Notes under the pieces: generated by a model | What the model was told of the DNA's origin: nothing | Database searches by the model: none | What the model saw: the letters and a program-made list of their open reading frames with translations, nothing else | NCBI RefSeq assembly: GCF_003947415.1 | Contig: NZ_QHKL01000002.1 | Coordinates: 248,001-312,000 of the forward strand | Reading direction: 5' to 3' | Length of the DNA stretch: 64,000 nucleotides | From: Amycolatopsis sp. WAC 01376 | Lineage (GTDB): Bacteria > Actinomycetota > Actinomycetes > Mycobacteriales > Pseudonocardiaceae | Shown: positions 1-64,000 of the stretch, one piece after another | How the letters are laid out: each line of letters starts with the position of its first letter | Position numbering within the stretch: position 1 is the stretch's first letter | Made by a program: the position numbers and the translations under genes

Positions 1-502
1 GTTCGCGATCCCCTGGGTCGGCCGGGACGCGCCGGAGTCCGCGAACGCGGTGGGCATGTTCGTCAACACCCTGGTGCTCCGGGTGGACGCGAGCGGCGAA
101 CCCACTTGGCGGGAGCTGCTCGGCCGGGTCCGTGAGGCGAGCGTTTCCTGCTACCGCGACGCGGATGTGCCGTTCGACGCGATCGCGTCGGGGGTGCATC
201 CCGACCGCGGCCTCGACCGGCCGCCGGTGACGCCGGTGTACCTCGCTTCGGCCGACGGTGTGCCGTCGCCCGCCGAGCTGTCTCCCGGCGTCCAAGCCCG
301 TTATCTCCCGCTGCGGCCGCTGCACGTCAAGTACGAGTTCGAGCTCACCGTCATCGAACACGGCGACGACCTGCTGCTGTCCGCTTCCTATTTGAGCGAC
401 CTGTTCGACGAAGACACCATCACCGATCTTCTCGCCGCGCTCGTGACGAAGGCGATGAACCTGACGGCTGATCCGGATGCGAAAACGGATAAGGGGAACT
501 GA
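1..502 (+). CDS. NRPS condensation domain, C-terminal part (5' end outside window)
   Basis: The reading frame is open from base 2, so the gene begins upstream of the window. About 166 residues are visible. The stretch GMFVNTLVLR matches the late condensation-domain motif (G-x-F-V-N-T-x-x-L-R), and RDADVPFDAI matches the following 'PFE' motif. Together they mark the second half of a C domain, which forms the amide bond between carrier-bound acyl groups. The protein stops straight after the domain, with no adenylation or carrier domain attached, so this C domain is either free-standing or the last domain of its protein. The next gene, a free carrier protein, starts one base after the stop. The HHxxxDG catalytic motif would lie upstream and cannot be checked here. 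Confidence 0.85.
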   Translation, partial: FAIPWVGRDAPESANAVGMFVNTLVLRVDASGEPTWRELLGRVREASVSCYRDADVPFDAIASGVHPDRGLDRPPVTPVYLASADGVPSPAELSPGVQARYLPLRPLHVKYEFELTVIEHGDDLLLSASYLSDLFDEDTITDLLAALVTKAMNLTADPDAKTDKGN

Positions 503-503
503 A

Positions 504-842
504 GTGAACGAGACCGTGATCGCGGAGCCCGACATCGTCGGCAAGGTGCGAAGCGCTTGGGCGGACGCGCTCGACATCGCCGTCGAAACCGTGCCGATGG
601 AGGTCAACTTCTTCGACGCCGGTGGCAACTCGCTGCTGTTGCTGCTGCTCTGGGAGCAGCTCAACGGGATGACCGAACGCGATCTCCGAGCGGCCGACCT
701 CTTCGAGCACAGCACGGTGCGGGCACAGGCCGCGTTGCTCGGCAGCGAGGAGGCCACCGGACCCGCGAAGCTCGGCGGCCGCGAACGCGGCCGGTTGCTC
801 GGCATGGCACGCCGCACCCAGCCGACCGAATCGGGCGACTGA
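504..842 (+). CDS. Free-standing peptidyl/acyl carrier protein
   Basis: A small acidic protein of 112 residues. FFDAGGNSLLLL is the phosphopantetheine attachment motif, and the serine in GGNSL is the predicted attachment site. I chose GTG at 504 because AAGGGG lies about 8 bases upstream and it starts one base after the C-domain stop. An in-frame ATG at 477 would lie inside the upstream gene and lacks an equally good ribosome site. As a carrier next to a lone C domain and a lone A domain (5266-6837), it probably carries the amino acid activated by that A domain. Its C-terminal 30 residues are basic and look disordered, possibly a docking tail. Function is inferred from motif and context. Confidence 0.85.
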   Translation: MNETVIAEPDIVGKVRSAWADALDIAVETVPMEVNFFDAGGNSLLLLLLWEQLNGMTERDLRAADLFEHSTVRAQAALLGSEEATGPAKLGGRERGRLLGMARRTQPTESGD

Positions 843-845
843 CCC

Positions 846-3800
846 ATGACGAACGAGACCGATATCGCGGTCGTGGGCGCCGGTTGCCGTTTCCCCGACG
901 CCTGGACCCCGGAAAGCTTCTGGCGGAACCTCGACGCCGGCGTGGTTTCCATGCGGGAACAGGACGAGGACCGGCTCCGGGCGTCCGGTGTGTCCGAGGC
1001 GGACCTGAAGGCGCCCGACTTCGTCCGGGTGGCCGCGACCCTGCCGGGAGCGGAGGACTTCGCCGCCGAGTTCTTCGGAGTGTCACCAACCGAGGCCGAG
1101 ACGATCGACCCGCAGCACCGGCTGCTCCTGGAAAGCTGCTGGGAGGCGCTGGAGTCCGCGGGACATCCGCCGCGTGCGGACGGCCCGGTGACCGGCATCT
1201 TCGCGGGAGGCGCGCCGAGCCGGTACTCGGCCGCGTTGCTCGCGGCGAAGACCATGGAGTCCGGGCTGATCGAGGCGTTCGACGACCTCGGGCTGACGCT
1301 GGGTGGCCTCGGGGACCTGATGACGTCGAGGATCGGCTACAAGCTGGGGTTGCGCGGGCCGACCGTCGGTGTGCAAACGGCTTGTTCGTCCTCGCTGTAC
1401 GCGGTGCATTACGCGACCTTGAGCTTGCTTTCCGGAGAGTGCGACATCGCGCTGGCCGGCGGTACGACGATCGCCGAGCCGGTCACCGGATACCGGTACC
1501 AGCCGGGCGGCCTGACCTCCGAGGACGGCTACTGCCGCTCGTTCGACGCGACTTCGACCGGAACCGCGTTCAGCTCGGGGATCGGCGTGGTGGCCCTGCG
1601 CAGGCTTTCCGACGCGCTCGCCGACGGCGACCCCGTACTGGCGGTGGTCCGCGGCAGCGCCATCGGGAACGAGGGCTCGAACCGGCCCGGTTTCACCGCG
1701 CCGACCCCGTCCGGGGTCGCCGACGTGGTCGCGGCCGCGTTGCGGGTGGCCGGCGTGCCGGCACGGCTGCTGAGGTACGTCGAGGCGCACGGGTCGGGCA
1801 CCGCACTCGGCGATCACATCGAGCTGCTGGGGCTCACCGACGGCCTGCGGGCCACCACCTCCGACAGCGGATTCTGCGGACTCGGCTCGGTGAAGGCGAA
1901 CATCGGGCACACCGGTGCCACCGCCGGTATCGCCGGTTTCCTGAAGGCGGTGCACATCGTGCGCACCGGAAACCTTCCCCCGCAGCCGATGTTCGACCGG
2001 CCGCGGGATCCCGGCATCCTCGCCGAAAGCCCGTTCTTCGTGCCGGCGAGCGCGAGTTCGAACCTCGACCGGGACCGGCACGTGCTGGTCAACTCGATGG
2101 GCGTCGGCGGCACGAACGCCGTCGCGGTGCTCGCCCCGCCGCCCGCACCCGTGCGGCCCCCGGCACCGGAGACCGAAGTCGTCCGGCTGGTGCTGTCCGG
2201 GCGCACTCGCGCCGAACTGGACGCGTTGTCCGGACGGCTCGCCGATGAGCTGGACGCCGGTGGGCAGGCCGTCGCGGACGTGGCGCATACGCTGAGGGTC
2301 GGACGGCGGTCGTTCACCGAGCGCCGGGTGGTGACCGCCGCCCCCGGCGCGCTGGCGTCGGTGCTGCGCCTGCCCCGTCCGCCCGCCGCCCGCACAGTGC
2401 GCACCACCGCCGCGCGGCGGGCGATCGTCGTCGCGCCGGAAGGGCTGGACGTGCCGCGCGCGCTGCTCGCCGCGTTGCCCGGCAAGCCCGAGGTGGTGCG
2501 GGAGGTCCCCACGCGACCGTCGGCGGACGAGTTCGTGCTGCTCGTCGGCACCGGCGAAGCGGGACCGGCCCGCCACGTCCTACCGCTCGAACCGGATACC
2601 GATCCCGGCGTGCTCGCGGACCGGGTCGAGGAGGCGCTCACGGCGGCCTGGCTGCACGGCGTCGACGTGGCATGGGAGACGATCTCCGGTGGCCGAGGCC
2701 GCCGGGTGACGCTGCCGACGTATCCGTTCTCCCGGCGCAGGTATTGGGCTCTCGACAGGATGCCGCCGATCGCCGCGCCTTCGAGCTGGTCCCGCCCCGC
2801 CGCGACGACCGAGTCCACTGTGGACAACGTCGGTACGGAGGAGCCCGGATCCATCGAGGCGGAGTTGCTCGAACTGTGGCGTGAGCTGTTCGGCGTCTCC
2901 ACGATCGGCGTGGACGACGAGTTCGGCCTGCTCGGCGGGACCTCCTTGCTGTACGTGCAGATGGCACTGAAGGTCCAGCAGCGCCACCAGGTCCTCATCA
3001 ACGTGCACCGCTCGGGTGGCAGCCGGACCACGGTGCGCAGGATCGCCCGGATCGTCCGGGGCAAACTCGGCGCGCAAGGCGACGAAGCCGTCTATCAGGT
3101 CGCGGACGGAGACGGCGAGCTGATGGACGCCGACCTGCAACTGCCGTTGGCCGATGTGTCCGAAACGGAAGCGCCGGGTACCGATGTGCTGCTGACCGGC
3201 GCGACCGGCTTCCTCGGCGCGTTCCTGCTGCACGAGTTGCTGGCCTCGACCGAGGGCAGGATCTACTGCCTGGTGCGGGCCGCGGACGAGGCCGAGGGCC
3301 GGGAGCGGCTGAGCAACGCGGTGAAGGCGTTGGGGCTGCCCGAAACGGACTCGGACCGCGTACACGTGGTGCCCGGCGACCTCCACGACATCGCCAAGGT
3401 CTGCCGCGAGTACCGGGACGGCGAACTCGCCACGCAGGTGGGCCGGGTGCTGCACTGCGCGGCCCGGGTGGTCTTCACCGAGCCGTACCGGGTCCTGCGC
3501 GAGAGCAACCTGCTGCCGATGGTCGACCTGCTGTCGTGGATGCGGGGCAACGGAATCCGGGACTTCTCCTTCGTCTCCACCGTCGCGGCGACCGGGATCG
3601 CGATGGGCACCGGCGGGAAGATCCTGGAGACCAGGGAACAACCGCTGGATCCCGAGCAGGGTGGGTACGGCGTCAGCAAATGGGTCGGCGAACGGCTGCT
3701 GGAACGGGCCGAGCGCGACGGTATGCGGGTCCGGGTGTTCCGGCCGGGCGTCATCGTCTCCTCCCGGACGACGGGGGCCTGCAACGACAAGGACCTGGTC

Positions 3801-4298
3801 TGGCATCTGCTGGCCAGCGGTCTCGCGGTGGGCGCGCATCCGCTCGACGAGCGTGCCTGGCCGGTGGCACCCGTCGACGTGGTGGCCAAGGCCATCGCGG
3901 AACTCTCGTTCGTCCCGGGTTCGGTCGGCCGCGCGTATCACCTGGTCCACGAGAAATTGATCAACCCGCGGCAGATGTTCGAGCTGCTGGCCGAAGCGGG
4001 CCTGCCGACCGAGGCCGTCGAGCCGGAGGAATGGAAGCGTCGGGTGGCCGAAAAGGCACTGGCGACGGGTGACGAGGTGCTGTCGAACATGACCCTCTAC
4101 GAACTCGAGGGCGAGGAGAACCTCGGCGAGGACGACATGGAAGCCAAGGGCTGGCAGGACTGGCTGAGCCGCTCTGGCTTGAGTTCCGAACCGACCGGAG
4201 AGCTGCTGCGCGGCGGGCTGGAGTACCTGGCCGAGAACAAGGCGGCGGCGGGCGACCTGGTGGCGAATCTCGTGAGGACAAGGGGAACGCGCTCATGA
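846..4298 (+). CDS. AT-less polyketide synthase module: KS - (AT remnant linkers) - ACP - thioester reductase
   Basis: This 1,150-residue protein has three recognisable domains. Residues 5-430 are a ketosynthase with an intact Cys180 (TACSSS), His315 (VEAHGSGT) and His355 (NIGHTG). Residues 440-640 contain the usual KS-AT linker and post-AT linker (LPTYPFSRRRYW), but no acyltransferase core with a GHSxG serine lies between them. A carrier domain follows with Ser700 in LGGTSLL. Residues about 775-1080 are a thioester reductase with TGATGFLG (784-791) and Tyr941/Lys945 (YGVSK), which would release the chain as an aldehyde or alcohol with NAD(P)H. The last 70 residues are unassigned. Extender units must come from elsewhere, either a trans-acting AT or the ACP-bound extender made by genes at 10649-14198. 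The stop overlaps the next start (ATGA). Confidence 0.88.
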   Translation: MTNETDIAVVGAGCRFPDAWTPESFWRNLDAGVVSMREQDEDRLRASGVSEADLKAPDFVRVAATLPGAEDFAAEFFGVSPTEAETIDPQHRLLLESCWEALESAGHPPRADGPVTGIFAGGAPSRYSAALLAAKTMESGLIEAFDDLGLTLGGLGDLMTSRIGYKLGLRGPTVGVQTACSSSLYAVHYATLSLLSGECDIALAGGTTIAEPVTGYRYQPGGLTSEDGYCRSFDATSTGTAFSSGIGVVALRRLSDALADGDPVLAVVRGSAIGNEGSNRPGFTAPTPSGVADVVAAALRVAGVPARLLRYVEAHGSGTALGDHIELLGLTDGLRATTSDSGFCGLGSVKANIGHTGATAGIAGFLKAVHIVRTGNLPPQPMFDRPRDPGILAESPFFVPASASSNLDRDRHVLVNSMGVGGTNAVAVLAPPPAPVRPPAPETEVVRLVLSGRTRAELDALSGRLADELDAGGQAVADVAHTLRVGRRSFTERRVVTAAPGALASVLRLPRPPAARTVRTTAARRAIVVAPEGLDVPRALLAALPGKPEVVREVPTRPSADEFVLLVGTGEAGPARHVLPLEPDTDPGVLADRVEEALTAAWLHGVDVAWETISGGRGRRVTLPTYPFSRRRYWALDRMPPIAAPSSWSRPAATTESTVDNVGTEEPGSIEAELLELWRELFGVSTIGVDDEFGLLGGTSLLYVQMALKVQQRHQVLINVHRSGGSRTTVRRIARIVRGKLGAQGDEAVYQVADGDGELMDADLQLPLADVSETEAPGTDVLLTGATGFLGAFLLHELLASTEGRIYCLVRAADEAEGRERLSNAVKALGLPETDSDRVHVVPGDLHDIAKVCREYRDGELATQVGRVLHCAARVVFTEPYRVLRESNLLPMVDLLSWMRGNGIRDFSFVSTVAATGIAMGTGGKILETREQPLDPEQGGYGVSKWVGERLLERAERDGMRVRVFRPGVIVSSRTTGACNDKDLVWHLLASGLAVGAHPLDERAWPVAPVDVVAKAIAELSFVPGSVGRAYHLVHEKLINPRQMFELLAEAGLPTEAVEPEEWKRRVAEKALATGDEVLSNMTLYELEGEENLGEDDMEAKGWQDWLSRSGLSSEPTGELLRGGLEYLAENKAAAGDLVANLVRTRGTRS

Positions 4299-5278
4299 CC
4301 ACGGACAACGGTTCCGGCGCGATCGGCATCGGCGCGATGCACTGCCTGCTGCCCGAAGACCGGATGGCGGTCACGGATCTGCCGGAATACGCCCAGCTCG
4401 GCCATGAAGAGCTCGCGTTCGTCGAGAAATGCGGTGTGCGGACCGTCGGGGTGTTCACCGAGACCTCGCAGGCGGCCCTCGCCGGGCAGGCCTGCCGGGA
4501 ACTGCTGGCCGAGCATCCGGTCGACCCCGACATCCTGCTGATGGTCGGGCCGCGGTCACCGGACGTGCTGCTCGGCTCGGACGTGTGCCGCGTGCAGGCG
4601 GAGAACAAACTGGACTCGGCGTTCGCCTTCAGCGTGGACGGGCTGGGCTGCACCGGTTCCAGTGCCGCCTGGGCGCTGGCGCGTGACCTGCTCGTGGCCG
4701 ATCCCGGCCGCGAGAGCGTGCTGATCACGCACACCAGCCGTCCGACCGGAGCGGACCGGATCCGGTTCCCCGTCACGGTGGTCGGCGACGGGGCGTACGC
4801 GATGACGATGGTCCGGGGCGGCCGTCCTGTGCTGCGAGGGCATCGGCAGGAGACCGACGGCTCCTTCAACGACCTGTTCCGCGTGGACTACAAGCAGACG
4901 CCCTGGTACGAATGGCGCGAGGAATGCCTGGACCCGGCCAGGTACAGCTTCGAACTGGCGACGCACAGCCAATTCCGGCTCAGCCGCCTCGTCGACCGTG
5001 TCCTCGCCGAAGCCGGGATCGGCAAGGACGCCGTCGCCACCACCCTGATGCAGAACGTCGCGGCGAGCGCGTTCGGCTTCTACACCTCCCTGCTCGAACT
5101 GCCGATCCACGACGTGTGCCTGGCGCAGCTGACCGAGTACGGGCACCTCGGCGCGATGGACGTCGTGCTCAACCTCGACCGGTTGCTCGCCACCGGCGAG
5201 CTGGCCGAGGGCGATCTCGTGCTGGTGCTGAACAACAGTCCGGTGGCCGCCTGGGCGGTGACGTTGTGGGAAGTCTGA
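4295..5278 (+). CDS. KAS III-like (FabH/CerJ-like) condensing or acyl-transfer enzyme with altered catalytic residues
   Basis: A 327-residue protein with a thiolase/KAS III fold signature. The nucleophile is Cys119 in [11 protein letters not shown], and GDGAYAMTM matches the usual GDGAxA stretch. FabH normally uses His (PHQAN) and Asn (YGNTSA). Here those positions read LMQNVA (Met252 at the His position) and YGHLGAMD (His284 in place of Asn). So the His/Asn pair is lost, with a His at the Asn site, which suggests an acyl transferase or non-standard condensation rather than fatty-acid initiation. It is translationally coupled to the KS-reductase gene upstream and overlaps the adenylation gene downstream, so it acts in the same pathway. 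Family assignment is solid; the reaction is inferred. Confidence 0.75.
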
Positions 5279-6837
5279 ACGGCACACCGGAAACGCTGTA
5301 CGACTGGTTCACCGCGTCGGTGGCCAGGTGGCCGGACGAGACCGCGGTCGAAGTGCGGGATGTCAGCCTGACCTACGCGCGGCTTCACGAATGCGCGCTG
5401 GCGCTCGCCTGCCGGATCGTCGCCGAGCACGGCGGTGCGCCGGAGCGGATCGCGTTGCTCGCTTCCCGCAGCGTGGTCGCGTACGCCGGCTATCTCGCGG
5501 GCCTGTACCTCGGCTCGGTCCTCACCCCGCTCAATCCGGAGTACCCCGCGGCCCGCAACCGCATGGTCTGCGAACTGGCGAAGGTGGACCTGGTGCTGGC
5601 CGACGAAGCGGGCTCCGCGCAGCTCGACGACGACGATCTCGCCGCCACCGTGCTCACTCCCGCCGACGCCGACGTGCTCGCGGCCCGGCCCACCGGCGAA
5701 CCGCGGCCGCGCCGGACGAGCGGTGACGACGTCGCGTACGTCCTGTTCACGTCGGGCTCCACCGGCCGTCCCAAAGGCGTGCCGATCCGGCACCGCAATC
5801 TGTCGCCTTACCTGGCGCACAACATCGAGCGTTATCAGGTGAAGCCCGGCTGCCGGATGTCGCACGCCTTCGACCTGACCTTCGACCCGTCGGTTTTCGA
5901 TCTCTTCGTCACCTGGGGTGGCGGCGCGACGCTGATCGTCCCTCGGCGCACCGAACTGCTGACCCCGGTGGACTATCTGGTGGAGCACCGGATCACGCAC
6001 TGGTTCTCGGTGCCGTCGGTGGTTTCGGTCAGCGCGGACCTCGGCAACCTCCCGGCGGGACGGGTGCGCGAGCTGCGCTACAGCCTGTTCATCGGCGAAC
6101 AGCTCACGGTCCGGCAAGCGCGGGAGTGGCGGGCCGTCGCGCCGGACGCGGTACTGGAGAACGTCTACGGCCCGACCGAATTGACCGTCGCTTGTACCGA
6201 ATTCCGGCTGCCGGACGATCCGGAGCAGTGGCCGGCCACCACGAACGACACGGTGCCGATCGGGCCCGTATACGACTTCCTCGACCACGTGATCCTGGAC
6301 GAGGCAGGATGTCCCGCGGCGGAGGGCGAGCTTTGTGTCCGCGGCTCCCAGCGCTTCGACGGCTATCTGGACCCGCAGGACGACATCGGCCGGTTCCTCA
6401 CCCACGACGACGCCGGGACGACGGTGTACGACGGAACGGGGCCGCTGACCGAGGCGCATTACTACCGCACGGGAGACAGGGTGCGGTGGGAGTCCGGCAA
6501 TCTCGTCCATTTAGGACGGTTGGACAACCAGGTCAAGGTCCGCGGCTATCGGATCGAACTCGGCGAGATCGAGGCGGCCATGCGACGGCATACCGACATC
6601 CGGGACGCGGTCGTGCTCGCGATCAAGAACGAGGAAGAAACCGAACTCGTCGGATGCTATACGGGCGTGCCGCAGGCGCCGTTGCGTTTCCTGCACTGGC
6701 TGTGCGACCAGGTGCCCATCCACATGGTTCCGCGGCGTTTCGAGCATTTCGATTCCTTGCCCCTCAACGCCAACGGCAAGATCGACCGGAACGGGCTGCG
6801 CGACCTGCTGCCCGGCGGCCGCGCGGTCAAGGCGTAG
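5266..6837 (+). CDS. Free-standing amino-acid adenylation enzyme (A domain)
   Basis: A 523-residue AMP-forming enzyme that activates a carboxylate for loading on a carrier protein. Core motifs are present in order: [11 protein letters not shown] (A3), [11 protein letters not shown] (A4), VYGPTE (A5), YYRTGD (A7), [15 protein letters not shown] (A8) and NANGKIDR (A10 lysine). No carrier or C domain is fused to it. The reading frame is open well upstream, but GTG at 5266, 13 bases inside the preceding gene, gives a normal A-domain N terminus. Aligned by eye to GrsA, the pocket reads roughly D-P-F-S-F-G-V-V-A-K; the Asp fits an alpha-amino acid, but I cannot name the substrate. The likely partner is the free carrier at 504-842. 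Codon 416 (6511-6513) is a rare TTA. Confidence 0.88.
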
Positions 6838-6880
6838 CGATGGACATCCGAAACCGTGCAGAGAAAGGAATCGCTCGCTG

Positions 6881-8122
6881 ATGTCCTACCTCCGAGAGCT
6901 GATCCCCCCGCCGGGCCCGGTCCGCGTGCTGTGCCTGAGCAACCTGGCGAAGACCGTGGGCAACGGTGTGTTCATGGCGGTGAGCATCCTGTTCTTCACC
7001 CGCACCGCGGGGATCCCGGCCGGTGAGGTGGGGCTCGCGCTCACGATCGGCGGGGTCCTCGGGATGGCGGCGAGCGTGCCCGCCGGTCAGGCGGCCGACC
7101 TCCTCGGCCCGCGTAACACCACGATCGTGTTCATGTGCCTGCAAGGCGCGCTGATGTGCTGCTACGCCTTCGTCGGCGGGTTCGTCACCCTGCTGGTGGC
7201 GACCAGTCTGGTGCTGATCGCGGAATCCGCGACGGACGCGGCGCGGGGCGCGCTCATCGCCGGGATCACGCGGCCGGAAGAACGGGTGCGTGCCTGGTCC
7301 TATCTGCGTTCCATCAGCAATCTCGGGGTCTCCCTCGGCGCGGTGGCCGGCGGCATCGGGCTCCATTTCGACACCCGCACGGCCTACATCTCGGTGTTGA
7401 CCGGCGGCGGCCTGCTGGTCATCTCGGCGGGTTTGGCGTATTTCAGGCTGCCGACCGTGCCCCCGGTACCAGCGCAGTCCGAGGGCGCGCGGCTCGTCGT
7501 GTTGCGCGACAAGCCGTACGCGACGATTTCCTTGCTCAATGCCGTGCTCACCATGAACACGGTCATCCTCACCGTCGCGCTGCCGCTGTGGATCATCCAG
7601 CAGACGAAGGCGCCCGCCTGGCTGTACTCGGCGTTGCTGTTGCTCAACACGGTCACCGTCGTACTTCTCCAGGTGCGGACCAGCAAAGGAAGCGACCTGC
7701 CCCCCGGCGGGGCCAAAGCCCTGCGCCGGTCGGGTTTCCTGCTGGCGGCCTGCTGCGCGCTGTTCGCGCTCGCGGCCGGGCAACCGACGTGGCTGGCGGT
7801 GCTCATCCTCGTCGCCGGCGCGCTGGCGCACGTCTTCGGCGAGATGCTGTGGAGCGCGGGTTCGTGGTCGCTGTCCTTCGGGCTCGCACCCGAACACGCG
7901 CAGGGCCAGTACCAAGGGTTCTTCGGCATGTCGACGCAGTTCGGCACGATGGTCACCCCCGTGCTGGTGACCGGATTGATCGTCGGCGTCGGCCAGCTCG
8001 GCTGGCTGATCTTCGGGGTGGCGATGATCGTCGCGGGCGTGTCCGCGCCGTCGGCGACCAGGTGGGCACTGCGCACTCGACAGCCGTCCGCATCCACGAC
8101 CGAATCCGTGACAGGGGCGTGA
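6881..8122 (+). CDS. MFS transporter, probable product exporter
   Basis: A 413-residue integral membrane protein with about 12 hydrophobic segments and a glycine-rich N-terminal loop (GQAADLLGPRN) like the MFS motif A. The first helix pair begins near residue 20, and a short basic linker precedes each half. GAGAAAGG 11 bases upstream serves as ribosome site. It sits between the adenylation gene and the monooxygenase gene in the same direction, so export of the product, and hence self-protection, is the most likely role. The substrate cannot be read from sequence. A 13-codon frame (6840-6881) just upstream ends on its start codon; see the rejected list. Confidence 0.85.
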   Translation: MSYLRELIPPPGPVRVLCLSNLAKTVGNGVFMAVSILFFTRTAGIPAGEVGLALTIGGVLGMAASVPAGQAADLLGPRNTTIVFMCLQGALMCCYAFVGGFVTLLVATSLVLIAESATDAARGALIAGITRPEERVRAWSYLRSISNLGVSLGAVAGGIGLHFDTRTAYISVLTGGGLLVISAGLAYFRLPTVPPVPAQSEGARLVVLRDKPYATISLLNAVLTMNTVILTVALPLWIIQQTKAPAWLYSALLLLNTVTVVLLQVRTSKGSDLPPGGAKALRRSGFLLAACCALFALAAGQPTWLAVLILVAGALAHVFGEMLWSAGSWSLSFGLAPEHAQGQYQGFFGMSTQFGTMVTPVLVTGLIVGVGQLGWLIFGVAMIVAGVSAPSATRWALRTRQPSASTTESVTGA

Positions 8123-8124
8123 CA

Positions 8125-9186
8125 ATGGACTTCAGCCTGTTCTACTTCGCCAACGACAGCAGCGAACGTGACCACAACCGCTATCAGCTTCTGCTGGACG
8201 GGGCGCGGTTCGCGGACGCCAACGGCTTCACGGCCGTATGGACGCCGGAGCGGCATTTCCATTCCTTCGGCGGTCTCTACCCCAACCCGGCGGTGACCGG
8301 CGCGGCGGTGGCCGCGATCACCGAGCGGGTGCAAATCCGCGCCGGCAGTGTGGTCGCGCCGCTGCACCATCCGGTGCGGATCGCCGAAGAGTGGTCGGTG
8401 GTCGACAATCTCTCCGGCGGACGTGTCGGTCTTTCCTTCGCGTCCGGCTGGCACGCCGTGGATTTCGCGCTGCGCCCGGAGAACTACCGGAACCGCAAGC
8501 AGATCCTGGTGGAGTACGTGGACCAGGTGCGCAGGCTGTGGCGTGGCGAGGCCATGTCCGTAATCGACGGTGTCGGCACCGAGCAGCAGGTGCGCGTCTT
8601 CCCGCCGCCGGTCCAGCCGGAGCTGCCGGTCTGGGTCACCAGCGCGGGCAACGCCGAGACCTTCCGTGCCGCCGGGCGAGCAGGCGCGGGCCTGCTGACC
8701 CACCTGCTCGGTCAGGACCTCGACGAACTCGCCGAGAAGATCGCCGAATACCGCCGCGCGGTCGCCGAACGCGAAGACGCCGACGGATGGCCGGGGAGGG
8801 TCGCGCTGATGGTGCACACCTGCCTCGGCGACGACGAGGACGAAGTGCGCGAACAGGTCCGTGAGCCGCTGCACGACTACTTGCGCAGCTCGCTCGGTCT
8901 GCTGATGGGTTCCCAGCTCAACGGCGCGCGCAAGATCGATCCGGCCAAGCTGCACAAGGAGGACGTGGACTTCCTGGTGGGGCGCTCGTTCGACCGGTAC
9001 TACGACGACGGCGCGCTCCTCGGCACGGTCGGCAAAGCACAGAAGATGGTGGAGCGATTCCGTGACGCCGGGGTCGACGAAGTCGCCTGTCTGATCGACT
9101 TCGGGGTACCCACTGACACCGTGCTCGCCGGTTTCGAACACCTCGACCAGGTGCGGGAGCTGTCGACCGCACCGTCGGGTTCGTGA
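8125..9186 (+). CDS. Luciferase-like flavin-dependent monooxygenase (natural-product type)
   Basis: A 353-residue protein of the bacterial luciferase superfamily (FMNH2-dependent TIM barrel). The N terminus MDFSLFYFAND and FTAVWTPERHFHSFGG fit the subfamily of such enzymes found within NRPS/PKS lines (MupA/CmiS-like, TIGR04020 type), where they hydroxylate carrier-bound intermediates. LSGGRVGLSFASGWH is the conserved flavin-site segment. ATG 8125 has AGGGG seven bases upstream and starts two bases after the transporter stop. It needs reduced FMN, which the next gene, overlapping by 4 bases, should supply. Target atom and substrate are unknown; hydroxylation or N-oxidation of a carrier-bound amino acid or polyketide is the family expectation. 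Confidence 0.85.
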   Translation: MDFSLFYFANDSSERDHNRYQLLLDGARFADANGFTAVWTPERHFHSFGGLYPNPAVTGAAVAAITERVQIRAGSVVAPLHHPVRIAEEWSVVDNLSGGRVGLSFASGWHAVDFALRPENYRNRKQILVEYVDQVRRLWRGEAMSVIDGVGTEQQVRVFPPPVQPELPVWVTSAGNAETFRAAGRAGAGLLTHLLGQDLDELAEKIAEYRRAVAEREDADGWPGRVALMVHTCLGDDEDEVREQVREPLHDYLRSSLGLLMGSQLNGARKIDPAKLHKEDVDFLVGRSFDRYYDDGALLGTVGKAQKMVERFRDAGVDEVACLIDFGVPTDTVLAGFEHLDQVRELSTAPSGS

Positions 9187-9719
9187 ACCCGCCGTCTCCC
9201 GGCCTGGACCGGACCGGGGAACGATTCCGCCGCACGGCGAGCCGATTCCCGACCGGTGTCACGGTCCTGAGCACCGTGGTGGACGGGCAGCCGCACGGGA
9301 TGACCGTGAACGCCTTCACCTCGGTTTCGGTCGACCCCTTGATGGTCCTGGTCTCGGTGAACCACGATTCGCGGACCTACCGGCACATCAGCTCCTCGGC
9401 GGTGTTCGCGGTGACCATGCTCAGCGCCGGCCAAGAGGGCGTCGCCCGCGCCTTCGCCGACCCGAAACGCCCGGCCGGTGCGAGCTCCTTTGTGGACATA
9501 CCGTGGTGCGCGGCACCGTACACCGGATGCCCGATCCTGCCCGAAGGGGTCGGCTACTTCGACTGTGTGCTGGATCGGATCCATCCCGTGGGTGATCACG
9601 CCGTCCTGATCGGCGCGGTGCGCGCGTTCGACGTGCTGACCGGCCGCCCGCCGTTGCTGTTCCTGCACAGCGAGTTCACCGAACCCGGCCGACCCCGTCC
9701 GAAAGGGAAACAGCAATGA
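9183..9719 (+). CDS. NAD(P)H:flavin oxidoreductase (flavin reductase domain)
   Basis: A 178-residue protein of the HpaC/NtaB-type flavin reductase family: FRRTASRFPTGVTVLSTVVDGQPHGMTVNAF at the N terminus carries the flavin-binding 'G-x-x-x-N-x-F' element, and FLHSEF closes the fold. It supplies FMNH2 to the luciferase-like monooxygenase encoded immediately upstream; the two genes overlap (GTGA), which favours matched expression of a two-component oxygenase. A pair of cysteines occurs near WCAAPYTGCP. The start GTG is supported by the overlap and by the family's usual N-terminal length. Confidence in the family is high, and the pairing follows from gene order. Confidence 0.88.
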   Translation: MNPPSPGLDRTGERFRRTASRFPTGVTVLSTVVDGQPHGMTVNAFTSVSVDPLMVLVSVNHDSRTYRHISSSAVFAVTMLSAGQEGVARAFADPKRPAGASSFVDIPWCAAPYTGCPILPEGVGYFDCVLDRIHPVGDHAVLIGAVRAFDVLTGRPPLLFLHSEFTEPGRPRPKGKQQ

Positions 9720-10570
9720 GTCCACAAAGGACTGACAGTGTCGAGTTCCGTGCCGCGGTCGAGCGGCTGCGGGTGCCCGGAATGGGCACGGAATCCGTCG
9801 GGCCGCTGCTGAAGTCGCTCGTTCACCTGGTCCGCCCGCGCCGGGTTCTCGAAGTGGGAATGGGCTACACCACGCCGTTCCTGGCCGGCGCGCTCGCTGA
9901 AGTCGAGGAGCTGGTCCGCGCCGAGTCGGAGGCGCTGGCCGTCAAGTCCCGGCGCCACCTCGACGGAGAAGGCGAGCTGGACGAAACCTGGCTCAACGAA
10001 GAGCCTCCGCTGGCACGCCCCGGCTACTACCTCGAGCCGTATCGGCCCACCCTCGTCGCGGTGGATGATCTGTCCATCGAGGAATCGTCCGCGGGCAGGG
10101 TGCGGACGGTACTGCGGGAGCTGGAGCTCGAAGACCGGGTGACGGTCGTGAACGCCGACCTGCGTGCGTGCGCGGACCTCCTGCCCGCGGAGCTCGTGCC
10201 GATCGACCTGGCGTGGGTCGACGCGTGGGAGTGCCTGTACTTCGTGGACAACTTCTGGGACCTGATCAACCCGGACGGCGGTCTGGTGCTCCTGCACTAC
10301 CTGATGACCTATCCCGAGGGCGACGCGATTCTGCGCTATCTGGCGGGAATCCAGCGCTCGCGGCCCGGCGAGATGGAGATCGTGAACCTGCTCGAACCGC
10401 ACAAACTCGCGCAGAACAGCCTGACCGTACTCCGTCGCACCGGCGGCACGGTGAAGCGGCGATACGCGCGCGCGGGCACCCAGGTCGTCGATTTCGGCGA
10501 CGAACTGCGGGCGAGCGCGACCGAGCACGCGGCACAGGCCGCACACGACAAGGCTTCACTGGCGAAGTGA
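9716..10570 (+). CDS. Class I SAM-dependent methyltransferase-like protein
   Basis: A 284-residue Rossmann-fold protein. RVLEVGMGYTTPFL matches SAM motif I (E/D-x-G-x-G), and IDLAWVDAWECLYFVDNFW resembles motif IV, as in catechol O-methyltransferase relatives. The insertion at residues 70-110 (EELDETWLNEEPPLARPGYYLEPY) is rich in acidic and aromatic residues and probably forms the substrate lid. The start overlaps the flavin reductase stop (ATGA), so it belongs to the same transcript. It probably O- or N-methylates an intermediate. The motif I glycine pattern is intact, so activity is likely, but the acceptor is not predictable. A 78-base gap separates it from the next gene. Confidence 0.7.
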   Translation: MSPQRTDSVEFRAAVERLRVPGMGTESVGPLLKSLVHLVRPRRVLEVGMGYTTPFLAGALAEVEELVRAESEALAVKSRRHLDGEGELDETWLNEEPPLARPGYYLEPYRPTLVAVDDLSIEESSAGRVRTVLRELELEDRVTVVNADLRACADLLPAELVPIDLAWVDAWECLYFVDNFWDLINPDGGLVLLHYLMTYPEGDAILRYLAGIQRSRPGEMEIVNLLEPHKLAQNSLTVLRRTGGTVKRRYARAGTQVVDFGDELRASATEHAAQAAHDKASLAK

Positions 10571-10648
10571 TGGCAACGCAAGGGATTCAGCTGGGAGGAA
10601 GTTTGTACCGACTGGGGATGGCCGGTATTCACCGGGGAGGGGAACAGG

Positions 10649-11806
10649 ATGGACTTCGCGCCTACCGCGGAACAACAAGAACTTCGTGACCGGGTGATCC
10701 GGTTCGCCAAGACCGACATCGGTACGCGGGCGGCGGAACACGACCGGGAAGGCACGTTCGACGAGGACGGCTGGAAGCTGTGCGCGGACTTCGGCGTGCT
10801 CGGCTGGCCGATCGCGAGCGAGTACGGCGGTTCCGGCTACGATCCGCTCACCGCGATCATGGCCTACGAAGGTCTCGGCTACGGATGTGCCGACAACGGC
10901 CTGGTGTTCGCGATCAACAACCACGTGTTCGCCTGCGCGGTCTACATCGCCGATCACGGGACGGAAGAGCAGCGGCGTCGGTGGCTGCCGTCCCTGTGCG
11001 ACGGCTCGATGGTCGGGGCGCACGCGTTGTCCGAACCGGAGACCGGGTCGGACATGCTTTCCCTGACCACCAAGGCCGTCCGGTCCGGGGACGGCTATGT
11101 CCTGACCGGCACCAAGAAATTCATCAGCAACGGTCCGCGCGCCGATCTGTTCATCGTGTTCGCGAGGACGAGTGAAACGGAAGCACCGCAACGGTCGATC
11201 TCGGCCTTCGTGGTGGAGCGGGACACTCCCGGCCTCTCTGCGAAACTGATCCCCAAGGCCGGGTTGCGGGGTACGCCGATGGGCGAGATCGTCTTCGACG
11301 GCTGCGTGCTGGGAGAGAATCAGCGGCTCGGCGCCGAAGGTGCCGGATATCAGCTGTTCACCTCCACCATGGAGTGGGAACGCGGGTTCATGTTCGCCGG
11401 CGGGGTCGGTGTGCTGGCGCGACTGCTCGACCGCTGTGTCGAATACGCGAGTACCCGCCAGCAGTTCGGCAGGGCTATCGGTGCCTTCCAGGCGGTGTCG
11501 CACAAGATCGCCGACATGCGGGTCCGGCTGGAGCTGGCACGGCTGTTGCTCTACAAGGTCGGCTGGCTGCGCTCGCGGGGCAGGCTCGCCCTGCACGAGG
11601 CGTCGATGTTGAAGCTGTATGTCAGCGAAAGCCTGAGCGTCAGCGCGCTGGACGCGATGCAGATCCACGGTGCCCGTGGCTACACCGAAGAACTGGGCAT
11701 CGAGCGGGAACTGCGGGATGTGCTGGCGGGCACGATCTACGGCGGTACCTCGGAAATCCAACGGTCCATCATCGCCGGCCTGCTCGGTGTTCCCACGTCG
11801 GTCTGA
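10649..11806 (+). CDS. Acyl-CoA dehydrogenase-like flavoenzyme of the aminomalonyl-ACP cassette (FkbI/ZmaG-like)
   Basis: A 385-residue FAD enzyme of the acyl-CoA dehydrogenase family. HALSEPETGSDM is the flavin-contact motif, RQQFGRAIGAFQ the helix near the FAD pyrophosphate, and IYGGTSEIQR the C-terminal motif. The medium-chain-type catalytic Glu (IYEGT) is Gly here, but Glu244 in MEWERG sits where isovaleryl-CoA dehydrogenase keeps its base. In methoxymalonyl- and aminomalonyl-ACP pathways, homologs oxidise the ACP-bound semialdehyde to the malonyl level. Neighbours (loading ligase, hydroxyacyl dehydrogenase, ACP) support that role here. GGGGAGGGG lies 6-14 bases before the ATG, a strong ribosome site at the head of this sub-operon. 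Confidence 0.82.
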   Translation: MDFAPTAEQQELRDRVIRFAKTDIGTRAAEHDREGTFDEDGWKLCADFGVLGWPIASEYGGSGYDPLTAIMAYEGLGYGCADNGLVFAINNHVFACAVYIADHGTEEQRRRWLPSLCDGSMVGAHALSEPETGSDMLSLTTKAVRSGDGYVLTGTKKFISNGPRADLFIVFARTSETEAPQRSISAFVVERDTPGLSAKLIPKAGLRGTPMGEIVFDGCVLGENQRLGAEGAGYQLFTSTMEWERGFMFAGGVGVLARLLDRCVEYASTRQQFGRAIGAFQAVSHKIADMRVRLELARLLLYKVGWLRSRGRLALHEASMLKLYVSESLSVSALDAMQIHGARGYTEELGIERELRDVLAGTIYGGTSEIQRSIIAGLLGVPTSV

Positions 11807-11815
11807 GGAGGACGA

Positions 11816-13033
11816 ATGCACGACTATCGGCTCGATCTGGAAAAACCGCTGATCGACGCTCATCTCGACGAGTTGCGCCGCCGCGTCTATTTCGTGTCGG
11901 AGGACATCGTCGACTTCCAGCTGGTCTTCTCCGGCAACGAGGTGGTCGCCGTGGTGGTGACGACCGACGACCCCGCGGACGCCGCTGAGCTCTCCAGGAA
12001 GCTGGAGTTCGTCGTCGAGAACGACGTGCGGACCCAGCTGCCGACACCGCCGAAGGTGGTGTGGCGTTCCGACTCCACCCGGGTGCCGCTGTCCGACGTC
12101 TTCGAGGGAATGCTGGCCGATGGCGTGGTGCACGAGATCGGCCCGGGTCAGGTGGCGCTCGGCGAACCGGCGATCACCGCGCTGAACACGCTGGACGGAT
12201 TGCTGCGCCACATCATCGACGACGAATTCGACGCGCGCGAGTACCGGTATCCCACGCTGCTCCCGGTCACCGCGCTGCATCGCAGTGGCTACCTGTCGTC
12301 GTTCCCGCAGCACATGATGTTCGCCGCCCGCCTGGACGGCGACGTCGACACCTATCGCGCCTTCGCGAAGGAAGTCGGCGAGCGCGCCCAGATCGGTGAA
12401 CACATCCTCGGGAAATGCGGTCCGGTGGACCGGTGCCTGCCGCCGACGATGTGCTACCACACCTTCGACCAGTTCTCCGGGTCCACATTGGACAGGGAGA
12501 ACATGGTGGTGACGGCGAAGGGTGGATCGTTCCGGCACGAGGCCCGTTACCACCGGACGCTGGAACGGCTGGCGGACTTCACCATCAGGGAGACGGTCTT
12601 CCTCGGCTCGGCCGAGTTCGTCCGGAGCGCCAGGGACCGGTTCCGTGACCGGGCGATCGAACTGGTCGCCGAACTCGGGCTCGCCGGGCGGTGCGAGGTC
12701 GCCAACGACCCGTTCTTCGCCAGTGTCGAAGGAGCGGCACGAGCGTCTTCGCAACGGCTGCTCGAACTCAAGCACGAGTTGCATCTGGATGTCGGTCCGC
12801 AGGGGCAGAGCATCGCGGTCGGCTCGTTCAACCTCCATGAACAACATTTCGGCGAAGCCTTCGGCATCAAGGGCCCGGACGGCGAGGTGGTGTATTCGGC
12901 CTGCGTCGGCTTCGGGCTGGAGCGCCTGACCTACGCGGTGCTGTGCCAATACGGATGGGACATGGCCGACTGGCCGGAACCGCTGCGGCAGCGGGCCGGA
13001 AGGCTTCTTCGAGCGACCAGGGGAGATCGATGA
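11816..13033 (+). CDS. Class II aminoacyl-tRNA-synthetase-like amino acid:[carrier protein] ligase (probable seryl-ACP ligase)
   Basis: A 405-residue protein with class II synthetase motifs but no tRNA-binding extension: motif 2 as FRHE (239-242) and motif 3 as GFGLERL (365-371, Arg370). The family known as amino acid:[carrier protein] ligases derives from atypical (archaeal-type) seryl-tRNA synthetases that bind the amino acid through a Cys-Glu-Cys zinc site. Glu242, Cys363 and one of Cys201/207/213 are the likely counterparts. It would form seryl-AMP and transfer serine to the phosphopantetheine of the ACP at 13926-14198. In zwittermicin the same step uses an NRPS-type A domain (ZmaJ), so the loader differs. 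AGGAGG precedes the ATG. Substrate serine is inferred from neighbours. Confidence 0.78.
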   Translation: MHDYRLDLEKPLIDAHLDELRRRVYFVSEDIVDFQLVFSGNEVVAVVVTTDDPADAAELSRKLEFVVENDVRTQLPTPPKVVWRSDSTRVPLSDVFEGMLADGVVHEIGPGQVALGEPAITALNTLDGLLRHIIDDEFDAREYRYPTLLPVTALHRSGYLSSFPQHMMFAARLDGDVDTYRAFAKEVGERAQIGEHILGKCGPVDRCLPPTMCYHTFDQFSGSTLDRENMVVTAKGGSFRHEARYHRTLERLADFTIRETVFLGSAEFVRSARDRFRDRAIELVAELGLAGRCEVANDPFFASVEGAARASSQRLLELKHELHLDVGPQGQSIAVGSFNLHEQHFGEAFGIKGPDGEVVYSACVGFGLERLTYAVLCQYGWDMADWPEPLRQRAGRLLRATRGDR

Positions 13034-13929
13034 CGGACACCACTACGGTCAGGCGCGTCGGCGTGCTCGGCGCCGGCACGATGGGCATCGGCGGCGCGCA
13101 CGCGTTCGCCGCGGGCGGATTGCCCGTGGTGCTGGTGGACATTTCCCGTGCCGCCCTCGACCGCGCACGCGACGAGATCGCCAACAACGCCAGGCTTTAC
13201 GGGATGCTCAATCGCGCGCTCGCGGGAAGTACGCCCGCGGAAGTGCTCTCGCGCATCACTTTCACCACCGAGGCGGACGAACTCGCCGATGTCGATTTCG
13301 TGGTGGAGAACGTCACCGAGAACTGGGAGGTGAAGCAGGCCCTGTACCGCGAGATCGACCGGATCTGCTCGCCGCGGTGCGTTTTCGGGGTGAACACCTC
13401 GGCCATCCCCATCACCAAGGTGGCGTCGGTGACCGAACGCCCCGACCGGGTCATCGGAACCCATCTGATGAACCCCGTACCGCTCAAACCGCTGGTCGAG
13501 GTCATCCGCGGTTTCCACACCTCGCCCGAGACCATCGACCTCACCCGTGAGGTCTTCCGCCGCATCGGCAAGGATTGCGTCGTGGTCGAGGATTCCTCGG
13601 GCTTCGTGACCAACCGTGTCGCGATGCTGTCGGTCAACGAGGCGATTCTCCTGCTCCAGGACAACATCGCCTCGGCGGGTGACATCGACCGGCTTTTCCG
13701 GCAGTGCCTCGGGCATCAGATGGGACCGCTGGAGACCGCGGACCTCATCGGGCTGGACACCGTTCTCTATTCCCTCGAAGTGCTGCTCGACAATTTCAAC
13801 GATCCCAAGTTCCGGCCGGCTCCACTGCTCCGCAAACTGGTCGCGGCCGGTCGGCTGGGTCGCAAGAGCGGCCATGGTTTCTACCCCTACGAGCCGGTCA
13901 ACGCCGGGACTATGGCAGGTGCCGAATGA
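13030..13929 (+). CDS. 3-hydroxyacyl-CoA dehydrogenase-like enzyme (FkbK/ZmaI-like)
   Basis: A 299-residue NAD(P)-dependent dehydrogenase. VGVLGAGTMGIGG (GxGxxG at 14-19) is the dinucleotide site, His145 in IGTHLMNP is the catalytic His, and the C-terminal helical domain (DRLFRQCLGHQMGPLETADLIGLDT) is complete. In ACP-bound extender biosynthesis such enzymes oxidise the hydroxymethyl group of glyceryl- or seryl-ACP to the semialdehyde, which the acyl-CoA dehydrogenase-like partner takes to the acid. The ATG at 13030 overlaps the ligase stop, and the frame extends upstream only as an alternative start inside that gene. Position between the loading ligase and the ACP makes the aminomalonyl role the best reading. 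Confidence 0.85.
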   Translation: MTDTTTVRRVGVLGAGTMGIGGAHAFAAGGLPVVLVDISRAALDRARDEIANNARLYGMLNRALAGSTPAEVLSRITFTTEADELADVDFVVENVTENWEVKQALYREIDRICSPRCVFGVNTSAIPITKVASVTERPDRVIGTHLMNPVPLKPLVEVIRGFHTSPETIDLTREVFRRIGKDCVVVEDSSGFVTNRVAMLSVNEAILLLQDNIASAGDIDRLFRQCLGHQMGPLETADLIGLDTVLYSLEVLLDNFNDPKFRPAPLLRKLVAAGRLGRKSGHGFYPYEPVNAGTMAGAE

Positions 13930-14198
13930 CTGAGGACCGTATTTCGATCATCCGCGCTTTCATCGCGCAGAACGTCCGTGACACCGAACTCACCGACGAT
14001 CACGACATCTTCGCCACCAGCAGCGTCAGCTCGATGTTCGCCGTCCAGCTGGTGATGTGGGTCGAGCGGACCTTCGGCGTCGCCGTGGTCCCCGCCGACC
14101 TCGACATCGCCAACTTCCGGACGGTCAACCATGTGGCCAAGTTCGTCGAGTCCAGGCTCGGCGCGGTCGCCGAGAAAGAAGGCGCGCCGGCGTCGTGA
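13926..14198 (+). CDS. Discrete acyl carrier protein (FkbJ/ZmaH-like)
   Basis: A 90-residue ACP. The attachment motif is SVSSMFAVQLV with Ser36 as the probable phosphopantetheine serine; the 'xSxFAxQL' form is the one seen in free ACPs that carry glyceryl- or seryl-derived extenders rather than in modular PKS ACPs. Helix II continues as MWVERTFGVAV, also typical. ATG 13926 overlaps the dehydrogenase stop, and its own stop overlaps the transferase start, so ligase, dehydrogenase, ACP and transferase form one coupled block. It probably holds serine through both oxidations and presents aminomalonyl to the ketosynthase. Confidence 0.87.
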   Translation: MTEDRISIIRAFIAQNVRDTELTDDHDIFATSSVSSMFAVQLVMWVERTFGVAVVPADLDIANFRTVNHVAKFVESRLGAVAEKEGAPAS

Positions 14199-15025
14199 CC
14201 GCGACCTCCCCGGCCGGTGCCGTCTCCCCGGTGGCAGCGCCGCTGCCCGGCGCGCTGCCACCGGGCACCTGCCACGTGTGGTGGGCGAGTACCGCGCAGG
14301 CGTCCGATCGGCACCTGGCCCTGCTGGACCCGGTCGAACGGGCGCGCCGCGCCGGTATCGCGGGGCAGGCGGACCGGGACCGGTTCACCGTGGGCTGTGC
14401 GCTGCTTCGCCTGACGGCGGGCGGCTACACCGGCGTGGCGCCGGAACGGGTCCGGATCACCCGGTCCTGTCCGGACTGCGCCCTCCCGCACGGCAAGCCT
14501 GCCGTCCTCGACGGGGACATCGAGGTCTCGGTGTCGCATTCGGGCAGGCGGATCGCGGTCGCGGTGTCCAGTGCCGGCGCTGTCGGCGTCGACGTCGAAG
14601 AGATCCGCGCCGACGTCGACGTCCGGGGGATGGCCGCGTACGTGCTGTCCCCCGCGGAATCGGCCCGGCCCGCCACCCCCGGTGTCGACGAGTTCGCGGC
14701 TTTCTACACGTCCTGGACCAGGAAGGAAGCCATCGTGAAGGCGACGGGGGAAGGGTTGCGAACGCCCTTGTCCAGCCTCACCCTTTCCCCGCCGGGAGAA
14801 GGGGTGAGGCTGCTGGCGGCGGAGGGACGGGACGGGCTGCGGGGCCAGGTCGCGATCAAGGATCTCGCGGCGGGCCCCGGGTACGCCGCGGCCGTCGCGG
14901 TGCTCGGGCCCCGGCTCGTCGAGGTTCGCGAACTGGACGGAAACGCGCTCTTGGCCTGCGAAGACCGCAACCGGGTCCGCACTGTGGACGTGCTGGTCGG
15001 CACGGACGGTCGTTGCCGACAATGA
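14195..15025 (+). CDS. Sfp-type 4'-phosphopantetheinyl transferase
   Basis: A 276-residue protein with the three Sfp signatures: SVSHSGRRIAVAVS, GVDVEEI (Mg-binding acidic residues) and WTRKEAIVKATGEGL (WxxKEA). It transfers the phosphopantetheine arm from CoA to the serine of carrier proteins, here presumably the free carrier at 504, the KS-fused ACP and the ACP directly upstream. GTG 14195 overlaps the ACP stop (GTGA), and its stop overlaps the next ATG. The first 30 residues are Ala/Pro-rich, so the true N terminus could be slightly shorter. Having its own transferase is common in compact actinobacterial clusters. Confidence 0.9.
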   Translation: MTATSPAGAVSPVAAPLPGALPPGTCHVWWASTAQASDRHLALLDPVERARRAGIAGQADRDRFTVGCALLRLTAGGYTGVAPERVRITRSCPDCALPHGKPAVLDGDIEVSVSHSGRRIAVAVSSAGAVGVDVEEIRADVDVRGMAAYVLSPAESARPATPGVDEFAAFYTSWTRKEAIVKATGEGLRTPLSSLTLSPPGEGVRLLAAEGRDGLRGQVAIKDLAAGPGYAAAVAVLGPRLVEVRELDGNALLACEDRNRVRTVDVLVGTDGRCRQ

Positions 15026-16290
15026 CCCGCATGACCGGAACCGGCTTGACCGACGAAGCCACCTACGACCGCGTTCGGCTCGCCCAGTGGCGTGCGGGGG
15101 AGGCGCGGGGTGACGGGATATCGCGGCGTGGGCTGCTTCGGCTGGCGGCCGGTGGGTCACTCGCGCTGACGGCGTTCGGCACGGTGCCGGGAACGGCGTC
15201 GGCGGCCTCGCCGATCGTGAAGCCCTTGCCGCCGGAGATCTTCGAGGTCTACGGCACCAACGCGGAGACGCGCTGGGAGGCGTTGAGCGGGCAGGGCTAT
15301 CTGACACCGGTCGAGCGGTTCTTCGTGCGAAACCACACCGCCACCCCATCGATCGACGCGGGCACCTGGCGGCTGAAGCTGTTCGGAACCGGGTTGCGAG
15401 GCGCGCCGACGGCGGACAGGCCCGTCGAATTCACCTACCGTGACCTGCTCCGATTACCTTCTGAGACGATCACTTCCGCGATCGAATGCGCGGGCAACGG
15501 GCGGAGTTTCTTCACCGGTCAGCAAGGGCAGGCGGTGTCCGGCACGGCGTGGAAGCTCGGCGCGATCGGGGTCGCCCGCTGGCGCGGTGTCCGGCTTTCC
15601 ACCGTGCTGGCCAAAGCGGGATTGACGCGGCACGCGGTGGACGTCCTGCCGGAAGGGCTGGACGCCGGCTACGTCACCGGCGGGGTCGATCTGGGGAAGG
15701 TGCGCCGACCGCTGCCGGTCGAGAAAGCGTTGCAGGACGTTTTGCTGGCGTACGAGATGAACGGGCGTCCGCTCCCGCCGGACCACGGCCATCCGGTGCG
15801 GCTCGTCGTGCCGTCCTGGGCCGGGATCTCGTCCATCAAATGGCTGGGGCGTATCGAAGTCTCGGAAACGCCACTGGTGTCGCCGTGGAGCACGCAGTAC
15901 TACCGGCTGCTCGGGCCGGACTATCCGGCCGACGGCACGGCCGTCACCCGGCAGGTGGTCAAGAGCGCGTTCGAACTGCCCTGGAACGCCGAGTTCACGG
16001 CAGGCGGCAGGCAGGTGCTGCGCGGCCGGTCATGGTCGGGCAACGGCCGGATCCGCCGGGTGGAAGTCGACACCGGCGACGGCTGGCGGCAGGCGAAATT
16101 CGTGGGCGCGGCGGCGGATCGGGGCTGGCAACGCTGGGAATTCCCTTGGCGCCCCGCGGTTTCCGGTGCCCATACCCTCCGGGCGCGGGCCACGGACATC
16201 ACCGGCGTCACCCAGCCGGAAGTGACCCCGTTCAACACCGAGGGCTACCTGTTCGACGCCGTCGTCCGGCATCCGGTCCGGGTGGTGTGA
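15022..16290 (+). CDS. Tat-exported sulfite oxidase-type molybdopterin oxidoreductase
   Basis: A 422-residue protein. ISRRGLLRLAAGGSLALTAFG near residue 35 is a twin-arginine signal, so the folded enzyme should be exported. AIECAGNGRSFF holds the cysteine that ligates molybdenum in the SuoX/YedY superfamily, and the C-terminal 130 residues (WSGNGRIRRVEVDTGDGW) match the immunoglobulin-like Mo-cofactor dimerisation domain of sulfite oxidases. No heme domain is present. The natural substrate (sulfite, nitrate or sulfoxide-like) is unclear. Its ATG overlaps the transferase stop, so it is co-transcribed with the biosynthetic genes, though it may be outside the pathway proper. Codon 145 (15454-15456) is TTA. 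Confidence 0.85.
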   Translation: MTRMTGTGLTDEATYDRVRLAQWRAGEARGDGISRRGLLRLAAGGSLALTAFGTVPGTASAASPIVKPLPPEIFEVYGTNAETRWEALSGQGYLTPVERFFVRNHTATPSIDAGTWRLKLFGTGLRGAPTADRPVEFTYRDLLRLPSETITSAIECAGNGRSFFTGQQGQAVSGTAWKLGAIGVARWRGVRLSTVLAKAGLTRHAVDVLPEGLDAGYVTGGVDLGKVRRPLPVEKALQDVLLAYEMNGRPLPPDHGHPVRLVVPSWAGISSIKWLGRIEVSETPLVSPWSTQYYRLLGPDYPADGTAVTRQVVKSAFELPWNAEFTAGGRQVLRGRSWSGNGRIRRVEVDTGDGWRQAKFVGAAADRGWQRWEFPWRPAVSGAHTLRARATDITGVTQPEVTPFNTEGYLFDAVVRHPVRVV

Positions 16291-16291
16291 G

Positions 16292-16807
16292 ATGACGCAG
16301 CCGCTCGCGCTGAGCCAGGAGCCTACCGTCGAACTGACGCTGGCGTTACGGGTGAACACCGACTCCGAACACGCCGCCGCGATCGCCGCGCGCCTGCTTG
16401 AGTCCTTTGAGGACACTGTCGGCGTGACCCTGACGGCACGCACCGTCCCGGCGGATTCCGGCCAGGTCATCGAACTCGCCGGACGACGGCGACGAACCGG
16501 CGAATCCGCGCCGCCGTTGCGCATCGAACCCGATTCGCGGCGAGTGCTGCTGCATGGCGAGGTGCTGGAGTTCACCAGACTGGAATTCGACCTCCTGCTG
16601 TTCCTGAGCCGGAACCCGGACCGCGTCTTCGACCGCCTCACGCTGATGGCGCAAGTGTGGGGGCTGTCCGGCGGCAACGGGCGGACCGTGGACGTCCACG
16701 TCCGCAAGATCCGCGGGAAACTCGAACCCGTGCTGACGCCGATCACGACGGTGCGCGGGGTCGGCTACCGGTTCGACGGGGCGGGCCAGGTGCTCATCGC
16801 GGACTGA
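16292..16807 (+). CDS. Winged-helix transcriptional regulator with OmpR/PhoB-type DNA-binding domain, no receiver
   Basis: 171 residues. Residues about 75-165 form an OmpR/PhoB effector domain: LEFTRLEFDLLLFLSRNPDRVFDR (first helices), GGNGRTVDVHVRKIRGKL (recognition helix) and TVRGVGYRF (wing). The N-terminal 70 residues resemble neither a receiver (no phospho-Asp motif) nor a known sensor; they have an alternating beta-alpha pattern. It starts one base after the molybdoenzyme stop, so the two are coupled. It may regulate the cluster or only the molybdoenzyme. Codon 19 (16346-16348) is TTA, a codon often confined to regulators and secondary-metabolism genes read by the bldA tRNA. Its 3' end overlaps the convergent gene by 14 bases. 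Confidence 0.82.
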   Translation: MTQPLALSQEPTVELTLALRVNTDSEHAAAIAARLLESFEDTVGVTLTARTVPADSGQVIELAGRRRRTGESAPPLRIEPDSRRVLLHGEVLEFTRLEFDLLLFLSRNPDRVFDRLTLMAQVWGLSGGNGRTVDVHVRKIRGKLEPVLTPITTVRGVGYRFDGAGQVLIAD

Positions 16808-17987
16808 GTGACGGATCCACGACGTTCGACTCCGCGTCTTCGACCACTTTGCCGTCGGAGCCGACAGAAGAGTGGTATCGAGCCACGGTCTTCCGGAGCT
16901 GGTCGGCGTGCTGGTAGATCTCTTCGACTGTCGCGATGGGGATACGTGTCTCCACCTTGTTCTCATCGAAGACACCGAGGTACTTCTTTGAGCGGTTGAA
17001 CCACAGACGAGCGATGGGCTTGCGGTTGTTGTCGTCAAGCAGCACACCGAAATAGGTCTTCGTGTCACGCGCGACGATCCTCGCGGCAGGGACCTCTCCG
17101 CAGACGATGGCCCGGACGATCCGGTATCCCTCGAGTTCTTCTTCGGTCGTGACCACATCCCCGTTGCTGTCATGTGGCCTTGCTTCCGCGTGCCCAGCGG
17201 GGGAGTTCTCGGCAGGAACATCTTGTCCGGAAAGCTCGGGCGCACCGGCGGAAATGCTGACGAAGGAGTCCGGTCCGCCCAGCGCGCTCTTCAGCCGGTC
17301 GTTGACCTGCTCGTTGAGGAACTGGCGTGCCGCCTTGTCGACAAGCGGAGCGAACTGGTCGCGAACCCGTTGAGTGAAGGACCCTTCGTAGACACGGCCG
17401 GCGAGAAACTTCACCCACTCGTCCTCGGGCGTCTTGAACTGGGCCGCGAGGATCCGTTTGATCTGGCCGATGTACTTGAGTTCCTCGGCGGCGTTGATGA
17501 CCGAGTCCAAGTTGAAGGACTCTTTGCTCAACTTCGCGAGTTCGGGAATGAGGGTCTCGTCGATATCCGAAAAGTCCAAGACCAGGAAGGGCTTCGCGTC
17601 CATCCGGTTCGGCGCGTCCAGATCGGTGTAGAACTGGTACGTCTCGCCGTTCGTGAGGATGGCGATCCTCGCATTGGTCACAGCGAAGTACCGGAAAAGC
17701 TGGGATGCGTGCTCGATGCGAAGCGGGTCGTTGATCTTCTTGGCTTCGACCAGTACCTGTACTTGCCCGTCGTGCACGATGGCGTAGTCGATCTTCTCGC
17801 CCTTTTTGGTGCCGACGTCGGCCGTGAATTCGGGGATGACTTCGGCGGGGTTGAAGACGTCGTACCCCAGGACCGTGCTGATGAAGGGCATCACGAAAGC
17901 GTTCTTGGTGGCTTCTTCCGTCTGGATGTCGGCCTTGTGCTTCCGGATTTTCAGAGCCAGAGCCTGTGCGCGCTCTGCGATCTCCAT
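16794..17987 (-). CDS. Orphan protein with type I restriction HsdR N-terminal-like (PD-(D/E)xK) nuclease domain
   Basis: A 397-residue soluble protein. Residues about 45-130 match the HsdR-N fold: EATKNAFVMPFISTVLGYDVFNPAEV, then KIDYAIVHDGQVQVLVEAKK with the D...ExK catalytic set (Asp in KIDYA, Glu-Ala-Lys). There is no helicase/translocase domain and no HsdM or HsdS nearby, so this is a stand-alone nuclease-like protein, a form often annotated 'type I restriction endonuclease subunit R' in actinomycetes. Residues 290-397 form a second, mixed alpha/beta domain. ATG 17987 is chosen because AGGAGG lies 7 bases upstream; an in-frame start at 18035 lacks this. Role in defence or repair is not established by sequence. 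Confidence 0.72.
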   Translation of the reverse strand: MEIAERAQALALKIRKHKADIQTEEATKNAFVMPFISTVLGYDVFNPAEVIPEFTADVGTKKGEKIDYAIVHDGQVQVLVEAKKINDPLRIEHASQLFRYFAVTNARIAILTNGETYQFYTDLDAPNRMDAKPFLVLDFSDIDETLIPELAKLSKESFNLDSVINAAEELKYIGQIKRILAAQFKTPEDEWVKFLAGRVYEGSFTQRVRDQFAPLVDKAARQFLNEQVNDRLKSALGGPDSFVSISAGAPELSGQDVPAENSPAGHAEARPHDSNGDVVTTEEELEGYRIVRAIVCGEVPAARIVARDTKTYFGVLLDDNNRKPIARLWFNRSKKYLGVFDENKVETRIPIATVEEIYQHADQLRKTVARYHSSVGSDGKVVEDAESNVVDPSLSPR

Positions 17988-18193
17988 AGTGATGTCCTCC
18001 ATGTGAAACGTTCCCGCGGTGCGTGGTGGCCGCACCTTCCCCAGTGGCTTTCGCTGTGCTGCGGGACCTAGGTCGTAGACGGTGGCTCTCGCGTTACATC
18101 TCCTGGCCCTCGGAACGTGACGATCCGGCTTGCGGCCATGATCTGCCCCTCATGATCATCACCGGGGCAAAGCCGGGATGCCAGGATACGAGC

Positions 18194-19030
18194 GTGACTC
18201 CGACCTACGTTTTCGTACACGGTTCCAGCAGCGCCTCGTTCACCTGGGGTCCGCTGCAACGCGAACTCGCCCTGCTCGGCCACCGCACGCTGGCCGTCGA
18301 CCTTCCCGGACATGGGTTCGCCGCCGGTTTCCACGCCGCCTACCAGGCGCCGCAAGACCTCGAAGCGTTGGCCAAGGCACCGTCGAACCAGGCGGGTGCG
18401 ACGCTGGCCGAGGCCGTCGAGCAGGTAGTGGGCGTCGTGCGCGAGGTCGCCGAGTACGGGCCGGTCATCCTGGTCGGGCACAGCCGGGGTGGCGTCACGC
18501 TCACCGGGGTCGGCAACGCCGTCCCGGAACTGATCGACCGGATCGTCTACATCTCCGCGTGGTGCTGCGTCGACGCGACGGTGGGCGAGTACATGCAGGG
18601 ACCCGAGTACGCGAGCAGCGCGCTCAACGACGTCGGCGGTGTCGTCGTCGCCGATCCCGCCGTGCTCGGCGCGCTCCGGATGAACTGGCGCACCGCCGAT
18701 CCCGCGCTGCTGGCCGCCTTGAAGACCGCGATGCTCGAAGACGGCACCGAGCAGGAATTCTTCGCCTACCTCAACACTCTTGAGCCGGACGAGAGCCTCG
18801 ACGCCGGGACCGAACGCGCCGACGCGGCCACCTGGGGCCGGATCCCGCGCACCTATCTCAGGCTCACCGAGGACCGGTCGATGCCGCTCGCGCTGCAGGA
18901 CCGCTTCATCAAGGAGGCGGACGCGCTCACCCCGGACAACCCGACCGACGTGCGCTCGCTCGTGAGCAGCCACGTCCGTTTCCTCATCCACCCGAAGGAG
19001 GCGGCCGCCGTCCTCGCCGGGCTCGCGTAG
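18194..19030 (+). CDS. Alpha/beta hydrolase
   Basis: 278 residues of the alpha/beta hydrolase fold, in the branch of small plant-esterase-like bacterial enzymes: YVFVHGSSSASFTWGPL (oxyanion hairpin HGxxx), VGHSRGG nucleophile elbow with the serine, and a late His in VRSLVSSHVRFL as the probable third triad member. GTG 18194 sits just before the first beta strand, as usual for the family; longer in-frame starts would add a low-complexity leader. No signal peptide. It stands alone between two opposite-strand genes, so its substrate cannot be inferred. Confidence 0.8.
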   Translation: MTPTYVFVHGSSSASFTWGPLQRELALLGHRTLAVDLPGHGFAAGFHAAYQAPQDLEALAKAPSNQAGATLAEAVEQVVGVVREVAEYGPVILVGHSRGGVTLTGVGNAVPELIDRIVYISAWCCVDATVGEYMQGPEYASSALNDVGGVVVADPAVLGALRMNWRTADPALLAALKTAMLEDGTEQEFFAYLNTLEPDESLDAGTERADAATWGRIPRTYLRLTEDRSMPLALQDRFIKEADALTPDNPTDVRSLVSSHVRFLIHPKEAAAVLAGLA

Positions 19031-19075
19031 TCCCGCGGGTCCTGTTCCGCCGGGGGAGGAGGAAACCCGAAAGCG

Positions 19076-19203
19076 ATGACGGACGGACAGTTCACCAAAG
19101 GTCGTCCGCCGGATCGACGCCGCTGGTCATCGTGGGTGTCGTCGTGGTGCTGGCCGCCTTGCTCGCGACGGACCGTCAGGGAGCGACGAGCCCGGCTTCG
19201 TAG
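19076..19203 (+). pseudogene. Small single-pass membrane peptide gene with apparent frameshift
   Basis: GGAGGAGG at 19053-19060 precedes ATG 19076 by about 15 bases, and the first 14 codons (MTDGQFTKGRPPDR) read normally. The same frame then becomes Arg/Trp/Ser-rich, while the frame offset by two (codon phase of 19078) encodes STPLVIVGVVVVLAALLATD, a good transmembrane helix, and ends at TAG 19201-19203. A one-base change around 19114-19120 would join these into a peptide of about 43 residues with a short cytoplasmic head and one helix. This is either a real frameshift or a sequencing error. The 3' end overlaps the response-regulator gene by 28 bases. Confidence 0.4.
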
Positions 19204-19844
19204 GCGAAGATCGTCAGCTGGACCCGGTTGGTCGCGTCGAGTTTCGCGAAGATCCGGGTGATGTGGGTCTTCACGGTCGCTTCGCTCAGGTGCAGTTCCG
19301 CGCCGATTTCGGCGTTGGTCCCGCCCTGCGCGACGGCCGTGACGATGTCCCGCTCGCGCTCGGTCAGGGTCTTCAGTCCCGCTCGCGCACGATGGCGGCG
19401 AGGGCTCGTCCTGGTCGCGACGAAATGCCCGATGAGTTTCCGCGTCGTCCGCGGCGACAGCATCGCCTCGCCGGCCGCGACCACGCGCACCGCGTCGATG
19501 ATCTCCTGCGGTGACCCCTCTTTCAGCAGGAATCCGCTGGCGCCCGCGCCGAGCGCGTCGAAGACGTACTCGTCGAGGTCATACGTGGTCAGGACGAGGA
19601 CCTTCGGCGGGTTGGGCAGCGCGGTGACGGCGGCGGTCGCGACGAGGCCGTTCATCCGCCGCATCCTGATGTCCATCAGCACGACGTCGGGAGCGTGCAT
19701 GGTCACCTTCGGCACGGCCTCGTCCCCGTCGCCTGCTTCCGCGACGACCTGGATGTCGCCCGCGCTCGACAGGATCATCGACAAGCCGGTTCGCACGAGG
19801 GGGTCGTCGTCGACGAGCAGCACTCGCAGTGGGCGCTGGTTCAC
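19176..19844 (-). CDS. NarL/LuxR-family response regulator
   Basis: 222 residues: receiver domain with VDDD (acidic pocket), Asp58 in VVLMDIRM as the phosphorylation site, and Lys in FLLKEGS; then a LuxR-type helix-turn-helix (LTERERDIVTAVAQGGTNAEIGAELHLSEATVKTHITRIFAKL). The sensor kinase gene ends 9 bases upstream on the same strand, making a standard two-component operon. The signal is unknown; the divergent neighbour at 21227 encodes a DUF4190/MmpS-like membrane protein and may be a target, although that is conjecture. Confidence 0.93.
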   Translation of the reverse strand: MNQRPLRVLLVDDDPLVRTGLSMILSSAGDIQVVAEAGDGDEAVPKVTMHAPDVVLMDIRMRRMNGLVATAAVTALPNPPKVLVLTTYDLDEYVFDALGAGASGFLLKEGSPQEIIDAVRVVAAGEAMLSPRTTRKLIGHFVATRTSPRRHRARAGLKTLTERERDIVTAVAQGGTNAEIGAELHLSEATVKTHITRIFAKLDATNRVQLTIFAYEAGLVAP

Positions 19845-19853
19845 CCGGACAGG

Positions 19854-21053
19854 TTAGTGGTGTCCCCACGGTAGCCAAGCCCGGACGGCGAATGTGCGCT
19901 CTTCGGTGGGCCCGGTGCTGACGGTCCCGCCGATCAGCGTAACGCGTTCGCCGATCCCGGTCAGCCCGGAGCCCGCACCCGGCGCCTTGCCGGCGGGAGC
20001 CGTCGCGGGCAGCGGATTGACGACCTCGACGGTGAGCCCGTTCCCCGGTCCTCCGCGAACCGAAACCTCGGCCGTCGCGCCCGGAGCGTGTTTCAGGATG
20101 TTGGTCATCGACTCCTGGACGATCCGGTACGCGGTCGTGCCGAGCAACGCCGGCGCGCCGCCCGCGTCGTCCAGCAGGATCGTCACGTTGACCCCCAGGC
20201 CGGCCCGGCGGGCGTTGGCGACCAGTTCGGGGATGTCCGCCAGCGTCGGCTGTGGCGGTTCCGGATGGGTTCCGTTCTCCCCGTTTTCGCCGAATCCCTG
20301 GCCATCGCGCAGCACACCGATGACCTGCCTCAGATCTTCGAGCGACTGGCGCGCCGTCGTGCGGACGGTCTTCGCCGCTTCCGTCGTCGCGGGTCCTTTG
20401 CTGACCTCGAGCGCGCCGGCCTGCAGGGACAGCAGGGAAAGCCGGTGCCCGAGGACGTCGTGCATCTCGCGCGCGATCCGGGTGCGTTCCGCGCGGCGGG
20501 TCATTTCGGCGCGGAGTTCCTCTTCCTTGGCCTCACGGATCGCGAGGGTGCCCTGCATCCCGCGCACGACCCCGACGGTGAGCGGTACGGCCGTCAGCAC
20601 GACGGCGACCGTCAGCGTTCCCATCACCTGCACGGCGGAGAACTGCTTACCGACGATTTGCCCCGCGACGGTCACGTCGGGATGACGGTTGGCGTCACCG
20701 AACAACGCCCACGCCGTGGCGAGGAAGACGAGCACGGACCCGAGCCAAAGGAAACGGTCGCGGCGGCGCGCGGCCAACGCGGCGAGGGCGACCAACGCGG
20801 CCAGCGCGTCGGAGCGGAAACAAAGCGGCGGCACCAAGGCGATGGCGAGGACGAGTTCCGGCCATTTGTGCCGCCAGCAGAGCATGACCGCGGCGCCGAT
20901 ACCGGTGAAGAAGCCGAGCGCGGACCACCAAGTCGGTTCGAACTCTTTCGTCGCCGGAAGATAACCCTGGGCGCTGAAGACGAAAATGCTGCTGATCACG
21001 CACGCCGCGACCGCCACCACGGTGAGCACCACGCCGAGCACACGCCTTGCCAT
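19854..21053 (-). CDS. NarL-type sensor histidine kinase (HisKA_3)
   Basis: 399 residues. The N-terminal 165 residues contain about five hydrophobic segments with short loops and no large extracellular sensor, so the membrane itself or a lipid-soluble signal may be read. EMHDVLGHRLSLLSLQAG is the HisKA_3 dimerisation/phosphoacceptor motif (His of MHDV). The ATPase domain has YRIVQESMTNILKHAPG (N box) and GSGLTGIGERV (G box). The kinase precedes its response regulator on the minus strand. This arrangement is typical of DesK/LiaS-like actinobacterial systems. Confidence 0.92.
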   Translation of the reverse strand: MARRVLGVVLTVVAVAACVISSIFVFSAQGYLPATKEFEPTWWSALGFFTGIGAAVMLCWRHKWPELVLAIALVPPLCFRSDALAALVALAALAARRRDRFLWLGSVLVFLATAWALFGDANRHPDVTVAGQIVGKQFSAVQVMGTLTVAVVLTAVPLTVGVVRGMQGTLAIREAKEEELRAEMTRRAERTRIAREMHDVLGHRLSLLSLQAGALEVSKGPATTEAAKTVRTTARQSLEDLRQVIGVLRDGQGFGENGENGTHPEPPQPTLADIPELVANARRAGLGVNVTILLDDAGGAPALLGTTAYRIVQESMTNILKHAPGATAEVSVRGGPGNGLTVEVVNPLPATAPAGKAPGAGSGLTGIGERVTLIGGTVSTGPTEERTFAVRAWLPWGHH

Positions 21054-21226
21054 GCGCTGAGCGTACGCAGGCGGGCCGGGCCGCCCGCATCAGCGGAACC
21101 GATCCTTCGAAACGCGCGGATTACGACTTTCGTCGTAACGGGTCGGCGCGCCGAGGACGATGCGGCCGCCTCGGGATCACTGGTTGTATGCCGCCTCGTT
21201 CATCCCGTTGGAAAGGAAAAACCTCC

Positions 21227-21829
21227 GTGACCCAGCAAACCCCCTACACGCCGGCCCCGCAAGCCCCCGCCAGCCCGATGCCGCCCCGCAACGGCATCGG
21301 CGTCACGGGCTTCGTCCTCGGCCTGGTGGGGCTGGTCTTCTCCCCGATCCCGTTCGTCGGCGTCATCGCGTGGCCGCTGGTGATCCTCGGCCTGATCTTC
21401 TCGATCATCGGGCTGATCCGCGTCAAGAACGGGAAGGCCTCCAACAAGGGGCTCTCCATCACCGGTATCGCCTTGTCCGCACTCGGCCTCGTGGTCTGCG
21501 TGGTGTGGATCTTCGTGTTCAACGCGGCGGTCAACGAAGTCAACAACGAGATCAACCGCACCGCGAAGGTGTCCTACGAGATCACCGGTGACGCCACGAA
21601 CGTCGAGGTCATCTACGGCGAGGTCCTCAACCCCGTCACCGAAACGGTTCCGGCGCTGCCGTGGAACAAGGAAGTCGAGAACAAGGGCGTCTACAAGGGC
21701 GGGACGCTCACGGTGACCACCGGCGAGACCGGCGGCTCCGTCACCTGCAAGATCACCGTCGACGGCGCCGTGGTTTCGACCAAGACCGCTTCCGGTGAAT
21801 TCGCGATGGCCGCCTGCACCGGAGTGTGA
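21227..21829 (+). CDS. DUF4190 membrane protein with MmpS-like C-terminal domain
   Basis: 200 residues. A Pro-rich N terminus (QTPYTPAPQAP) precedes two hydrophobic hairpins (GVTGFVLGLVGLVFSPIPFVGVIAWPLVILGLIFSIIGLIRV and GLSITGIALSALGLVVCVVWIF), the DUF4190 pattern, followed by an extracytoplasmic beta domain (KVSYEITGDATNVEVIYG...) with a cysteine pair, as in MmpS/'transport accessory' proteins. GTG 21227 has AAAGGA nine bases upstream; earlier in-frame starts would add a charged leader of about 60 residues. It faces the kinase gene head-to-head, so a shared regulatory region at 21054-21226 is possible. Confidence 0.72.
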   Translation: MTQQTPYTPAPQAPASPMPPRNGIGVTGFVLGLVGLVFSPIPFVGVIAWPLVILGLIFSIIGLIRVKNGKASNKGLSITGIALSALGLVVCVVWIFVFNAAVNEVNNEINRTAKVSYEITGDATNVEVIYGEVLNPVTETVPALPWNKEVENKGVYKGGTLTVTTGETGGSVTCKITVDGAVVSTKTASGEFAMAACTGV

Positions 21830-21843
21830 CGGCCGGACCGTGA

Positions 21844-21883
21844 AAGGCCTCCTTCGCCATTCTCGGGGTGGCGGGGAGGCCTT
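21844..21883. terminator. Hairpin after 21829, member of the GTGAAAGGCCTCC family
   Basis: AAGGCCTCC (21844-21852) pairs with GGAGGCCTT (21875-21883), with further pairing inside (CGCCA/TGGCG). It lies 14 bases after the stop and before the next gene on the same strand, so it is a likely terminator. Similar sequence recurs at 52831-52853. Confidence 0.6.
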
Positions 21884-21906
21884 CGCGATTCCGGCATGAT
21901 GCGGTC

Positions 21907-23025
21907 ATGAGCCATCCGTTCGCCCCGCCCGCCCACGAACGCCACTGGATCGAAACCGTCACCGAACTGGCGAGGGACTTCGCGGCGAGTGCCGCCGAGT
22001 TCGACGAAACGGCCGAGCTGCCCATCGCCAACCTCCGCGCGTTGCACGCGACCGGACTCGACAGGGCGACGTTGCCCGCCGAATTCGGCGGTGAAGACCT
22101 CAGCTATCGGTCCTACGGCGAGATCGTCCGGATCCTCAGCGCCGCCTGTTCGTCGACAGCGTGCGTCTGGGTGATGCACATCGGCGCCGCGGTCGGGCTG
22201 GTCCAGCTGTCCGCTCCCGAAGTGGGCCGCTTCTACGCCGGGGAACTCATCGACGGCAAGCGGTTCGCCAACGCGCTGTCGGAACCGAGCGGCGGCAACA
22301 TGTTCCTGATGCCGCAACAGATCGCCGAGCCCGTCGAGGGTGGGCACCGGCTCACCGGCGCCAAGCGGTTCGTTTCCGGTTGCGAGGTCGCCGACCACTT
22401 CCTGGTGAACGCGCTCGTCGACGGCGTGCCCACGTTCTTCGGCGTCTCGCCGGACGAAACGATGACCTTCGTGCCCATCTGGGACACGATGGGACTGCGC
22501 GCCAGCAGGAGCCAGCTCGTCTCCTTCGAAGGGACAGTCCTGCGAGAAGACCGCAGGTGCCCGCCCTCGGCCGAGCAACGCCCGAACCACATCGCGGCGG
22601 GCCTGGCCTTCTTGTCCTTGGGGATCGCCGACGCGGCGGAGGACGCTCTGATCGCGCACTCCCGAAGCCGTGTCATCCCGGTGACCGGGCAGCCGCTCGC
22701 CGAAATGCAATGGCTGCAGTTCGAAGTCGCGGACGTCCACACGCGCCTGGAAGCCGCGCGTATGTACTCCCGGAACATGGCGTGGCTGGCGGATCAGAAC
22801 TCGCCGGAGTTCATGCCCGCGACCATGACCGCAAAGGTGCTTGCGAACGAGATCGCCCGCGACGTCGCCCAGCTGGCGCTGAAGGCGGGCGGCGGTTCGG
22901 GCTTCCTGCGCACTTCGCCGATCCAGCGGCTGTTCCGGGACGCGCAGGCAGGCGGCCTGATGGCCTATTCGGCCGAAGTCTGCAAGGACCGGATCGGCAA
23001 GATGGTGCTCCTGCCGCAAGACTGA
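21907..23025 (+). CDS. Acyl-CoA dehydrogenase-family flavoprotein (monooxygenase-like branch)
   Basis: 372 residues of the acyl-CoA dehydrogenase fold: N-terminal helical domain (LRALHATGLDRATLPAEFGG), a middle beta domain with ALSEPSGGNMF in place of the usual TEPxAGSD, and a C-terminal helical domain. The canonical YExTSxIQ motif is replaced by GGGSGFLRTSPIQRLFRDAQ, whose R-D-x-x-A ending resembles DszC/HpaB-like flavin monooxygenases in this superfamily. It may therefore be an oxygenase rather than a dehydrogenase. ATG 21907 gives the usual N terminus. It stands alone, with no CoA ligase or flavin reductase next to it. Confidence 0.7.
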   Translation: MSHPFAPPAHERHWIETVTELARDFAASAAEFDETAELPIANLRALHATGLDRATLPAEFGGEDLSYRSYGEIVRILSAACSSTACVWVMHIGAAVGLVQLSAPEVGRFYAGELIDGKRFANALSEPSGGNMFLMPQQIAEPVEGGHRLTGAKRFVSGCEVADHFLVNALVDGVPTFFGVSPDETMTFVPIWDTMGLRASRSQLVSFEGTVLREDRRCPPSAEQRPNHIAAGLAFLSLGIADAAEDALIAHSRSRVIPVTGQPLAEMQWLQFEVADVHTRLEAARMYSRNMAWLADQNSPEFMPATMTAKVLANEIARDVAQLALKAGGGSGFLRTSPIQRLFRDAQAGGLMAYSAEVCKDRIGKMVLLPQD

Positions 23026-23078
23026 CCTCGGATGGCCGGCCGGGTGACGTCAAGCCCGGCCGGTCCCGCCGAAGCGGG

Positions 23079-23132
23079 TCAGCAGCAGCCGGTGCCGCTG
23101 CAGTCGCAGTCGCAACAATCGTCGTTACGCAT
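23079..23132 (-). CDS. Cysteine-rich micropeptide (17 residues, 6 Cys) coupled to a MerR gene
   Basis: Directly after the MerR gene on the same strand is a tiny frame, MRNDDCCDCDCSGTGCC, ending in TGA at 23081-23079. A near-consensus ribosome site (AGGAGG, within plus-strand 23143-23150) lies inside the last MerR codons, 9 bases before the ATG at 23132. An alternative ATG two codons earlier overlaps the MerR stop (ATGA). Six of 17 residues are Cys and three are Asp, a metallothionein-like composition. Placement behind a metal- or thiol-type MerR regulator suggests a small metal-binding or metal-handling peptide. The frame is too short for statistical proof; the strong ribosome site and Cys clustering are the evidence. 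Confidence 0.5.
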   Translation of the reverse strand: MRNDDCCDCDCSGTGCC

Positions 23133-23134
23133 GG

Positions 23135-23581
23135 TCATCCACCTCCTCCCTCGGGTTCGCGGTCAGGCGGGCACCAGGCGCCGGGAAGCGGATCGGCGCA
23201 TTTGGCGCCGGACATCCCGGACAGCATGGAAGTGAGTTCGGCGTGCAGTTCGCCGAGCCGCGTCATCTCCGCTTCGATCTCGGTGAGATGGCGTTCCAGC
23301 ATGGTTTCGGCGGGTTCGCACGGGCAGACCCCGGTGTCGCGCACGCTCAGCAGGTCACCGATCTCCGTCAGCGTCAGCCCGAGCCGCTGAGTGCCGCGGA
23401 TGAACCGCAACCTGTCGATGACGTTCTCGTCGTAGCGCCGATGCGCCCCGGTCGTCCGCGCCGGGACGGGCAGGAGACCGATGCGCTCGTAGTAGCGCAC
23501 GGTGTCCGGCCGCACCCCGGCACGGGCGGTCACCTGGGACATGGTCAGCGCCGCCAGTGCCGTCGTCGCTTCGGTTCGCAT
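23135..23581 (-). CDS. MerR-family regulator with C-terminal cysteines (heavy-metal-responsive type)
   Basis: 148 residues from the ATG at 23581. TMSQVTARAGVRPDTVRYYERIGLLP is the MerR winged-helix start, YDENVIDRLRFIRGTQRLGLTLTEIGDLL continues it, and a coiled-coil dimerisation helix follows. The effector region has CPCEPAE just before the coiled coil and KCADPLPGAWCPP at the end, cysteine placement typical of actinobacterial metal-sensing MerR proteins. The predicted promoter leaves almost no leader, so the mRNA is probably leaderless. The last codons (Glu-Gly-Gly-Gly-Gly) encode the ribosome site of the downstream micropeptide. The metal or thiol signal is unknown. Confidence 0.85.
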   Translation of the reverse strand: MRTEATTALAALTMSQVTARAGVRPDTVRYYERIGLLPVPARTTGAHRRYDENVIDRLRFIRGTQRLGLTLTEIGDLLSVRDTGVCPCEPAETMLERHLTEIEAEMTRLGELHAELTSMLSGMSGAKCADPLPGAWCPPDREPEGGGG

Positions 23582-23587
23582 GACACG

Positions 23588-23619
23588 AGGGTAGAACTTG
23601 GACCCGGCTCCAGAATCAA
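23588..23619 (-). promoter_or_regulatory. MerR-type promoter with operator dyad in a 20-bp spacer
   Basis: Reading the minus strand, TTGATT (23619-23614) and TACCCT (23593-23588) are separated by 20 bases. Within the spacer, TGGA-N6-TCCA (plus strand 23599-23612) forms a dyad. Overlong spacers with a central dyad are the hallmark of MerR-activated promoters. The start site would fall at about 23581, the ATG itself. Confidence 0.55.
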
Positions 23620-23710
23620 GCACGAAATTCGACTGGGCTCACCAGGAGAAGACGACGGCCCCGCGCGCCCGCATCATTCGAAAGGGTGGAAACGGCGAGA
23701 GGACGGCACG

Positions 23711-24508
23711 GTGACTGACTTCCGGAACGTGATCAAGGACCTCACCACGGAGGGCGAACAGGTCGACGCCCTGGTGGCCGGCCTGGACGACGCGGGATGG
23801 GAGCTGCCGACCCCCGCGGCGGGCTGGTCGGTCAAACACCAGATCGCCCATCTCTCTTTCATTTTCAAGATCGCCGGACTGTCCGCGGGCGAGCCGCAGA
23901 AGTTCGCTGAAGTCATGAAGAGCTCGATGGTGCGCGGGTTCGACGCCGCCGTCAACGCGGCCCTCGACGACTACCTCGGCGACCCCAACGAGGTCCTGCT
24001 CGGCCGCTGGCGCGCCGAACGCGACGCCGGCATCAAGGCGCTCGCCGCGGTCCCGGCGGACCAGGTCGTACCGTGGCTGGTCAACCCGCTGCCGCCGGCG
24101 ATCCTCGCCTGCGCCGGGATGATGGAACTGTTCGCCCACGGGCAGGACGTCGCGGACGCGCTGGGCGTTCGGCCGGAGCGGACGGACCGGCTCGCGTACC
24201 TCGTCGGCTTCGCCGTCCGGGTGCGGGACTTCGGCTACGAGGCGCGGGGCCTGACCCCGCCGGAGCAGGAGTTCCGGTTCGAGATCACCTCGCCGTCCGG
24301 CCGGTTGTGGACGTTCGGACCCGAGGACTCGCGGCAGCGGATCACCGGGAGCGCGGAGGACTTCTGTCTCCTCGTCACGCGGCGTCGTCATCGCGAGGAC
24401 CTCGACATCCGTGCCGAAGGCGCGCTGGCCGACCACTGGCTGGACATCGCGCAGGCGTACCGCGGCCCCGCGGGCGAGGGACGGGCGCCGGGACAGTTCG
24501 ACCGTTGA
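23711..24508 (+). CDS. TIGR03084-type protein (maleylpyruvate isomerase/DinB-fold N-terminal domain)
   Basis: 265 residues. LTTEGEQVDALVAGLDDAGWELPTPAAGWSVKHQIAHLSFIFKIA is the four-helix DinB-like start of mycothiol-dependent maleylpyruvate isomerase relatives; His in KHQIAH and the later MELFAHGQDVADALG give the expected metal-binding histidines. The C-terminal part (FEITSPSGRLWTFGPEDS, ITGSAEDFCLLVTRRRHRED) matches the SCP2-like ending of the TIGR03084 group. GTG 23711 is preceded by GGAAACGGCGAGAGGA. Likely a metal-dependent, mycothiol-linked enzyme of unknown substrate. Confidence 0.78.
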   Translation: MTDFRNVIKDLTTEGEQVDALVAGLDDAGWELPTPAAGWSVKHQIAHLSFIFKIAGLSAGEPQKFAEVMKSSMVRGFDAAVNAALDDYLGDPNEVLLGRWRAERDAGIKALAAVPADQVVPWLVNPLPPAILACAGMMELFAHGQDVADALGVRPERTDRLAYLVGFAVRVRDFGYEARGLTPPEQEFRFEITSPSGRLWTFGPEDSRQRITGSAEDFCLLVTRRRHREDLDIRAEGALADHWLDIAQAYRGPAGEGRAPGQFDR

Positions 24509-24605
24509 AAACCGCGCCACTTCGGTGGCGATACGGCATCCTCGAAGTCGCGATCAACTCCGCTCGGTGCGATCGTCGTTGGCACACGGGGTCTAGGAGG
24601 CGATC

Positions 24606-25247
24606 GTGGCAAGGGTGTGGCTGATCAGGCATGGGGAAAGCGAGTCCAACGCGGGTCTTCCCGGCGGGGAGCCAGGGGCTTCGGCGCTGACCGGACTCGG
24701 CAGGCGGCAGGCCGTCGAAATCGCGGATTCGCTGGCCGAACCGCCTCGGTTGATCGTGACGTCGCCGTTCGTGCGGGCGCGGCAGACCGCCGAGCCGACG
24801 ATCGAGCGGTTCCCCAACGCGGAGCTCGAGGAGTGGCCTGTCCAGGAGTTCACCTTTCTCGGCGAACTCCATGGACAGGTCACCACCACCGCCACCCGTA
24901 AGCCGTACACCGAGGCGTACTGGGATCGGGCCGATCCCCACCACGCGGTGAACGGCGCGGAATCCTTCGCGGCCCTCTACGCCCGGACCCAGGACTTCCT
25001 GGCGCGATTGGGAGAACGGGAACCCGGCCCGATCGCCGTCTTCACGCACGGGCTCTTCATCCGAGCGGTCATGTGGTCGCTGCTGACCGGGATCACCACC
25101 CCGGACAGCGAGGCCATGCGCGGATTCCGGACGTTCGCCGACACCTACCAGGTGCCGAACGGCAACATCACCGAATTGCGGTACACCGCCGGAAAGCGGA
25201 CTCCGCGAGTGGTGGTGCCGCTCGCCTCCCGGTTCGCCGACCGCTAG
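24606..25247 (+). CDS. Histidine phosphatase family protein (phosphoglycerate mutase-like)
   Basis: 213 residues. VWLIRHGESESN carries the RHG catalytic motif at the very N terminus; a second His appears in IAVFTHGLFIRAV, as in acid phosphatase/phosphoglycerate mutase-type enzymes. No signal peptide, so it acts in the cytoplasm on a phosphorylated metabolite. GTG 24606 with GGAGGCGAT just upstream fits. The stop codon lies in a CTAG shared with the convergent P450 gene. Confidence 0.87.
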   Translation: MARVWLIRHGESESNAGLPGGEPGASALTGLGRRQAVEIADSLAEPPRLIVTSPFVRARQTAEPTIERFPNAELEEWPVQEFTFLGELHGQVTTTATRKPYTEAYWDRADPHHAVNGAESFAALYARTQDFLARLGEREPGPIAVFTHGLFIRAVMWSLLTGITTPDSEAMRGFRTFADTYQVPNGNITELRYTAGKRTPRVVVPLASRFADR

Positions 25248-26449
25248 GGCTTCAGCAGCAGCTGGAGCTTGTTCACCCCGGTCATGTTCGGGCTGGGTAT
25301 GAACGACGGCGGAACGGCAGGATCGGTACGCAGAGCCGGGAACCGGTCCAGCAGGATGTTGAGCGCCGTCTTGCCTTCCAGCCTGGCGAGCGGGGCGCCG
25401 ATGCAGAAATGGATCCCGCGGCCGAAGGCGAGATGCGGATTGTGCGACCTCGCCGGATCGAAGGTGCCCGGGTCCTTGAACGTACGCGGATCCCGGTTCG
25501 CCGCCGCGACCCAGATGGCGAGCATGCTGTCCGCGGGGACCGTCTTCCCGCCCAGTTCGACGTCGGTCGTCGTGGCACGGGCGACGAGGGCGAACGGGCT
25601 GAGGAAGCGCAGCGATTCCTCGATGGTGGCGGGCAGCAGTGCCCGGTCCTCGCGGACGCGCCGGTACTCGTCCGGATGGGAATCCAGGCACAGCACCGTG
25701 TTCCCGAGCAGCATCGTGGTGGTGATGTGCCCGGCGAGCAGCAGCACGTTCGCGAAGTTGACGACCTCGTTCTGCGTGAGTTTCGCGCCGTCCACTTCGG
25801 CTTCGACGAGTTTGGTCAGCAGGTCCTCGCGCGGGTTCCGCCGTCGGTCCTCGACGTGCCCGGCAAGGTAGTTCACCAGGTTCTTCAGCTGTTCCGCGGT
25901 TTCCTCTGAGGCCTTCTTGTCCTCCTCGGTCTGCTTGATCAGCGACCGCTGCTGGCTGTTCCGCAGCATCGTGTCGACCCATTCCTTGAACAGGTCGCGA
26001 TCGCTCGCCGGGATGCCGAGCAGTTCGGCGATGACGATCACCGGCAACGGATAAGCCAGATGCGTCACCAGTTCCATCGAGTCCGCGCCGTCGACCGCGT
26101 CGAGGAGTTCGTTCGTCAACGCGGCGATCCGCGGTTCGAGATCCGCGACGACCTTCGGCGTGAAGGCGTGACTCACCAGCGTGCGCAGCTTCTTGTGGTC
26201 CGGCGGGTCCATCTGGAGCAGGTTGCCCTCGACGAACAGGTCCTTGTCCGGTGCGATCTCCTGGGGGATCAGCCGGGCGGTGTCGGACGAGAACACCTTG
26301 GGATCACTCAGGGTCTCCAACGCCTCGGCGTGGCCGTAGACGTTCCACATACCCGTCTCGGCGTCGAAGTGGACCGGGTCGGCCGGGAATTCTCCTCGAA
26401 GCCAGAACTGGCCTTCGTGGACGCCCCAGGTTTCGGCGATCGTGGTCAT
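25244..26449 (-). CDS. Cytochrome P450
   Basis: 401 residues, the normal size for a soluble bacterial P450. LLAGHITTTMLLGN is the I-helix oxygen-activation motif (A-G-H-x-T-T), ESLRFLSPF holds the ExxR pair, and FGRGIHFCIGAPLARLEG is the heme loop with the axial cysteine. ATG 26449 follows GGGGGC; an upstream in-frame start at 26506 would overlap the TetR gene. No ferredoxin gene is adjacent. It is the second gene after the TetR regulator at 26487-27191 and is probably controlled by it. The substrate is not predictable. Confidence 0.93.
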   Translation of the reverse strand: MTTIAETWGVHEGQFWLRGEFPADPVHFDAETGMWNVYGHAEALETLSDPKVFSSDTARLIPQEIAPDKDLFVEGNLLQMDPPDHKKLRTLVSHAFTPKVVADLEPRIAALTNELLDAVDGADSMELVTHLAYPLPVIVIAELLGIPASDRDLFKEWVDTMLRNSQQRSLIKQTEEDKKASEETAEQLKNLVNYLAGHVEDRRRNPREDLLTKLVEAEVDGAKLTQNEVVNFANVLLLAGHITTTMLLGNTVLCLDSHPDEYRRVREDRALLPATIEESLRFLSPFALVARATTTDVELGGKTVPADSMLAIWVAAANRDPRTFKDPGTFDPARSHNPHLAFGRGIHFCIGAPLARLEGKTALNILLDRFPALRTDPAVPPSFIPSPNMTGVNKLQLLLKP

Positions 26450-26486
26450 GGCTTGCCCCCTTCTTCTCGTGGTGGAGGAGCTCGGA

Positions 26487-27191
26487 TCAAGCGGGCTCCC
26501 CGGCACCGTCCTTCCGGTAGATCCAGGCGCGATAGGACGAGATCAGCTCACGGAACGCCTGGATCACTTCGGCCGCGGTGGCGGCCAGATCCGCCGTGGA
26601 CGGTGGCTCCGGCGGCTCGAACGCCGTCCGGATGATGTGCGCGAGGGCGTCGGCCTTCTCTTCGGAGGTGAGGCCGGTGCCGTCGGTGGTGAAGCTGTCC
26701 ATCAGGTAGAACCCCAGCGCCGAGGCGCGGAGGGAAAAGAGCAGGTTCGGGATGTCGTCGCGCAACAAGCCCCGGTCGGTCATCGTCTTCAGGTACCGAT
26801 CGGTCACGACCGCGTCCTGATCCTGCAAGGGATGTGTCTTCAGCCTGCCCAGCATTTCGGTGTTGCCGGTGATGAGTGCGCCGAGCAACGGGTTTCGCTG
26901 GGTGTACAGGAAAACGGCCCGCTGGAACCGATGCGGGACGACTTCCGCCGGATCCTCCTCCAGCCGGTCGAGAATGGTCTCGGCGGCTCGAAGGGATTCA
27001 CGCAGGAGCAACGCGTGGAAGAGGGTTTCCTTGGTGGGCCAATGCAGGTAGATCGTGCCCTTCCCGATGCCGGCCTGGCTCGCGATGTCCTCGATGGTCA
27101 CCTTGCGATAGCCCAGCCGCGACAGCAGGACGCCGGCCGCGTCGAGGATTCGATCGGCGCGGCCGGCGGTGCGGTCCGGACGTTCTGCCAC
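26487..27191 (-). CDS. TetR-family repressor
   Basis: 234 residues. RILDAAGVLLSRLGYRKVTIEDIASQAGIGKGTIYLHWPTKETLFHAL is the TetR DNA-binding helix-turn-helix; the remainder is an all-helical ligand domain with TetR_C-like features (LLFSLRASALGFYLMDSF). It starts with GTG at 27191 and lies 37 bases upstream of the P450 gene on the same strand. A 24-base inverted repeat 25 bases before the start is the obvious autoregulatory operator, so the pair is probably induced when a ligand (perhaps the P450 substrate) binds. Confidence 0.92.
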   Translation of the reverse strand: MAERPDRTAGRADRILDAAGVLLSRLGYRKVTIEDIASQAGIGKGTIYLHWPTKETLFHALLLRESLRAAETILDRLEEDPAEVVPHRFQRAVFLYTQRNPLLGALITGNTEMLGRLKTHPLQDQDAVVTDRYLKTMTDRGLLRDDIPNLLFSLRASALGFYLMDSFTTDGTGLTSEEKADALAHIIRTAFEPPEPPSTADLAATAAEVIQAFRELISSYRAWIYRKDGAGEPA

Positions 27192-27215
27192 GTGCGCTCC
27201 CAGTCTCTGACTTCA

Positions 27216-27239
27216 TGACTAGATTTGCCTATCTGGTCA
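27216..27239. promoter_or_regulatory. TetR operator palindrome
   Basis: TGACTAGAT and ATCTGGTCA are separated by 6 bases; 8 of 9 positions are complementary. It lies 25 bases upstream of the TetR start codon, where binding would block transcription of the TetR-P450 operon. Confidence 0.7.
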
Positions 27240-27299
27240 TCCGGTCAAGTTCGACGGTAGCGCCAGGCGCGGGGATCCGGCAAGGAAATGGACGAGTTC

Positions 27300-28274
27300 T
27301 TAACGCAGCCGGTGGGCGAGCATGAAGTTCCAGATGACCGGCGTGGCGTCGATGACGGTCGGAGTGGCGGAGTCGTTGTTCGGCGCCGTGCTCGGCCAGA
27401 CATGCCCGGCGCCTTCGACCCGGTAATGCTGGAGCGAGCAACCGAGCCAGCGCTGGACGGTGACGTCGGCCCGCGGCGAGTACTGGATCGGGCGCGGGAA
27501 GCAGCCGTTCCGGTCGGACCACGCGGCGAGCCAGTCCGGCAGCGTCGGCAGGCCCTTCGCGGGATTTCCGGTGTAAGGGATCGTCGCGTCGGCCGTTCCG
27601 TGGAAGTCGAGGATCGGAGCGGGACGCGACGGGTGGCATTCGCCGCCTTGCGGATAGAACGCGCCGGCGACCGGGGCGAACGCCGCGATCCGGCCCGGCA
27701 TCCGGCAGGCGAGGACGCCGACGAACCCGCCGCCGTTCGACTTGCCCGTCGCGTAGATCCGGCGGGAGTCGACGCACAGTTCACGCTGGAGCGTGTTCAG
27801 CAGATCGCTGGTGAAGAGCACGTCGTCAGCGGCCGCGGAATACGGCGCGCCGGTCCACGCCGACTCGCCGTCAGTACCCGGAAGTCCTTGCGGGTAGACG
27901 GAAATCGCGTCATACGCGGAAAACCCGGACAGCTCCTCCTGATATTTCGACGTCCGTTTGTGGCCATGGAACGACAACACCAGCGGGTACGGCCGCGAAG
28001 GCCGGTATCGCGCCGGAACGTGCACCGTGTACTCGCGGACCAAGCCCCCCGACGTCACGGTCCGCAGTGTCGTCGCCCCGGCCGGCACCGGGGACGGACG
28101 GTGACAGCCGGTGGTCCGCACCGGATGATCGATCGGCGACGGCGCGGCCGACGTCACCGGTGCGGCCGACGCCACCGGTGCGGCCGACGCCACCGGCGCG
28201 GCGAGCAGGCTCAGTCCGGCAGCGGCGGCGGCCGTCAGAGCGAGACGGCGCAGGGACTTCGTGGGACCAGGCAC
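27300..28274 (-). CDS. Secreted LpqC/PHB-depolymerase-type esterase
   Basis: 324 residues. The N-terminal 32 residues form a Sec signal peptide ending in ASA-like sites; next to it the sequence repeats (V/A)ASAAP three times, encoded by near-identical 18-base units around 28141-28200. YPLVLSFHGHKRTS is the oxyanion segment and YATGKSNGGGFV the nucleophile elbow (Ser in KSNGG), as in polyhydroxybutyrate depolymerase/feruloyl-esterase relatives; VEGAGHVWP holds the catalytic His. Paired cysteines suggest disulfides. It should hydrolyse ester bonds outside the cell. No operon partner is evident. Confidence 0.85.
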   Translation of the reverse strand: MPGPTKSLRRLALTAAAAAGLSLLAAPVASAAPVASAAPVTSAAPSPIDHPVRTTGCHRPSPVPAGATTLRTVTSGGLVREYTVHVPARYRPSRPYPLVLSFHGHKRTSKYQEELSGFSAYDAISVYPQGLPGTDGESAWTGAPYSAAADDVLFTSDLLNTLQRELCVDSRRIYATGKSNGGGFVGVLACRMPGRIAAFAPVAGAFYPQGGECHPSRPAPILDFHGTADATIPYTGNPAKGLPTLPDWLAAWSDRNGCFPRPIQYSPRADVTVQRWLGCSLQHYRVEGAGHVWPSTAPNNDSATPTVIDATPVIWNFMLAHRLR

Positions 28275-28412
28275 GCGATCCTCCTTGATCGGGCGGCAGG
28301 GCGGTGATCAGGGTCACCCCTGACGCGGGCCTGGTCAGCATTGTGTTCATTGAGTTTTCGGACCGCTTTTCACGCCACCCGCCGGCCTGGTCACCTCGCG
28401 GGCTGTGGCCGG

Positions 28413-29654
28413 TCAGCCGCAGGCGTGTTTCGCCGCGAGCACGCGGGTCGCTGCCTCGTCGACCCGGGCGGCAGGGAGGTCGCCGGACGCAAGCGCTTGT
28501 TCCAGCGTGGCCAGCACCGTGCCGACGTTGCCGCCGGAAGACCACAACGCCTGATCCGCCCCGGCCTGCAAGGCCTTGAGCACGGCCGTCTGCAACGGGT
28601 ACTGCGATGTGATCGCCTTCATCGCCCCGAGATCGTCCGTGATCACCGGGCCGTCGAACGCGTAGTCCTTCCGCAGCAGCCGGTACGCCGGCGCCGACAG
28701 GGTCGACGGTGTCCCGCCGGTCAGGTCGGGCACGTCCAGATGTCCGACCATGACGCCGATCTCGCCGTACTCGCCGATGTCGCGGTACGGCACCAGGTCG
28801 ACCTTGCGCAGCGAGGCCAGCGGCGGCGTCCGCACCAGTCCCTTGTGGGAGTCCCCGGTGGCGTGTCCGTGCCCGGGGAAGTGCTTCAGCACCGGCTGCA
28901 CCCCGGCGTCCCGCAGGCCCTGTGCGAACGCCAGGACGTACTTGCGCGCGACCTCCGGATCCGAGCCGAACGACCGGTCGCCGACGATGTCGCGGTCCGG
29001 CTGGTCGGTGATGTCGGCGTCGGGCGCGTAGTCGACGGTGACGCCACGAGCCCGCATCTGCCGTCCTCGCTCGGCGGCCTTCTTCCGCACCTGCGCCGGC
29101 GTCAGGGTCGAGGCCATCTTCCGGGCGCTGGGCATGTTGCCGTCGAGGGCGTCGATCCGTTGAACACGACCGCCTTCCTCGTCGATCGCCACCGATACCG
29201 GGATCTTCGCTGCGCGTTGGACCTCGTCCAGCGCACCGTTCTGCAACAGGGCCGTCTCGTTGCCGCCGAGGAAGATCCCGCCGACCTGCTGATCGCGCAC
29301 CAGTTTCACCGCTGCCTGCGGGTCGCCTGCGTTCACGCCGACCACCACCAGCTGGGCCAGTCGCTGCCGGGGGCTCATCCCGGCGACGACGGTTTCGCAG
29401 CCCGGAGCAGGCGCCTGCTCCGCCCTCGGTGACGGCGAGGGTGCGGGCTTGCCGGAGCTGGACGGGCTCGAAGCGACACTGCTGCTCGGCGGAGGTACCG
29501 TCCCCGCCGGCTGTGCCGAGCCTGCCTGGTCGTCCGCCGTGCCGCACTGCACGCTGGTGAGGAGAACGGTGGCGGCTCCCAGGATGACGGCCGTCCATCG
29601 CTTCGTCGTCTTCGGTCGCCCGGAGTTCATCGGCTCGTTTCGTTCGTCGTCCAT
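28413..29654 (-). CDS. GH3 beta-N-acetylhexosaminidase-like enzyme (NagZ/LpqI type), membrane-anchored or secreted
   Basis: 413 residues from ATG 29654; ATG 29630 is a second candidate start. A hydrophobic segment (WTAVILGAATVLLTSVQC) is followed by a Ser/Pro-rich linker of about 50 residues. The cysteine after LTSVQ could be lipidated, but the lipobox is poor. The catalytic domain has SVAIDEEGGRVQR, VLKHFPGHGHATGDSHKG (KHFPGHG...DSH, the catalytic His loop of NagZ) and VITDDLGAMKAI (nucleophile Asp). It likely removes GlcNAc from peptidoglycan fragments, as mycobacterial LpqI does. Confidence 0.85.
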   Translation of the reverse strand: MDDERNEPMNSGRPKTTKRWTAVILGAATVLLTSVQCGTADDQAGSAQPAGTVPPPSSSVASSPSSSGKPAPSPSPRAEQAPAPGCETVVAGMSPRQRLAQLVVVGVNAGDPQAAVKLVRDQQVGGIFLGGNETALLQNGALDEVQRAAKIPVSVAIDEEGGRVQRIDALDGNMPSARKMASTLTPAQVRKKAAERGRQMRARGVTVDYAPDADITDQPDRDIVGDRSFGSDPEVARKYVLAFAQGLRDAGVQPVLKHFPGHGHATGDSHKGLVRTPPLASLRKVDLVPYRDIGEYGEIGVMVGHLDVPDLTGGTPSTLSAPAYRLLRKDYAFDGPVITDDLGAMKAITSQYPLQTAVLKALQAGADQALWSSGGNVGTVLATLEQALASGDLPAARVDEAATRVLAAKHACG

Positions 29655-29777
29655 GCCGGTATCGACGGTAACCCCAGTTGCCCTTTCGTACGCGCTCGCA
29701 TGTCCTTTAGTGCGAGACCGGCTCGGTCCCACCTCCTTCCTCTTTCGTGTTCTCCCTCGTCAAGCCGGTGCTCGGCC

Positions 29778-29819
29778 TTGACAACTCGATCTGCTCCGCC
29801 GTAGATTACCACATGGTTA
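29778..29819 (+). promoter_or_regulatory. Sigma-70-type promoter with overlapping dyad for the ArsR operon
   Basis: TTGACA (29778-29783) and TAGATT (29802-29807) are separated by 18 bases. TTACCACATGGTTA (29806-29819), an imperfect palindrome, overlaps the -10 and start region. It lies upstream of the ArsR-type gene at 29924 and is a candidate autoregulatory site. Confidence 0.5.
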
Positions 29820-29923
29820 TGAAACCGCAAGGTTATCCACCGTCGCGGTGCCGATGAGCGCCGATCGTGAGAATGGGAAGTCGTGAGAACCGCTCGAACT
29901 CAGGAAACGGAAGGCGGCCGGCC

Positions 29924-30274
29924 GTGACACAAGATCTGCTCGATGTCACCTTCGCGGCACTCGCCGACCCCACCCGCCGCGCGATCCTCGCGCGGCTCGC
30001 CCGCGGTGAGGCCACGGTGACGGAGCTGGCCGAGCCGTTCGCGATGAGCCAGCCCGCCATCTCCAAACATCTGAAAGTGCTGGAGCGGGCGGGGCTGGTG
30101 GCAAGGGGGCGCGATGCCCAGCGTCGCCCCTGCCGGTTGGTGGCCGATCCGCTGAAGAACGCGAACGAATGGCTCGGCGGCTACCGCCGCCACTGGGACG
30201 AGACCTTCTCTCAGCTGGACCTCGTCCTGGACGAAGAGATGAAGCACCCGGAGCGCCGGGACGAGACCGATTGA
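29924..30274 (+). CDS. ArsR-family winged-helix repressor
   Basis: 116 residues. LADPTRRAILARLARGEATVTELAEPFAMSQPAISKHLKVLERAGLVARGRDAQRRPCRL is a full ArsR/SmtB DNA-binding domain. Metal-binding CxC motifs are absent, and a Cys sits only in RRPCRL. This subtype (often called SdpR/YbzH-like) commonly precedes an AHSA1/SRPBCC gene, exactly as here. GTG 29924 is preceded by GGAAGG. It probably represses its own operon (29924-31370); the ligand may be bound by the SRPBCC partner rather than by a metal site. Confidence 0.9.
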   Translation: MTQDLLDVTFAALADPTRRAILARLARGEATVTELAEPFAMSQPAISKHLKVLERAGLVARGRDAQRRPCRLVADPLKNANEWLGGYRRHWDETFSQLDLVLDEEMKHPERRDETD

Positions 30275-30303
30275 CCACCGCACGAGCGGAAAGGAACAGC
30301 ACG

Positions 30304-30798
30304 ATGGGACGCACTCTCAGCGTGACGAAATCCGGCGATCTCGAGATCCTCATGACGAGGTCCTTCGACGCGCCGAGGACGTTGGTGTTCGACGCGTGGA
30401 CCAAACCGGACCTGGTGCGCCGCTGGTTCGGCCCGCGCGACTGGGAGGTCGTCGAATGCGAGATCGACCTGCGGGTCGGCGGCGGATGGCGTTACCTGCT
30501 GCGCCAAGACGGCGGGGCGGAGATGCTGCTGCAGGGCGTCTACCAGGAGATCGACCGTCCGGAAAGACTCGTCTCCCTCGAGACGAACGAGGATTGCGAT
30601 GCCTCGGAAGGCCAGGCGTTGGCGACGCTGACGTTGGTCGAACACGGCGGGGTCACCACGCTGACCCAGGTCGTGCGGTACGCCTCGGAGCGGATCCGGG
30701 ACGCAGTGCTCGAATCCGGGATGGAGCGGGGTGTCGGTGAGGGCTTCGACAAGCTGGCCGAGGTCGTCGCCACTCCGGAGAGGGCGGGAACACGATGA
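30304..30798 (+). CDS. SRPBCC/AHSA1-domain protein
   Basis: 164 residues of the Bet v1/START-like fold: FDAPRTLVFDAWTKPDLVRRWFGPRDWEV and GGGWRYLLRQDGG match the activator-of-Hsp90-homolog-1 (AHSA1) signature widely found in bacteria. Such proteins bind hydrophobic ligands in a deep cavity. ATG 30304 has GGAACAG upstream; the stop overlaps the next start (ATGA). It is the middle gene of an ArsR-AHSA1-DinB-like operon, an arrangement seen in many actinomycetes but without an assigned biochemical role. Confidence 0.88.
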   Translation: MGRTLSVTKSGDLEILMTRSFDAPRTLVFDAWTKPDLVRRWFGPRDWEVVECEIDLRVGGGWRYLLRQDGGAEMLLQGVYQEIDRPERLVSLETNEDCDASEGQALATLTLVEHGGVTTLTQVVRYASERIRDAVLESGMERGVGEGFDKLAEVVATPERAGTR

Positions 30799-31370
30799 CC
30801 GCCATCGCGGACCGCTACCGCGCCCGGGCCGACGCCTTCGAGAGCAAGGTCGCTGCCGTCGAAGCCGGGCAATGGGAGAACAGGTCGCCCTGTGAAGAGT
30901 GGAGCGCCAGGGATGTCGTCGGGCACATCGTCGACATGCACGCCGCGATGCTGCGTCCCTTCGGACGTGATCTCGGGCCTGCGCCCGCACTCTCGGATGA
31001 TCCGCTCGGCGCACTCCGGGCGGCTCGGGCCGATGTCGAAGCCATCCTCGCCGACCCCGTGCTCGCGGCCACCGAGCACGAGACACCGGCGGGGAAGATG
31101 ACCGCCGAACAGCACATCGACCAGGTCGTCAGCGCCGACATGGTGCTCCACGGCTGGGATCTGGCCCGTGCCACCGGTCAGGACGACACGATCGATCCGG
31201 AGGAGGTCGCCCGGATGTGGCCCGGCGCGCAGGCGATGCCCGAACAGATGAGGGTCCCCGGCGCTTTCGGGCCCGGCATCGTCGTCTTCGGCCCTGAAGT
31301 GAAGGTACCCGAAGACGCGCCCTTGCAGGACAGGCTGCTCGGGCTGCTGGGCCGCGACCCGAACGCCTGA
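30795..31370 (+). CDS. TIGR03086-type DinB-fold metal-binding protein
   Basis: 191 residues. RYRARADAFESKVAAVEAGQWENRSPCEEWSARDVVGHIVDMH is the DinB/maleylpyruvate-isomerase-N start with the first metal His in VGHIVDMH; a second appears in DMVLHGWDLARATG. The pattern fits the TIGR03086 group, whose members are often fused to or paired with small ligand-binding proteins. The start overlaps the SRPBCC stop, so translation is coupled. Function is unknown; mycothiol-linked chemistry is a family-level guess. Confidence 0.85.
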   Translation: MTAIADRYRARADAFESKVAAVEAGQWENRSPCEEWSARDVVGHIVDMHAAMLRPFGRDLGPAPALSDDPLGALRAARADVEAILADPVLAATEHETPAGKMTAEQHIDQVVSADMVLHGWDLARATGQDDTIDPEEVARMWPGAQAMPEQMRVPGAFGPGIVVFGPEVKVPEDAPLQDRLLGLLGRDPNA

Positions 31371-31376
31371 TCCGGG

Positions 31377-31790
31377 TCAGACATGGATTCCACGGTGCCG
31401 CCGGACGGGCCGGGAAGGAACCGGTACCTCGGCGGTGCCGGTCCCCTTGGCCGCGGCCAGGACGCGCTCCAGAACCGATAGAGAGGTGGTGAGCAAGGAG
31501 ATCTGGTTCTGGATCCGAGTCTTGGCGATCTCCAGTTCGTCGGCCATTCCCGGCGAAGGCACCAAATGCGTGTGGTCCCCGGAAACACAGGGAAGGAGTT
31601 CCGCGATCTTGCCGCTGCACAACCCGGCCGAATAGAAGAGCTGGATCTGCAGCACCCTGGCGATGTCGTCTTCGGTGAAGGTCCGGTAGCCGTTGCCGCA
31701 TCGATCGGGACGCAGCAGGCCTTCCGTTTCGTAGTACCGCAACGAGCGGACGCTCACCCCGGTCCGCTTCGCCAGTTCGCCGATCCGCAT
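31377..31790 (-). CDS. MerR-family regulator, divergent from an Old Yellow Enzyme
   Basis: 137 residues from ATG 31790. MRIGELAKRTGVSVRSLRYYETEGLLRPDRCGNGYR is a clear MerR DNA-binding start, followed by the second helix pair (FTEDDIARVLQIQLFYSAGLCSGKIAELLPC) and a coiled-coil helix. Two cysteines (about 43 and 54 residues after the winged helix) could serve as a thiol or electrophile sensor. It faces the flavin enzyme at 31858, whose promoter has the long spacer expected of MerR targets. The C terminus is basic (RPVRRHRG). Confidence 0.87.
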   Translation of the reverse strand: MRIGELAKRTGVSVRSLRYYETEGLLRPDRCGNGYRTFTEDDIARVLQIQLFYSAGLCSGKIAELLPCVSGDHTHLVPSPGMADELEIAKTRIQNQISLLTTSLSVLERVLAAAKGTGTAEVPVPSRPVRRHRGIHV

Positions 31791-31818
31791 CAGTCCACAG
31801 TAGCCGCGGAAATCGAGG

Positions 31819-31850
31819 TTGACCGTGACGCCGGTGTCAGGGTTTAGCTT
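31819..31850 (+). promoter_or_regulatory. MerR-type promoter of the Old Yellow Enzyme gene
   Basis: TTGACC (31819-31824) and TAGCTT (31845-31850) are separated by 20 bases, and the spacer centre is the dyad TGAC-N6-GTCA (31826-31839). The ATG at 31858 is about 8 bases after the -10 box, so the message should be nearly leaderless. This geometry suits activation by the divergent MerR protein. Confidence 0.55.
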
Positions 31851-31857
31851 CGCGTTC

Positions 31858-32952
31858 ATGAGGTTGCTCGAAGCATTCCGCGGCACCGCGATCCAGTTGC
31901 CGAACCGCATCGCGATGGCCCCGATGACCAGGGGGCGCGCCGACGATGTCACAGGCGTGCCGCATCCGCGGACGGCCGAGTACTACGCGCAGCGCGCGAG
32001 CGCCGGGTTGATCGTGAGCGAAGGCATCTGGGTCGACCGGACCGGCAAGAGTGGTCCGGGCATTCCAGGACTCGCGACGAAACGGCAGGCCGAGGCCTGG
32101 TGTGCGGTGACGGAAGCCGTGCACAGGGAAGGCGGCCGGATTTTCGCGCAGCTTTGGCACGCGGGCCGGGTCAGTCATCCCGGCGTGATGGGCCGGACGC
32201 CGGTGGCGCCGTCGGCGGTCCGGCAGGCCGGGCGGATCTTCTCGGCCGACGGCTGGACGGACACGGTCGAGCCGCGTGCGCTCGGCGAAGAAGAGATAGG
32301 CGAGGTCGTCCAGGACTTCGCCGCGGCGGCACTCCGGGCCGTCGAGGCAGGATTCGACGGCGTGGAACTCCACGGTGCCAACGGCTACCTCATCCAGGAG
32401 TTCCTCGCCCGCAACACCAATCTCAGGGAGGACCGCTACGGCGGTTCGGTCGCCGCCCGGCTCCGCTTCCCGCTCGAGGTGGTGGCGGCTGTGACCGAGC
32501 GGATCGGCGCGGCCAGGGTCGCTCTGCGGATTTCGCCGGGCAACCCGGAGAACGACATCGTGGAAGACGACTGGAAGGAGGTGTACTCACGACTGCTAGA
32601 GGAACTACGCCGGTACGAGCTCGCGTACCTGCACGTCATCGACACTCCCGACGCTGTGCCGTTGTCACACCTGCGGCCGCTGTGGCCGGGGACGCTCGTC
32701 GCGAACCTTCGGTCAGAGGAACCGACTTCCCGGGACGAGGGTGAGTCCTTGATCGAAACCGGTCTCGCCGATGTGGTCGCCTTCGGACGGCTGTTCATCG
32801 CGAATCCGGACCTGCCCGCCCGGTTCGCTTTGGGCGCCCCGCTCGCTCGGGCCGACCACGACGTCTACTACGGCGCCCGGCTCGACGGCTACACCGACTT
32901 CCCGGCGTACGAACCGGACTCGGCCAAGTTCGCCTGTTCGGCGCGCAGCTGA
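31858..32952 (+). CDS. Old Yellow Enzyme-family flavin oxidoreductase
   Basis: 364 residues of the NADH:flavin oxidoreductase/OYE TIM barrel. NRIAMAPMTRGRAD is the FMN-contacting start, FAQLWHAGRVSHP the conserved strand, and FDGVELHGANGYLIQEFL holds the His/Asn-type substrate pair (HGANG). The Tyr in LREDRYGGS is also conserved. Such enzymes reduce activated double bonds or nitro groups of electrophiles. The promoter and divergent MerR gene suggest induction by a reactive compound. ATG 31858 is chosen over an in-frame start at 31819 because the latter lies in the -35 box. Confidence 0.9.
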   Translation: MRLLEAFRGTAIQLPNRIAMAPMTRGRADDVTGVPHPRTAEYYAQRASAGLIVSEGIWVDRTGKSGPGIPGLATKRQAEAWCAVTEAVHREGGRIFAQLWHAGRVSHPGVMGRTPVAPSAVRQAGRIFSADGWTDTVEPRALGEEEIGEVVQDFAAAALRAVEAGFDGVELHGANGYLIQEFLARNTNLREDRYGGSVAARLRFPLEVVAAVTERIGAARVALRISPGNPENDIVEDDWKEVYSRLLEELRRYELAYLHVIDTPDAVPLSHLRPLWPGTLVANLRSEEPTSRDEGESLIETGLADVVAFGRLFIANPDLPARFALGAPLARADHDVYYGARLDGYTDFPAYEPDSAKFACSARS

Positions 32953-32980
32953 TCTTCTCCGGCGGCTCTACAGTGCGGGG

Positions 32981-34306
32981 ATGGTCAAGACGGCAGTGGA
33001 AATCGCGGCGGCTGTGCGTGCCAAGGAGCTCGACCCGGTCGAGGTGACGCGAGAGGCGTTGGCCCGGATCGCGGCGGCGGACGGGGTGGTCGGCGCGTTC
33101 CGCCGGGTCAGGCATGAGGAGGCACTCGCCGAGGCGGCCGCCGTCGCCGAACGCGCGGACCTGGCCGACCTGCCCTTGGCCGGCGTGCCGATCGCGGTCA
33201 AGGACGTCGCGCCGGTCGAGGGCGAGTATGCCTCGTGGGGTTCGCGTGCGGGCTCGTCCGCGCTGTCCACAGAGGACGGTGAGATAGCGCGGCGGCTGCG
33301 GGCCGCCGGTGCGGTGATCGTCGGCCTGACCCGGGTGCCGGAGCTGTGTGTCTGGCCGTCGAGCGACGGTCCGGACGGAGTGGCGCGCAATCCGCGCAAC
33401 CCGGCCTACGCCGCGGGCGGTTCGTCGGGCGGGAGTGCGGCGGCCGTCGCGGCCGGGCTGGTGCCCATCGCGCACGGCACCGATGGTCTGGGCTCGATCC
33501 GGCTGCCGTCCGCCATGTGCGGGCTCGTCGGTCTCAAACCGGGTAAGGACGTGGTCCGCGTACCGGGGGAGAGTGGCTGGTTCGGCCTGTCCACACACGG
33601 TCCGATGACGACCACCGTGGCCGACGCGGCCGTGCTGATGTCGGTCCTCGCCGAAGAGCCCGGCCTGGCGGACCTCGCCGAACCGAAGCGGTCCCGCATC
33701 GCTCTGTCGACTCAGGTCCCGTTGACGAGGGCGCCGTTGCCGCGCGCGTTCGGCCGAGCCGTCACGAGGGCCGGAGAGCTGTTCCGCGAGGCCGGGCACA
33801 CCGTGGCGCCCGGCGCGCCCCGATACAGCGCCGGAGCCGTCGGTGGTCTCTTCGCGCGCTGGGTCGCGGGCCCTGCCGAGCAGGCCGAGGGCTTCGATCT
33901 CGGTGCGCTCCAGCCTCGGACGCGCACACACGTCCGGCTTGGGCGGCTGTTGGCCAAGCATGTGCAGGACAGCACCCGCGAGCGCTGGCTGGAGCGTGCC
34001 GAGGAGTTCTTCGCCGACCACGACGTCCTGGTGACGCCCATGCTGGCGACCCTTCCGCTCAAGGCGCGCAAGTGGCACGAAGCCCGATGGATCGCCAACG
34101 TCCTGCCGTCCGTACGCGTGGCGGGCTTCGCGGGCTTCTGGAATCTCGCGGGCTACCCGGCGATGTCGATTCCGGTCGGCGTACATCCTTCGGGCATCCC
34201 GGCCTGCGTCCAGCTCGTCGCCGCGCCCGGCGGGGAAGCACTCCTCCTCGGCCTAGCCGCCCAGCTCGAAGCGGCCAATCCCTGGCCTCGCACCACCGCC
34301 TCCTGA
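32981..34306 (+). CDS. Amidase-signature hydrolase
   Basis: 441 residues. The Ser-cisSer-Lys set is visible: PIAVKDVAPV (Lys), AGGSSGGSAAAVAAG (cis-Ser) and GTDGLGSIRLPSA (nucleophile Ser; the usual second Gly of GTDxGGS is Leu). Likely hydrolyses amides of unknown origin in the cytoplasm. ATG 32981 follows a GCGGGG stretch and is 28 bases after the OYE stop, so read-through from that promoter is possible. Reading the frame further upstream runs into the OYE gene and is not real. Confidence 0.85.
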   Translation: MVKTAVEIAAAVRAKELDPVEVTREALARIAAADGVVGAFRRVRHEEALAEAAAVAERADLADLPLAGVPIAVKDVAPVEGEYASWGSRAGSSALSTEDGEIARRLRAAGAVIVGLTRVPELCVWPSSDGPDGVARNPRNPAYAAGGSSGGSAAAVAAGLVPIAHGTDGLGSIRLPSAMCGLVGLKPGKDVVRVPGESGWFGLSTHGPMTTTVADAAVLMSVLAEEPGLADLAEPKRSRIALSTQVPLTRAPLPRAFGRAVTRAGELFREAGHTVAPGAPRYSAGAVGGLFARWVAGPAEQAEGFDLGALQPRTRTHVRLGRLLAKHVQDSTRERWLERAEEFFADHDVLVTPMLATLPLKARKWHEARWIANVLPSVRVAGFAGFWNLAGYPAMSIPVGVHPSGIPACVQLVAAPGGEALLLGLAAQLEAANPWPRTTAS

Positions 34307-34322
34307 CAGCGCCCGAAAAGAG

Positions 34323-34379
34323 AGCAAGGGACCTTTGCTATCGCTCTCCAAAAGAGAGTGACAGCAAAGGTCCCTTGCT
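34323..34379. repeat. Long hairpin of repeat family A, probable bidirectional terminator
   Basis: AGCAAGGGACCTTTGCT (34323-34339) and its exact reverse complement (34363-34379) form a 17-bp stem that continues imperfectly inward (ATCGCTCTC against GAGAGTGAC) to a small CAAAA loop. It sits between the convergent amidase and DivIVA-like genes. The same 17-base arm recurs at 42391, 45583, 52698 and 53021. Confidence 0.75.
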
Positions 34380-34391
34380 ACTTCGCGCAGG

Positions 34392-35513
34392 TCAGGAGCC
34401 GGTTTTGGCCGGTGACGGCTTCTGGCCGTTCGCCTTCGGGCCGCCCTGCTCGTTCTGTCCGTTCTTCGGCGCAGCGGCGGCAGGCGCCGAAGAAGCGGGC
34501 TTGGCGGGAGCGGATTTGGCGGGAGCCGGGGCCTTCGACGCGGGCGGCTCGGCGGGCTTGCCGGCAGGCTTCGTCTCCGCGGCCTTGCTGTCGCCGCCGA
34601 CGAGCTTCGAAGCGTGCGGGATCACCGACTCCTCGGGCAGCGCCGCGAGCATCGCCTCGCTGCCCTTCAGGACCTCGTCGGCCTGCATCAGGCTCTTGCG
34701 GGCCTGCTCGCGGATCTCCGCCAGCCGCTCGACCTTCCGCTGGGCGGCGGTCGTGCGCTGGGCGGCTGTCGTCGTGGCCTCGTCGAGACGGCGCTTGGCC
34801 TCGGCCGTGGCCTCGTCGATGCGGCGCTTGGCCTCCGCGGTGGCCTCCGCGATCCGGCGTTCGGCCTGGTTCTTGCTGGCCGTCTGCTGGTCGGTGATGT
34901 GCTTCTCGTGCGAGGCGCGCTGAGCCGCGATGGTCTGCTCGAACTCGCGCTCGATCTTGCGGCGCTTGCGCTCGGCCTCGTTGTCCAGCAGTTCCCGGCG
35001 CTGGGCGGCCTCGACGGTCAGCCGGTGGACCTCGGCCCGCGTTTCGGCGAGCGCGGATTCATGTTCGGAGTGCAGCGCGTCCGCCTGCTTGTCCAGCTCG
35101 GCGACGAGCCGCGTGTACCGCTCACGGAGCTTCTTCGAAGCCTCGCTCGAGGACGCCCAGTGCTTCTCGGCCGCGACCTCGGCACGCTTCGTGATCTCGT
35201 CCGCGCGCGCCTGAGCGAGCGTGACGGTGCGCTGCATCCGCTCGTCGAGGTCTTCGAGCCGCTCCGGCGGCTTCTTCAGCTCCTCGATCCTGGCGTTCAG
35301 CTTCGCCACCTCGTGGCGGACGGTTTCGAGTTCGCGGGTGGCCGAGGTCGCCTGCGCGATCGCGGCGTCGCGGTCGGTGATCACGCGATGCAGCTGGGAT
35401 TCGAGATGATCCAGATACTGGCGCACTTCGTTCCGGTCGAAGCCGTGCCAGGCCTGGGTGTACTCGCGCCGCAGGGGCAACAGGCCGTTGTCTCGCTCGG
35501 GAACCATGGTCAC
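34392..35513 (-). CDS. DivIVA-domain coiled-coil protein (Scy/FilP-like)
   Basis: 373 residues, starting at GTG 35513 or the ATG two codons later. LPLRREYTQAWHGFDRNEVRQYLDHLESQL is a DivIVA-type N-terminal motif. Residues about 50-260 are almost pure heptad-rich coiled coil and include an 11-residue repeat (AEAKRRIDEAT, AEAKRRLDEAT). The C-terminal 80 residues are Lys/Ala/Pro-rich and disordered. Proteins of this kind organise polar growth or the cytoskeleton in actinomycetes. No partner gene is adjacent, so the specific role is inferred from architecture. Confidence 0.8.
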   Translation of the reverse strand: MTMVPERDNGLLPLRREYTQAWHGFDRNEVRQYLDHLESQLHRVITDRDAAIAQATSATRELETVRHEVAKLNARIEELKKPPERLEDLDERMQRTVTLAQARADEITKRAEVAAEKHWASSSEASKKLRERYTRLVAELDKQADALHSEHESALAETRAEVHRLTVEAAQRRELLDNEAERKRRKIEREFEQTIAAQRASHEKHITDQQTASKNQAERRIAEATAEAKRRIDEATAEAKRRLDEATTTAAQRTTAAQRKVERLAEIREQARKSLMQADEVLKGSEAMLAALPEESVIPHASKLVGGDSKAAETKPAGKPAEPPASKAPAPAKSAPAKPASSAPAAAAPKNGQNEQGGPKANGQKPSPAKTGS

Positions 35514-35625
35514 GACGGTACCTGCGTACCCGGCGTCGCCGTTGTCAGGCTTGGTGATTCACCGACGTGTGTCGGCTCTCAGCTGCGATCCCTCACCTGA
35601 ACGGCCGCCACCCGTGTGCGCAGTG

Positions 35626-37617
35626 TCACCAATGGAAGCCGCGGCTGAGCCGGGCGAGCGCCATCGCCGCACGGGACAGATGCTGCTCGCCCTTCCCGAT
35701 TTTGAGACCGCCCTCGCCGCCCGCGGCCGCGGAGTCCGGGAACACGCGGAACCCTTGGTAGGCCACGGCATCCGTCAGCCCCGGCGTGAGCGTGTACGCG
35801 AGCCCGATCGCTTGTCCGGCAGGCGTGCCGATGTGCTTCGGGCGGTCCTTCAGCGCCTTCATCACCATGTCCGCGGCCTGATCCGGGGATTTGGTCGGAA
35901 ACGCGTCATAGATCTTCGTCGGCCGGATCATCGGCGTGCGCACGAGTGGCATGTGGATGGTCGTGAAGGTGATTCCGTCACCGTGGGTCTCGGTCGCGGC
36001 GATCCGCGAGAAATAGTCCAAAGCGGCCTTCGAAGCCGCATATGCCGAAAAGCGCGGCGCGATTCCCTGCACGCCGATCGACGACACGTTGACGATATGC
36101 CCGAATTTCCGCTCGGACATATGCGGCAGCACCGCGAGGATCAGCCGCACCGCGCCGAAGTAGTTGATCGCCATCGCGCGTTCGTAGTCGTGGAACCGGT
36201 CGTACGACAGTTTGATCGATCGCCGGATCGACCGGCCGGCGTTGTTCACGAGCATGTCGACCCGGCCGTGCTCGGCGAGCATCGCGTCGACGGCCTTGTG
36301 CACCGAGTCCTCGTCGGTCAGGTCGGCCGGGTACACCGACGCCGTGCCGCCGGCGGCGATGATCTCGTCCCGCACTTCTTCGAGTTCGTGACGGCGCCGC
36401 GCCACGAGCAGCGGCACCCCGCCCGCGGCCGCGACCTTGATCGCGGTCGCCCGGCCGATGCCGGAGGACGCGCCGGTGATGATCACGCGGCGGCCGTCCA
36501 GTTCACCGCGTGGACCGTGCTTGCGGGCGCGGAACGGGTCGAGGTGCTCACGCCAGTAGCGCCACAGCGTGGGCGCGTAGTCCTCGATCCGGGGCACCTC
36601 GACGCCCGAGCCGATGAGCGCCTTGCGCGTCGACGCCGACGAGAACACCGACGGGAACGCCATGGTGTCCAGCAGCACCGGCGGGATGCCGAGCCGTTCC
36701 AGCACGGCGTCGCGCGCGATCGTGAAGCCGGGGATGTGCTCGCTCAGTTTCACCAGGTTGACGATGCCCTTGGACAAGCGGTCGTTGAGCTGCACGGAGA
36801 TCGTCGGCGCGCCCGCCGCCTTCGCGAAGGCGTTGTAGACCGAGACGACCGGCTGGGGTTCCGGGTTGACCAGGTGGAACGCGCGCCCGTCGAGCCCCTT
36901 CGTGGTGACCAGGGCGTTCAGCGATTCGGCGACGTAGTCGACCGGGACGACGTTGGTGTCGCCGAGGTCGGGGCCGACGATCGGCACATCGGGCAGCCCG
37001 GCGAGCCTGCTGATCGCGGGGAACAGGTAGTACGGGCCGTCGATCTTGTCCATCTCGCCGGTCTCGGAGTCCCCGACGACGACCGCGGGCCGGTACACCC
37101 GCCACGGCACGTCCTGCTGTTCGCGCACGAGGCGCTCCGCCTCGAACTTCGTGCGGTGGTACGGCGTGAGGAGCCGCTGGCCGACGTCGAACATCTCCTC
37201 GGTGAACATGCCCTCGTGGTCACCGGCGACGGCGACCGAGGACACGTGGTGCAGGCAGCCCGCGTCCAGTCCGGCGGCGAGCGCGATCACCTGCGCGGTG
37301 CCTTCGACGTTGGCCTTGATGCTGGCTTCGTCGTCGGCGGTGAGGTCGTAAAGGGCGGCGAGGTGGACGACGTGATCGACGCCGCGAAGCATCTCTCGGT
37401 CGTCTTCGCCGACGCCGAGCAGTGGTTCGCCGAGGTCACCGGTGACGAGGGTGACGCGTTCGGGATGCGGCCAGGCGTTCACGAGTTTCGCGAGTTTGTC
37501 CCGTGAGGACGCGCGGACGACGAGCGCGACCTTCTCGACGTCGTCCCTGGTGAGCAGCAGCCGGGTGAAGTGGCGCCCGATCAGTCCGGTCGCCCCGGTC
37601 ACCAGAAAAGTCGCCAT
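35626..37617 (-). CDS. Two-domain SDR enzyme, AcrA1-like fatty acyl-CoA/aldehyde reductase
   Basis: 663 residues with two Rossmann domains. Residues 1-370 are an extended SDR (TGATGLIG near the start, YHRTK active-site pair) of the fatty acyl-CoA reductase type; residues about 375-640 are a classical SDR (TGASSGIG, NNAGRS, YAASK). The same fusion occurs in mycobacterial AcrA1 (Rv3391), which reduces fatty acyl-CoA for wax or lipid synthesis. ATG 37617 has AAGGG 8 bases upstream; a GTG three codons earlier is weaker. It probably makes fatty aldehyde or alcohol from acyl-CoA. No wax synthase gene lies nearby. Confidence 0.82.
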   Translation of the reverse strand: MATFLVTGATGLIGRHFTRLLLTRDDVEKVALVVRASSRDKLAKLVNAWPHPERVTLVTGDLGEPLLGVGEDDREMLRGVDHVVHLAALYDLTADDEASIKANVEGTAQVIALAAGLDAGCLHHVSSVAVAGDHEGMFTEEMFDVGQRLLTPYHRTKFEAERLVREQQDVPWRVYRPAVVVGDSETGEMDKIDGPYYLFPAISRLAGLPDVPIVGPDLGDTNVVPVDYVAESLNALVTTKGLDGRAFHLVNPEPQPVVSVYNAFAKAAGAPTISVQLNDRLSKGIVNLVKLSEHIPGFTIARDAVLERLGIPPVLLDTMAFPSVFSSASTRKALIGSGVEVPRIEDYAPTLWRYWREHLDPFRARKHGPRGELDGRRVIITGASSGIGRATAIKVAAAGGVPLLVARRRHELEEVRDEIIAAGGTASVYPADLTDEDSVHKAVDAMLAEHGRVDMLVNNAGRSIRRSIKLSYDRFHDYERAMAINYFGAVRLILAVLPHMSERKFGHIVNVSSIGVQGIAPRFSAYAASKAALDYFSRIAATETHGDGITFTTIHMPLVRTPMIRPTKIYDAFPTKSPDQAADMVMKALKDRPKHIGTPAGQAIGLAYTLTPGLTDAVAYQGFRVFPDSAAAGGEGGLKIGKGEQHLSRAAMALARLSRGFHW

Positions 37618-37716
37618 TCGCTTCACCCTTCACCGTGCTCGCCCGCGTCCACCGGCATTGTGCTGCATGACGACGGCGAGGACCACTATGACACCGGTGA
37701 AGTTACTCACGGGTAA

Positions 37717-38406
37717 CTACGCTGGGTCGGCGATGACGACCCGGTTTTCGGCGTAGCCGGTCTCCCCGCCGACCCAGCGGCCGCCGCAGGTCACGAGGAC
37801 TATCCGATGTGGACCGGACTGGCCGAACAGCTCGTCCGCCCGCTGCGGCAGTTCGTTCTTCTTCAGTGTGATCAGCTGGGAAACCTTGTACCGCCAAGAC
37901 TTCCCGGCCTTGTCGACCACGGTGACGGCGCCGCCGATCCGCTCGGTCCACAGCTCCGCGAACGGACCCGTCGCGCCCCTCCAGTTCACGTGCCCGGCGA
38001 ACACGCTCGCGCCGGTGGCCGCGCTCAGTTCGGCGCCCCACCAGGTCACCTCGCCGAGGTTCTCCGGCACCGGAAGCTCCGCGCCCGGTCCGAGTTCCTT
38101 GCGCACGAGTTTCGCCGCGCCGCCCGCGGGCAGCTGGATCGTCCCCGGACCCTGGGGTTTCGGAGCCTCGGGTTGTTTAGAAGACGACGGCGGTGGGGCG
38201 GCCGGCGGCGTCGTGGGAACGATGTCCGGTGGAGGCGGCACCTCCTGCTGCGCGGGCGCGGCCGGGGCGCCGCCCGCGACGGAGACGGAGACGGGCTGAG
38301 CCGTCCCCGCCACCACGGTCGTCGGCGGCCAGATGATCAAGGCCGCGACGAGGTCCGCGCACAGGACCGTGACGGCTCCCAGCGCGAACCCGCGTCGTAC
38401 TGACAT
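37717..38406 (-). CDS. Class F-type sortase
   Basis: 229 residues. One N-terminal membrane helix (GFALGAVTVLCADLVAALII) is followed by a Pro/Ala-rich linker of about 60 residues and the catalytic barrel: FAGHVNW (His), IVLVTCGG (Cys in the TLxTC-like motif) and ENRVVI (Arg). It would attach secreted proteins to the cell wall or process them. The surface protein at 38417-39886 ends 10 bases before this gene on the same strand, and the pair looks like an enzyme-substrate operon. An earlier in-frame start at 38487 would overlap that gene. Confidence 0.87.
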   Translation of the reverse strand: MSVRRGFALGAVTVLCADLVAALIIWPPTTVVAGTAQPVSVSVAGGAPAAPAQQEVPPPPDIVPTTPPAAPPPSSSKQPEAPKPQGPGTIQLPAGGAAKLVRKELGPGAELPVPENLGEVTWWGAELSAATGASVFAGHVNWRGATGPFAELWTERIGGAVTVVDKAGKSWRYKVSQLITLKKNELPQRADELFGQSGPHRIVLVTCGGRWVGGETGYAENRVVIADPA

Positions 38407-38416
38407 TCCCGAATCC

Positions 38417-39886
38417 TTAGCGTCGCGAAGACCGCCGCGCGGCCACGCCCACCAGCACCGAACCGAGCAGCGCGAGCGCGCCGACACCGAGGATGCCGGC
38501 GGTCGACGCCGAGTTCTCGACGGTGCCCTGCATCATCGCCACCGGCCGGTCGCCGGCGGGAATGGTGCGCGGTACCTCGTTGGGCGTGTTGGCGACCTTG
38601 AGCGCCAGCGTCTCACCCGGTTTGAGCTCGCCGCAGGCGGACGGCGGATTCTTCGGGTCGAACGCGTTGGTGTAGCCCGGCGGCGCGCTGACCTCGACCA
38701 CGCAGATCTCCTGCGGGGTCCGCAGGTTCTCCACGGTGACCGTGCCGGTCTCACCCTCGGTGGTGACGACGGCGGGTTTGCCGTCGGCGCCGTTGAGCGG
38801 CTTGCCGTCGTGGCCGACGGCGGCGGTGGCCTTGTCCTTGGCGGTGATCCGCAGCGCGGCGCCGGCGATGCCCTTGCCGGTCTTCGCGTCGACCTTGGTC
38901 ACCTGGACCTTGCCCGGTTTCGAGACGACCGCGACACCCTGGGCCTTCAGTTCCTTCTCACCGCCGGTCGAGACGACGTTCTGCACGCCGGTCTGGACCG
39001 GGAACTGCACGTACGGCCGGTCCGCGGGGGCGGACAGCGTGCTGGCCAGCTTCGGCTGGTCACCGGTCGGCGTCACCTTGACCGTGACGGTGCCGTCCTC
39101 GCCGGTCTTCACCGTCGTGGTCTTCGCGGCCTTCGCGTTCGAGGTCGACGCGGGCTTGGTGGTCTCGCCGCTGTCCACGGTCGCGTTCGACGGCGTGAGC
39201 TGAACGGGCACCCCGGAGATGCCCTTGCCCTTGGCGTTCTTGACGCTGATCGTCCACTCGCCCGCGGTGCCGATGTGCTGGTCTTCCTTCGGCGGCGCGA
39301 TCGCGGTGGTCCACGGGCCGCGGTTGGCCTCGGCGTCCTTGGTCATCTTCTCGAGGGCCGTGGCGGCATCGGCGTGCTGCGCCTTCAGCTTGCCGAGGGC
39401 GCCCTGGATGTCGTAACCGATCTTCTCCGGCTCGAGGTCCGGCTTGAGGTCGGCGTCGGAACGAGGCTTCGACGTCCATGAGTGCAGCAGGTGCGCGAGC
39501 GCGGCGGCCTCGGCGTTGTCCTTCGTGCCGCCGTAGCGGAGCAGCAGGTAGGAGATGTTGGCGGCGGTGTCCTCGGGGAGCTTCGCGCCCCACTTGTCGA
39601 GGAGCTCGTCGCCGGGCTTGTACTTCTCCGCCGAGTCCGGCGCCTTCAGCTGGAAGCTGACGCAGAACACGTGCTTGCCGTTGACGACGTAGGAACCGAG
39701 CCAGTCGCGGTCTCTTGGCTTGCTGTCGACCGTCTGGCCGGGCGTGATCTTGTAGCCGACACCTTCGTTTTCGACGGCCGAGGCCGGTGTCGCCGCGACG
39801 GTGGCGGACAAAGCGCCGAGCAGGCACGTCGCGATCAGGCTGGTCAAGGCGCGCGAACGCACGCTCGGGCGTGTGGTCCACCCCAT
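38417..39886 (-). CDS. Secreted, membrane-anchored surface protein with SpaA/Ig-like domains
   Basis: 489 residues. A Sec signal peptide (SLIATCLLGALSATVAATPASA) is followed by a helical domain (residues about 45-190) whose FCVSF...AALAHLLHSW spacing resembles, but does not match, thioester-domain adhesins. Two beta-rich modules follow: an Ig-like one with VPVQLTPSNATVDSG and a prealbumin-like SpaA module (GKVQVTKVDAKTGKGIAGAALRI). The C-terminal end is a hydrophobic helix with an Arg tail (GILGVGALALLGSVLVGVAARRSSRR) but no LPXTG before it. It probably displays on the surface, attached by the adjacent sortase through a non-standard signal or simply by the helix. Confidence 0.75.
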   Translation of the reverse strand: MGWTTRPSVRSRALTSLIATCLLGALSATVAATPASAVENEGVGYKITPGQTVDSKPRDRDWLGSYVVNGKHVFCVSFQLKAPDSAEKYKPGDELLDKWGAKLPEDTAANISYLLLRYGGTKDNAEAAALAHLLHSWTSKPRSDADLKPDLEPEKIGYDIQGALGKLKAQHADAATALEKMTKDAEANRGPWTTAIAPPKEDQHIGTAGEWTISVKNAKGKGISGVPVQLTPSNATVDSGETTKPASTSNAKAAKTTTVKTGEDGTVTVKVTPTGDQPKLASTLSAPADRPYVQFPVQTGVQNVVSTGGEKELKAQGVAVVSKPGKVQVTKVDAKTGKGIAGAALRITAKDKATAAVGHDGKPLNGADGKPAVVTTEGETGTVTVENLRTPQEICVVEVSAPPGYTNAFDPKNPPSACGELKPGETLALKVANTPNEVPRTIPAGDRPVAMMQGTVENSASTAGILGVGALALLGSVLVGVAARRSSRR

Positions 39887-40201
39887 GGTGTGTTGACTCC
39901 TTTGGCCGTGCTCTGCCTTCGACGCCTTTACATCGACGCAGGTCACACGATCGATAGGTTCCCCGACACGCCTTCGGTGTTTATCCGAACACGCACCGTG
40001 GAGAATCGCGTGTGATCAGCGGTTTTGGCAAGAGGTCATCAGGTGGGGTATCGGTGAACGGTCGGTGATCTCCGCCGCATACGGTGTGGGGGATGGGCGT
40101 CGCGCCGATTGTGAGTAAAGTCGTCTTTACTTCGACGGGAACCGGGCGGCCCACGCGGTCGTTGAACCCGATGCAGGTGCCAGTAGATCCAGGAGGATCA
40201 G
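39887..40201. other. Intergenic region between divergent genes, with one dyad
   Basis: This 315-base region separates the surface-protein gene and the BI-1 gene. I see no open frame or RNA gene. AGTAAAG-N4-CTTTACT (40114-40131) is a perfect 7-bp dyad 71 bases before the BI-1 start and may be an operator or part of a promoter. GGAGGA at 40191-40196 is the BI-1 ribosome site. Confidence 0.45.
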
Positions 40202-41041
40202 GTGCGATCCAGTAGCAACCCGGCGTTCCGGAACCTGCCGCGTGGCGCGGCGGAGTACGGACCCAACGTAGGCTTCAACCAACCCCAGGGCGGCGTGCCC
40301 GGCTACGGTCCTCCGCAGACCTCCGCCGGCGCCGGCGACCGTCCGATGACCGTCGACGACGTCGTGATCAAGACGGCGCTGAGCCTCGGCACCGCGCTGG
40401 TGACCGGTGTGCTCACAGCGATCTGGGCGATCAGCCAGATCCCGCTGTCGGGGTCCGGCAAGATCCTGGGCATCCCCAGCGCCGTGATCGGCGTGCTCGT
40501 CGGCTCGATGATCGTCGGCCTCGTGATTTCGCTGGTGATCATCTTCAAGAAGATGCCGAGCGGCCCGCTCACGCTGGCCTACTCGGCCGTCGAGGGTGTC
40601 TTCCTCGGTGCGATCAGCGGTCTGTTCGAAGCGCTGTACCCCGGTATCGCGCTGCAGGCGATCGTCGGCACCGCCGGTGTCTTCCTCGCGATGCTGGTCG
40701 TCTACAAGACGGGTGCCGTCAAGGTCACCCCGAAGTTGACGAAGTGGATCATCGGCGCCGTGGTCGGCGTGGCGATCATGATGCTGGTCAACCTCGTCAC
40801 CAGCCTCTTCTTCGGTTTCAACCCGCTGCGTGACGGCGGTCCGATCGCGATCATCTTCAGCCTCGTGGTGATCGGTGTCGCGGCGTTCAGCTTCCTGCTC
40901 GACTTCGACCAGGCCGACCGGATGATCCGCGAAGGCACGCCCTCGAAGTGGTCCTGGTACGTCGCCTTCGGCCTGATGACCACGCTGGTCTGGCTGTACC
41001 TCGAGATCCTGCGGTTGCTGTCGTACTTCCAAAACGACTGA
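40202..41041 (+). CDS. Bax inhibitor-1/YccA-family membrane protein
   Basis: 279 residues. After a Gly/Pro-rich N terminus of 45 residues come seven hydrophobic segments, with LAYSAVEGVFLGAISGLFE and FLLDFDQADRMI, the conserved BI-1 family stretches, including the aspartates near the last helices thought to control ion or proton leakage. In actinomycetes the family is widespread but its physiological role is unclear; homologs elsewhere leak calcium or protons. GTG 40202 has GGAGGA six bases upstream. A strong intrinsic terminator follows. Confidence 0.9.
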   Translation: MRSSSNPAFRNLPRGAAEYGPNVGFNQPQGGVPGYGPPQTSAGAGDRPMTVDDVVIKTALSLGTALVTGVLTAIWAISQIPLSGSGKILGIPSAVIGVLVGSMIVGLVISLVIIFKKMPSGPLTLAYSAVEGVFLGAISGLFEALYPGIALQAIVGTAGVFLAMLVVYKTGAVKVTPKLTKWIIGAVVGVAIMMLVNLVTSLFFGFNPLRDGGPIAIIFSLVVIGVAAFSFLLDFDQADRMIREGTPSKWSWYVAFGLMTTLVWLYLEILRLLSYFQND

Positions 41042-41057
41042 CCGGAGTCTCTCCGCG

Positions 41058-41090
41058 AAAGGGCGCCCCGAGCGATCGGGGCGCCCTTTT
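41058..41090 (+). terminator. Intrinsic terminator after the BI-1 gene
   Basis: AAAGGGCGCCCCGA pairs with TCGGGGCGCCCTTT across a GCGA tetraloop, a 14-bp GC-rich stem ending in TTTT. It lies 16 bases after the stop. Confidence 0.85.
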
Positions 41091-41115
41091 CCGTGGTGGC
41101 GAATACCCTGCTGGC

Positions 41116-41628
41116 ATGACCGAACACAGGCGTTCCAAATGGTTTTGGGTTGGCATCCTGGTGCCGGTCGCGATCGTGGTGCTCAGCGCGTCTTCGTGGA
41201 TCATCGGCTATCTCTCCAGCACGGACGACGTCCAGCCGGGCGGCTGCTACGCGGTCACCAGGTTCGGCGACGTCGATGACGATCCGGTCAAGGCGGACTG
41301 CGGCTCGGCCGAGGCCAACGCGAAGGCGGCGGCGAAGACCGACGCCGGCGGCGCGTGCCCGGAGGGCGAGTACGACCAGCTGACCGTCGACAAGACGTTC
41401 GCCTCGTACAAGCTCTGCATGATGCTCAACGCGAAGCAGGGCGACTGCCTCGAGAACTTCCTCGCCGACAGCGTTGCGTATCAGAAGGTCCCCTGCTCGG
41501 ACCCCGCGCGGGACGCGGAGGTCCTGAAGGTGGTCGACGGTGTCGCGACCTGTGACGACACGGAAGCGACGCATCTCAAGAGCTACTCGACCCCGCCTTC
41601 GACGGTCTGCGTGAAGAGCACCAAATAG
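41116..41628 (+). CDS. LppU/SCO3897-type membrane-anchored extracytoplasmic protein (paralog 1)
   Basis: 170 residues: a short basic N terminus, one membrane helix (WFWVGILVPVAIVVLSASSWII), then an external domain with six or more cysteines (PGGCYAVT, KADCGS, GACPEG, YKLCMM, GDCLEN, VPCSDP, VATCDD, TVCVKS) likely paired in disulfides. The order of motifs (KADCGSAEAN, CPEGEYDQ, MLNAKQGDCL, YSTPPSTVCVK) is shared almost word for word with the next gene, so the two are tandem duplicates. The family is known from actinomycetes (LppU, SCO3897) without a defined activity. Confidence 0.72.
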   Translation: MTEHRRSKWFWVGILVPVAIVVLSASSWIIGYLSSTDDVQPGGCYAVTRFGDVDDDPVKADCGSAEANAKAAAKTDAGGACPEGEYDQLTVDKTFASYKLCMMLNAKQGDCLENFLADSVAYQKVPCSDPARDAEVLKVVDGVATCDDTEATHLKSYSTPPSTVCVKSTK

Positions 41629-41739
41629 CGGCCTCGGCCAGCGGCTTTCACCCGTTCGGGGGGCCGCTGCAGAGGGTCGATCACGATAAGTGTTGGATAC
41701 CGAGGTTCTCATTCCTCTTCACAACTGTGAGGTTTCTCG

Positions 41740-42321
41740 GTGACCACTTCCCAGCCGGCCCCTGGGGGCCAAATGCCGGTGGGACAGCCCGACGCTTTCG
41801 GCCAGCCGGAAGCGCCCAAAAAATCCAAGCTCGGCTGGCTGCGTTTCGCCATCCCGGTGCTCGTCGTCGTGATCGGCGGCGGTCTCTTCCTGGTCAACCA
41901 CTTCACCGGGACGGGCAACGCCCAGGCCGGTGAGTGCCTCAGCGTGACCGAGTTCTCCCGGACGGCCGACGAGCCGAAGAAGGCCGATTGCGGCGCTCAG
42001 GAGGCGAACGTCAAGATCGCCGCCCGCGTGGGCGGCGACGAGGCCTGCCCGGAGGGCGACTACGACAGCATCTCGATGTCCGGCCGGATCTCGTACAAGC
42101 TGTGCCTGATGGCCAACGCCAAGCAGGGCGACTGCCTCAAGGGCTACATGTCGAAGACCGCCGGATATCAGAAGGTGGCCTGCACCGATCCCGCCAAGGA
42201 CGCGGAATTGGTGAAGATCGCCAACGTCGCGGATCAGGCGTCCTGTGAGGGCACCGAAGCGACGCGAGTGGCGGTGTACTCGACGCCGCCGACCACGGTC
42301 TGCATCAAGACGGCGCCGTAA
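41740..42321 (+). CDS. LppU/SCO3897-type membrane-anchored extracytoplasmic protein (paralog 2)
   Basis: 193 residues. It differs from paralog 1 by a longer Gln/Gly/Pro-rich cytoplasmic head (residues 1-28) before the membrane helix (FAIPVLVVVIGGGLFLV). The external domain keeps the same cysteine positions (AGECLSVT, KADCGAQ, EACPEGDYD, YKLCLM, GDCLKG, VACTDP, ASCEGT, TVCIKT). GTG 41740 begins right after a GAGG stretch. The 111-base gap from paralog 1 has no terminator, so the two may be co-transcribed; a strong hairpin follows this gene. Confidence 0.72.
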   Translation: MTTSQPAPGGQMPVGQPDAFGQPEAPKKSKLGWLRFAIPVLVVVIGGGLFLVNHFTGTGNAQAGECLSVTEFSRTADEPKKADCGAQEANVKIAARVGGDEACPEGDYDSISMSGRISYKLCLMANAKQGDCLKGYMSKTAGYQKVACTDPAKDAELVKIANVADQASCEGTEATRVAVYSTPPTTVCIKTAP

Positions 42322-42333
42322 CCACAAGCACGT

Positions 42334-42376
42334 GAAGGCCCCTTTCCCTCGGCTCAGCTGAGGGGAAGGGGCCTTC
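42334..42376. terminator. Strong hairpin terminator after the LppU-like pair
   Basis: GAAGGCCCCTTTCCCTC (42334-42350) pairs with GAGGGGAAGGGGCCTTC (42360-42376) around a 9-base loop. It begins 13 bases after the stop. Confidence 0.8.
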
Positions 42377-42390
42377 GTGCGTGCCGGGGG

Positions 42391-42406
42391 AGCAAGGGAC
42401 CTTTGG
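42391..42406 (+). repeat. Half copy of repeat family A
   Basis: AGCAAGGGACCTTTGGT matches the 17-base arm of family A with one change; no complementary arm follows. It lies between the terminator at 42334 and the transporter gene, and looks like a decayed element. Confidence 0.55.
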
Positions 42407-42531
42407 TGTCGCCGCCGCCATCCGGCCCCGCGCGCCGCCATTCGTCGCACAGTGTGGGACGGGCTGCGACCGGGCGGTCACCGGTCCTAACGTTGCTCGT
42501 CCCCCACCCCGCCGATCGACCTGGAGTCCTG

Positions 42532-43800
42532 GTGGCGACGACAGAAACCCAAGCCGGTGAGAAGAAGCTCCTCGACTTCCCGACCTCCTGCGCCGCCCCG
42601 GTCCCGCGACCGGAGGAGCCGGTCAAGATCGTCCCGCTGGCGGTCGCGGGTGCCCTCGCGATCGGACTGACCTGGTACGTCTGGGCGGAGCACGGGGCGA
42701 AGTTCGGCGTCCTGCTGATCCTCGGCCTCCTGCTCGGGCTCGCGCTGTTCCACTCCCGGTTCGGTTTCACCTCGGCCTGGCGCCAGCTGATCGCGGTCGG
42801 GAACGGCCAGGGGCTGCGGGCGCACACGCTGCTGCTCGGAACGGCCGCGACGTTGATCGCGCTGATCGTGGGCACCGGTTCCGGCCTCTTCGGCAGCACG
42901 CCGAACCCGACCGCGGGCGGGCTGGGACTCGCGCTGTTCGTCGGCGCGACGATCTTCGCCATCGGCATGCAACTGGGCGGCGCCTGCGCGTCGGGAACGT
43001 TGTTCGCGGTCGGTTCCGGCCAGTCGACGATCGTCCTGACCCTCGGCGGCTTCATCACCGGCTCCGTCCTCTACACGTGGGCGTATCCGCTGTTGTCGGG
43101 CTGGCCCGAGTTCAAGGGCGTCCTGCTCGCGGACCACGTCGGCTGGTTCGGTTCGTGGGCGATCACCGTCGCCGTCCTCGCCGCGATCGTGCTGGGGACG
43201 CGGTTCGTGCAGAAGCGCCGCAACCCGCCGCCGGTCGACGTCGTCCCGACCGCGCGCGGCTTCGCCCGGATCTACCGCGGCTCCTGGCCGATCCTCGTCG
43301 GCGCCGTCGTCCTCGGGGTGCTGGCGGGCGCCGTCTTCCTGGTTTCCGGCGGGATCTGGGGTGTGACGAGCGCGTTCAGCCTGTGGGGCGCCAAGATCCT
43401 GCAGGTGTTCGGCCTGCACCCGGAGACCTGGGAATTCTGGCGGCTCAAGGCGAACGCGGCTTCGCTGGCCGGGCCGATCTGGAAGGACAAGAACAGCCTC
43501 ACCGACATCGGCATCATGATCGGTGCGGGGGTCGCGGCCGCGGCGGCGGGTGCGTGGAAGATCCACAGCTCGATCCCGTGGCGGACCGCGGTCGCCGCGG
43601 TGCTCGGCGGGATCCTGATGGGCGTCGGCGCGCGGATGGCGGGTGGCTGCAACATCGGCGCCTACCTCGGCGGTATCTCGGTCGGCAGCCTGCACGGCTG
43701 GCTGTGGGGTGTTTTCGCGCTCGGCGGCACCTGGATCGGGCTCAAGCTGCGACCGCTGTTCGGACTGGGCAACCCGGTTCCGACGGACAGCGTCTGCTGA
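42532..43800 (+). CDS. YeeE/YedE-family (TsuA-like) sulfur-compound transporter
   Basis: 422 residues with about 10-12 hydrophobic segments in two homologous halves. The family's paired cysteine signatures are present once per half: QLGGACASGTLFAVG and MAGGCNIGAYLGG. In the Spirochaeta thiosulfate importer TsuA (YeeE), cysteines at these places pass the substrate along. E. coli YedE-type relatives are linked to selenium or sulfur. No TusA/YeeD gene adjoins it. GTG 42532 follows CTGGAG. The N-terminal 30 residues (FPTSCAAPVPRPEE) are cytoplasmic and unusual. Convergence with sulfur amino-acid genes further right is suggestive only. Confidence 0.85.
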   Translation: MATTETQAGEKKLLDFPTSCAAPVPRPEEPVKIVPLAVAGALAIGLTWYVWAEHGAKFGVLLILGLLLGLALFHSRFGFTSAWRQLIAVGNGQGLRAHTLLLGTAATLIALIVGTGSGLFGSTPNPTAGGLGLALFVGATIFAIGMQLGGACASGTLFAVGSGQSTIVLTLGGFITGSVLYTWAYPLLSGWPEFKGVLLADHVGWFGSWAITVAVLAAIVLGTRFVQKRRNPPPVDVVPTARGFARIYRGSWPILVGAVVLGVLAGAVFLVSGGIWGVTSAFSLWGAKILQVFGLHPETWEFWRLKANAASLAGPIWKDKNSLTDIGIMIGAGVAAAAAGAWKIHSSIPWRTAVAAVLGGILMGVGARMAGGCNIGAYLGGISVGSLHGWLWGVFALGGTWIGLKLRPLFGLGNPVPTDSVC

Positions 43801-43816
43801 TCACTCTTCGTGACAA

Positions 43817-43853
43817 CCCGTATGCGGGCCTGCCCTTTCGGCCCGCATACGGG
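43817..43853. terminator. Hairpin terminator after the transporter gene
   Basis: CCCGTATGCGGGCC (43817-43830) is exactly complementary to GGCCCGCATACGGG (43840-43853), with a 9-base loop. It starts 17 bases after the stop. Confidence 0.82.
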
Positions 43854-43902
43854 GAAAAAGTTGGCAGGTAAAACCCGTGTTCGGCTACGCTCGGCTACAT
43901 GT

Positions 43903-43932
43903 CCGAGCTTGCGCATTAAGGCACAAGCTCGG
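43903..43932. promoter_or_regulatory. Inverted repeat upstream of the DHA2 exporter
   Basis: CCGAGCTTG (43903-43911) and CAAGCTCGG (43924-43932) are exact complements separated by 12 bases, about 92 bases before the exporter start. A direct repeat TCGGCTAC occurs just before it. It could be a repressor operator or a leader hairpin controlling the exporter; no cognate regulator gene is adjacent. Confidence 0.45.
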
Positions 43933-44024
43933 CTGGGGAAGGCTCGGCCTGGTGCCGGGCGTCGATTCCGTAGTCGCGACCACGGGGGTCGTCGCGTCCA
44001 CTCAGTAACAGGGACGGACTTTTC

Positions 44025-45557
44025 ATGTCAACGCAAAGCCCGGCCGCACCGGGCGGCGACAAACTCGACGCCGGCGTGCTCAAGGTCGCCGGCGTCGTCA
44101 TCCTCGGCGCGATCATGGCGATCCTCGACACGACGGTCGTCAATGTCGCGCTCCAGAAACTGACCATCGAGTTCCAGACCTCGTTCGACACCATCCAGTG
44201 GATCGCGACCGGCTACATGCTGGCGCTGGCGACGGTCATCCCGGTCACCGGCTGGGCCTCGGACCGGTTCGGCACCAAACGGCTCTACCTGACCGCGATC
44301 GGGCTGTTCCTGATCGGCTCGATGCTCGCCGGCATGGCCTGGGACGTCGAATCGCTGATCATCTTCCGGGTCCTGCAGGGCTTCGGCGGCGGCATGCTGA
44401 TGCCCGCCGGCATGACGATCCTGACCAGGGCCGCGGGACCGCACCGGATCGGGCGCGTGATGGGCGTGCTCGGCGTGCCGATGCTGCTCGGCCCGATCGG
44501 TGGCCCGATCCTCGGCGGCTGGCTGGTCGACGCGGTGAGCTGGCGCTGGATCTTCTACATCAACGTGCCGATCGGCCTCATCACCATGGTGCTGGCCTGG
44601 CGCGTGCTGCCGAAGGACCGGCCGGAGCCCAGCGAGCGCTTCGACTTCCTCGGCATGCTGATGGTGTCGCCGGGGCTGGCGGCGCTGATCTTCGGTGTTT
44701 CGAACATCCCGTCGGCAGGCGGGATCGGCGCGGTGGAAGTCTGGCTGCCCGCGCTGGCCGGGGTCGCGCTGCTGGTGGCGTTCGTGTTCCGGGCGAATCG
44801 GGTCACGAACCCGCTGCTCGATCTGAAGTTGTTCAAGAACCGGTCGTTCTCCGTCGCCATGGTGACGATGACCTTCTTCTGTGTCGCGTTCTTCGGCGCG
44901 ATGCTGTTGCTGCCCACGTATTTTGTGCTGGCGCGCGGTGAATCGGCGATGAACGCCGGTCTGCTGCTCGCCCCGCAGGGGGTCGGCGCGATGCTGACCA
45001 TGCCGATCGCGGGCAGGCTCGCGGACAAGATCGGCGCGCGGCAGATCGTGCTGCCCGGTCTCGTGCTGATGCTCGCCGGGCTGATCGCCTTCACCCAGGT
45101 CACCGCTGCGACGCCGTACTGGCTGCTGCTTTCGGCGCTGTTCGTGATGGGGCTCGGCATGGGCGCGACGATGATGCCGATCACCTCGGCCGCGTTGCAG
45201 ACGCTCAAGCCGCAGGACATGGCGAAGGCATCGACGGCGACGAACATCCTTCAGCAGACCGCGGGCGCGATCGGGGCGGCGGTGCTGTCGATCATCCTGG
45301 CGGCGTTGCTCGCCGGGAAGTTCGGCGTGCCGACCGCGCAGGGACAGTTGGCCGCGACGGCCGCGGTGATGAACCCGGCGACGCACGAAGCGGCTTCGGG
45401 GCTGACCGCGGACGCGTTCTCGACGACGTTCCTGTGGTCGTTGATCCTGCTCGCGCTGTGCCTGATCCCGGCGGCGTTTCTGCCGAAGACCAAGCCCGCC
45501 CTGCCGGAGGGCGCGGACGGCGAGGTCTCCGCGGCCCCGCCGATCATGACCCACTGA
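44025..45557 (+). CDS. DHA2-family MFS exporter (EmrB/QacA type)
   Basis: 510 residues with 14 hydrophobic segments. ILDTTVVNVALQKL is the DHA2 motif in helix 1, GWASDRFGTKRLYLTAIGLFLIGS is motif A, and VLGVPMLLGPIGGPILGGWLVD is the antiporter motif C. It should exchange protons for a drug or metabolite. The N-terminal 20 residues are cytoplasmic. A dyad lies about 90 bases upstream and a 70-base hairpin ends the gene. The substrate is unknown; the biosynthetic cluster already has its own MFS at 6881, so this one is probably a general drug exporter. Confidence 0.9.
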   Translation: MSTQSPAAPGGDKLDAGVLKVAGVVILGAIMAILDTTVVNVALQKLTIEFQTSFDTIQWIATGYMLALATVIPVTGWASDRFGTKRLYLTAIGLFLIGSMLAGMAWDVESLIIFRVLQGFGGGMLMPAGMTILTRAAGPHRIGRVMGVLGVPMLLGPIGGPILGGWLVDAVSWRWIFYINVPIGLITMVLAWRVLPKDRPEPSERFDFLGMLMVSPGLAALIFGVSNIPSAGGIGAVEVWLPALAGVALLVAFVFRANRVTNPLLDLKLFKNRSFSVAMVTMTFFCVAFFGAMLLLPTYFVLARGESAMNAGLLLAPQGVGAMLTMPIAGRLADKIGARQIVLPGLVLMLAGLIAFTQVTAATPYWLLLSALFVMGLGMGATMMPITSAALQTLKPQDMAKASTATNILQQTAGAIGAAVLSIILAALLAGKFGVPTAQGQLAATAAVMNPATHEAASGLTADAFSTTFLWSLILLALCLIPAAFLPKTKPALPEGADGEVSAAPPIMTH

Positions 45558-45579
45558 GCATGATCAGCTAGGCCCGGAA

Positions 45580-45649
45580 GGGAGCAAGGGACCTTTGCTA
45601 CCGCTTCTCTCGACGTCGAGACAAGCGGTAGCAAAGGTCCCTTGCTCCC
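45580..45649. repeat. Near-perfect 70-base hairpin, repeat family A, between convergent genes
   Basis: A 27-base arm (45580-45606, containing AGCAAGGGACCTTTGCT) is exactly complementary to 45623-45649. The 16-base centre is itself palindromic (TCTCGACGTCGAGA). It lies 23 bases after the exporter stop and 19 bases from the thiolase stop, ending in CCTTTT, so it can terminate transcription from both sides. Confidence 0.85.
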
Positions 45650-45667
45650 TTTTCGCAGGTCAGGGGG

Positions 45668-46888
45668 TCAGGAGAGGCGCTCCAGGACCATCGCCATGCC
45701 CTGGCCGCCACCGACGCACATGGTCTCGAGGCCGAACTGCTTGTCGTGGTGGCGCAGCGAGTTGATGAGCGTGGAGGTGATCCGCGCGCCGGTCATGCCG
45801 AACGGGTGGCCGACGGCGATCGCGCCACCGTTGACGTTCAGCTTGTCGAGGTCGATCCCGAGGTCCTTGTAGGACGGGATGACCTGCGCGGCGAACGCCT
45901 CGTTGATCTCGACGAGGTCGATGTCGTCGATGGACATCCCGGCGCGGGCGAGCGCGCGCTTCGACGCCTCGACCGGGCCGTAGCCCATGATCTCCGGCGA
46001 CAGCCCGGAAACACCGGTCGAGACGACGCGGGCCAGCGGCGTCAGACCCAGTTCCTTCGCCTTGGTGTCGGACATGATGATCACGGCGGCGGCGCCGTCG
46101 TTGAGCGCGCAGCAGTTGCCCGCGGTGATCCGGCCGTCGGGGCGGAAGACCGGCTTGAGGCCGGAGACGCCTTCGAGGGTGACGCCGGCGCGCGGGCCGT
46201 CGTCCTTCGAGACGACGGTGCCGTCCGGCAGGGTGACCGGGGTGATGTCGTTGGCCCAGAAGCCGTCCGCGATGGCCTTTTCGGCGAGGTTCTGCGAGCG
46301 GACGCCGAACTCGTCCATCTCCTCACGAGAGACGTTCTTCAGCCGCGCCAGGTTTTCGGCGGTCTGGCCCATCGCGATGTAGACGTCGGGCAGGGTGCCG
46401 TTCTCGCGCGGGTCGGTCCAGCTGTCGGCGCCTTCGGCCGCGACCTGTGCGGTGCGAGCCTCGGCGTCGGCGAAGAGCGGGTTGTGCGTGTTCGGCCAGG
46501 AGTCGGAGCTGCCGTTGGCGAAGCGGGACACGGTCTCGACGCCGGCGGAGATGAACACGTCGCCTTCGCCCGCCTTGATCGCGTGCAGTGCCATGCGGGT
46601 GGTCTGGAGGCTGGAGGAGCAGTACCGGGTGATCGTGCAGCCGGGAAGGTGGTCGTAGCCGAGTTCGACGGCGACCGCGCGGCCCATGTTGAAGCCCTGC
46701 TCGCCGCCGGGGAGACCACAGCCGAGCATGAGGTCTTCGATCTGCGCCGGGTCGAGTTCGGGGACCTTGTCGAGCGCGGCGCGGACCATCTGCGCGGTGA
46801 GGTCGTCCGGGCGGATGCTCACCAGCGATCCCTTGCCGGCGCGGCCGATCGGGGATCGGGCGGTGGAGACGATGACGGCTTCGGGCAT
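45668..46888 (-). CDS. Acetyl-CoA C-acetyltransferase (thiolase)
   Basis: 406 residues. [11 protein letters not shown] holds the acylated cysteine, [19 protein letters not shown] the His, and [15 protein letters not shown]-like the second cysteine (CVGGGQG). These are the full catalytic set of a biosynthetic/degradative thiolase. ATG 46888 gives the standard N terminus ([19 protein letters not shown]); a longer in-frame start at 46972 is not supported. The gene stands alone, without a hydroxyacyl-CoA dehydrogenase next to it. It should act in fatty-acid oxidation or acetoacetyl-CoA formation. Confidence 0.93.
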
Positions 46889-47067
46889 GGAACGACACTC
46901 CCTTGTTCTCGATCCAGACGCGCTAAGCGGTTGCTCACCTCGCATCCTCCACCGGAGGGAGGTGCGGGTCAAAGGCGAACGCGACCCACGCCACTCTTTT
47001 ATCCTGCGGTCTTCACCCCGCCCGGTTGAGTGGACACAGCACGACCTGCGGCGTTTAGGCTGTCGGA

Positions 47068-48438
47068 GTGGAATACGTCGAGCACATCGTGGACCTCGTG
47101 GGCAACACCCCTCTGGTCAAGCTGAACGCACTGGCCGAAGGGCTGCAACCGCTCATCCTGGCCAAGGTCGAGTACGTCAACCCCGGCGGCAGCGTCAAGG
47201 ACCGCATCGCGCTTCGGATGATCGAAGCCGCGGAGCGTTCGGGCGCGCTGAAGCCCGGCGGCACCATCGTCGAACCGACCTCCGGCAACACCGGCGTCGG
47301 GCTGGCCATGGTGGCGCAGCGCAAGGGGTACAAGTGCGTGTTCGTCTGCCCGGACAAGGTCAGCGAGGACAAGCGCAACGTGCTCAAGGCCTACGGCGCC
47401 CGCGTCGTCGTCTGCCCGACCGCTGTGGCGCCGGAGCACCCGGACTCCTACTACAACGTTTCCGATCGCCTCGTCCGCGAGATCGAGGGCGCCTGGAAGC
47501 CGAACCAGTACGCCAACCCGGAGAACCCCGCCAGCCACTACCACTCGACCGGCCCGGAGCTCTGGCGCCAGACCGAAGGCAAGATCACGCACTTCGTCGC
47601 GGGCGTCGGCACGGGCGGCACGATCTCGGGCACCGGCAAGTACCTGAAGGAGGTCAGCGACGGCCGCGTGCAGGTCATCGGCGCGGACCCCGAAGGCTCG
47701 GTGTACTCCGGCGGGACCGGGCGGCCGTACCTCGTCGAGGGCGTCGGTGAGGACTTCTGGCCGGACACCTACGACCGGGGCATCGCCGACCGGATCATCG
47801 CGGTGTCGGACGCGAACTCCTTCGACATCACCCGTCGCCTCGCGCTAGAAGAGGGACTGCTCGTCGGCGGCTCGTGCGGGATGGCCGTCGCCGCCGCGCT
47901 CAAGCTCGCCGAGGGCCTCGGCCCGGACGACGTCGTCGTCGTGCTCCTGCCCGACGTCGGCCGCGGCTACCTCACCAAGGTGTTCAACGACGACTGGATG
48001 TCCTCCTACGGCTTCCTGCCGCCGGACTCCAGCGGCGCCACCGTCGGCGACGTCCTGATGAAGAAGAGCGGCTCGCTGCCCAGTCTCGTGCACAGTCACC
48101 CGAACGAGACCGTCGCCGAAGCGGTGGCGATCCTCTCCGAGTTCGGCGTCAGCCAGATGCCCGTGGTCAGCGCGGAGCCCCCGGTCATGGCGGCCGAGGT
48201 CGTCGGCGCGGTCAACGAACGCGACCTGCTCGAGGCGCTCTTCACCGGCAAGGCTCAGCTGGCCGACCGGCTCGAGCAGCACATGTCGCCGCCGCTGCCG
48301 ACCATCGGCGCCGGTGAACAGGTCAGCGTGGCGATGAACGCGCTCTCGGGCGCGGACGGCGCGTTGGTGCTGGTCGACGGCAAGCCGGCGGGTGTCGTGA
48401 CCCGCCATGACCTGCTCGCGTTTCTCGCGGGACGGTAA
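47068..48438 (+). CDS. cbs: Cystathionine beta-synthase
   Basis: 456 residues. The N-terminal 320 residues are a fold-type II PLP enzyme: NPGGSVKDRIALRMIE has the PLP lysine, PTSGNTGVGLA the phosphate-binding loop and GTGGTISGTGKYLKE the second glycine loop. The C-terminal part (about 330-456) has a CBS-domain pair (LPSLVHSHPNETVAEAVAILSEFGVSQMPV and HMSPPLPTIGAGEQ). It condenses serine with homocysteine to cystathionine in reverse transsulfuration. There is no heme-binding leader. The cystathionine gamma-synthase gene lies 3 kb downstream on the same strand, with three membrane-protein genes between. Distinguishing it from cysteine synthase rests on the CBS domains. Confidence 0.92.
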   Translation: MEYVEHIVDLVGNTPLVKLNALAEGLQPLILAKVEYVNPGGSVKDRIALRMIEAAERSGALKPGGTIVEPTSGNTGVGLAMVAQRKGYKCVFVCPDKVSEDKRNVLKAYGARVVVCPTAVAPEHPDSYYNVSDRLVREIEGAWKPNQYANPENPASHYHSTGPELWRQTEGKITHFVAGVGTGGTISGTGKYLKEVSDGRVQVIGADPEGSVYSGGTGRPYLVEGVGEDFWPDTYDRGIADRIIAVSDANSFDITRRLALEEGLLVGGSCGMAVAAALKLAEGLGPDDVVVVLLPDVGRGYLTKVFNDDWMSSYGFLPPDSSGATVGDVLMKKSGSLPSLVHSHPNETVAEAVAILSEFGVSQMPVVSAEPPVMAAEVVGAVNERDLLEALFTGKAQLADRLEQHMSPPLPTIGAGEQVSVAMNALSGADGALVLVDGKPAGVVTRHDLLAFLAGR

Positions 48439-48554
48439 AGAGGCATTTCATCGGATGGTCGGGCCGGGGCGTTACGAGCGGCCCACCCGGCTATCCGATA
48501 GCGTGTCGGGTGAGTTGAACTTCTATGTCCTCGTCAAGGGGGTTCAAGACCCAA

Positions 48555-50108
48555 ATGAGTGCTCCGCAGCCACCGAATCAGCCTTGGGGTGGCGCCCAGC
48601 CACCGCAGGGACCCCCGAGTGGCCCCCAGCCGCAGCAAGACAACCCGTTCGGTTCCCCGGAACCGACTCAGGTGGTCCAGCCCGGCCAGCCGCCCCAGCC
48701 CGACTACGGGCAACAACAGTACGGGCAGCAGCCCTCCTATGAGCAGCCCCAGGGCGGCGGGTTCGGCGACACGCCGGAGCCCACACAGGTCGTGCAGCCG
48801 GTCCAGCCCGGTTCCGGCGACGCGAACGCGACCCAGGTCGTGCAGCCGGTGAGCGGCGGCGGGGAATCCCCCACCGCCGAGTCCACCCAGCTCGTGCCGC
48901 CGGGTTCGCAGCCGCCCGCCATCCCGTACGCCCCGCCGCCGAGCGCGGCCGACAACCCGGCCGCCGGTGCCTACGGCGCCCAGGGTGGCGGTTTCGGTCA
49001 GCAGCAGGGCTTCGGCGGGCCCCAGCAGGGCGGGTTCGACCCGTCGCAGGGCCAGCAGCAGCCTGGTTACGGCCAGCCGCAGCAGGGCTTCGGCGGACCG
49101 CCGCAGGGCGGCTTCGGCCAGCAGCCCGGTTTCGGCGGACCGCCGCAGGGCTACAGCCCCGCCGCCGGTGGTGGTGCCGGCGGGAACCCGCTGTTCGGGT
49201 TCATCGCCGGTGGCCTCGTCGGCCTTCTCGGTCTTCTCGCGCTCGTCTTCAGCTTCGTCTACTTCGGTGACGCGAGCGACTTCTCCAAGGGTGTCGACGC
49301 CCAGGCCTCCAGGATGAGCGAAGAGGCCATCAACAAGGCCCTGGACCAGTTCGGCCTGGCTTCGCCCGGCACTGTCTGGCTCTACGTGATCCTGCTGCTG
49401 GTCGCTTCGATCGTCGCGACCGCGGCCGGTGCCGGTCTCGCACTGGCGGGCAAGCTCCCGGCCTCGCTCAAGAAGATCGTGCCGATCGCGGTCACCGCGG
49501 GCGGCGCGCTGCTGCTCCTCTTCGGCATCCTGCTCCTCGGCGCCACGACCGCGTCGGGCGACGGTGTCCCGAGCGGGGTCAGCATCGGGATCGGCCTGCC
49601 GCACCTGATCTTCGGCATCCTGATCCTGATCGTGGGTGTGCTGGGCCTGATCCCGGCGACCGCGCAGTTCGTCGGTCTCGGTGGCGGCGGTTCGGTGCTC
49701 GGTGCCCCGCAGAGCGGTCAGCCCGGCGGATTCGGCGGACCGCCGCAGGGCGGCTTCGGTCAGCCGGGGCAGCCCGGCCAGCCTGGTCAGTTCGGCCAGC
49801 AGCAGCCGGGTCAATACGGCCAGCCGCAGCCCGGTCAGTACGGTCAGCCCGGCCAGGCCGGTCCGCCTTCGGGTGGTTTCCCGCAGCAGGGGCAGCCTGG
49901 CGGTTTCGGGCAGCAGCAGGGCCAGCAGGGTCCGCCCAGCGGTAGCTTCGGCCAGCCGGGTCAGTCGCCGCAGGGCGGCTTCGGCCAGCCCCAGCAGCAA
50001 CAGCAGCAGCCCGGCGGTTTCGGGCAGCAGCCCGGTCAGCAGGGCCCGCCCAGCGGCGGGTTCGGTCAGCCGGGCCAGCAGCCCGGTCAGCCGCCGCAGC
50101 AGTGGTGA
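48555..50108 (+). CDS. Q/G/P-rich membrane protein with low-complexity arms
   Basis: 517 residues from ATG 48555 (an in-frame ATG at 48525 would add ten). Residues 1-205 and 385-517 are extremely rich in Gln, Gly, Pro and Phe, with short repeats such as [17 protein letters not shown] and TQVVQP. Between them are four hydrophobic segments ([91 protein letters not shown]) with an external loop. The tails should be cytoplasmic. The composition resembles phase-separating or polymerising protein tails. The next two genes are smaller relatives. I recognise no catalytic domain. Confidence 0.7.
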
Positions 50109-50250
50109 TCCACCACCGCTGAACGGTTTCGCTCAGGACGCCCCCGGCCCATCGCCGGGGGCGTCCCGCGTTTCCGGATTCGCCTGCCGCGGCCAGGTTC
50201 GCGGGGCTAGGGTGAGCGCCGTTGACTCACCCCTTGCCGACGGGAGCGAC

Positions 50251-50811
50251 GTGACCGGTCCGTACGGATATCCCGCACAGCAGCCCGGACCGGCAGGTTT
50301 CGGCTATCCCGCGCAACAGGCCCGGCCCTCCGGCGCGACGGCGATCATCGCCGCGGTGCTCGGGCTACTCGGGGCCCTCGCGTCCGGCTTCATTCCGATC
50401 CGCTACTTCATCGGACTCCCGTCGGGTTTCAGCCTCTCGAACCTGCCCGCCTTCGCGCTCATCGAACTGGTGCTCTACCTGCTCGCCGCGTTGTTCTTGC
50501 TGATCGGCGCGTTGACGACGTTCTTCCGTTCGGTGATCGGCGCCGTCCTGCTGATCCTCGGCTCACTGCTCGCCATCGTGGCCGTCGTGCTGGAGCCGAT
50601 CGCGTTCCGCGTGCCGTACCGGATCCACCTCGACATCCTGCTCCGGTTCGCGACCTTCGACGGCGTTCTCCGCCTGGCCATGATCGTGTTCGGCCTGCTG
50701 GCCCTGCTGCTGGCGATCCTCCCGCCGACGTGGAAGTACCTGCGCCGGCGGCCTGCCCCGGCCCAGTCCTATCGGCCGCAGAATCAGTTTCCCCAGCAAG
50801 GCGGTTGGTGA
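50251..50811 (+). CDS. Small tetraspan membrane protein with Q/P-rich ends
   Basis: 186 residues. A 25-residue head (YGYPAQQPGPAGFGYPAQQ) is followed by four hydrophobic segments (AIIAAVLGLLGALASGFIPI; LPAFALIELVLYLLAALFLLIGAL; VIGAVLLILGSLLAIVAVVLEPI; LRLAMIVFGLLALLLAIL) and a short tail (QSYRPQNQFPQQGGW). It shares arrangement and the closing G-x-W with the genes on both sides, suggesting a local family. GTG 50251 is preceded by GGGAG; the open frame further upstream runs through the low-complexity part of the previous gene in another frame and is not coding. Confidence 0.65.
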   Translation: MTGPYGYPAQQPGPAGFGYPAQQARPSGATAIIAAVLGLLGALASGFIPIRYFIGLPSGFSLSNLPAFALIELVLYLLAALFLLIGALTTFFRSVIGAVLLILGSLLAIVAVVLEPIAFRVPYRIHLDILLRFATFDGVLRLAMIVFGLLALLLAILPPTWKYLRRRPAPAQSYRPQNQFPQQGGW

Positions 50812-50858
50812 GCCGTCCGGCTGGCAGGATGAGGCGAGAGTTTTCGACAGGGGGAGAA

Positions 50859-51467
50859 ATGACTTATCAGCAGTACCCGCCGCAGGGCGGATATCCGCCA
50901 CCGGGCGCCTACCCGCAGCAGGGAGTGGCACGGGAGCCGAGCGGTGCCACCGGGATGATCGCCGGGATCCTCGCGATCCTCGGCGGGCTCTGGTTTCTCG
51001 CCGGGCTCGCGTTCCACGTCATCGAACTCGTCGATTTCACGGTTTCGTTCCTCGTGATCGGCGCGGTGCTCGACTTCCTCTCCGCGGCCTTGCTCTTGAG
51101 CGGCGGGATCCTGCTGCTCCTGCGCAAGAAAGCCGGGCGAGTGCTCACCGTGATCGGGGCCGGCGCCACGATCCTTCTCGTGGCGTCGATCTTCCTGATG
51201 GAGGCGATCGGCTCCCATTTCTTCTTCTCGTACAGCGGAGTGACCTCGCACTTCGGCGTCGGCTTGCTACTCATCGTGGTGCCGATCCCGGCGATCGCGA
51301 CCCTCGTGCTGGCGCTGATCCCGCCGACGGCGCGCTGGCTGGCGGCCAAGAAGCAGCCCGCCCTCGCCGGGCCGCCGCCGAACTTCGGCTACCCGCCCCC
51401 GCAGCCCGGCTATCCACCCGCCCCCGGTGGGCCGCAGCAGGGTGGACCACCACCCGGGCAGTGGTGA
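50859..51467 (+). CDS. Small tetraspan membrane protein with P/Q/Y-rich ends
   Basis: 202 residues. A head of YPPQGGYPPPGAYPQQG repeats precedes four hydrophobic segments (MIAGILAILGGLWFLAGLAFHVI; FLVIGAVLDFLSAALLLSGGILLLL; VLTVIGAGATILLVASIFLME; VGLLLIVVPIPAIATLVLALIPP) and a tail rich in PPP and YPP ending in GQW. It is the third member of the local group. GGGGGAGA is the ribosome site 2-9 bases before ATG 50859. Function unknown; the tail may bind partners with proline-recognising or polymerising surfaces. Confidence 0.68.
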   Translation: MTYQQYPPQGGYPPPGAYPQQGVAREPSGATGMIAGILAILGGLWFLAGLAFHVIELVDFTVSFLVIGAVLDFLSAALLLSGGILLLLRKKAGRVLTVIGAGATILLVASIFLMEAIGSHFFFSYSGVTSHFGVGLLLIVVPIPAIATLVLALIPPTARWLAAKKQPALAGPPPNFGYPPPQPGYPPAPGGPQQGGPPPGQW

Positions 51468-51518
51468 ATTCGGTCCCAGACCATGGGATCTCGAGCGGGT
51501 GGTCGTACCCTGGACCGT

Positions 51519-52676
51519 ATGGCCGACGACTACTCTCTGCTGGGCTTCGAGACGCGCGCGATCCACGCCGGGCAGACCCCTGATCCCCGGACCGGCGCGG
51601 TCATCGTGCCGATCTATCAGACCTCGACTTACGCGCAGGACGGCGTCGGCGGCACGCGCGAAGGCGACTACGAGTACTCCCGCACCGCGAACCCCACGCG
51701 CACCGCGCTGGAGGTCGCGCTCGCGGCGCTCGAAGGCGCCCGGCACGGTCTGGCCTACGCGTCGGGGATGGCGGCCAGTGACGTCCTGCTGCGGGCGACC
51801 CTGCGGCCCGGTGACCACCTCGTGCTCGGCAACGACGCGTACGGCGGCACATTCCGGCTGATCGACAAGGTGCTCAGCCTGTGGGGCGTCGAGCACACGG
51901 TCGCCGATCTCGGCAACATCGCCGAGGTCCGCGCCGCGATCCGGCCGGAGACGAAGCTGATCTGGTGCGAGTCGCCGACGAACCCGATGCTGGGGATCGC
52001 CGACATCGCCGCGCTGGCCGAAGCCGCGCACGGCGCCGGCGGGCGCCTGGTCGTCGACAACACCTTCGCCACTCCGTACCTGCAGAACCCGCTTTCGCTG
52101 GGTGCCGACGTCGTCCTGCACTCGACGACCAAGTACCTCGGCGGGCACTCCGACGTCGTCGGCGGCGCGATCCTGACGAACGAGGACGAACTGCGCGAGC
52201 AGCTGTTCTACCTGCGCAACGCGGCGGGTGCGGTGCCCGGTCCGTTCGACGCGTGGCTGACCCTGCGCGGGATCAAGACCCTCGCGCTGCGGATGGAGCG
52301 GCACAGCGACAACGCCGAACTGATCGCCCGGATGCTGCTGAAGCACCCGAAGGTCGAGCGTGTCTACTACCCGGGCCTGCCGGAGCACCCCGGCCACGAG
52401 GTCGCTTCGAAGCAGATGCGGCGCTTCGGCGGGATGATCTCGTTCACCCACATCGACGGCGAGCAGGCCGCGCTCGACGTCGCGGCGAAGACGAAGCTGT
52501 TCATCCTCGCCGAGTCGCTGGGCGGGATCGAATCGCTCATCGAGCACCCGGGCCGGATGACGCACGCGAGCACCGCCGGATCCACCCTGGAAGTGCCGGA
52601 CAACCTGGTGCGCCTCTCCGTCGGCATCGAGGACGGCAGCGACCTGGTCGCCGATCTGGCCAAGGCCCTGGGCTGA
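51519..52676 (+). CDS. metB: Cystathionine gamma-synthase
   Basis: 385 residues of the Cys/Met-metabolism PLP family (fold type I). FETRAIHAGQTPDPRTGAVIVPIYQTSTYAQ is the usual start, YEYSRTANPTR carries the substrate-phosphate Tyr/Arg, LVVDNTFATPY the cofactor Asp, and LHSTTKYLGGHSDVVGG the PLP lysine. LAESLGGIESLIEHP is typical of gamma-synthase/gamma-lyase. With the cystathionine beta-synthase upstream it could act in transsulfuration in either direction; gamma-lyase activity is not excluded. ATG 51519 follows a TACCCT -10-like sequence by about 10 bases, so the mRNA may be leaderless. Confidence 0.9.
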   Translation: MADDYSLLGFETRAIHAGQTPDPRTGAVIVPIYQTSTYAQDGVGGTREGDYEYSRTANPTRTALEVALAALEGARHGLAYASGMAASDVLLRATLRPGDHLVLGNDAYGGTFRLIDKVLSLWGVEHTVADLGNIAEVRAAIRPETKLIWCESPTNPMLGIADIAALAEAAHGAGGRLVVDNTFATPYLQNPLSLGADVVLHSTTKYLGGHSDVVGGAILTNEDELREQLFYLRNAAGAVPGPFDAWLTLRGIKTLALRMERHSDNAELIARMLLKHPKVERVYYPGLPEHPGHEVASKQMRRFGGMISFTHIDGEQAALDVAAKTKLFILAESLGGIESLIEHPGRMTHASTAGSTLEVPDNLVRLSVGIEDGSDLVADLAKALG

Positions 52677-52693
52677 CCGCCGCCGAACCCAGG

Positions 52694-52718
52694 CGATAGC
52701 AAGGGACCCTTGCTATCG
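52694..52718. repeat. Short palindromic copy of repeat family A
   Basis: CGATAGCAAGGG (52694-52705) is the exact complement of CCCTTGCTATCG (52707-52718) around a single A. It lies 18 bases after the cystathionine gamma-synthase stop and probably terminates it. Confidence 0.7.
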
Positions 52719-52737
52719 TTAGCGTACCCACGCTAAC
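52718..52737. repeat. Small dyad adjoining the family A palindrome
   Basis: GTTAGCG (52718-52724) and CGCTAAC (52731-52737) are exact complements separated by 6 bases. It begins on the last base of the preceding palindrome. Confidence 0.5.
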
Positions 52738-52800
52738 TATTGAGCCGCAGGTCAAACGTGGCGTGGGGCCGGTGTCGCTCCTGCGTAGGCGTTCTTCTGG

Positions 52801-52853
52801 TAGTGAGGGCCTCTTTGCCTACTCTGACGGTAGTGAAGGAGGCTTTCGCTACT
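52801..52853. repeat. Two tandem family B units
   Basis: TAGTGAGGGCCTCTTTGCCT (start of 52801-52823) and TAGTGAAGGAGGCTTTCGCT (start of 52831-52853) are related 23-base units, each ending ACT and each partly self-complementary. The second resembles the hairpin at 21844-21883 read on the other strand. Confidence 0.5.
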
Positions 52854-53020
52854 TTCAGATGTGGCCCTGGTGACCCGTGGGACGGCTGTGACCTCGGCGG
52901 CCGGTCGGCAAGGCGTGACTCGCGTGCCTGGATGCCGCACTCGCGAGTGCGGTGCCGCGTCACCCAGCCCACCGTCTCACCCGAGACACGACACGTTTGC
53001 CTTACCCCTCAATGAGTGAC

Positions 53021-53037
53021 AGCAAAGGTCCCTTCCT
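53021..53037 (-). repeat. Isolated right arm of repeat family A
   Basis: AGCAAAGGTCCCTTCCT matches the right arm at 34363-34379 with one change; the preceding GAGTGAC is also shared. No left arm is adjacent. It lies 46 bases from the end of the minus-strand gene at 53083. Confidence 0.55.
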
Positions 53038-53082
53038 CCGTTCGCGCTGGTCAGCGCGGTGTGGTGGGAGGAAGCGCCCGGG

Positions 53083-53361
53083 TTACGGGCGGAAGTTGCT
53101 GGGTGCGATGCCGCTCTTCGCGTCCGCCTCGTGCGAAGTGCCCTTAGGTGCGGCAGGCAGCTCGGAACCGTCGATGCAGCCGCCGACGAGTTCGATGTGG
53201 TTGTCGTGCCGGATGTACTGGCCCGGATCCACGCAACCGGCGCGGTCGACCGTGTAGACGGCGGCGCCGGTCAGCAGCGCGGCCGAAGTGAGGGCCAGCA
53301 CGACCGGGAGCATCCCGGCGGAACGGGTCGCCCGGACCCTGCCGATGTTCCCCCGTGCCAT
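53083..53361 (-). CDS. Small membrane-anchored or secreted protein, unknown
   Basis: 92 residues: a basic N terminus (RGNIGRVRATRSAG), one hydrophobic helix (LPVVLALTSAALLTGAAVYTV) and a short external part with two cysteines (RAGCVDPG, VGGCIDG) that could form one disulfide. I do not recognise the family. It is the last gene on the minus strand after the toxin/immunity block, 120 bases beyond the immunity-like gene, so it may or may not belong to that operon. Confidence 0.6.
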   Translation of the reverse strand: MARGNIGRVRATRSAGMLPVVLALTSAALLTGAAVYTVDRAGCVDPGQYIRHDNHIELVGGCIDGSELPAAPKGTSHEADAKSGIAPSNFRP

Positions 53362-53481
53362 GCGCGCTCCCTGGTCGCCTTCGCCGCCATCGTCAAGAGT
53401 ACCCGGACGGTGAACTTGTCACGTGACGTATCCGTCAGGTGGCATCATCCGGCCGTCCGGGTGCCCGCGAAACACGTAGTC

Positions 53482-54348
53482 CTAAGTGGACGGTTGACCG
53501 GTGATGGCGGCGACCGCGAGTTCGCGTTCGGGCTCGCCGACCTCGGGCAGGGTGAACCGCGACGCCCGGATGTGGCCGAGCAGTTCGGGGTCGGGCGCCA
53601 CGTCGTGCTCGCGCAGGTAGTAGGCGACCGCGCCCGGCCAGTACCAGCGGCCGTCCGTACGGAAGTTCAAGGGCACCAACGGTTCCCTGTCGGGATCGAA
53701 GGCATCGGCCTCGTAAGTCCGCGACGCCAGCACGACCGGGGCGCCGTCGAGGTACTCCAGCACGCGATCCCGTTCGGCGGGGGGCAGCGGCTCGCGGTTC
53801 ACCACCGGACGACCGGACTCGTCGAGCCCGTCGTAGACCCGCGGCGACTTCAGGTCTTCCGGCGCTTCCGCGGGCGGAGTGGCCACCGGCGCCTCGGCCC
53901 GCGGCGCGGCGTCGAGCCCCGCTCGCTGCCGCAGCCACGGCGGGATGTTCTGTTCGGCACGCGGGAAGAAGCGCAGCTCGTCCTGGAAACCGATCGATGG
54001 CGGCGCCTGCCGCCACGGCGGCTCCACATCGGCGAGGAAGTCCGTACTGAGCACGGTCGCCGAACCGTAGACCAGGATCGCGCTCAGCCAGGTCCCTCGG
54101 CCGGGCTGGTACATCCCCGACCGCAGGTTCCCGATCAGTCGTACGGCTTCCGGGTTCGGCGGCACCGGGCGCGGCAGACCGTCCTGACCGGTGACGAGCA
54201 GGTCGACCTCGACATGCCTGCCCGCCGCCCGGTACTCGACGCGCATCTGCTGCCAGCCGGGCGGCAGCGGCGTCGCGAGGGCGTGACCGATCTGCCAGAC
54301 GAGCTGCTGTTGCTGCTGCTGGTTCACCGGTTGTTGTGGTCGGCTCAT
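53482..54348 (-). CDS. YezG/DUF600-like protein with C-terminal extension, putative immunity protein
   Basis: 288 residues from ATG 54348. A Gln run (NQQQQQQ) opens the protein. Residues about 15-140 match the two following paralogs: a helix then WQQMRVEYRAAGRHVEVDLLV, PGRGTWLSAILVYGSATVLS, and PPSIGFQDELRFFPRAEQNIPPWL. That layout is the one of YezG-type immunity proteins paired with LXG/WXG nuclease toxins. The C-terminal 130 residues (RVYDGLDESGRPVVNREPLPPAERDRVLEYLDGAPVV) form a second domain not seen in the paralogs. The gene is 21 bases from the next one and shares the toxin operon direction. Immunity function is inferred. Confidence 0.62.
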   Translation of the reverse strand: MSRPQQPVNQQQQQQLVWQIGHALATPLPPGWQQMRVEYRAAGRHVEVDLLVTGQDGLPRPVPPNPEAVRLIGNLRSGMYQPGRGTWLSAILVYGSATVLSTDFLADVEPPWRQAPPSIGFQDELRFFPRAEQNIPPWLRQRAGLDAAPRAEAPVATPPAEAPEDLKSPRVYDGLDESGRPVVNREPLPPAERDRVLEYLDGAPVVLASRTYEADAFDPDREPLVPLNFRTDGRWYWPGAVAYYLREHDVAPDPELLGHIRASRFTLPEVGEPERELAVAAITGQPST

Positions 54349-54368
54349 CTGCCCTCGCTCACCGATCG

Positions 54369-54812
54369 TCAGTCCGCCTGGCCGGCGGCACGTCGCTGAA
54401 GCCATTCCGCGCGTTCACCGGTCCGCGGGTAGCGCTCCAGCTCCTGCGCGAAGAACTCGGCGGGCGGGACGTGATCCCAAACGGGTTCGTTGTCCCAGTT
54501 GTACTCGGCCGAGTACCCGCCCGGGTGTACGAGGTGATAGCGGACCGAACTCCACGCGCCTTCGCCCGGCTTCGCCATGCTGTCGCGCAGTTCCACGAAG
54601 AAGTCCGCGACGCCCTCCGGCGGTGTCCACGGGGTTCCGGTGCCCATCACGGTCAGGACCTGGGCGGAGATTTCGTAGTAGTCACCGACGGAACGGAAGA
54701 TGATGAACAGCTGCTCCCAGTCCGCGGGTACGGAATGCACCATCCAGGTGGTGAAGTCCTTGAACAGCTCGTTCGCCTGTGCCGCGCTCGTGGGCACAAC
54801 GGGCATCGGCAT
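54369..54812 (-). CDS. YezG/DUF600-like protein, putative immunity protein
   Basis: 147 residues, single domain: FTTWMVHSVPADWEQLFIIFRSVGDYYEI, then PGEGAWSSVRYHLVHPGGYSAEYNWDNEPVWDHVPP and LERYPRTGERAEWLQRR. The central aromatic/acidic strand (AEYNWDNEPVW) and the closing LxxYPRxxExxxWL element are shared with both neighbours and resemble the DUF600/YezG fold. Its start codon overlaps the stop of the next immunity-like gene, so the genes are tightly coupled. The sequences are diverged enough from each other that each could face a different toxin tip. Confidence 0.65.
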   Translation of the reverse strand: MPMPVVPTSAAQANELFKDFTTWMVHSVPADWEQLFIIFRSVGDYYEISAQVLTVMGTGTPWTPPEGVADFFVELRDSMAKPGEGAWSSVRYHLVHPGGYSAEYNWDNEPVWDHVPPAEFFAQELERYPRTGERAEWLQRRAAGQAD

Positions 54813-55285
54813 CAGTTCTGCTCCTTCTCTTCCGCCGCCGCGAGCTTCGCGCCGAGCCAGCCCGGGATGTGCTCAGGATCCCTGGGGAACTTCTTCAGGT
54901 CTTCGACGTAGTGTCCCGGTTCCATCGGCGGCGTGAGGACCGGTTCGTAGTCGTTGTTGTAGTTGAAGAAGATCTGCCCCGGCGGGTTCAGCGAAATCCG
55001 TGCCGAGAACCAGGTTCCGCGGCCGGGCTCGTACAGCAGCGTGCGCAGCTTCGCGAGGATCACGTTGAGCTCGGTGGGCGGCGCGATCTCCGGACGGGAG
55101 CCGTCGTCCATGATCACGGTCAGGCCGAGATCCTGTACGGGCACGGTCATCGAGCTGACCAGGTCGATGCGCCGCCAGCCTTCTTCCGGAACGAGGTTGA
55201 GCAGCGCGATGCCGATCTGCTGGATCAGGTCCTCGTGACTCTCACCCCCGGAAGTCATCGGGCCAGAGTGGGTTGTTGTGGTCAT
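54812..55285 (-). CDS. YezG/DUF600-like protein, immediate partner of the toxin gene
   Basis: 157 residues: DLIQQIGIALLNLVPEEGWRRIDLVSSMTVPVQDLGLTV, PGRGTWFSARISLNPPGQIFFNYNNDYEPVLTPPM and LKKFPRDPEHIPGWL. FNYNNDYEPV corresponds to the conserved N-Y-x-x-D-x-E-P strand of YezG-like proteins. Its ATG lies 44 bases inside the 3' end of the toxin gene with AGGAG 8 bases upstream, an overlap that ties immunity to toxin production. YezG of Bacillus neutralises the DNase toxin YeeF; the toxin here ends in a related nuclease-type motif, so this is the best candidate for the cognate immunity protein. Confidence 0.72.
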   Translation of the reverse strand: MTTTTHSGPMTSGGESHEDLIQQIGIALLNLVPEEGWRRIDLVSSMTVPVQDLGLTVIMDDGSRPEIAPPTELNVILAKLRTLLYEPGRGTWFSARISLNPPGQIFFNYNNDYEPVLTPPMEPGHYVEDLKKFPRDPEHIPGWLGAKLAAAEEKEQN

Positions 55286-58200
55286 TGGGGAAACTCCTGA
55301 CGATTACCGAGATCCGGCCTTCGGTGTCCGGGCCGTAAGCCCGGTATTGACGGGTGTGCGCGTCGTCGACACCGGCATCCCGAAGTTCGAACGTGTCCTC
55401 GTTCTCCAACCTACCCGCGAGGCCGCTGTCGTCCCGATCCCGCTCCATCCGGTACCAGCTGTCGTCCGCGTCGTAGGTCTCCTTGAGCTCCTTGGCGCCC
55501 GCGTTGCTGTTGTCCACACGGCCTTGCGAGCCCTGGTTGAGCGCTTCGCCGGAGCCGCCGACGGACGTGCCACGGTGGTGGCCGCCGTCGTCGATGTTCT
55601 TCCCGGACGCGTCCTTGCCGCCCATCCCGCCGACCTGGCTCTGCGCCGAGCCGTCACGCCGGATGTTGCTGGCACCACCCGGGTCCGGGGGAGCCGATGT
55701 CACCACGGTGTTGCCTCGCGCGTCCGTCCGGTGGATCTCGCCGGGTGACTGCCTGCCCAGCGGGTTGCCGTCGGCGTCGTGCATTTCCAGGCCGTGGTCG
55801 ACCCGGACCACCGCGTTCGGCGGCGGGTTGTTCATATCCGCGTTGAACGGCTGCCCGGTGTGCATGTGGGTGATCTTGCCGTCCGGCCCGGTCTGGAACG
55901 ACCCGTACGGCAGGCCGTCCTTGTCCACCACGTGGATCCGGGTGTTGGGCGGCAGATTGTCCCGGCCCGCGATCGGATCCTTGTGCGCGAGCTTGTCGCT
56001 GATCGCCTTTTGCTGGGCGTCGGACATCGAGCTCGGATCACCGTCGGTGAATCCGCGCGGGTCCTTGTTCTGGTGGGCGACCGCGTTCTCGCTCTTGGGC
56101 GGAACCTGGTGCGAGTAGGTGACTTCGCGGTCGGGTGCGGGCCACGAATCCTGGACGTTCTTGGCGTTCCTGGTTCCGTAGTGCCCGTCCTGGGTGATGT
56201 TCGCGCCGTCCGGTGCGGCCCCGACCTCCGGGTTGGTCCTGGCTCGCTGGCCACTGGTGGTGTCGACGTGGCTGATGTGCCCGGTCCCGTCGGTCTGGAA
56301 CTCACCCCGCGGGTGGCCGAACTCGTCGGTCGGCCGGTGGACGCTGTTCGGCGTCAGCGTCGGCCTGTCGTTCGCGTCGAGCCTGGGGTTCCCGTTTTCG
56401 TCGGTGTGCTGGCGGTTGAAGGCCTCGTCCTGCTTGACCGCGTTCGGGTGATCGACCGGGGTCCCTGTCGCCTGCGGCGGGTTGTAGCCCTGACCGTGCT
56501 CCGGCCTGCCATCAGGACCGACGTGGTACTCCTGGTGAAGCGGGCCGCGGTCGACCCGGTAGTTGCTGTCGGGCAGCGGATCCCTCAGCTCCGGGTTGTT
56601 CGCGCCCTCGGGGGTGTCGACCCACTTGACCTTGCCGTGCTCGTCGGTCTGGAAACTGCCGCGCGAGTTCCCGTCCGCGTCCGTGACGTGGTAGCGGGTG
56701 TTCGCGTCCAGATCGGTCCGGTGGCTGAACGCGTCGTTCGCACCCGGCGCCCGCGGGTCGTCCGCCTCGATCCGCACCTGGTCACGGGGCTTCGGCGGGG
56801 ACTCGATGTCACCGATCCGCGTGACGTCCCGGGTGCCTTGCGTGGTCTTCACGTCGGTGTGCGTCACCGTCCGGACGTTGCCGTCCGCGTCGGTCGGGAA
56901 GGTGTCGTGCCGATGACCGACCTGCACGCGGTAGTCGGAGTTCGGCGCCGGGCGCATGATCTCCGGGTTACCGGGGCCGTGCAGCCTGTTCGGCGCGACG
57001 GCGTCGACGTGCGTCACGTTGCGGTTCGCGTCGGTGTAGACCCGGCTGCGCACGTTGCCGTCCGCGTCGGTGACGTCGTACCGCGTGTCCGGGTCGAGCC
57101 TGCGCGGAGGCGTCGTCGGGTCGAAGAACGACTGATCGTCGCGTAGCTGGACGGGACGGGCGGGCGGCGTGAAATCGGGCTCGTCCCAGCGCCCTTCGAT
57201 CTGGTGCTGGGGGTTGAGGTCGTCGCCCTGGCCGCGGTCGCGGGCGCTGTCGGCGTCCACGTCCTGCTTGTCCGCGTGCGAGGTGTCCGGGGTGAAGCCG
57301 TCGTCGCTCGCCCGGCGGGCGGTGCCGTCGGGGCTGTGGACGTCCCATTCACCGTTCGGCGGGATCCGGGGCCGGGTGCGGCCGTCGGGGCCGATCTCGT
57401 AGTCGGACGAGAAGACGCGCCCGTTCGAGTCGGTCCACGCCGGCTTGCTCGGCGCCATCACCTCGGTGTCGAGTTCACGCGACAGACGGCGCGCGAAGTC
57501 GTTCGAGCCGGCGTCGCAGCCGATCAGCCGGATCGGGCGGCCGTCGTAATCCCCGTTGCGCCGCAGGATGTCCGCGAACTCTTCCGGGGTGTAGGTGCGG
57601 TTGCCGATCCGGGCGTGCCCGTCCGGGGTGACGTGGACGTCGACCGTGTAGCGGCCGTCCGGATCCGGCTGGACCCGGTGTGGCAGGTCGCCCATGTCCG
57701 GATCCCCGCGGTGGTACGAGCTACCCGCGGGGGTGCCTTCGGAATGCCGCTGGTTGACCTCGTCGGGCGTCAGCGGACGATCCGGCTCTGCGTCGGGGCC
57801 GCGGTCGTGCGGTGAACCGTCGGGATGGCCGTTCGGGTCCTGACGCGGGCCGTGCCCGTCGGGGCCGTGACCGTCCGGCGAATGCGGCTGTCCGCCGGGG
57901 CCGCGGCCGCCCGGTCCGGTGTTGCCGGGACCGGTGCCACCGGGCCGGTTGCCGGGGCCGTGCGTGCCGGTGTGCGGCTGGGCGCCGGGGCCGAAGTCGT
58001 TGCCACGGGCGACGGGCTGCGGCTGGTTCGGCCGTCCGCCGGGGCCGGTCTGGCCAGGACCGCGGCCGGGGCCGGTGTGGGTGTCGGGAGTACGCGGGGC
58101 GTGCGTGTCCGGGGTGCGCGGCGAACCGGGCGTGCCCGTCCAGCCGCCGCCCTGCGGCCTGCCGCCGGGCGAACCCGGGGTGCCGCCGGGAGTACCACCC

Positions 58201-60182
58201 GGCGCGCCTTGGGGCGGCATGCCGCCGGCCATCGGCTGACCCTGCGGCGGGACGCCGGGCGAACCGTCGCCCCCGGTACCGCCACGCTGCGAAGGCACGT
58301 GTGACGGGCCTGCGTCGCCGAGACGTGGTGCCGTGGGCGCGGTACCGCTGGTCGTCGTGCCGCTGTCGGTCGGCCGGGTGGGGCTGCCGCCGTCACCGGC
58401 GTTACCACCGCCGTGCTGGCCGGGCGACGGGTCGGAACGGGGCGTGGGTGAGCCGCCGCCGTCGCCGCCGTGCGTCCGGGGCGAGCCGCCGCCGTCGCCG
58501 GTGTGGCTGGGGGAGCCGCCGGTGTCGGGGCGGGTGTGCGGTGCGTCGGGTGTGTTGCTGGGTGAGCCGCCGGTGTCGGGGCGGGTGTTCGGTGCGTCGG
58601 GTGTGTTGCTGGGTGAGCCGCCGGTGTCGGGGCGGGTGTTCGGTGCGTCGGGTGTGTTGCTGGGTGAGCCGCCGGTGTCGGCGCGGGTGTTCGGTGCGTC
58701 GGGTGTGTTGCTGGGTGAGCCGCCGGTGTCGGCGCGGGTGTTCGGCGCGTCGGGTGTGTTGCTGGGTGAGCCGCCGCTGTCCGTGCGGGTGTGCGGAGCG
58801 GGAGAGCCGCCACTGTCGGTACGGGTGTGAGGGGCGGCGTCGGGTGTGTTGCTCGGCGAACCGCCGGTGTCCGCGCGGTTCGGGCTCGGGGAGCCGTTGT
58901 CGGGCGTGCGGTTCGGGGTGCCGGAATCGCCGGGAGACCCGTTGCCGGAGCGGGCGGCGTTGGGAGAGCCCCCGTCCGGCGTGCCGCCGGAGTTACCGTC
59001 CGAAGTGGACGGTCCATCGCCATCGCCCGCACGGCTGGGAGAGCCGCCGTCGGAGCGGGAGGAACCGCCACCGTCCCTTGTGGACGGTGAACCGCCGCCG
59101 TCGCCTGCTCGCGTGGTGTTCGACGGGTTGTCGCCGCCGGAATCACCCGAGCGACCCGAGTCGCCGGAAGAACCGGAGTCGCCGGAAGAACCCGAGTCGC
59201 CGTCGGAGCCGTTCGAACCGTTGGAGCCGTCGCCCGAGCCGCTGCCGGAACCGTCGCCGTCCGGGCCGTCGCCGGAGCCCGTGCCGCCGCCGGATCCGCC
59301 GGACCCACCGCCGCTGCCGCCGCGCTGGACGAAGCCGCCCGGCTTGATGTTCCTGGTGTTGATCACGTCCAGACCGGTGACCTTGCCCGCGATCTTGCCG
59401 AAGATCTTGATGATCTTCTCGAAGACGTCGGCCAGCTTGCCGAGCAGCGGCGAGACCCGCCGCATCGCGTCGCACAGTTCCTTGAGCTTGTCGGCGATCT
59501 TCGCGGCCCACTTGGCGATCGCGGTGACGGCCTGCGCGACCACGATCGGCGTGCCGAAACCGAGGGAGAACACCGTCTCCATGACCCACGCGATGAGCTT
59601 GCCGACGGCGTCCGCGATCAGCTGGCGGATGAACTCACGGACGAACGCGACGATCTCGCCGAAGATCATCACGACGGTGCTGATCCCGCCCGCGACCGTC
59701 GGCGCCGCGCTGATCGCCTCTGCCTGCTCCGCGGCCTGCTTGCGGTACTGGTCGGCGGCCTCGCCGGTCCAGCCGGAAGTGCCGTTCTTGACCTTGTTCG
59801 CCAGGTCGACCTGGGTGTCTTCCAGCTTCTTGGCGACGTTGCCCCAGGTCTCCGAGTACGACTGGATGACCGGCGGATCGCCTGCCACGGCGTCCAGCAT
59901 GTCCTTCAGCGGCTGCATGTGTTCCATCAGGAACGACGCCACCGACGACATCAGATAGCCGAACGGGTCGATCGCGGCACTGGCGATCTCGCCCGCGAGG
60001 CTCAGGACGCCGAGCCCACCGCCGATCCAGTCGCCGTTCGAGATGCCGTTGAAGGCGTCCATGGCCGACTCGGCGACACCGATGCCCGCCGCGTAGCCGT
60101 AATCGCTGTTCCCGGCCGTCAGCGGTCCGGGGCCGTCGCCATCCGTCGGCGCCTTCGCGACGAGCGGGTTCCCCTCGGGCAT
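55242..60182 (-). CDS. Large WXG-led polymorphic toxin with DNA/RNA non-specific nuclease-like tip
   Basis: 1,646 residues. Residues 105-160 form a WXG100-like helical hairpin (Trp138 in GWTGEAADQYRKQA), followed by hydrophobic helices (164-235). Residues about 285-780 are a Gly/Ser/Pro/Asp/Thr-rich linker containing a 17-residue repeat. Residues 825-930 have a beta-alpha region with IRLIGCDAGSNDFARRLS (Cys889), a pattern found in trafficking parts of actinobacterial toxins. Four copies of a module (LDANTRYHVTDADGN... type, near 1030, 1159, 1278, 1411) follow. The tip has a DGGH motif (1532-1535) and a downstream N/W/ME segment as in Endonuclease_NS_2 (YeeF-like) nucleases. Likely exported by an ESX system encoded elsewhere. 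Confidence 0.72.
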   Translation of the reverse strand: MPEGNPLVAKAPTDGDGPGPLTAGNSDYGYAAGIGVAESAMDAFNGISNGDWIGGGLGVLSLAGEIASAAIDPFGYLMSSVASFLMEHMQPLKDMLDAVAGDPPVIQSYSETWGNVAKKLEDTQVDLANKVKNGTSGWTGEAADQYRKQAAEQAEAISAAPTVAGGISTVVMIFGEIVAFVREFIRQLIADAVGKLIAWVMETVFSLGFGTPIVVAQAVTAIAKWAAKIADKLKELCDAMRRVSPLLGKLADVFEKIIKIFGKIAGKVTGLDVINTRNIKPGGFVQRGGSGGGSGGSGGGTGSGDGPDGDGSGSGSGDGSNGSNGSDGDSGSSGDSGSSGDSGRSGDSGGDNPSNTTRAGDGGGSPSTRDGGGSSRSDGGSPSRAGDGDGPSTSDGNSGGTPDGGSPNAARSGNGSPGDSGTPNRTPDNGSPSPNRADTGGSPSNTPDAAPHTRTDSGGSPAPHTRTDSGGSPSNTPDAPNTRADTGGSPSNTPDAPNTRADTGGSPSNTPDAPNTRPDTGGSPSNTPDAPNTRPDTGGSPSNTPDAPHTRPDTGGSPSHTGDGGGSPRTHGGDGGGSPTPRSDPSPGQHGGGNAGDGGSPTRPTDSGTTTSGTAPTAPRLGDAGPSHVPSQRGGTGGDGSPGVPPQGQPMAGGMPPQGAPGGTPGGTPGSPGGRPQGGGWTGTPGSPRTPDTHAPRTPDTHTGPGRGPGQTGPGGRPNQPQPVARGNDFGPGAQPHTGTHGPGNRPGGTGPGNTGPGGRGPGGQPHSPDGHGPDGHGPRQDPNGHPDGSPHDRGPDAEPDRPLTPDEVNQRHSEGTPAGSSYHRGDPDMGDLPHRVQPDPDGRYTVDVHVTPDGHARIGNRTYTPEEFADILRRNGDYDGRPIRLIGCDAGSNDFARRLSRELDTEVMAPSKPAWTDSNGRVFSSDYEIGPDGRTRPRIPPNGEWDVHSPDGTARRASDDGFTPDTSHADKQDVDADSARDRGQGDDLNPQHQIEGRWDEPDFTPPARPVQLRDDQSFFDPTTPPRRLDPDTRYDVTDADGNVRSRVYTDANRNVTHVDAVAPNRLHGPGNPEIMRPAPNSDYRVQVGHRHDTFPTDADGNVRTVTHTDVKTTQGTRDVTRIGDIESPPKPRDQVRIEADDPRAPGANDAFSHRTDLDANTRYHVTDADGNSRGSFQTDEHGKVKWVDTPEGANNPELRDPLPDSNYRVDRGPLHQEYHVGPDGRPEHGQGYNPPQATGTPVDHPNAVKQDEAFNRQHTDENGNPRLDANDRPTLTPNSVHRPTDEFGHPRGEFQTDGTGHISHVDTTSGQRARTNPEVGAAPDGANITQDGHYGTRNAKNVQDSWPAPDREVTYSHQVPPKSENAVAHQNKDPRGFTDGDPSSMSDAQQKAISDKLAHKDPIAGRDNLPPNTRIHVVDKDGLPYGSFQTGPDGKITHMHTGQPFNADMNNPPPNAVVRVDHGLEMHDADGNPLGRQSPGEIHRTDARGNTVVTSAPPDPGGASNIRRDGSAQSQVGGMGGKDASGKNIDDGGHHRGTSVGGSGEALNQGSQGRVDNSNAGAKELKETYDADDSWYRMERDRDDSGLAGRLENEDTFELRDAGVDDAHTRQYRAYGPDTEGRISVIVRSFPNDHNNPLWPDDFRG
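58521..58775. repeat. Five tandem 51-base repeats inside the toxin linker
   Basis: Five in-frame units start at 58521, 58572, 58623, 58674 and 58725; each encodes DTGGSPSNTPDAPNTR plus A or P on the minus strand. Units differ at only a few bases, so the array expanded recently. Degenerate copies flank it on both sides. It is not a CRISPR: there are no spacers and the frame is kept. Confidence 0.9.
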
Positions 60183-60496
60183 CAGTCAGGCACCTGCGCG
60201 TTCTTGAACTCGGCGGCGAAGTTTTCGTCCTGCGTCCGGTAGGCGTTGGAAGCGGACCGCACGTTGTTCGCCACCGTCGTCGCGGCCTCGACGGCCTTGT
60301 TCAGCGCGTCGATGCCGAACTGCTCGACCGGGTCGAGCATCATCCGGAACGGCTGGCAGATGATCCCGTACGCGTCCGTCGGCATGCTCACCTGTTGCGC
60401 GGCGTCGACCGCCGTGCGCAGCCCGTCGGCGATGCCGTCGATCTGCTTCGAGTGCGCGTCGAGGTCGGCGCCGAGCTCATAACCCTTGCCTGCCAT
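60182..60496 (-). CDS. EspC-like type VII secretion partner
   Basis: 104 residues, helical hairpin: ELGADLDAHSKQIDGIADGLRTAVDAAQQVSMPTDAYG, then a second long helix ending in ASNAYRTQDENFAAEF. The pattern fits the EspC/'ESX-1 secretion-associated' type of small WXG-like protein, with a Y-x-x-x-D/E-type signal (YRTQDE) near the C terminus. Its stop overlaps the toxin start (TGATG), the usual arrangement for a co-secreted partner or targeting helix pair. GGGGAGA precedes the ATG. Confidence 0.75.
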   Translation of the reverse strand: MAGKGYELGADLDAHSKQIDGIADGLRTAVDAAQQVSMPTDAYGIICQPFRMMLDPVEQFGIDALNKAVEAATTVANNVRSASNAYRTQDENFAAEFKNAQVPD

Positions 60497-60528
60497 GGTT
60501 TCTCCCCTCTACCAGGCCGGATGAACGT

Positions 60529-61086
60529 CTACGAAAGGATGCTGCCGCCGAATTCGTCGTCATCGTCGTCCTGCGTGCGGCGGCGGCGCGGGATCGGCTT
60601 CGGCTGTGGTGGATTCTGGGGCGGATTCGCCTGCGCGGGCGGCGGCGGGGGCTCTTCGTCTTCCGGGCCGAAGCGGAGGTGCCGCTCGGGCTCGGGCGGG
60701 GCGATGTCGTCCTCCGGAGGAGCCTCCGGGAAGGTGCTCTGCGCTTCCGCGATCACCCGGCTCGCGGTCTCGTCGGTGGTTCCGACGGTCTCGGCCATCG
60801 CCTGCTGCAGCAGTTCCGGGATGCGGGACTGCGCGAGCTGGACGAGGCGCATGACCTGCGACGAGACCTCGGCCATCCGTTTGCCGCTCGCGGCTTCGGC
60901 GATGACGAGGTTGGTGAGCAGGCCCTTCGAGTCGATCGTGACCTCGATGGTGTTGTCCTTCGACCGCTCCGTCACGGTCTGGCCCTGCATGCGGGCGGCC
61001 ATCGCCTGATAGCGCGCGGCGGTCTCCTGGATCTGCTTCGTCCAGTCGTCCACCATTCGTTCGCTGGCGTCGACGTTGTCCGGCAT
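60529..61086 (-). CDS. YbaB/EbfC-family protein at the head of the toxin operon
   Basis: 185 residues. Residues 1-115 have the YbaB fold: DWTKQIQETAARYQAMAARMQGQTVTERSKDNTIEVTIDSKGLLTNLVIAEAASGKRMAEVSSQVMRLVQLAQSRIPEL. The C-terminal 60 residues are Pro- and acid-rich with an Arg patch. YbaB-type genes in actinomycetes often stand first in T7SS-effector operons, where a chaperone or nucleoid role is suspected. GGAAGGG lies six bases before ATG 61086. It is 33 bases upstream of the EspC-like gene, so the whole block 61086-53482 reads as one operon. Confidence 0.8.
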   Translation of the reverse strand: MPDNVDASERMVDDWTKQIQETAARYQAMAARMQGQTVTERSKDNTIEVTIDSKGLLTNLVIAEAASGKRMAEVSSQVMRLVQLAQSRIPELLQQAMAETVGTTDETASRVIAEAQSTFPEAPPEDDIAPPEPERHLRFGPEDEEPPPPPAQANPPQNPPQPKPIPRRRRTQDDDDDEFGGSILS

Positions 61087-61222
61087 CGGGACCCTTCCAA
61101 AAGCTGTGTGCTGACGTCTTCACACTGACGGTCCGAAGACGCCACCGGTTCCGGTGTGTTCGAAGTTTAGTGCTCATCCGGTGTACCACTCCGGGACGAC
61201 AAAGTCGGCCCCGTCACGCAGC

Positions 61223-61265
61223 GAAAGGGCCCCTCACCGCACAAAGTGCGATGAAGAGCCCTTTC
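61223..61265. terminator. Hairpin between the toxin operon and the dioxygenase gene
   Basis: GAAAGGGC (61223-61230) pairs with GCCCTTTC (61258-61265), with inner pairing CTCA/TGA and GCAC/GTGC around AAA. It lies 22 bases after the dioxygenase stop (minus strand). Confidence 0.7.
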
Positions 61266-61286
61266 ACGCCCTGCGAACTGCCGGGG

Positions 61287-62581
<1,295 letters not shown>

Positions 62582-62608
62582 GGACAACCTGTGTAGGAAG
62601 TAGGCCCG

Positions 62609-63082
62609 ATGTCGGAAGCACTCGACGCGCTGGACGCGCGGCTGCTGCTGTTGCTCACCGATTCGCCTCGGCTCGGGGTCCTCGAATGCGCCCGCCGTCT
62701 CGGCGTCGCGCGGGGCACGGTGCAGGCCCGGCTGGACCGGCTGACCGAACGCGGGATCCTCGGCGGGTTCCCGCCCGAACTCGACCTCGCGGCGATGGGA
62801 TACGGCCTCACCGCGTTCGCCGTACTGGAGATCGCGCAGGGCCGCCGGGCCGAGGTCGCGGAGGCGCTGTCCGCGATCGACGAGGTGTGCGAGGTCTACG
62901 CGACGACCGGTCAGGGCGACCTCTTCGTGCGGATGGTGGCGCGCAACAACGACGACCTGCAGCGGGTGGTGGACGAGGTGGTCGGCGCGCCGTACGTGCG
63001 GCGGACGTCGACGTCGATCGCGTTGTCGACGCCGGTTCCGCCGCGCGTACGGCCGCTGCTGGAACGGCTGGCGCGGAGCTAG
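62609..63082 (+). CDS. Lrp/AsnC-family regulator, probable controller of hppD
   Basis: 157 residues. LDALDARLLLLLTDSPRLGVLECARRLGVARGTVQARLDRLTERGIL is the AsnC-type helix-turn-helix; the C-terminal half (AFAVLEIAQGRRAEVAEALSAIDEVCEVYATTGQGDLFVRMVARNNDDLQRVVDE) is the RAM/effector domain that binds amino acids or aromatic ligands. It is divergent from hppD, and this pairing is common in actinomycetes. Its stop overlaps the convergent MBL gene by four bases. Confidence 0.92.
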   Translation: MSEALDALDARLLLLLTDSPRLGVLECARRLGVARGTVQARLDRLTERGILGGFPPELDLAAMGYGLTAFAVLEIAQGRRAEVAEALSAIDEVCEVYATTGQGDLFVRMVARNNDDLQRVVDEVVGAPYVRRTSTSIALSTPVPPRVRPLLERLARS

Positions 63083-63882
63083 CCGGCCTGGCCGAGGTAC
63101 CGCTTCGCCGACCGCTGGACCGCTTCGTGCCCGTCGGTGCGGATGATCGCGTCCCACCAGGCGCCGTAGATCGCCTCGAACTCGTACGGTTCGAGCATCT
63201 CGGCGGCGCGGCGGACGACCTCCGGGCGTTCCGGGATCAGATTCGGGTAGCTGTACATCATGCCGACGAAGCGCCGGTCCGGGATGACCTGCAGGATGTC
63301 GCCCGAGAGCAGTGCTCCGCGGCCGTTCTCCCCGGCGGGCCAGTGCAGCACGGTGCCGCCGTCGAAATGCACGCCGAGGTTGATCAGCCGCAGGTCGGGG
63401 GCGACGTCGAGGGTCGCGCCGCTCCACAGCTTGATCGCCGGATCCGGCCTGCCGATCCACTGCCGGTCGCCTTCGTGCAGGTACACGGGCACGTCGAAGG
63501 CGTGGGCCCATTCGACCATGGTGGTGTAGTAGTGCGGATGGCTGATCGCGATGCCGGTGAGCCCGCCGAGTCCGCGGACCTCGGCGATCAGCTCGTCGTC
63601 GAGATAGCCCGCGCAGTCCCACAGGAAGTTGCCGGATTCGGCCTTGACCAGCAGCGCGCGCTCGCCGATGGCGAAGTTGGGGGTGGACCCGACTCCGATG
63701 AGGCCGGGTCCCTGCTCCTCGACACGCGCTCGGTACGTCCCGCTCGCGCGGACGGTGTTCAGATCGGTCCACCGCTGTCCGGCCTGCGGGACGTACTGAC
63801 GTTCGTCGTCGCAGATCGGGCAGTCGGACCGGGGTTCCGCGTACTGCATGCCGCAGGCGACGCAGATCGGTAGCTCGCTCAT
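63079..63882 (-). CDS. MBL-fold protein with N-terminal zinc ribbon and degenerate metal motif
   Basis: 267 residues from ATG 63882. CVACGMQ...CPICDDE at residues 7-25 is a CxxC-CxxC zinc ribbon. The rest has a metallo-beta-lactamase layout (FLWDCAGYLDDELIAEVRGLGGLTGIAISHPHYYTTMVEWAHAF), but the usual HxHxDH reads HPHYYT, so the second metal site is incomplete. LLSGDILQVIPD keeps the Asp-containing strand. It may bind one metal or act on a single-metal substrate. The start at ATG 63882 is supported by GGAAACG before it. Confidence 0.78.
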   Translation of the reverse strand: MSELPICVACGMQYAEPRSDCPICDDERQYVPQAGQRWTDLNTVRASGTYRARVEEQGPGLIGVGSTPNFAIGERALLVKAESGNFLWDCAGYLDDELIAEVRGLGGLTGIAISHPHYYTTMVEWAHAFDVPVYLHEGDRQWIGRPDPAIKLWSGATLDVAPDLRLINLGVHFDGGTVLHWPAGENGRGALLSGDILQVIPDRRFVGMMYSYPNLIPERPEVVRRAAEMLEPYEFEAIYGAWWDAIIRTDGHEAVQRSAKRYLGQAG

Positions 63883-63927
63883 CGTTTCCCTCCAGATTTC
63901 TCCGGAAGTCACGCTAACGGCTCATAT

Positions 63928-63957
63928 GCGCGCCCGGCCATATCGGGCCGGGCGCGC
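63928..63957. terminator. GC-rich hairpin terminator for the gene at the window end
   Basis: GCGCGCCCGGCC (63928-63939) is complementary to GGCCGGGCGCGC (63946-63957) with a 6-base loop. It lies 6 bases beyond the stop of the partial minus-strand gene. Confidence 0.75.
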
Positions 63958-63963
63958 GGGGGC

Positions 63964-64000
63964 TTACTTGGCGGTGTACGGCACGGCCTTGACGAGCGTC
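63964..64000 (-). CDS. 3' end of an unidentified gene
   Basis: On the minus strand the last codons read TLVKAVPYTAK followed by TAA (63966-63964). The following hairpin supports a true gene end. Twelve codons are too few to assign a family. Confidence 0.45.
   Translation of the reverse strand, partial: TLVKAVPYTAK

Follow-up and report, generated by a model that had tools for sequence, protein, structure and literature searches.

A five-gene cassette and its neighbours

The window analysed here is a 64,000-nucleotide stretch of the Amycolatopsis sp. WAC 01376 genome, and its positions 10649-15025 hold what looks like one operon of five genes on the + strand. These encode an acyl-CoA-dehydrogenase-type flavoenzyme of the prolyl-carrier-protein-dehydrogenase lineage (ACAD; 10649..11806, +), a class II synthetase-like carrier-protein ligase of 405 aa, which is a proposed seryl:[ACP] ligase of the long form described below (11816..13033, +), a 3-hydroxyacyl dehydrogenase (HAD; 13030..13929, +), a free ACP with the motif VSSMFAVQLV (13926..14198, +) and a 4′-phosphopantetheinyl transferase with an ACPS domain (PPTase; 14195..15025, +). 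The starts of the HAD, ACP and PPTase genes each overlap the preceding stop by 4 bases, the last with a GTG start, and only 9 bases separate the ACAD stop from the synthetase start, hence our reading of a single operon. The genes and coordinates put forward in the initial annotation are borne out by the open reading frames and their domains. The grouping is not a matter of chance, since a second genome carries a 97% copy of the cassette in identical gene order, and ACAD, synthetase, HAD and ACP genes are also found together in distant genomes. An apparent ACAD-synthetase fusion in another genome (G014; open frame of 784 aa) was rejected as two genes in different frames, and a search of viral contigs found nothing.

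The cassette is part of an antibiotic-type cluster of this soil bacterium and lies downstream of NRPS and PKS genes. The end of an NRPS gene with a C domain (1..about 502, +) is followed by a separate small carrier-domain ORF (477-842, +) and by a ketosynthase-carrier domain-thioester reductase protein (846..4298, +) in which no AT domain was found, only linkers being left. The next gene encodes a KAS III-like protein (4295..5278, +), a candidate trans-acyltransferase that keeps the Cys, the usual His/Asn not being seen; it is 69-71% conserved beside the cassette in three other loci (L027, L028 and L078). AT domains are likewise absent from the ketosynthases of L087 and L088, where a stand-alone AT follows the ligase gene. 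A stand-alone A domain (about 5275-6837, start approximate, +) belongs to the same cluster and is not adjacent to the cassette; the synthetase-like gene itself has no A domain, as the initial annotation said.

A synthetase relative in the loader position

The synthetase-like gene is annotated as a "hypothetical protein" in both annotated records examined. Its product has a class II core by sequence and structure comparison, with the expected FRHE (motif 2) and GFGLERL (motif 3) both present. The search suggested in the initial annotation, against carrier-protein ligases and atypical SerRS, returned at E 0.01 only two kinds of solved sequence relative, the glycine:[carrier protein] ligase Bll0957 as the best and type-2 SerRS after it. 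Based on the NF005479 amino acid:[carrier protein] ligase model, the protein scores 169 bits, below the curated cut-off of 357. Membership in the family of ligases for isolated carrier proteins therefore stands as kinship in sequence and fold, but not in score or in clade, as the protein falls in a clade of its own. With Bll0957 of Bradyrhizobium (PDB 3mey, 4h2s), it has in common the class II core, the zinc-ligand positions and a carrier protein encoded nearby; it differs in an extra N-terminal domain, a separate clade, a CLPPTMC signature and a HAD partner. All 62 long forms examined have C213, E259 and C363, positions whose equivalents bind zinc in both the carrier-protein ligase and SerRS. 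The extra domain covers about residues 1-85; the N-terminal 91 residues are modelled as a small β-α-β-β-α domain with no clear structural match. Searched alone with Foldseek, this domain gave no match at E 0.001 (best 0.058; highest Z 6.7), and archaeal SerRS were absent among the best 50 rows, an absence that proves nothing.

Glycine:[carrier protein] ligase superposes on the model of the loader with an rmsd of 2.2-2.6 Å over 293-297 residues (Z 31.2-31.9), and four of the five archaeal SerRS rows do so at 2.3-2.4 Å (305-315 residues, Z 30.9-32.9). Judged from the model, the loader resembles the two equally in structure; in sequence it is closer to the ligase. The first row by Foldseek E-value and Z, tied with the glycine ligase, is the tRNA-bound SerRS of M. 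kandleri, and this is what could speak for a true tRNA synthetase, either a second SerRS or a resistance copy. The initial annotation would have withdrawn its proposal if the closest structure proved to be a true tRNA synthetase that includes tRNA-binding parts. Only the first half of this came out, and as a tie: the tRNA-binding arm is not cleanly aligned to the model in any of the five archaeal SerRS rows. In four, the aligned region lies behind the N-terminal arm, starting at residue 73-79 of the model and 161-169 of SerRS, and in the fifth it runs from model residue 33 with an rmsd of 9.4 Å. Moreover, the protein scores 135.1 and 101 bits against two SerRS models, below both cut-offs (611 and 489.55), an ordinary SerRS is encoded elsewhere in the genome, and carrier-protein neighbours recur across the long-form loci. 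We regard a tRNA synthetase as the least probable of the readings considered here.

The loader is a member of an N-terminally extended clade (the long forms) that is distinct from the short forms, and the "isolated carrier protein" ligase family known to date is the short form. With a distance limit of 9 kb and a score of at least 60 bits, HAD was found at 45 of 60 long-form loci, ACP at 46 and some ACAD at 48, with all three present at 37 and FkbH at one; 24 short-form loci examined at the equal score threshold gave no HAD, no ACP and seven ACADs. An ACAD-like neighbour is thus not peculiar to the long form. HAD was absent within 9 kb at 15 of the 60 loci, nine of which have a ClbF-kind ACAD match. 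The CLPPTMC signature marks the long forms, its constancy among the 60 loci being partly a product of the scan, which used the patterns CLPPTMC and SFP[QH][HMF][MV]MF. One search profile was built from four sequences, including those of the window and of G049. All short-form controls belong to the window's class; the long forms span several phyla. L079, L083 and L085, being partial or broken, were left out when the synthetases were aligned and their trees built, and the alignment also excludes segments shorter than 250 aa.

The HAD was detected at E 1e-75 in 14 of 394 genomes, the window's own included. In 12 of the 13 others (G396 was left out), the cassette loader is FkbH in ten and a synthetase relative in two. 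Both ligase cassettes repeat loci of the 60, L138 being identical to L051 in ACAD and ligase and L137 nearly identical to L047; in three of the ten FkbH cassettes (L145, L146 and L148) FkbH and HAD are not neighbours but stand 7-9 kb apart. The window's first 30 kb gave no FkbH match. Judged by gene content, the synthetase relative occupies the slot held by FkbH in sister cassettes, which agrees with the loader position first assigned to it. FkbH loads a C3-hydroxy acid, and the corresponding amino compound on which this HAD could act would be serine; this analogy, together with the linkage of long forms to HAD and the use of FkbH as the alternative loader, suggests that the amino acid loaded is likely serine. 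The ligase pocket does not read out serine, which counts against the route proposed below.

Glycine or alanine might be loaded instead, as by the short-form ligases, with HAD and ACAD acting on another substrate, and the closest solved sequence relative is indeed a glycine ligase. However, neither amino acid offers a hydroxyl to the HAD, the partner of 45 of the 60 long forms. Position 365 gives a weak hint against this reading, as all 62 long forms examined and both SerRS have Gly there and the glycine ligase has Ala, but the short forms are split between 16 Gly and 14 Ala. We consider the loading of glycine or alanine improbable. The stand-alone A domain about 5 kb upstream also counts against the proposed route, as it belongs to the same cluster and could load serine on the ACP, leaving the synthetase relative another role. 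No A domain was found by tblastn in 21 kb of L061 or within 8 kb of the cassette in L029, however, and the pocket of the window's A domain, read by eye, does not resemble the serine code; we think this very improbable.

A dehydrogenase of another lineage

The ACAD lies, by sequence, outside the ClbF/FkbI lineage and is nested among prolyl-carrier-protein dehydrogenases. Its identity to ClbF is 29.5% (136 bits), whereas an FkbI-type ACAD, taken as yardstick, reaches 37.8% (252 bits). The best PDB match is 4irn, Prolyl-ACP dehydrogenase, and the protein scores 389.8 bits with the PigA model (cut-off 500) and 365.1 bits with the prolyl-PCP dehydrogenase model (cut-off 650), below both. Its catalytic Glu is at the prolyl-carrier-protein dehydrogenase position, which differs from that of the ClbF/FkbI lineage. 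The tree places 25 cassette ACADs in a single clade (100/99), nested within a clade of 35 (100/100). Three ACADs shorter than 300 aa were dropped; as the tree was built without the PDB and NCBIfam prolyl proteins, the link to these comes from the model scores and the PDB match. The match to a zwittermicin-type set claimed at the outset thus holds for the HAD and ACP, which belong with ClbD/ClbE and the methoxymalonyl type, but not for the lineage and catalytic position of the ACAD.

In other clusters, the same loader clade is paired with a ClbF-type ACAD (for example in L055), and ligases beside either ACAD kind fall in one clade; two dehydrogenase lineages therefore fill one slot. The ACAD could catalyse another oxidation, which counts against the aminomalonyl route. 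With the same loader and carrier, a prolyl-type ACAD may give an α,β-desaturated or 3-oxo aminoacyl-ACP. This would serve an NRPS as an amino acid unit or as a starter, brought to a carrier or condensation domain by the KAS III-like protein. Both the lineage and the base position, common to the prolyl-carrier-protein dehydrogenases (PigA, RedW type, 4irn), are consistent with such a product. So are L028 and L078, two close relatives with no ketosynthase near the cassette, which speak against polyketide-extender use being general, and the NRPS beside L028, which opens with a condensation domain and would fit a unit arriving from a free ACP. On the other hand, the HAD and ACP are common to malonyl-type cassettes, and a single loader clade accompanies both ACAD kinds. 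All 25 window-kind ACADs examined are in ligase cassettes, whereas seven annotated prolyl-type neighbourhoods have an A domain, a carrier protein annotated in six and no annotated HAD in any; the eight non-cassette regions examined were drawn from the best 60 of 988 plasmid records with an ACAD match. We consider this altered product unlikely, yet deserving of attention.

A proposed route to aminomalonyl-ACP

ClbH of colibactin and ZmaJ of zwittermicin are loaders of the A-domain kind, unlike the loader of the window. From FkbH methoxymalonyl/hydroxymalonyl-type cassettes (L089, L090), the window differs in that these have FkbH as loader and an FkbI-type ACAD, although its HAD is 61.6% identical to that of L089 (residues 33-287) and the free ACP is similar. 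Compared with colibactin ClbD-ClbE-ClbF, the HAD is 50.7% identical to ClbD and the ACP 31% identical to ClbE; the loader is a synthetase relative, not an A domain, and the ACAD is of another lineage. ClbD is reported to belong to the aminomalonyl route and ClbF to be homologous to ZmaI (PMC12390127). Zwittermicin ZmaG/H/I/J are described as comprising a HAD, an ACP, an ACAD and a dedicated seryl-AMP loader (PMC6395733), a composition like that of the cassette, with the Zma proteins compared by description. Excerpts of the open-licence literature matches listed contain no description of a synthetase relative loading an aminomalonyl cassette; Mocibob 2010 and guadinomine (Holmes 2012) lie outside that scope.

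We favour, with some reserve, a route in which aminomalonyl-ACP is made on the free ACP and passed in trans to the AT-less ketosynthase module. The synthetase relative would convert an amino acid, most likely L-serine, into its adenylate and attach it to the neighbouring free ACP through the phosphopantetheine. Through the HAD, the hydroxyl of serine would become an aldehyde, and this, once hydrated, would be oxidized by the ACAD to the acid, which yields aminomalonyl-ACP; which of these oxidations comes first is not fixed. A trans-acyltransferase, here the KAS III-like protein and in some sister clusters a stand-alone AT, would then pass the unit on to the module's carrier domain, and the ketosynthase-reductase would extend the NRPS-bound chain. 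The sequence itself shows the parts and their linkage, the fold of the ligase with its metal-ligand positions, the exchange of loader with FkbH and the lack of an AT; we infer serine, both oxidations, the acyl transfer and the use as an extender. The initial observation is confirmed and its interpretation partly supported.

More tentatively, and with greater doubt, the long forms may constitute a third SerRS-derived branch, neither SerRS nor short form, of seryl:[ACP] ligases specialised for building-block cassettes in several phyla; they would have an N-terminal domain peculiar to them and be exchangeable for FkbH, while a dehydrogenase derived from pyrrole biosynthesis would convergently make the aminomalonyl unit and the KAS III-like transferase would hand it over.

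The cassette is a small four-protein system that recurs in many bacteria, mostly unnoticed, and genome mining likely misses the ligase gene because of its "hypothetical protein" annotation. The presence of two ACAD lineages in one slot makes it possible to study how a single oxidation evolved on two occasions. If the proposed route is true, synthetase relatives would do more than charge isolated carrier proteins whose purpose is unclear, and a whole clade of them would feed a defined building-block route, replacing A domains and FkbH.

Gene set and surroundings of the cassette

The five cassette genes named in the initial annotation were confirmed at their coordinates on the + strand: an acyl-CoA-dehydrogenase-type flavoenzyme (ACAD, 10649-11806), the class II synthetase relative in the loader position (ligase, 11816-13033), a 3-hydroxyacyl dehydrogenase (HAD, 13030-13929), an ACP (13926-14198) and a PPTase (14195-15025). 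Since the HAD, ACP and PPTase starts each overlap the preceding stop by four bases and nine bases lie between the ACAD stop and the ligase start, the five genes look like one operon. The surrounding window (G000:C21:248001-312000) belongs to a genome of 9.07 Mb and encodes, upstream of the cassette, NRPS proteins (A-T; C-T-C; a separate carrier domain), a ketosynthase-carrier-reductase protein, a KAS III-like protein (4295-5278), a stand-alone A domain, an MFS transporter, a luciferase-like monooxygenase, a flavin reductase and a weakly matched methyltransferase. A second genome of the genus holds the same cluster, and the 16 proteins compared are 87-99% identical. Among 35 further genomes of the genus, two (G020, G014) encode a long-form relative of the ligase, that is, one with the N-terminal extension of the window type, and two more have a short one of the known carrier-protein-ligase kind; the distribution within the genus is patchy. 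At 16794-18035 (-), a 413-aa open reading frame resembles by eye the N-terminal part of a type I restriction subunit.

A proposed synthetase-like loader and its exchange with FkbH

The top NCBIfam model for the window ligase is amino acid--[acyl-carrier-protein] ligase (169 bits against a cut-off of 357), followed by two archaeal SerRS models, both under cut-off, and all 56 long forms scanned match these same three families. A phmmer search of the PDB (E 0.01) matched two families only, glycine:[carrier protein] ligase (127.5 bits) and type-2 SerRS (85.7 and 59.7 bits), and a profile built from 56 relatives matched the same two. The ordinary SerRS of the genome lies on a different contig and scores above cut-off (441.4 bits). 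The AlphaFold2 model of the ligase (mean pLDDT 89.9) superposes equally well on archaeal SerRS (in four of five rows, Z 30.9-32.9 with 305-315 residues aligned at 2.3-2.4 A) and on carrier-protein ligase (Z 31.2-31.9, 293-297 residues, 2.2-2.6 A); M. kandleri SerRS is the first row both by Foldseek and by Z. Superposition on archaeal SerRS begins at model residue 73-79 in four of the five rows (the fifth at 33, with an rmsd of 9.4 A), and therefore some 75-85 residues at the N-terminus stay outside the superposition. A model of this domain by itself (pLDDT 90.4) shows a beta-alpha-beta-beta-alpha unit, for which a structure search gave no significant match. The Cys-Glu-Cys residues at the known zinc-ligand positions and R240, E242 and R370 are invariant in all 62 long forms.

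A profile of four cassette ligases, searched against 394 genomes of the class, gave matches in 33, which fall into two separated groups: four genomes with full-length matches at 497-766 bits, two of them inside the profile, and the remainder at no more than 172 bits and lacking the N-terminal domain. In a quick tree of moderate support, rooted on two SerRS, the 62 long forms group together (SH-aLRT 83), apart from 30 short forms, with which the glycine ligase and a divergent Alkalihalophilus protein are placed (SH-aLRT 80). Long-form loci, 60 in all, were found in Actinomycetota, Bacillota, Acidobacteriota, Chloroflexota and one Aminicenantes bin; the scan relied on two peptide patterns, so the constancy of these two motifs is partly built in. 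On an Alkalihalophilus plasmid (L090:10578-15391), a divergent synthetase relative, aligned over nearly the full long-form profile, and its own ACP immediately precede a hydroxymalonyl-type cassette (HAD, ACP, ACAD, FkbH).

With matches counted from 60 bits upwards and up to 9 kb from the long-form ligase, HAD was found at 45 of the 60 loci (12 of which are under 18 kb), ACP at 46, ACAD at 48 (weak or split matches in L077, L083 and L086 included) and all three at 37. Among 24 short-form control loci of 16.8-19.0 kb each, neither HAD nor, at 60 bits, ACP was found, and weak carrier-protein matches (18-39 bits) occurred at 18; an ACAD neighbour alone is not telling, because 7 of the 24 also have one at 60 bits. 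Short-form ligases (L171-L190) often lie beside such a weak carrier-protein match and sometimes a weak ACAD-like gene, in a neighbourhood that differs from the cassette. Five Paenibacillus/Brevibacillus loci (L052, L054, L056, L057, L059) pair a long-form ligase with an ACAD of the kind of ClbF from the colibactin pathway, and no match to HAD or free ACP was found in the 21 kb covered there.

FkbH, the loader of methoxymalonyl/hydroxymalonyl-type cassettes, is near a long-form ligase at one of the 60 loci, L071; a second ACAD is present at that locus as well. The window HAD matches 14 of the 394 genomes at E 1e-75, its own among them, and in 12 of the 13 others, which were examined, the loader is FkbH (10, at 7-9 kb from the HAD in L145, L146 and L148) or a long-form ligase (2). 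Serine is the inferred substrate of the ligase, proposed mainly on the strength of this exchange of FkbH and ligase before the same kind of HAD and ACP, since the HAD needs a C3 hydroxyl. In the Kitasatospora locus (L071:8600-16400), the ligase cassette is followed slightly downstream by an FkbI-type ACAD and FkbH, with both loaders side by side. SerRS-derived carrier-protein ligases (Mocibob 2010, as cited in PMC4849084 and PMC6789786) and aminomalonyl cassettes (PMC6395733) are already known, and their combination was not found described in titles and abstract beginnings of the open-licence literature, among the matches listed.

Possible use of the unit

The active-site motifs are present in the window ketosynthase, and no AT match was found in its protein, where the sequence normally found behind an AT can still be recognised by eye. 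One AT query run against the whole window found none, with two matches at E 0.046 and 0.75. In two other loci (L087, L088), an AT-less ketosynthase-carrier protein precedes the HAD and a stand-alone AT lies directly behind the ligase. A KAS III-like protein is kept beside the cassette instead of a stand-alone AT in the window, L027, L028 and L078. Compared by eye with FabH motifs, the window protein (4295-5278) retains the Cys, and the usual His and Asn were not seen, a pattern that would suit acyl transfer better than condensation. At E 1e-40, no ketosynthase was found on the cassette contig of the L028 genome, where the neighbouring NRPS begins with a condensation domain, and the L078 genome has a match 53 kb from the cassette and none near it. 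These two loci count against a general role as extender unit.

Dehydrogenase lineage and probable product

The zwittermicin-type assignment of the ACAD in the initial annotation was not borne out. In the PDB the enzyme matches prolyl-ACP dehydrogenase best (4irn, 391 bits), and its best NCBIfam models, each below cut-off, are PigA and prolyl-PCP dehydrogenase. Among the matches listed, eight regions around plasmid relatives (43-49% identity) were examined; of the seven with annotation, all encode an A-domain or AMP-binding protein, six an annotated carrier protein and none an annotated HAD, and the eighth is without annotation. According to PMC12390127, ClbF is homologous to ZmaI and makes the aminomalonyl unit. 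ClbF has more in common with an FkbI-type ACAD (37.8% identity, 252 bits) than with the window ACAD (29.5%, 136 bits). A tree of 84 ACADs groups the 25 window-kind proteins from cassettes into a single clade (100/99) nested within a prolyl-type clade of 35 (100/100), and ClbF, FkbI-type and the remaining cassette ACADs into a separate one (95/88). Two dehydrogenase lineages, as judged from these sequences, adjoin one loader clade.

Two ACAD positions, the equivalents of 244 and 365, serve as catalytic base in this family. Position 244 is Glu in all 25 window-kind and all 9 prolyl-type rows, and Gly in ClbF and in the chosen subset of 15 ClbF-kind and 5 FkbH-cassette rows; position 365 is Glu in ClbF and that subset, Gly or Ala in the window kind and Ser in the prolyl type. 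The catalytic Glu is thus placed differently in window-kind and ClbF-kind enzymes. The main rival reading is that the window-kind ACAD makes something other than aminomalonyl-ACP. Because loader, HAD and ACP are unchanged across both ACAD kinds, aminomalonyl-ACP is also the product most simply expected with the window-kind ACAD.
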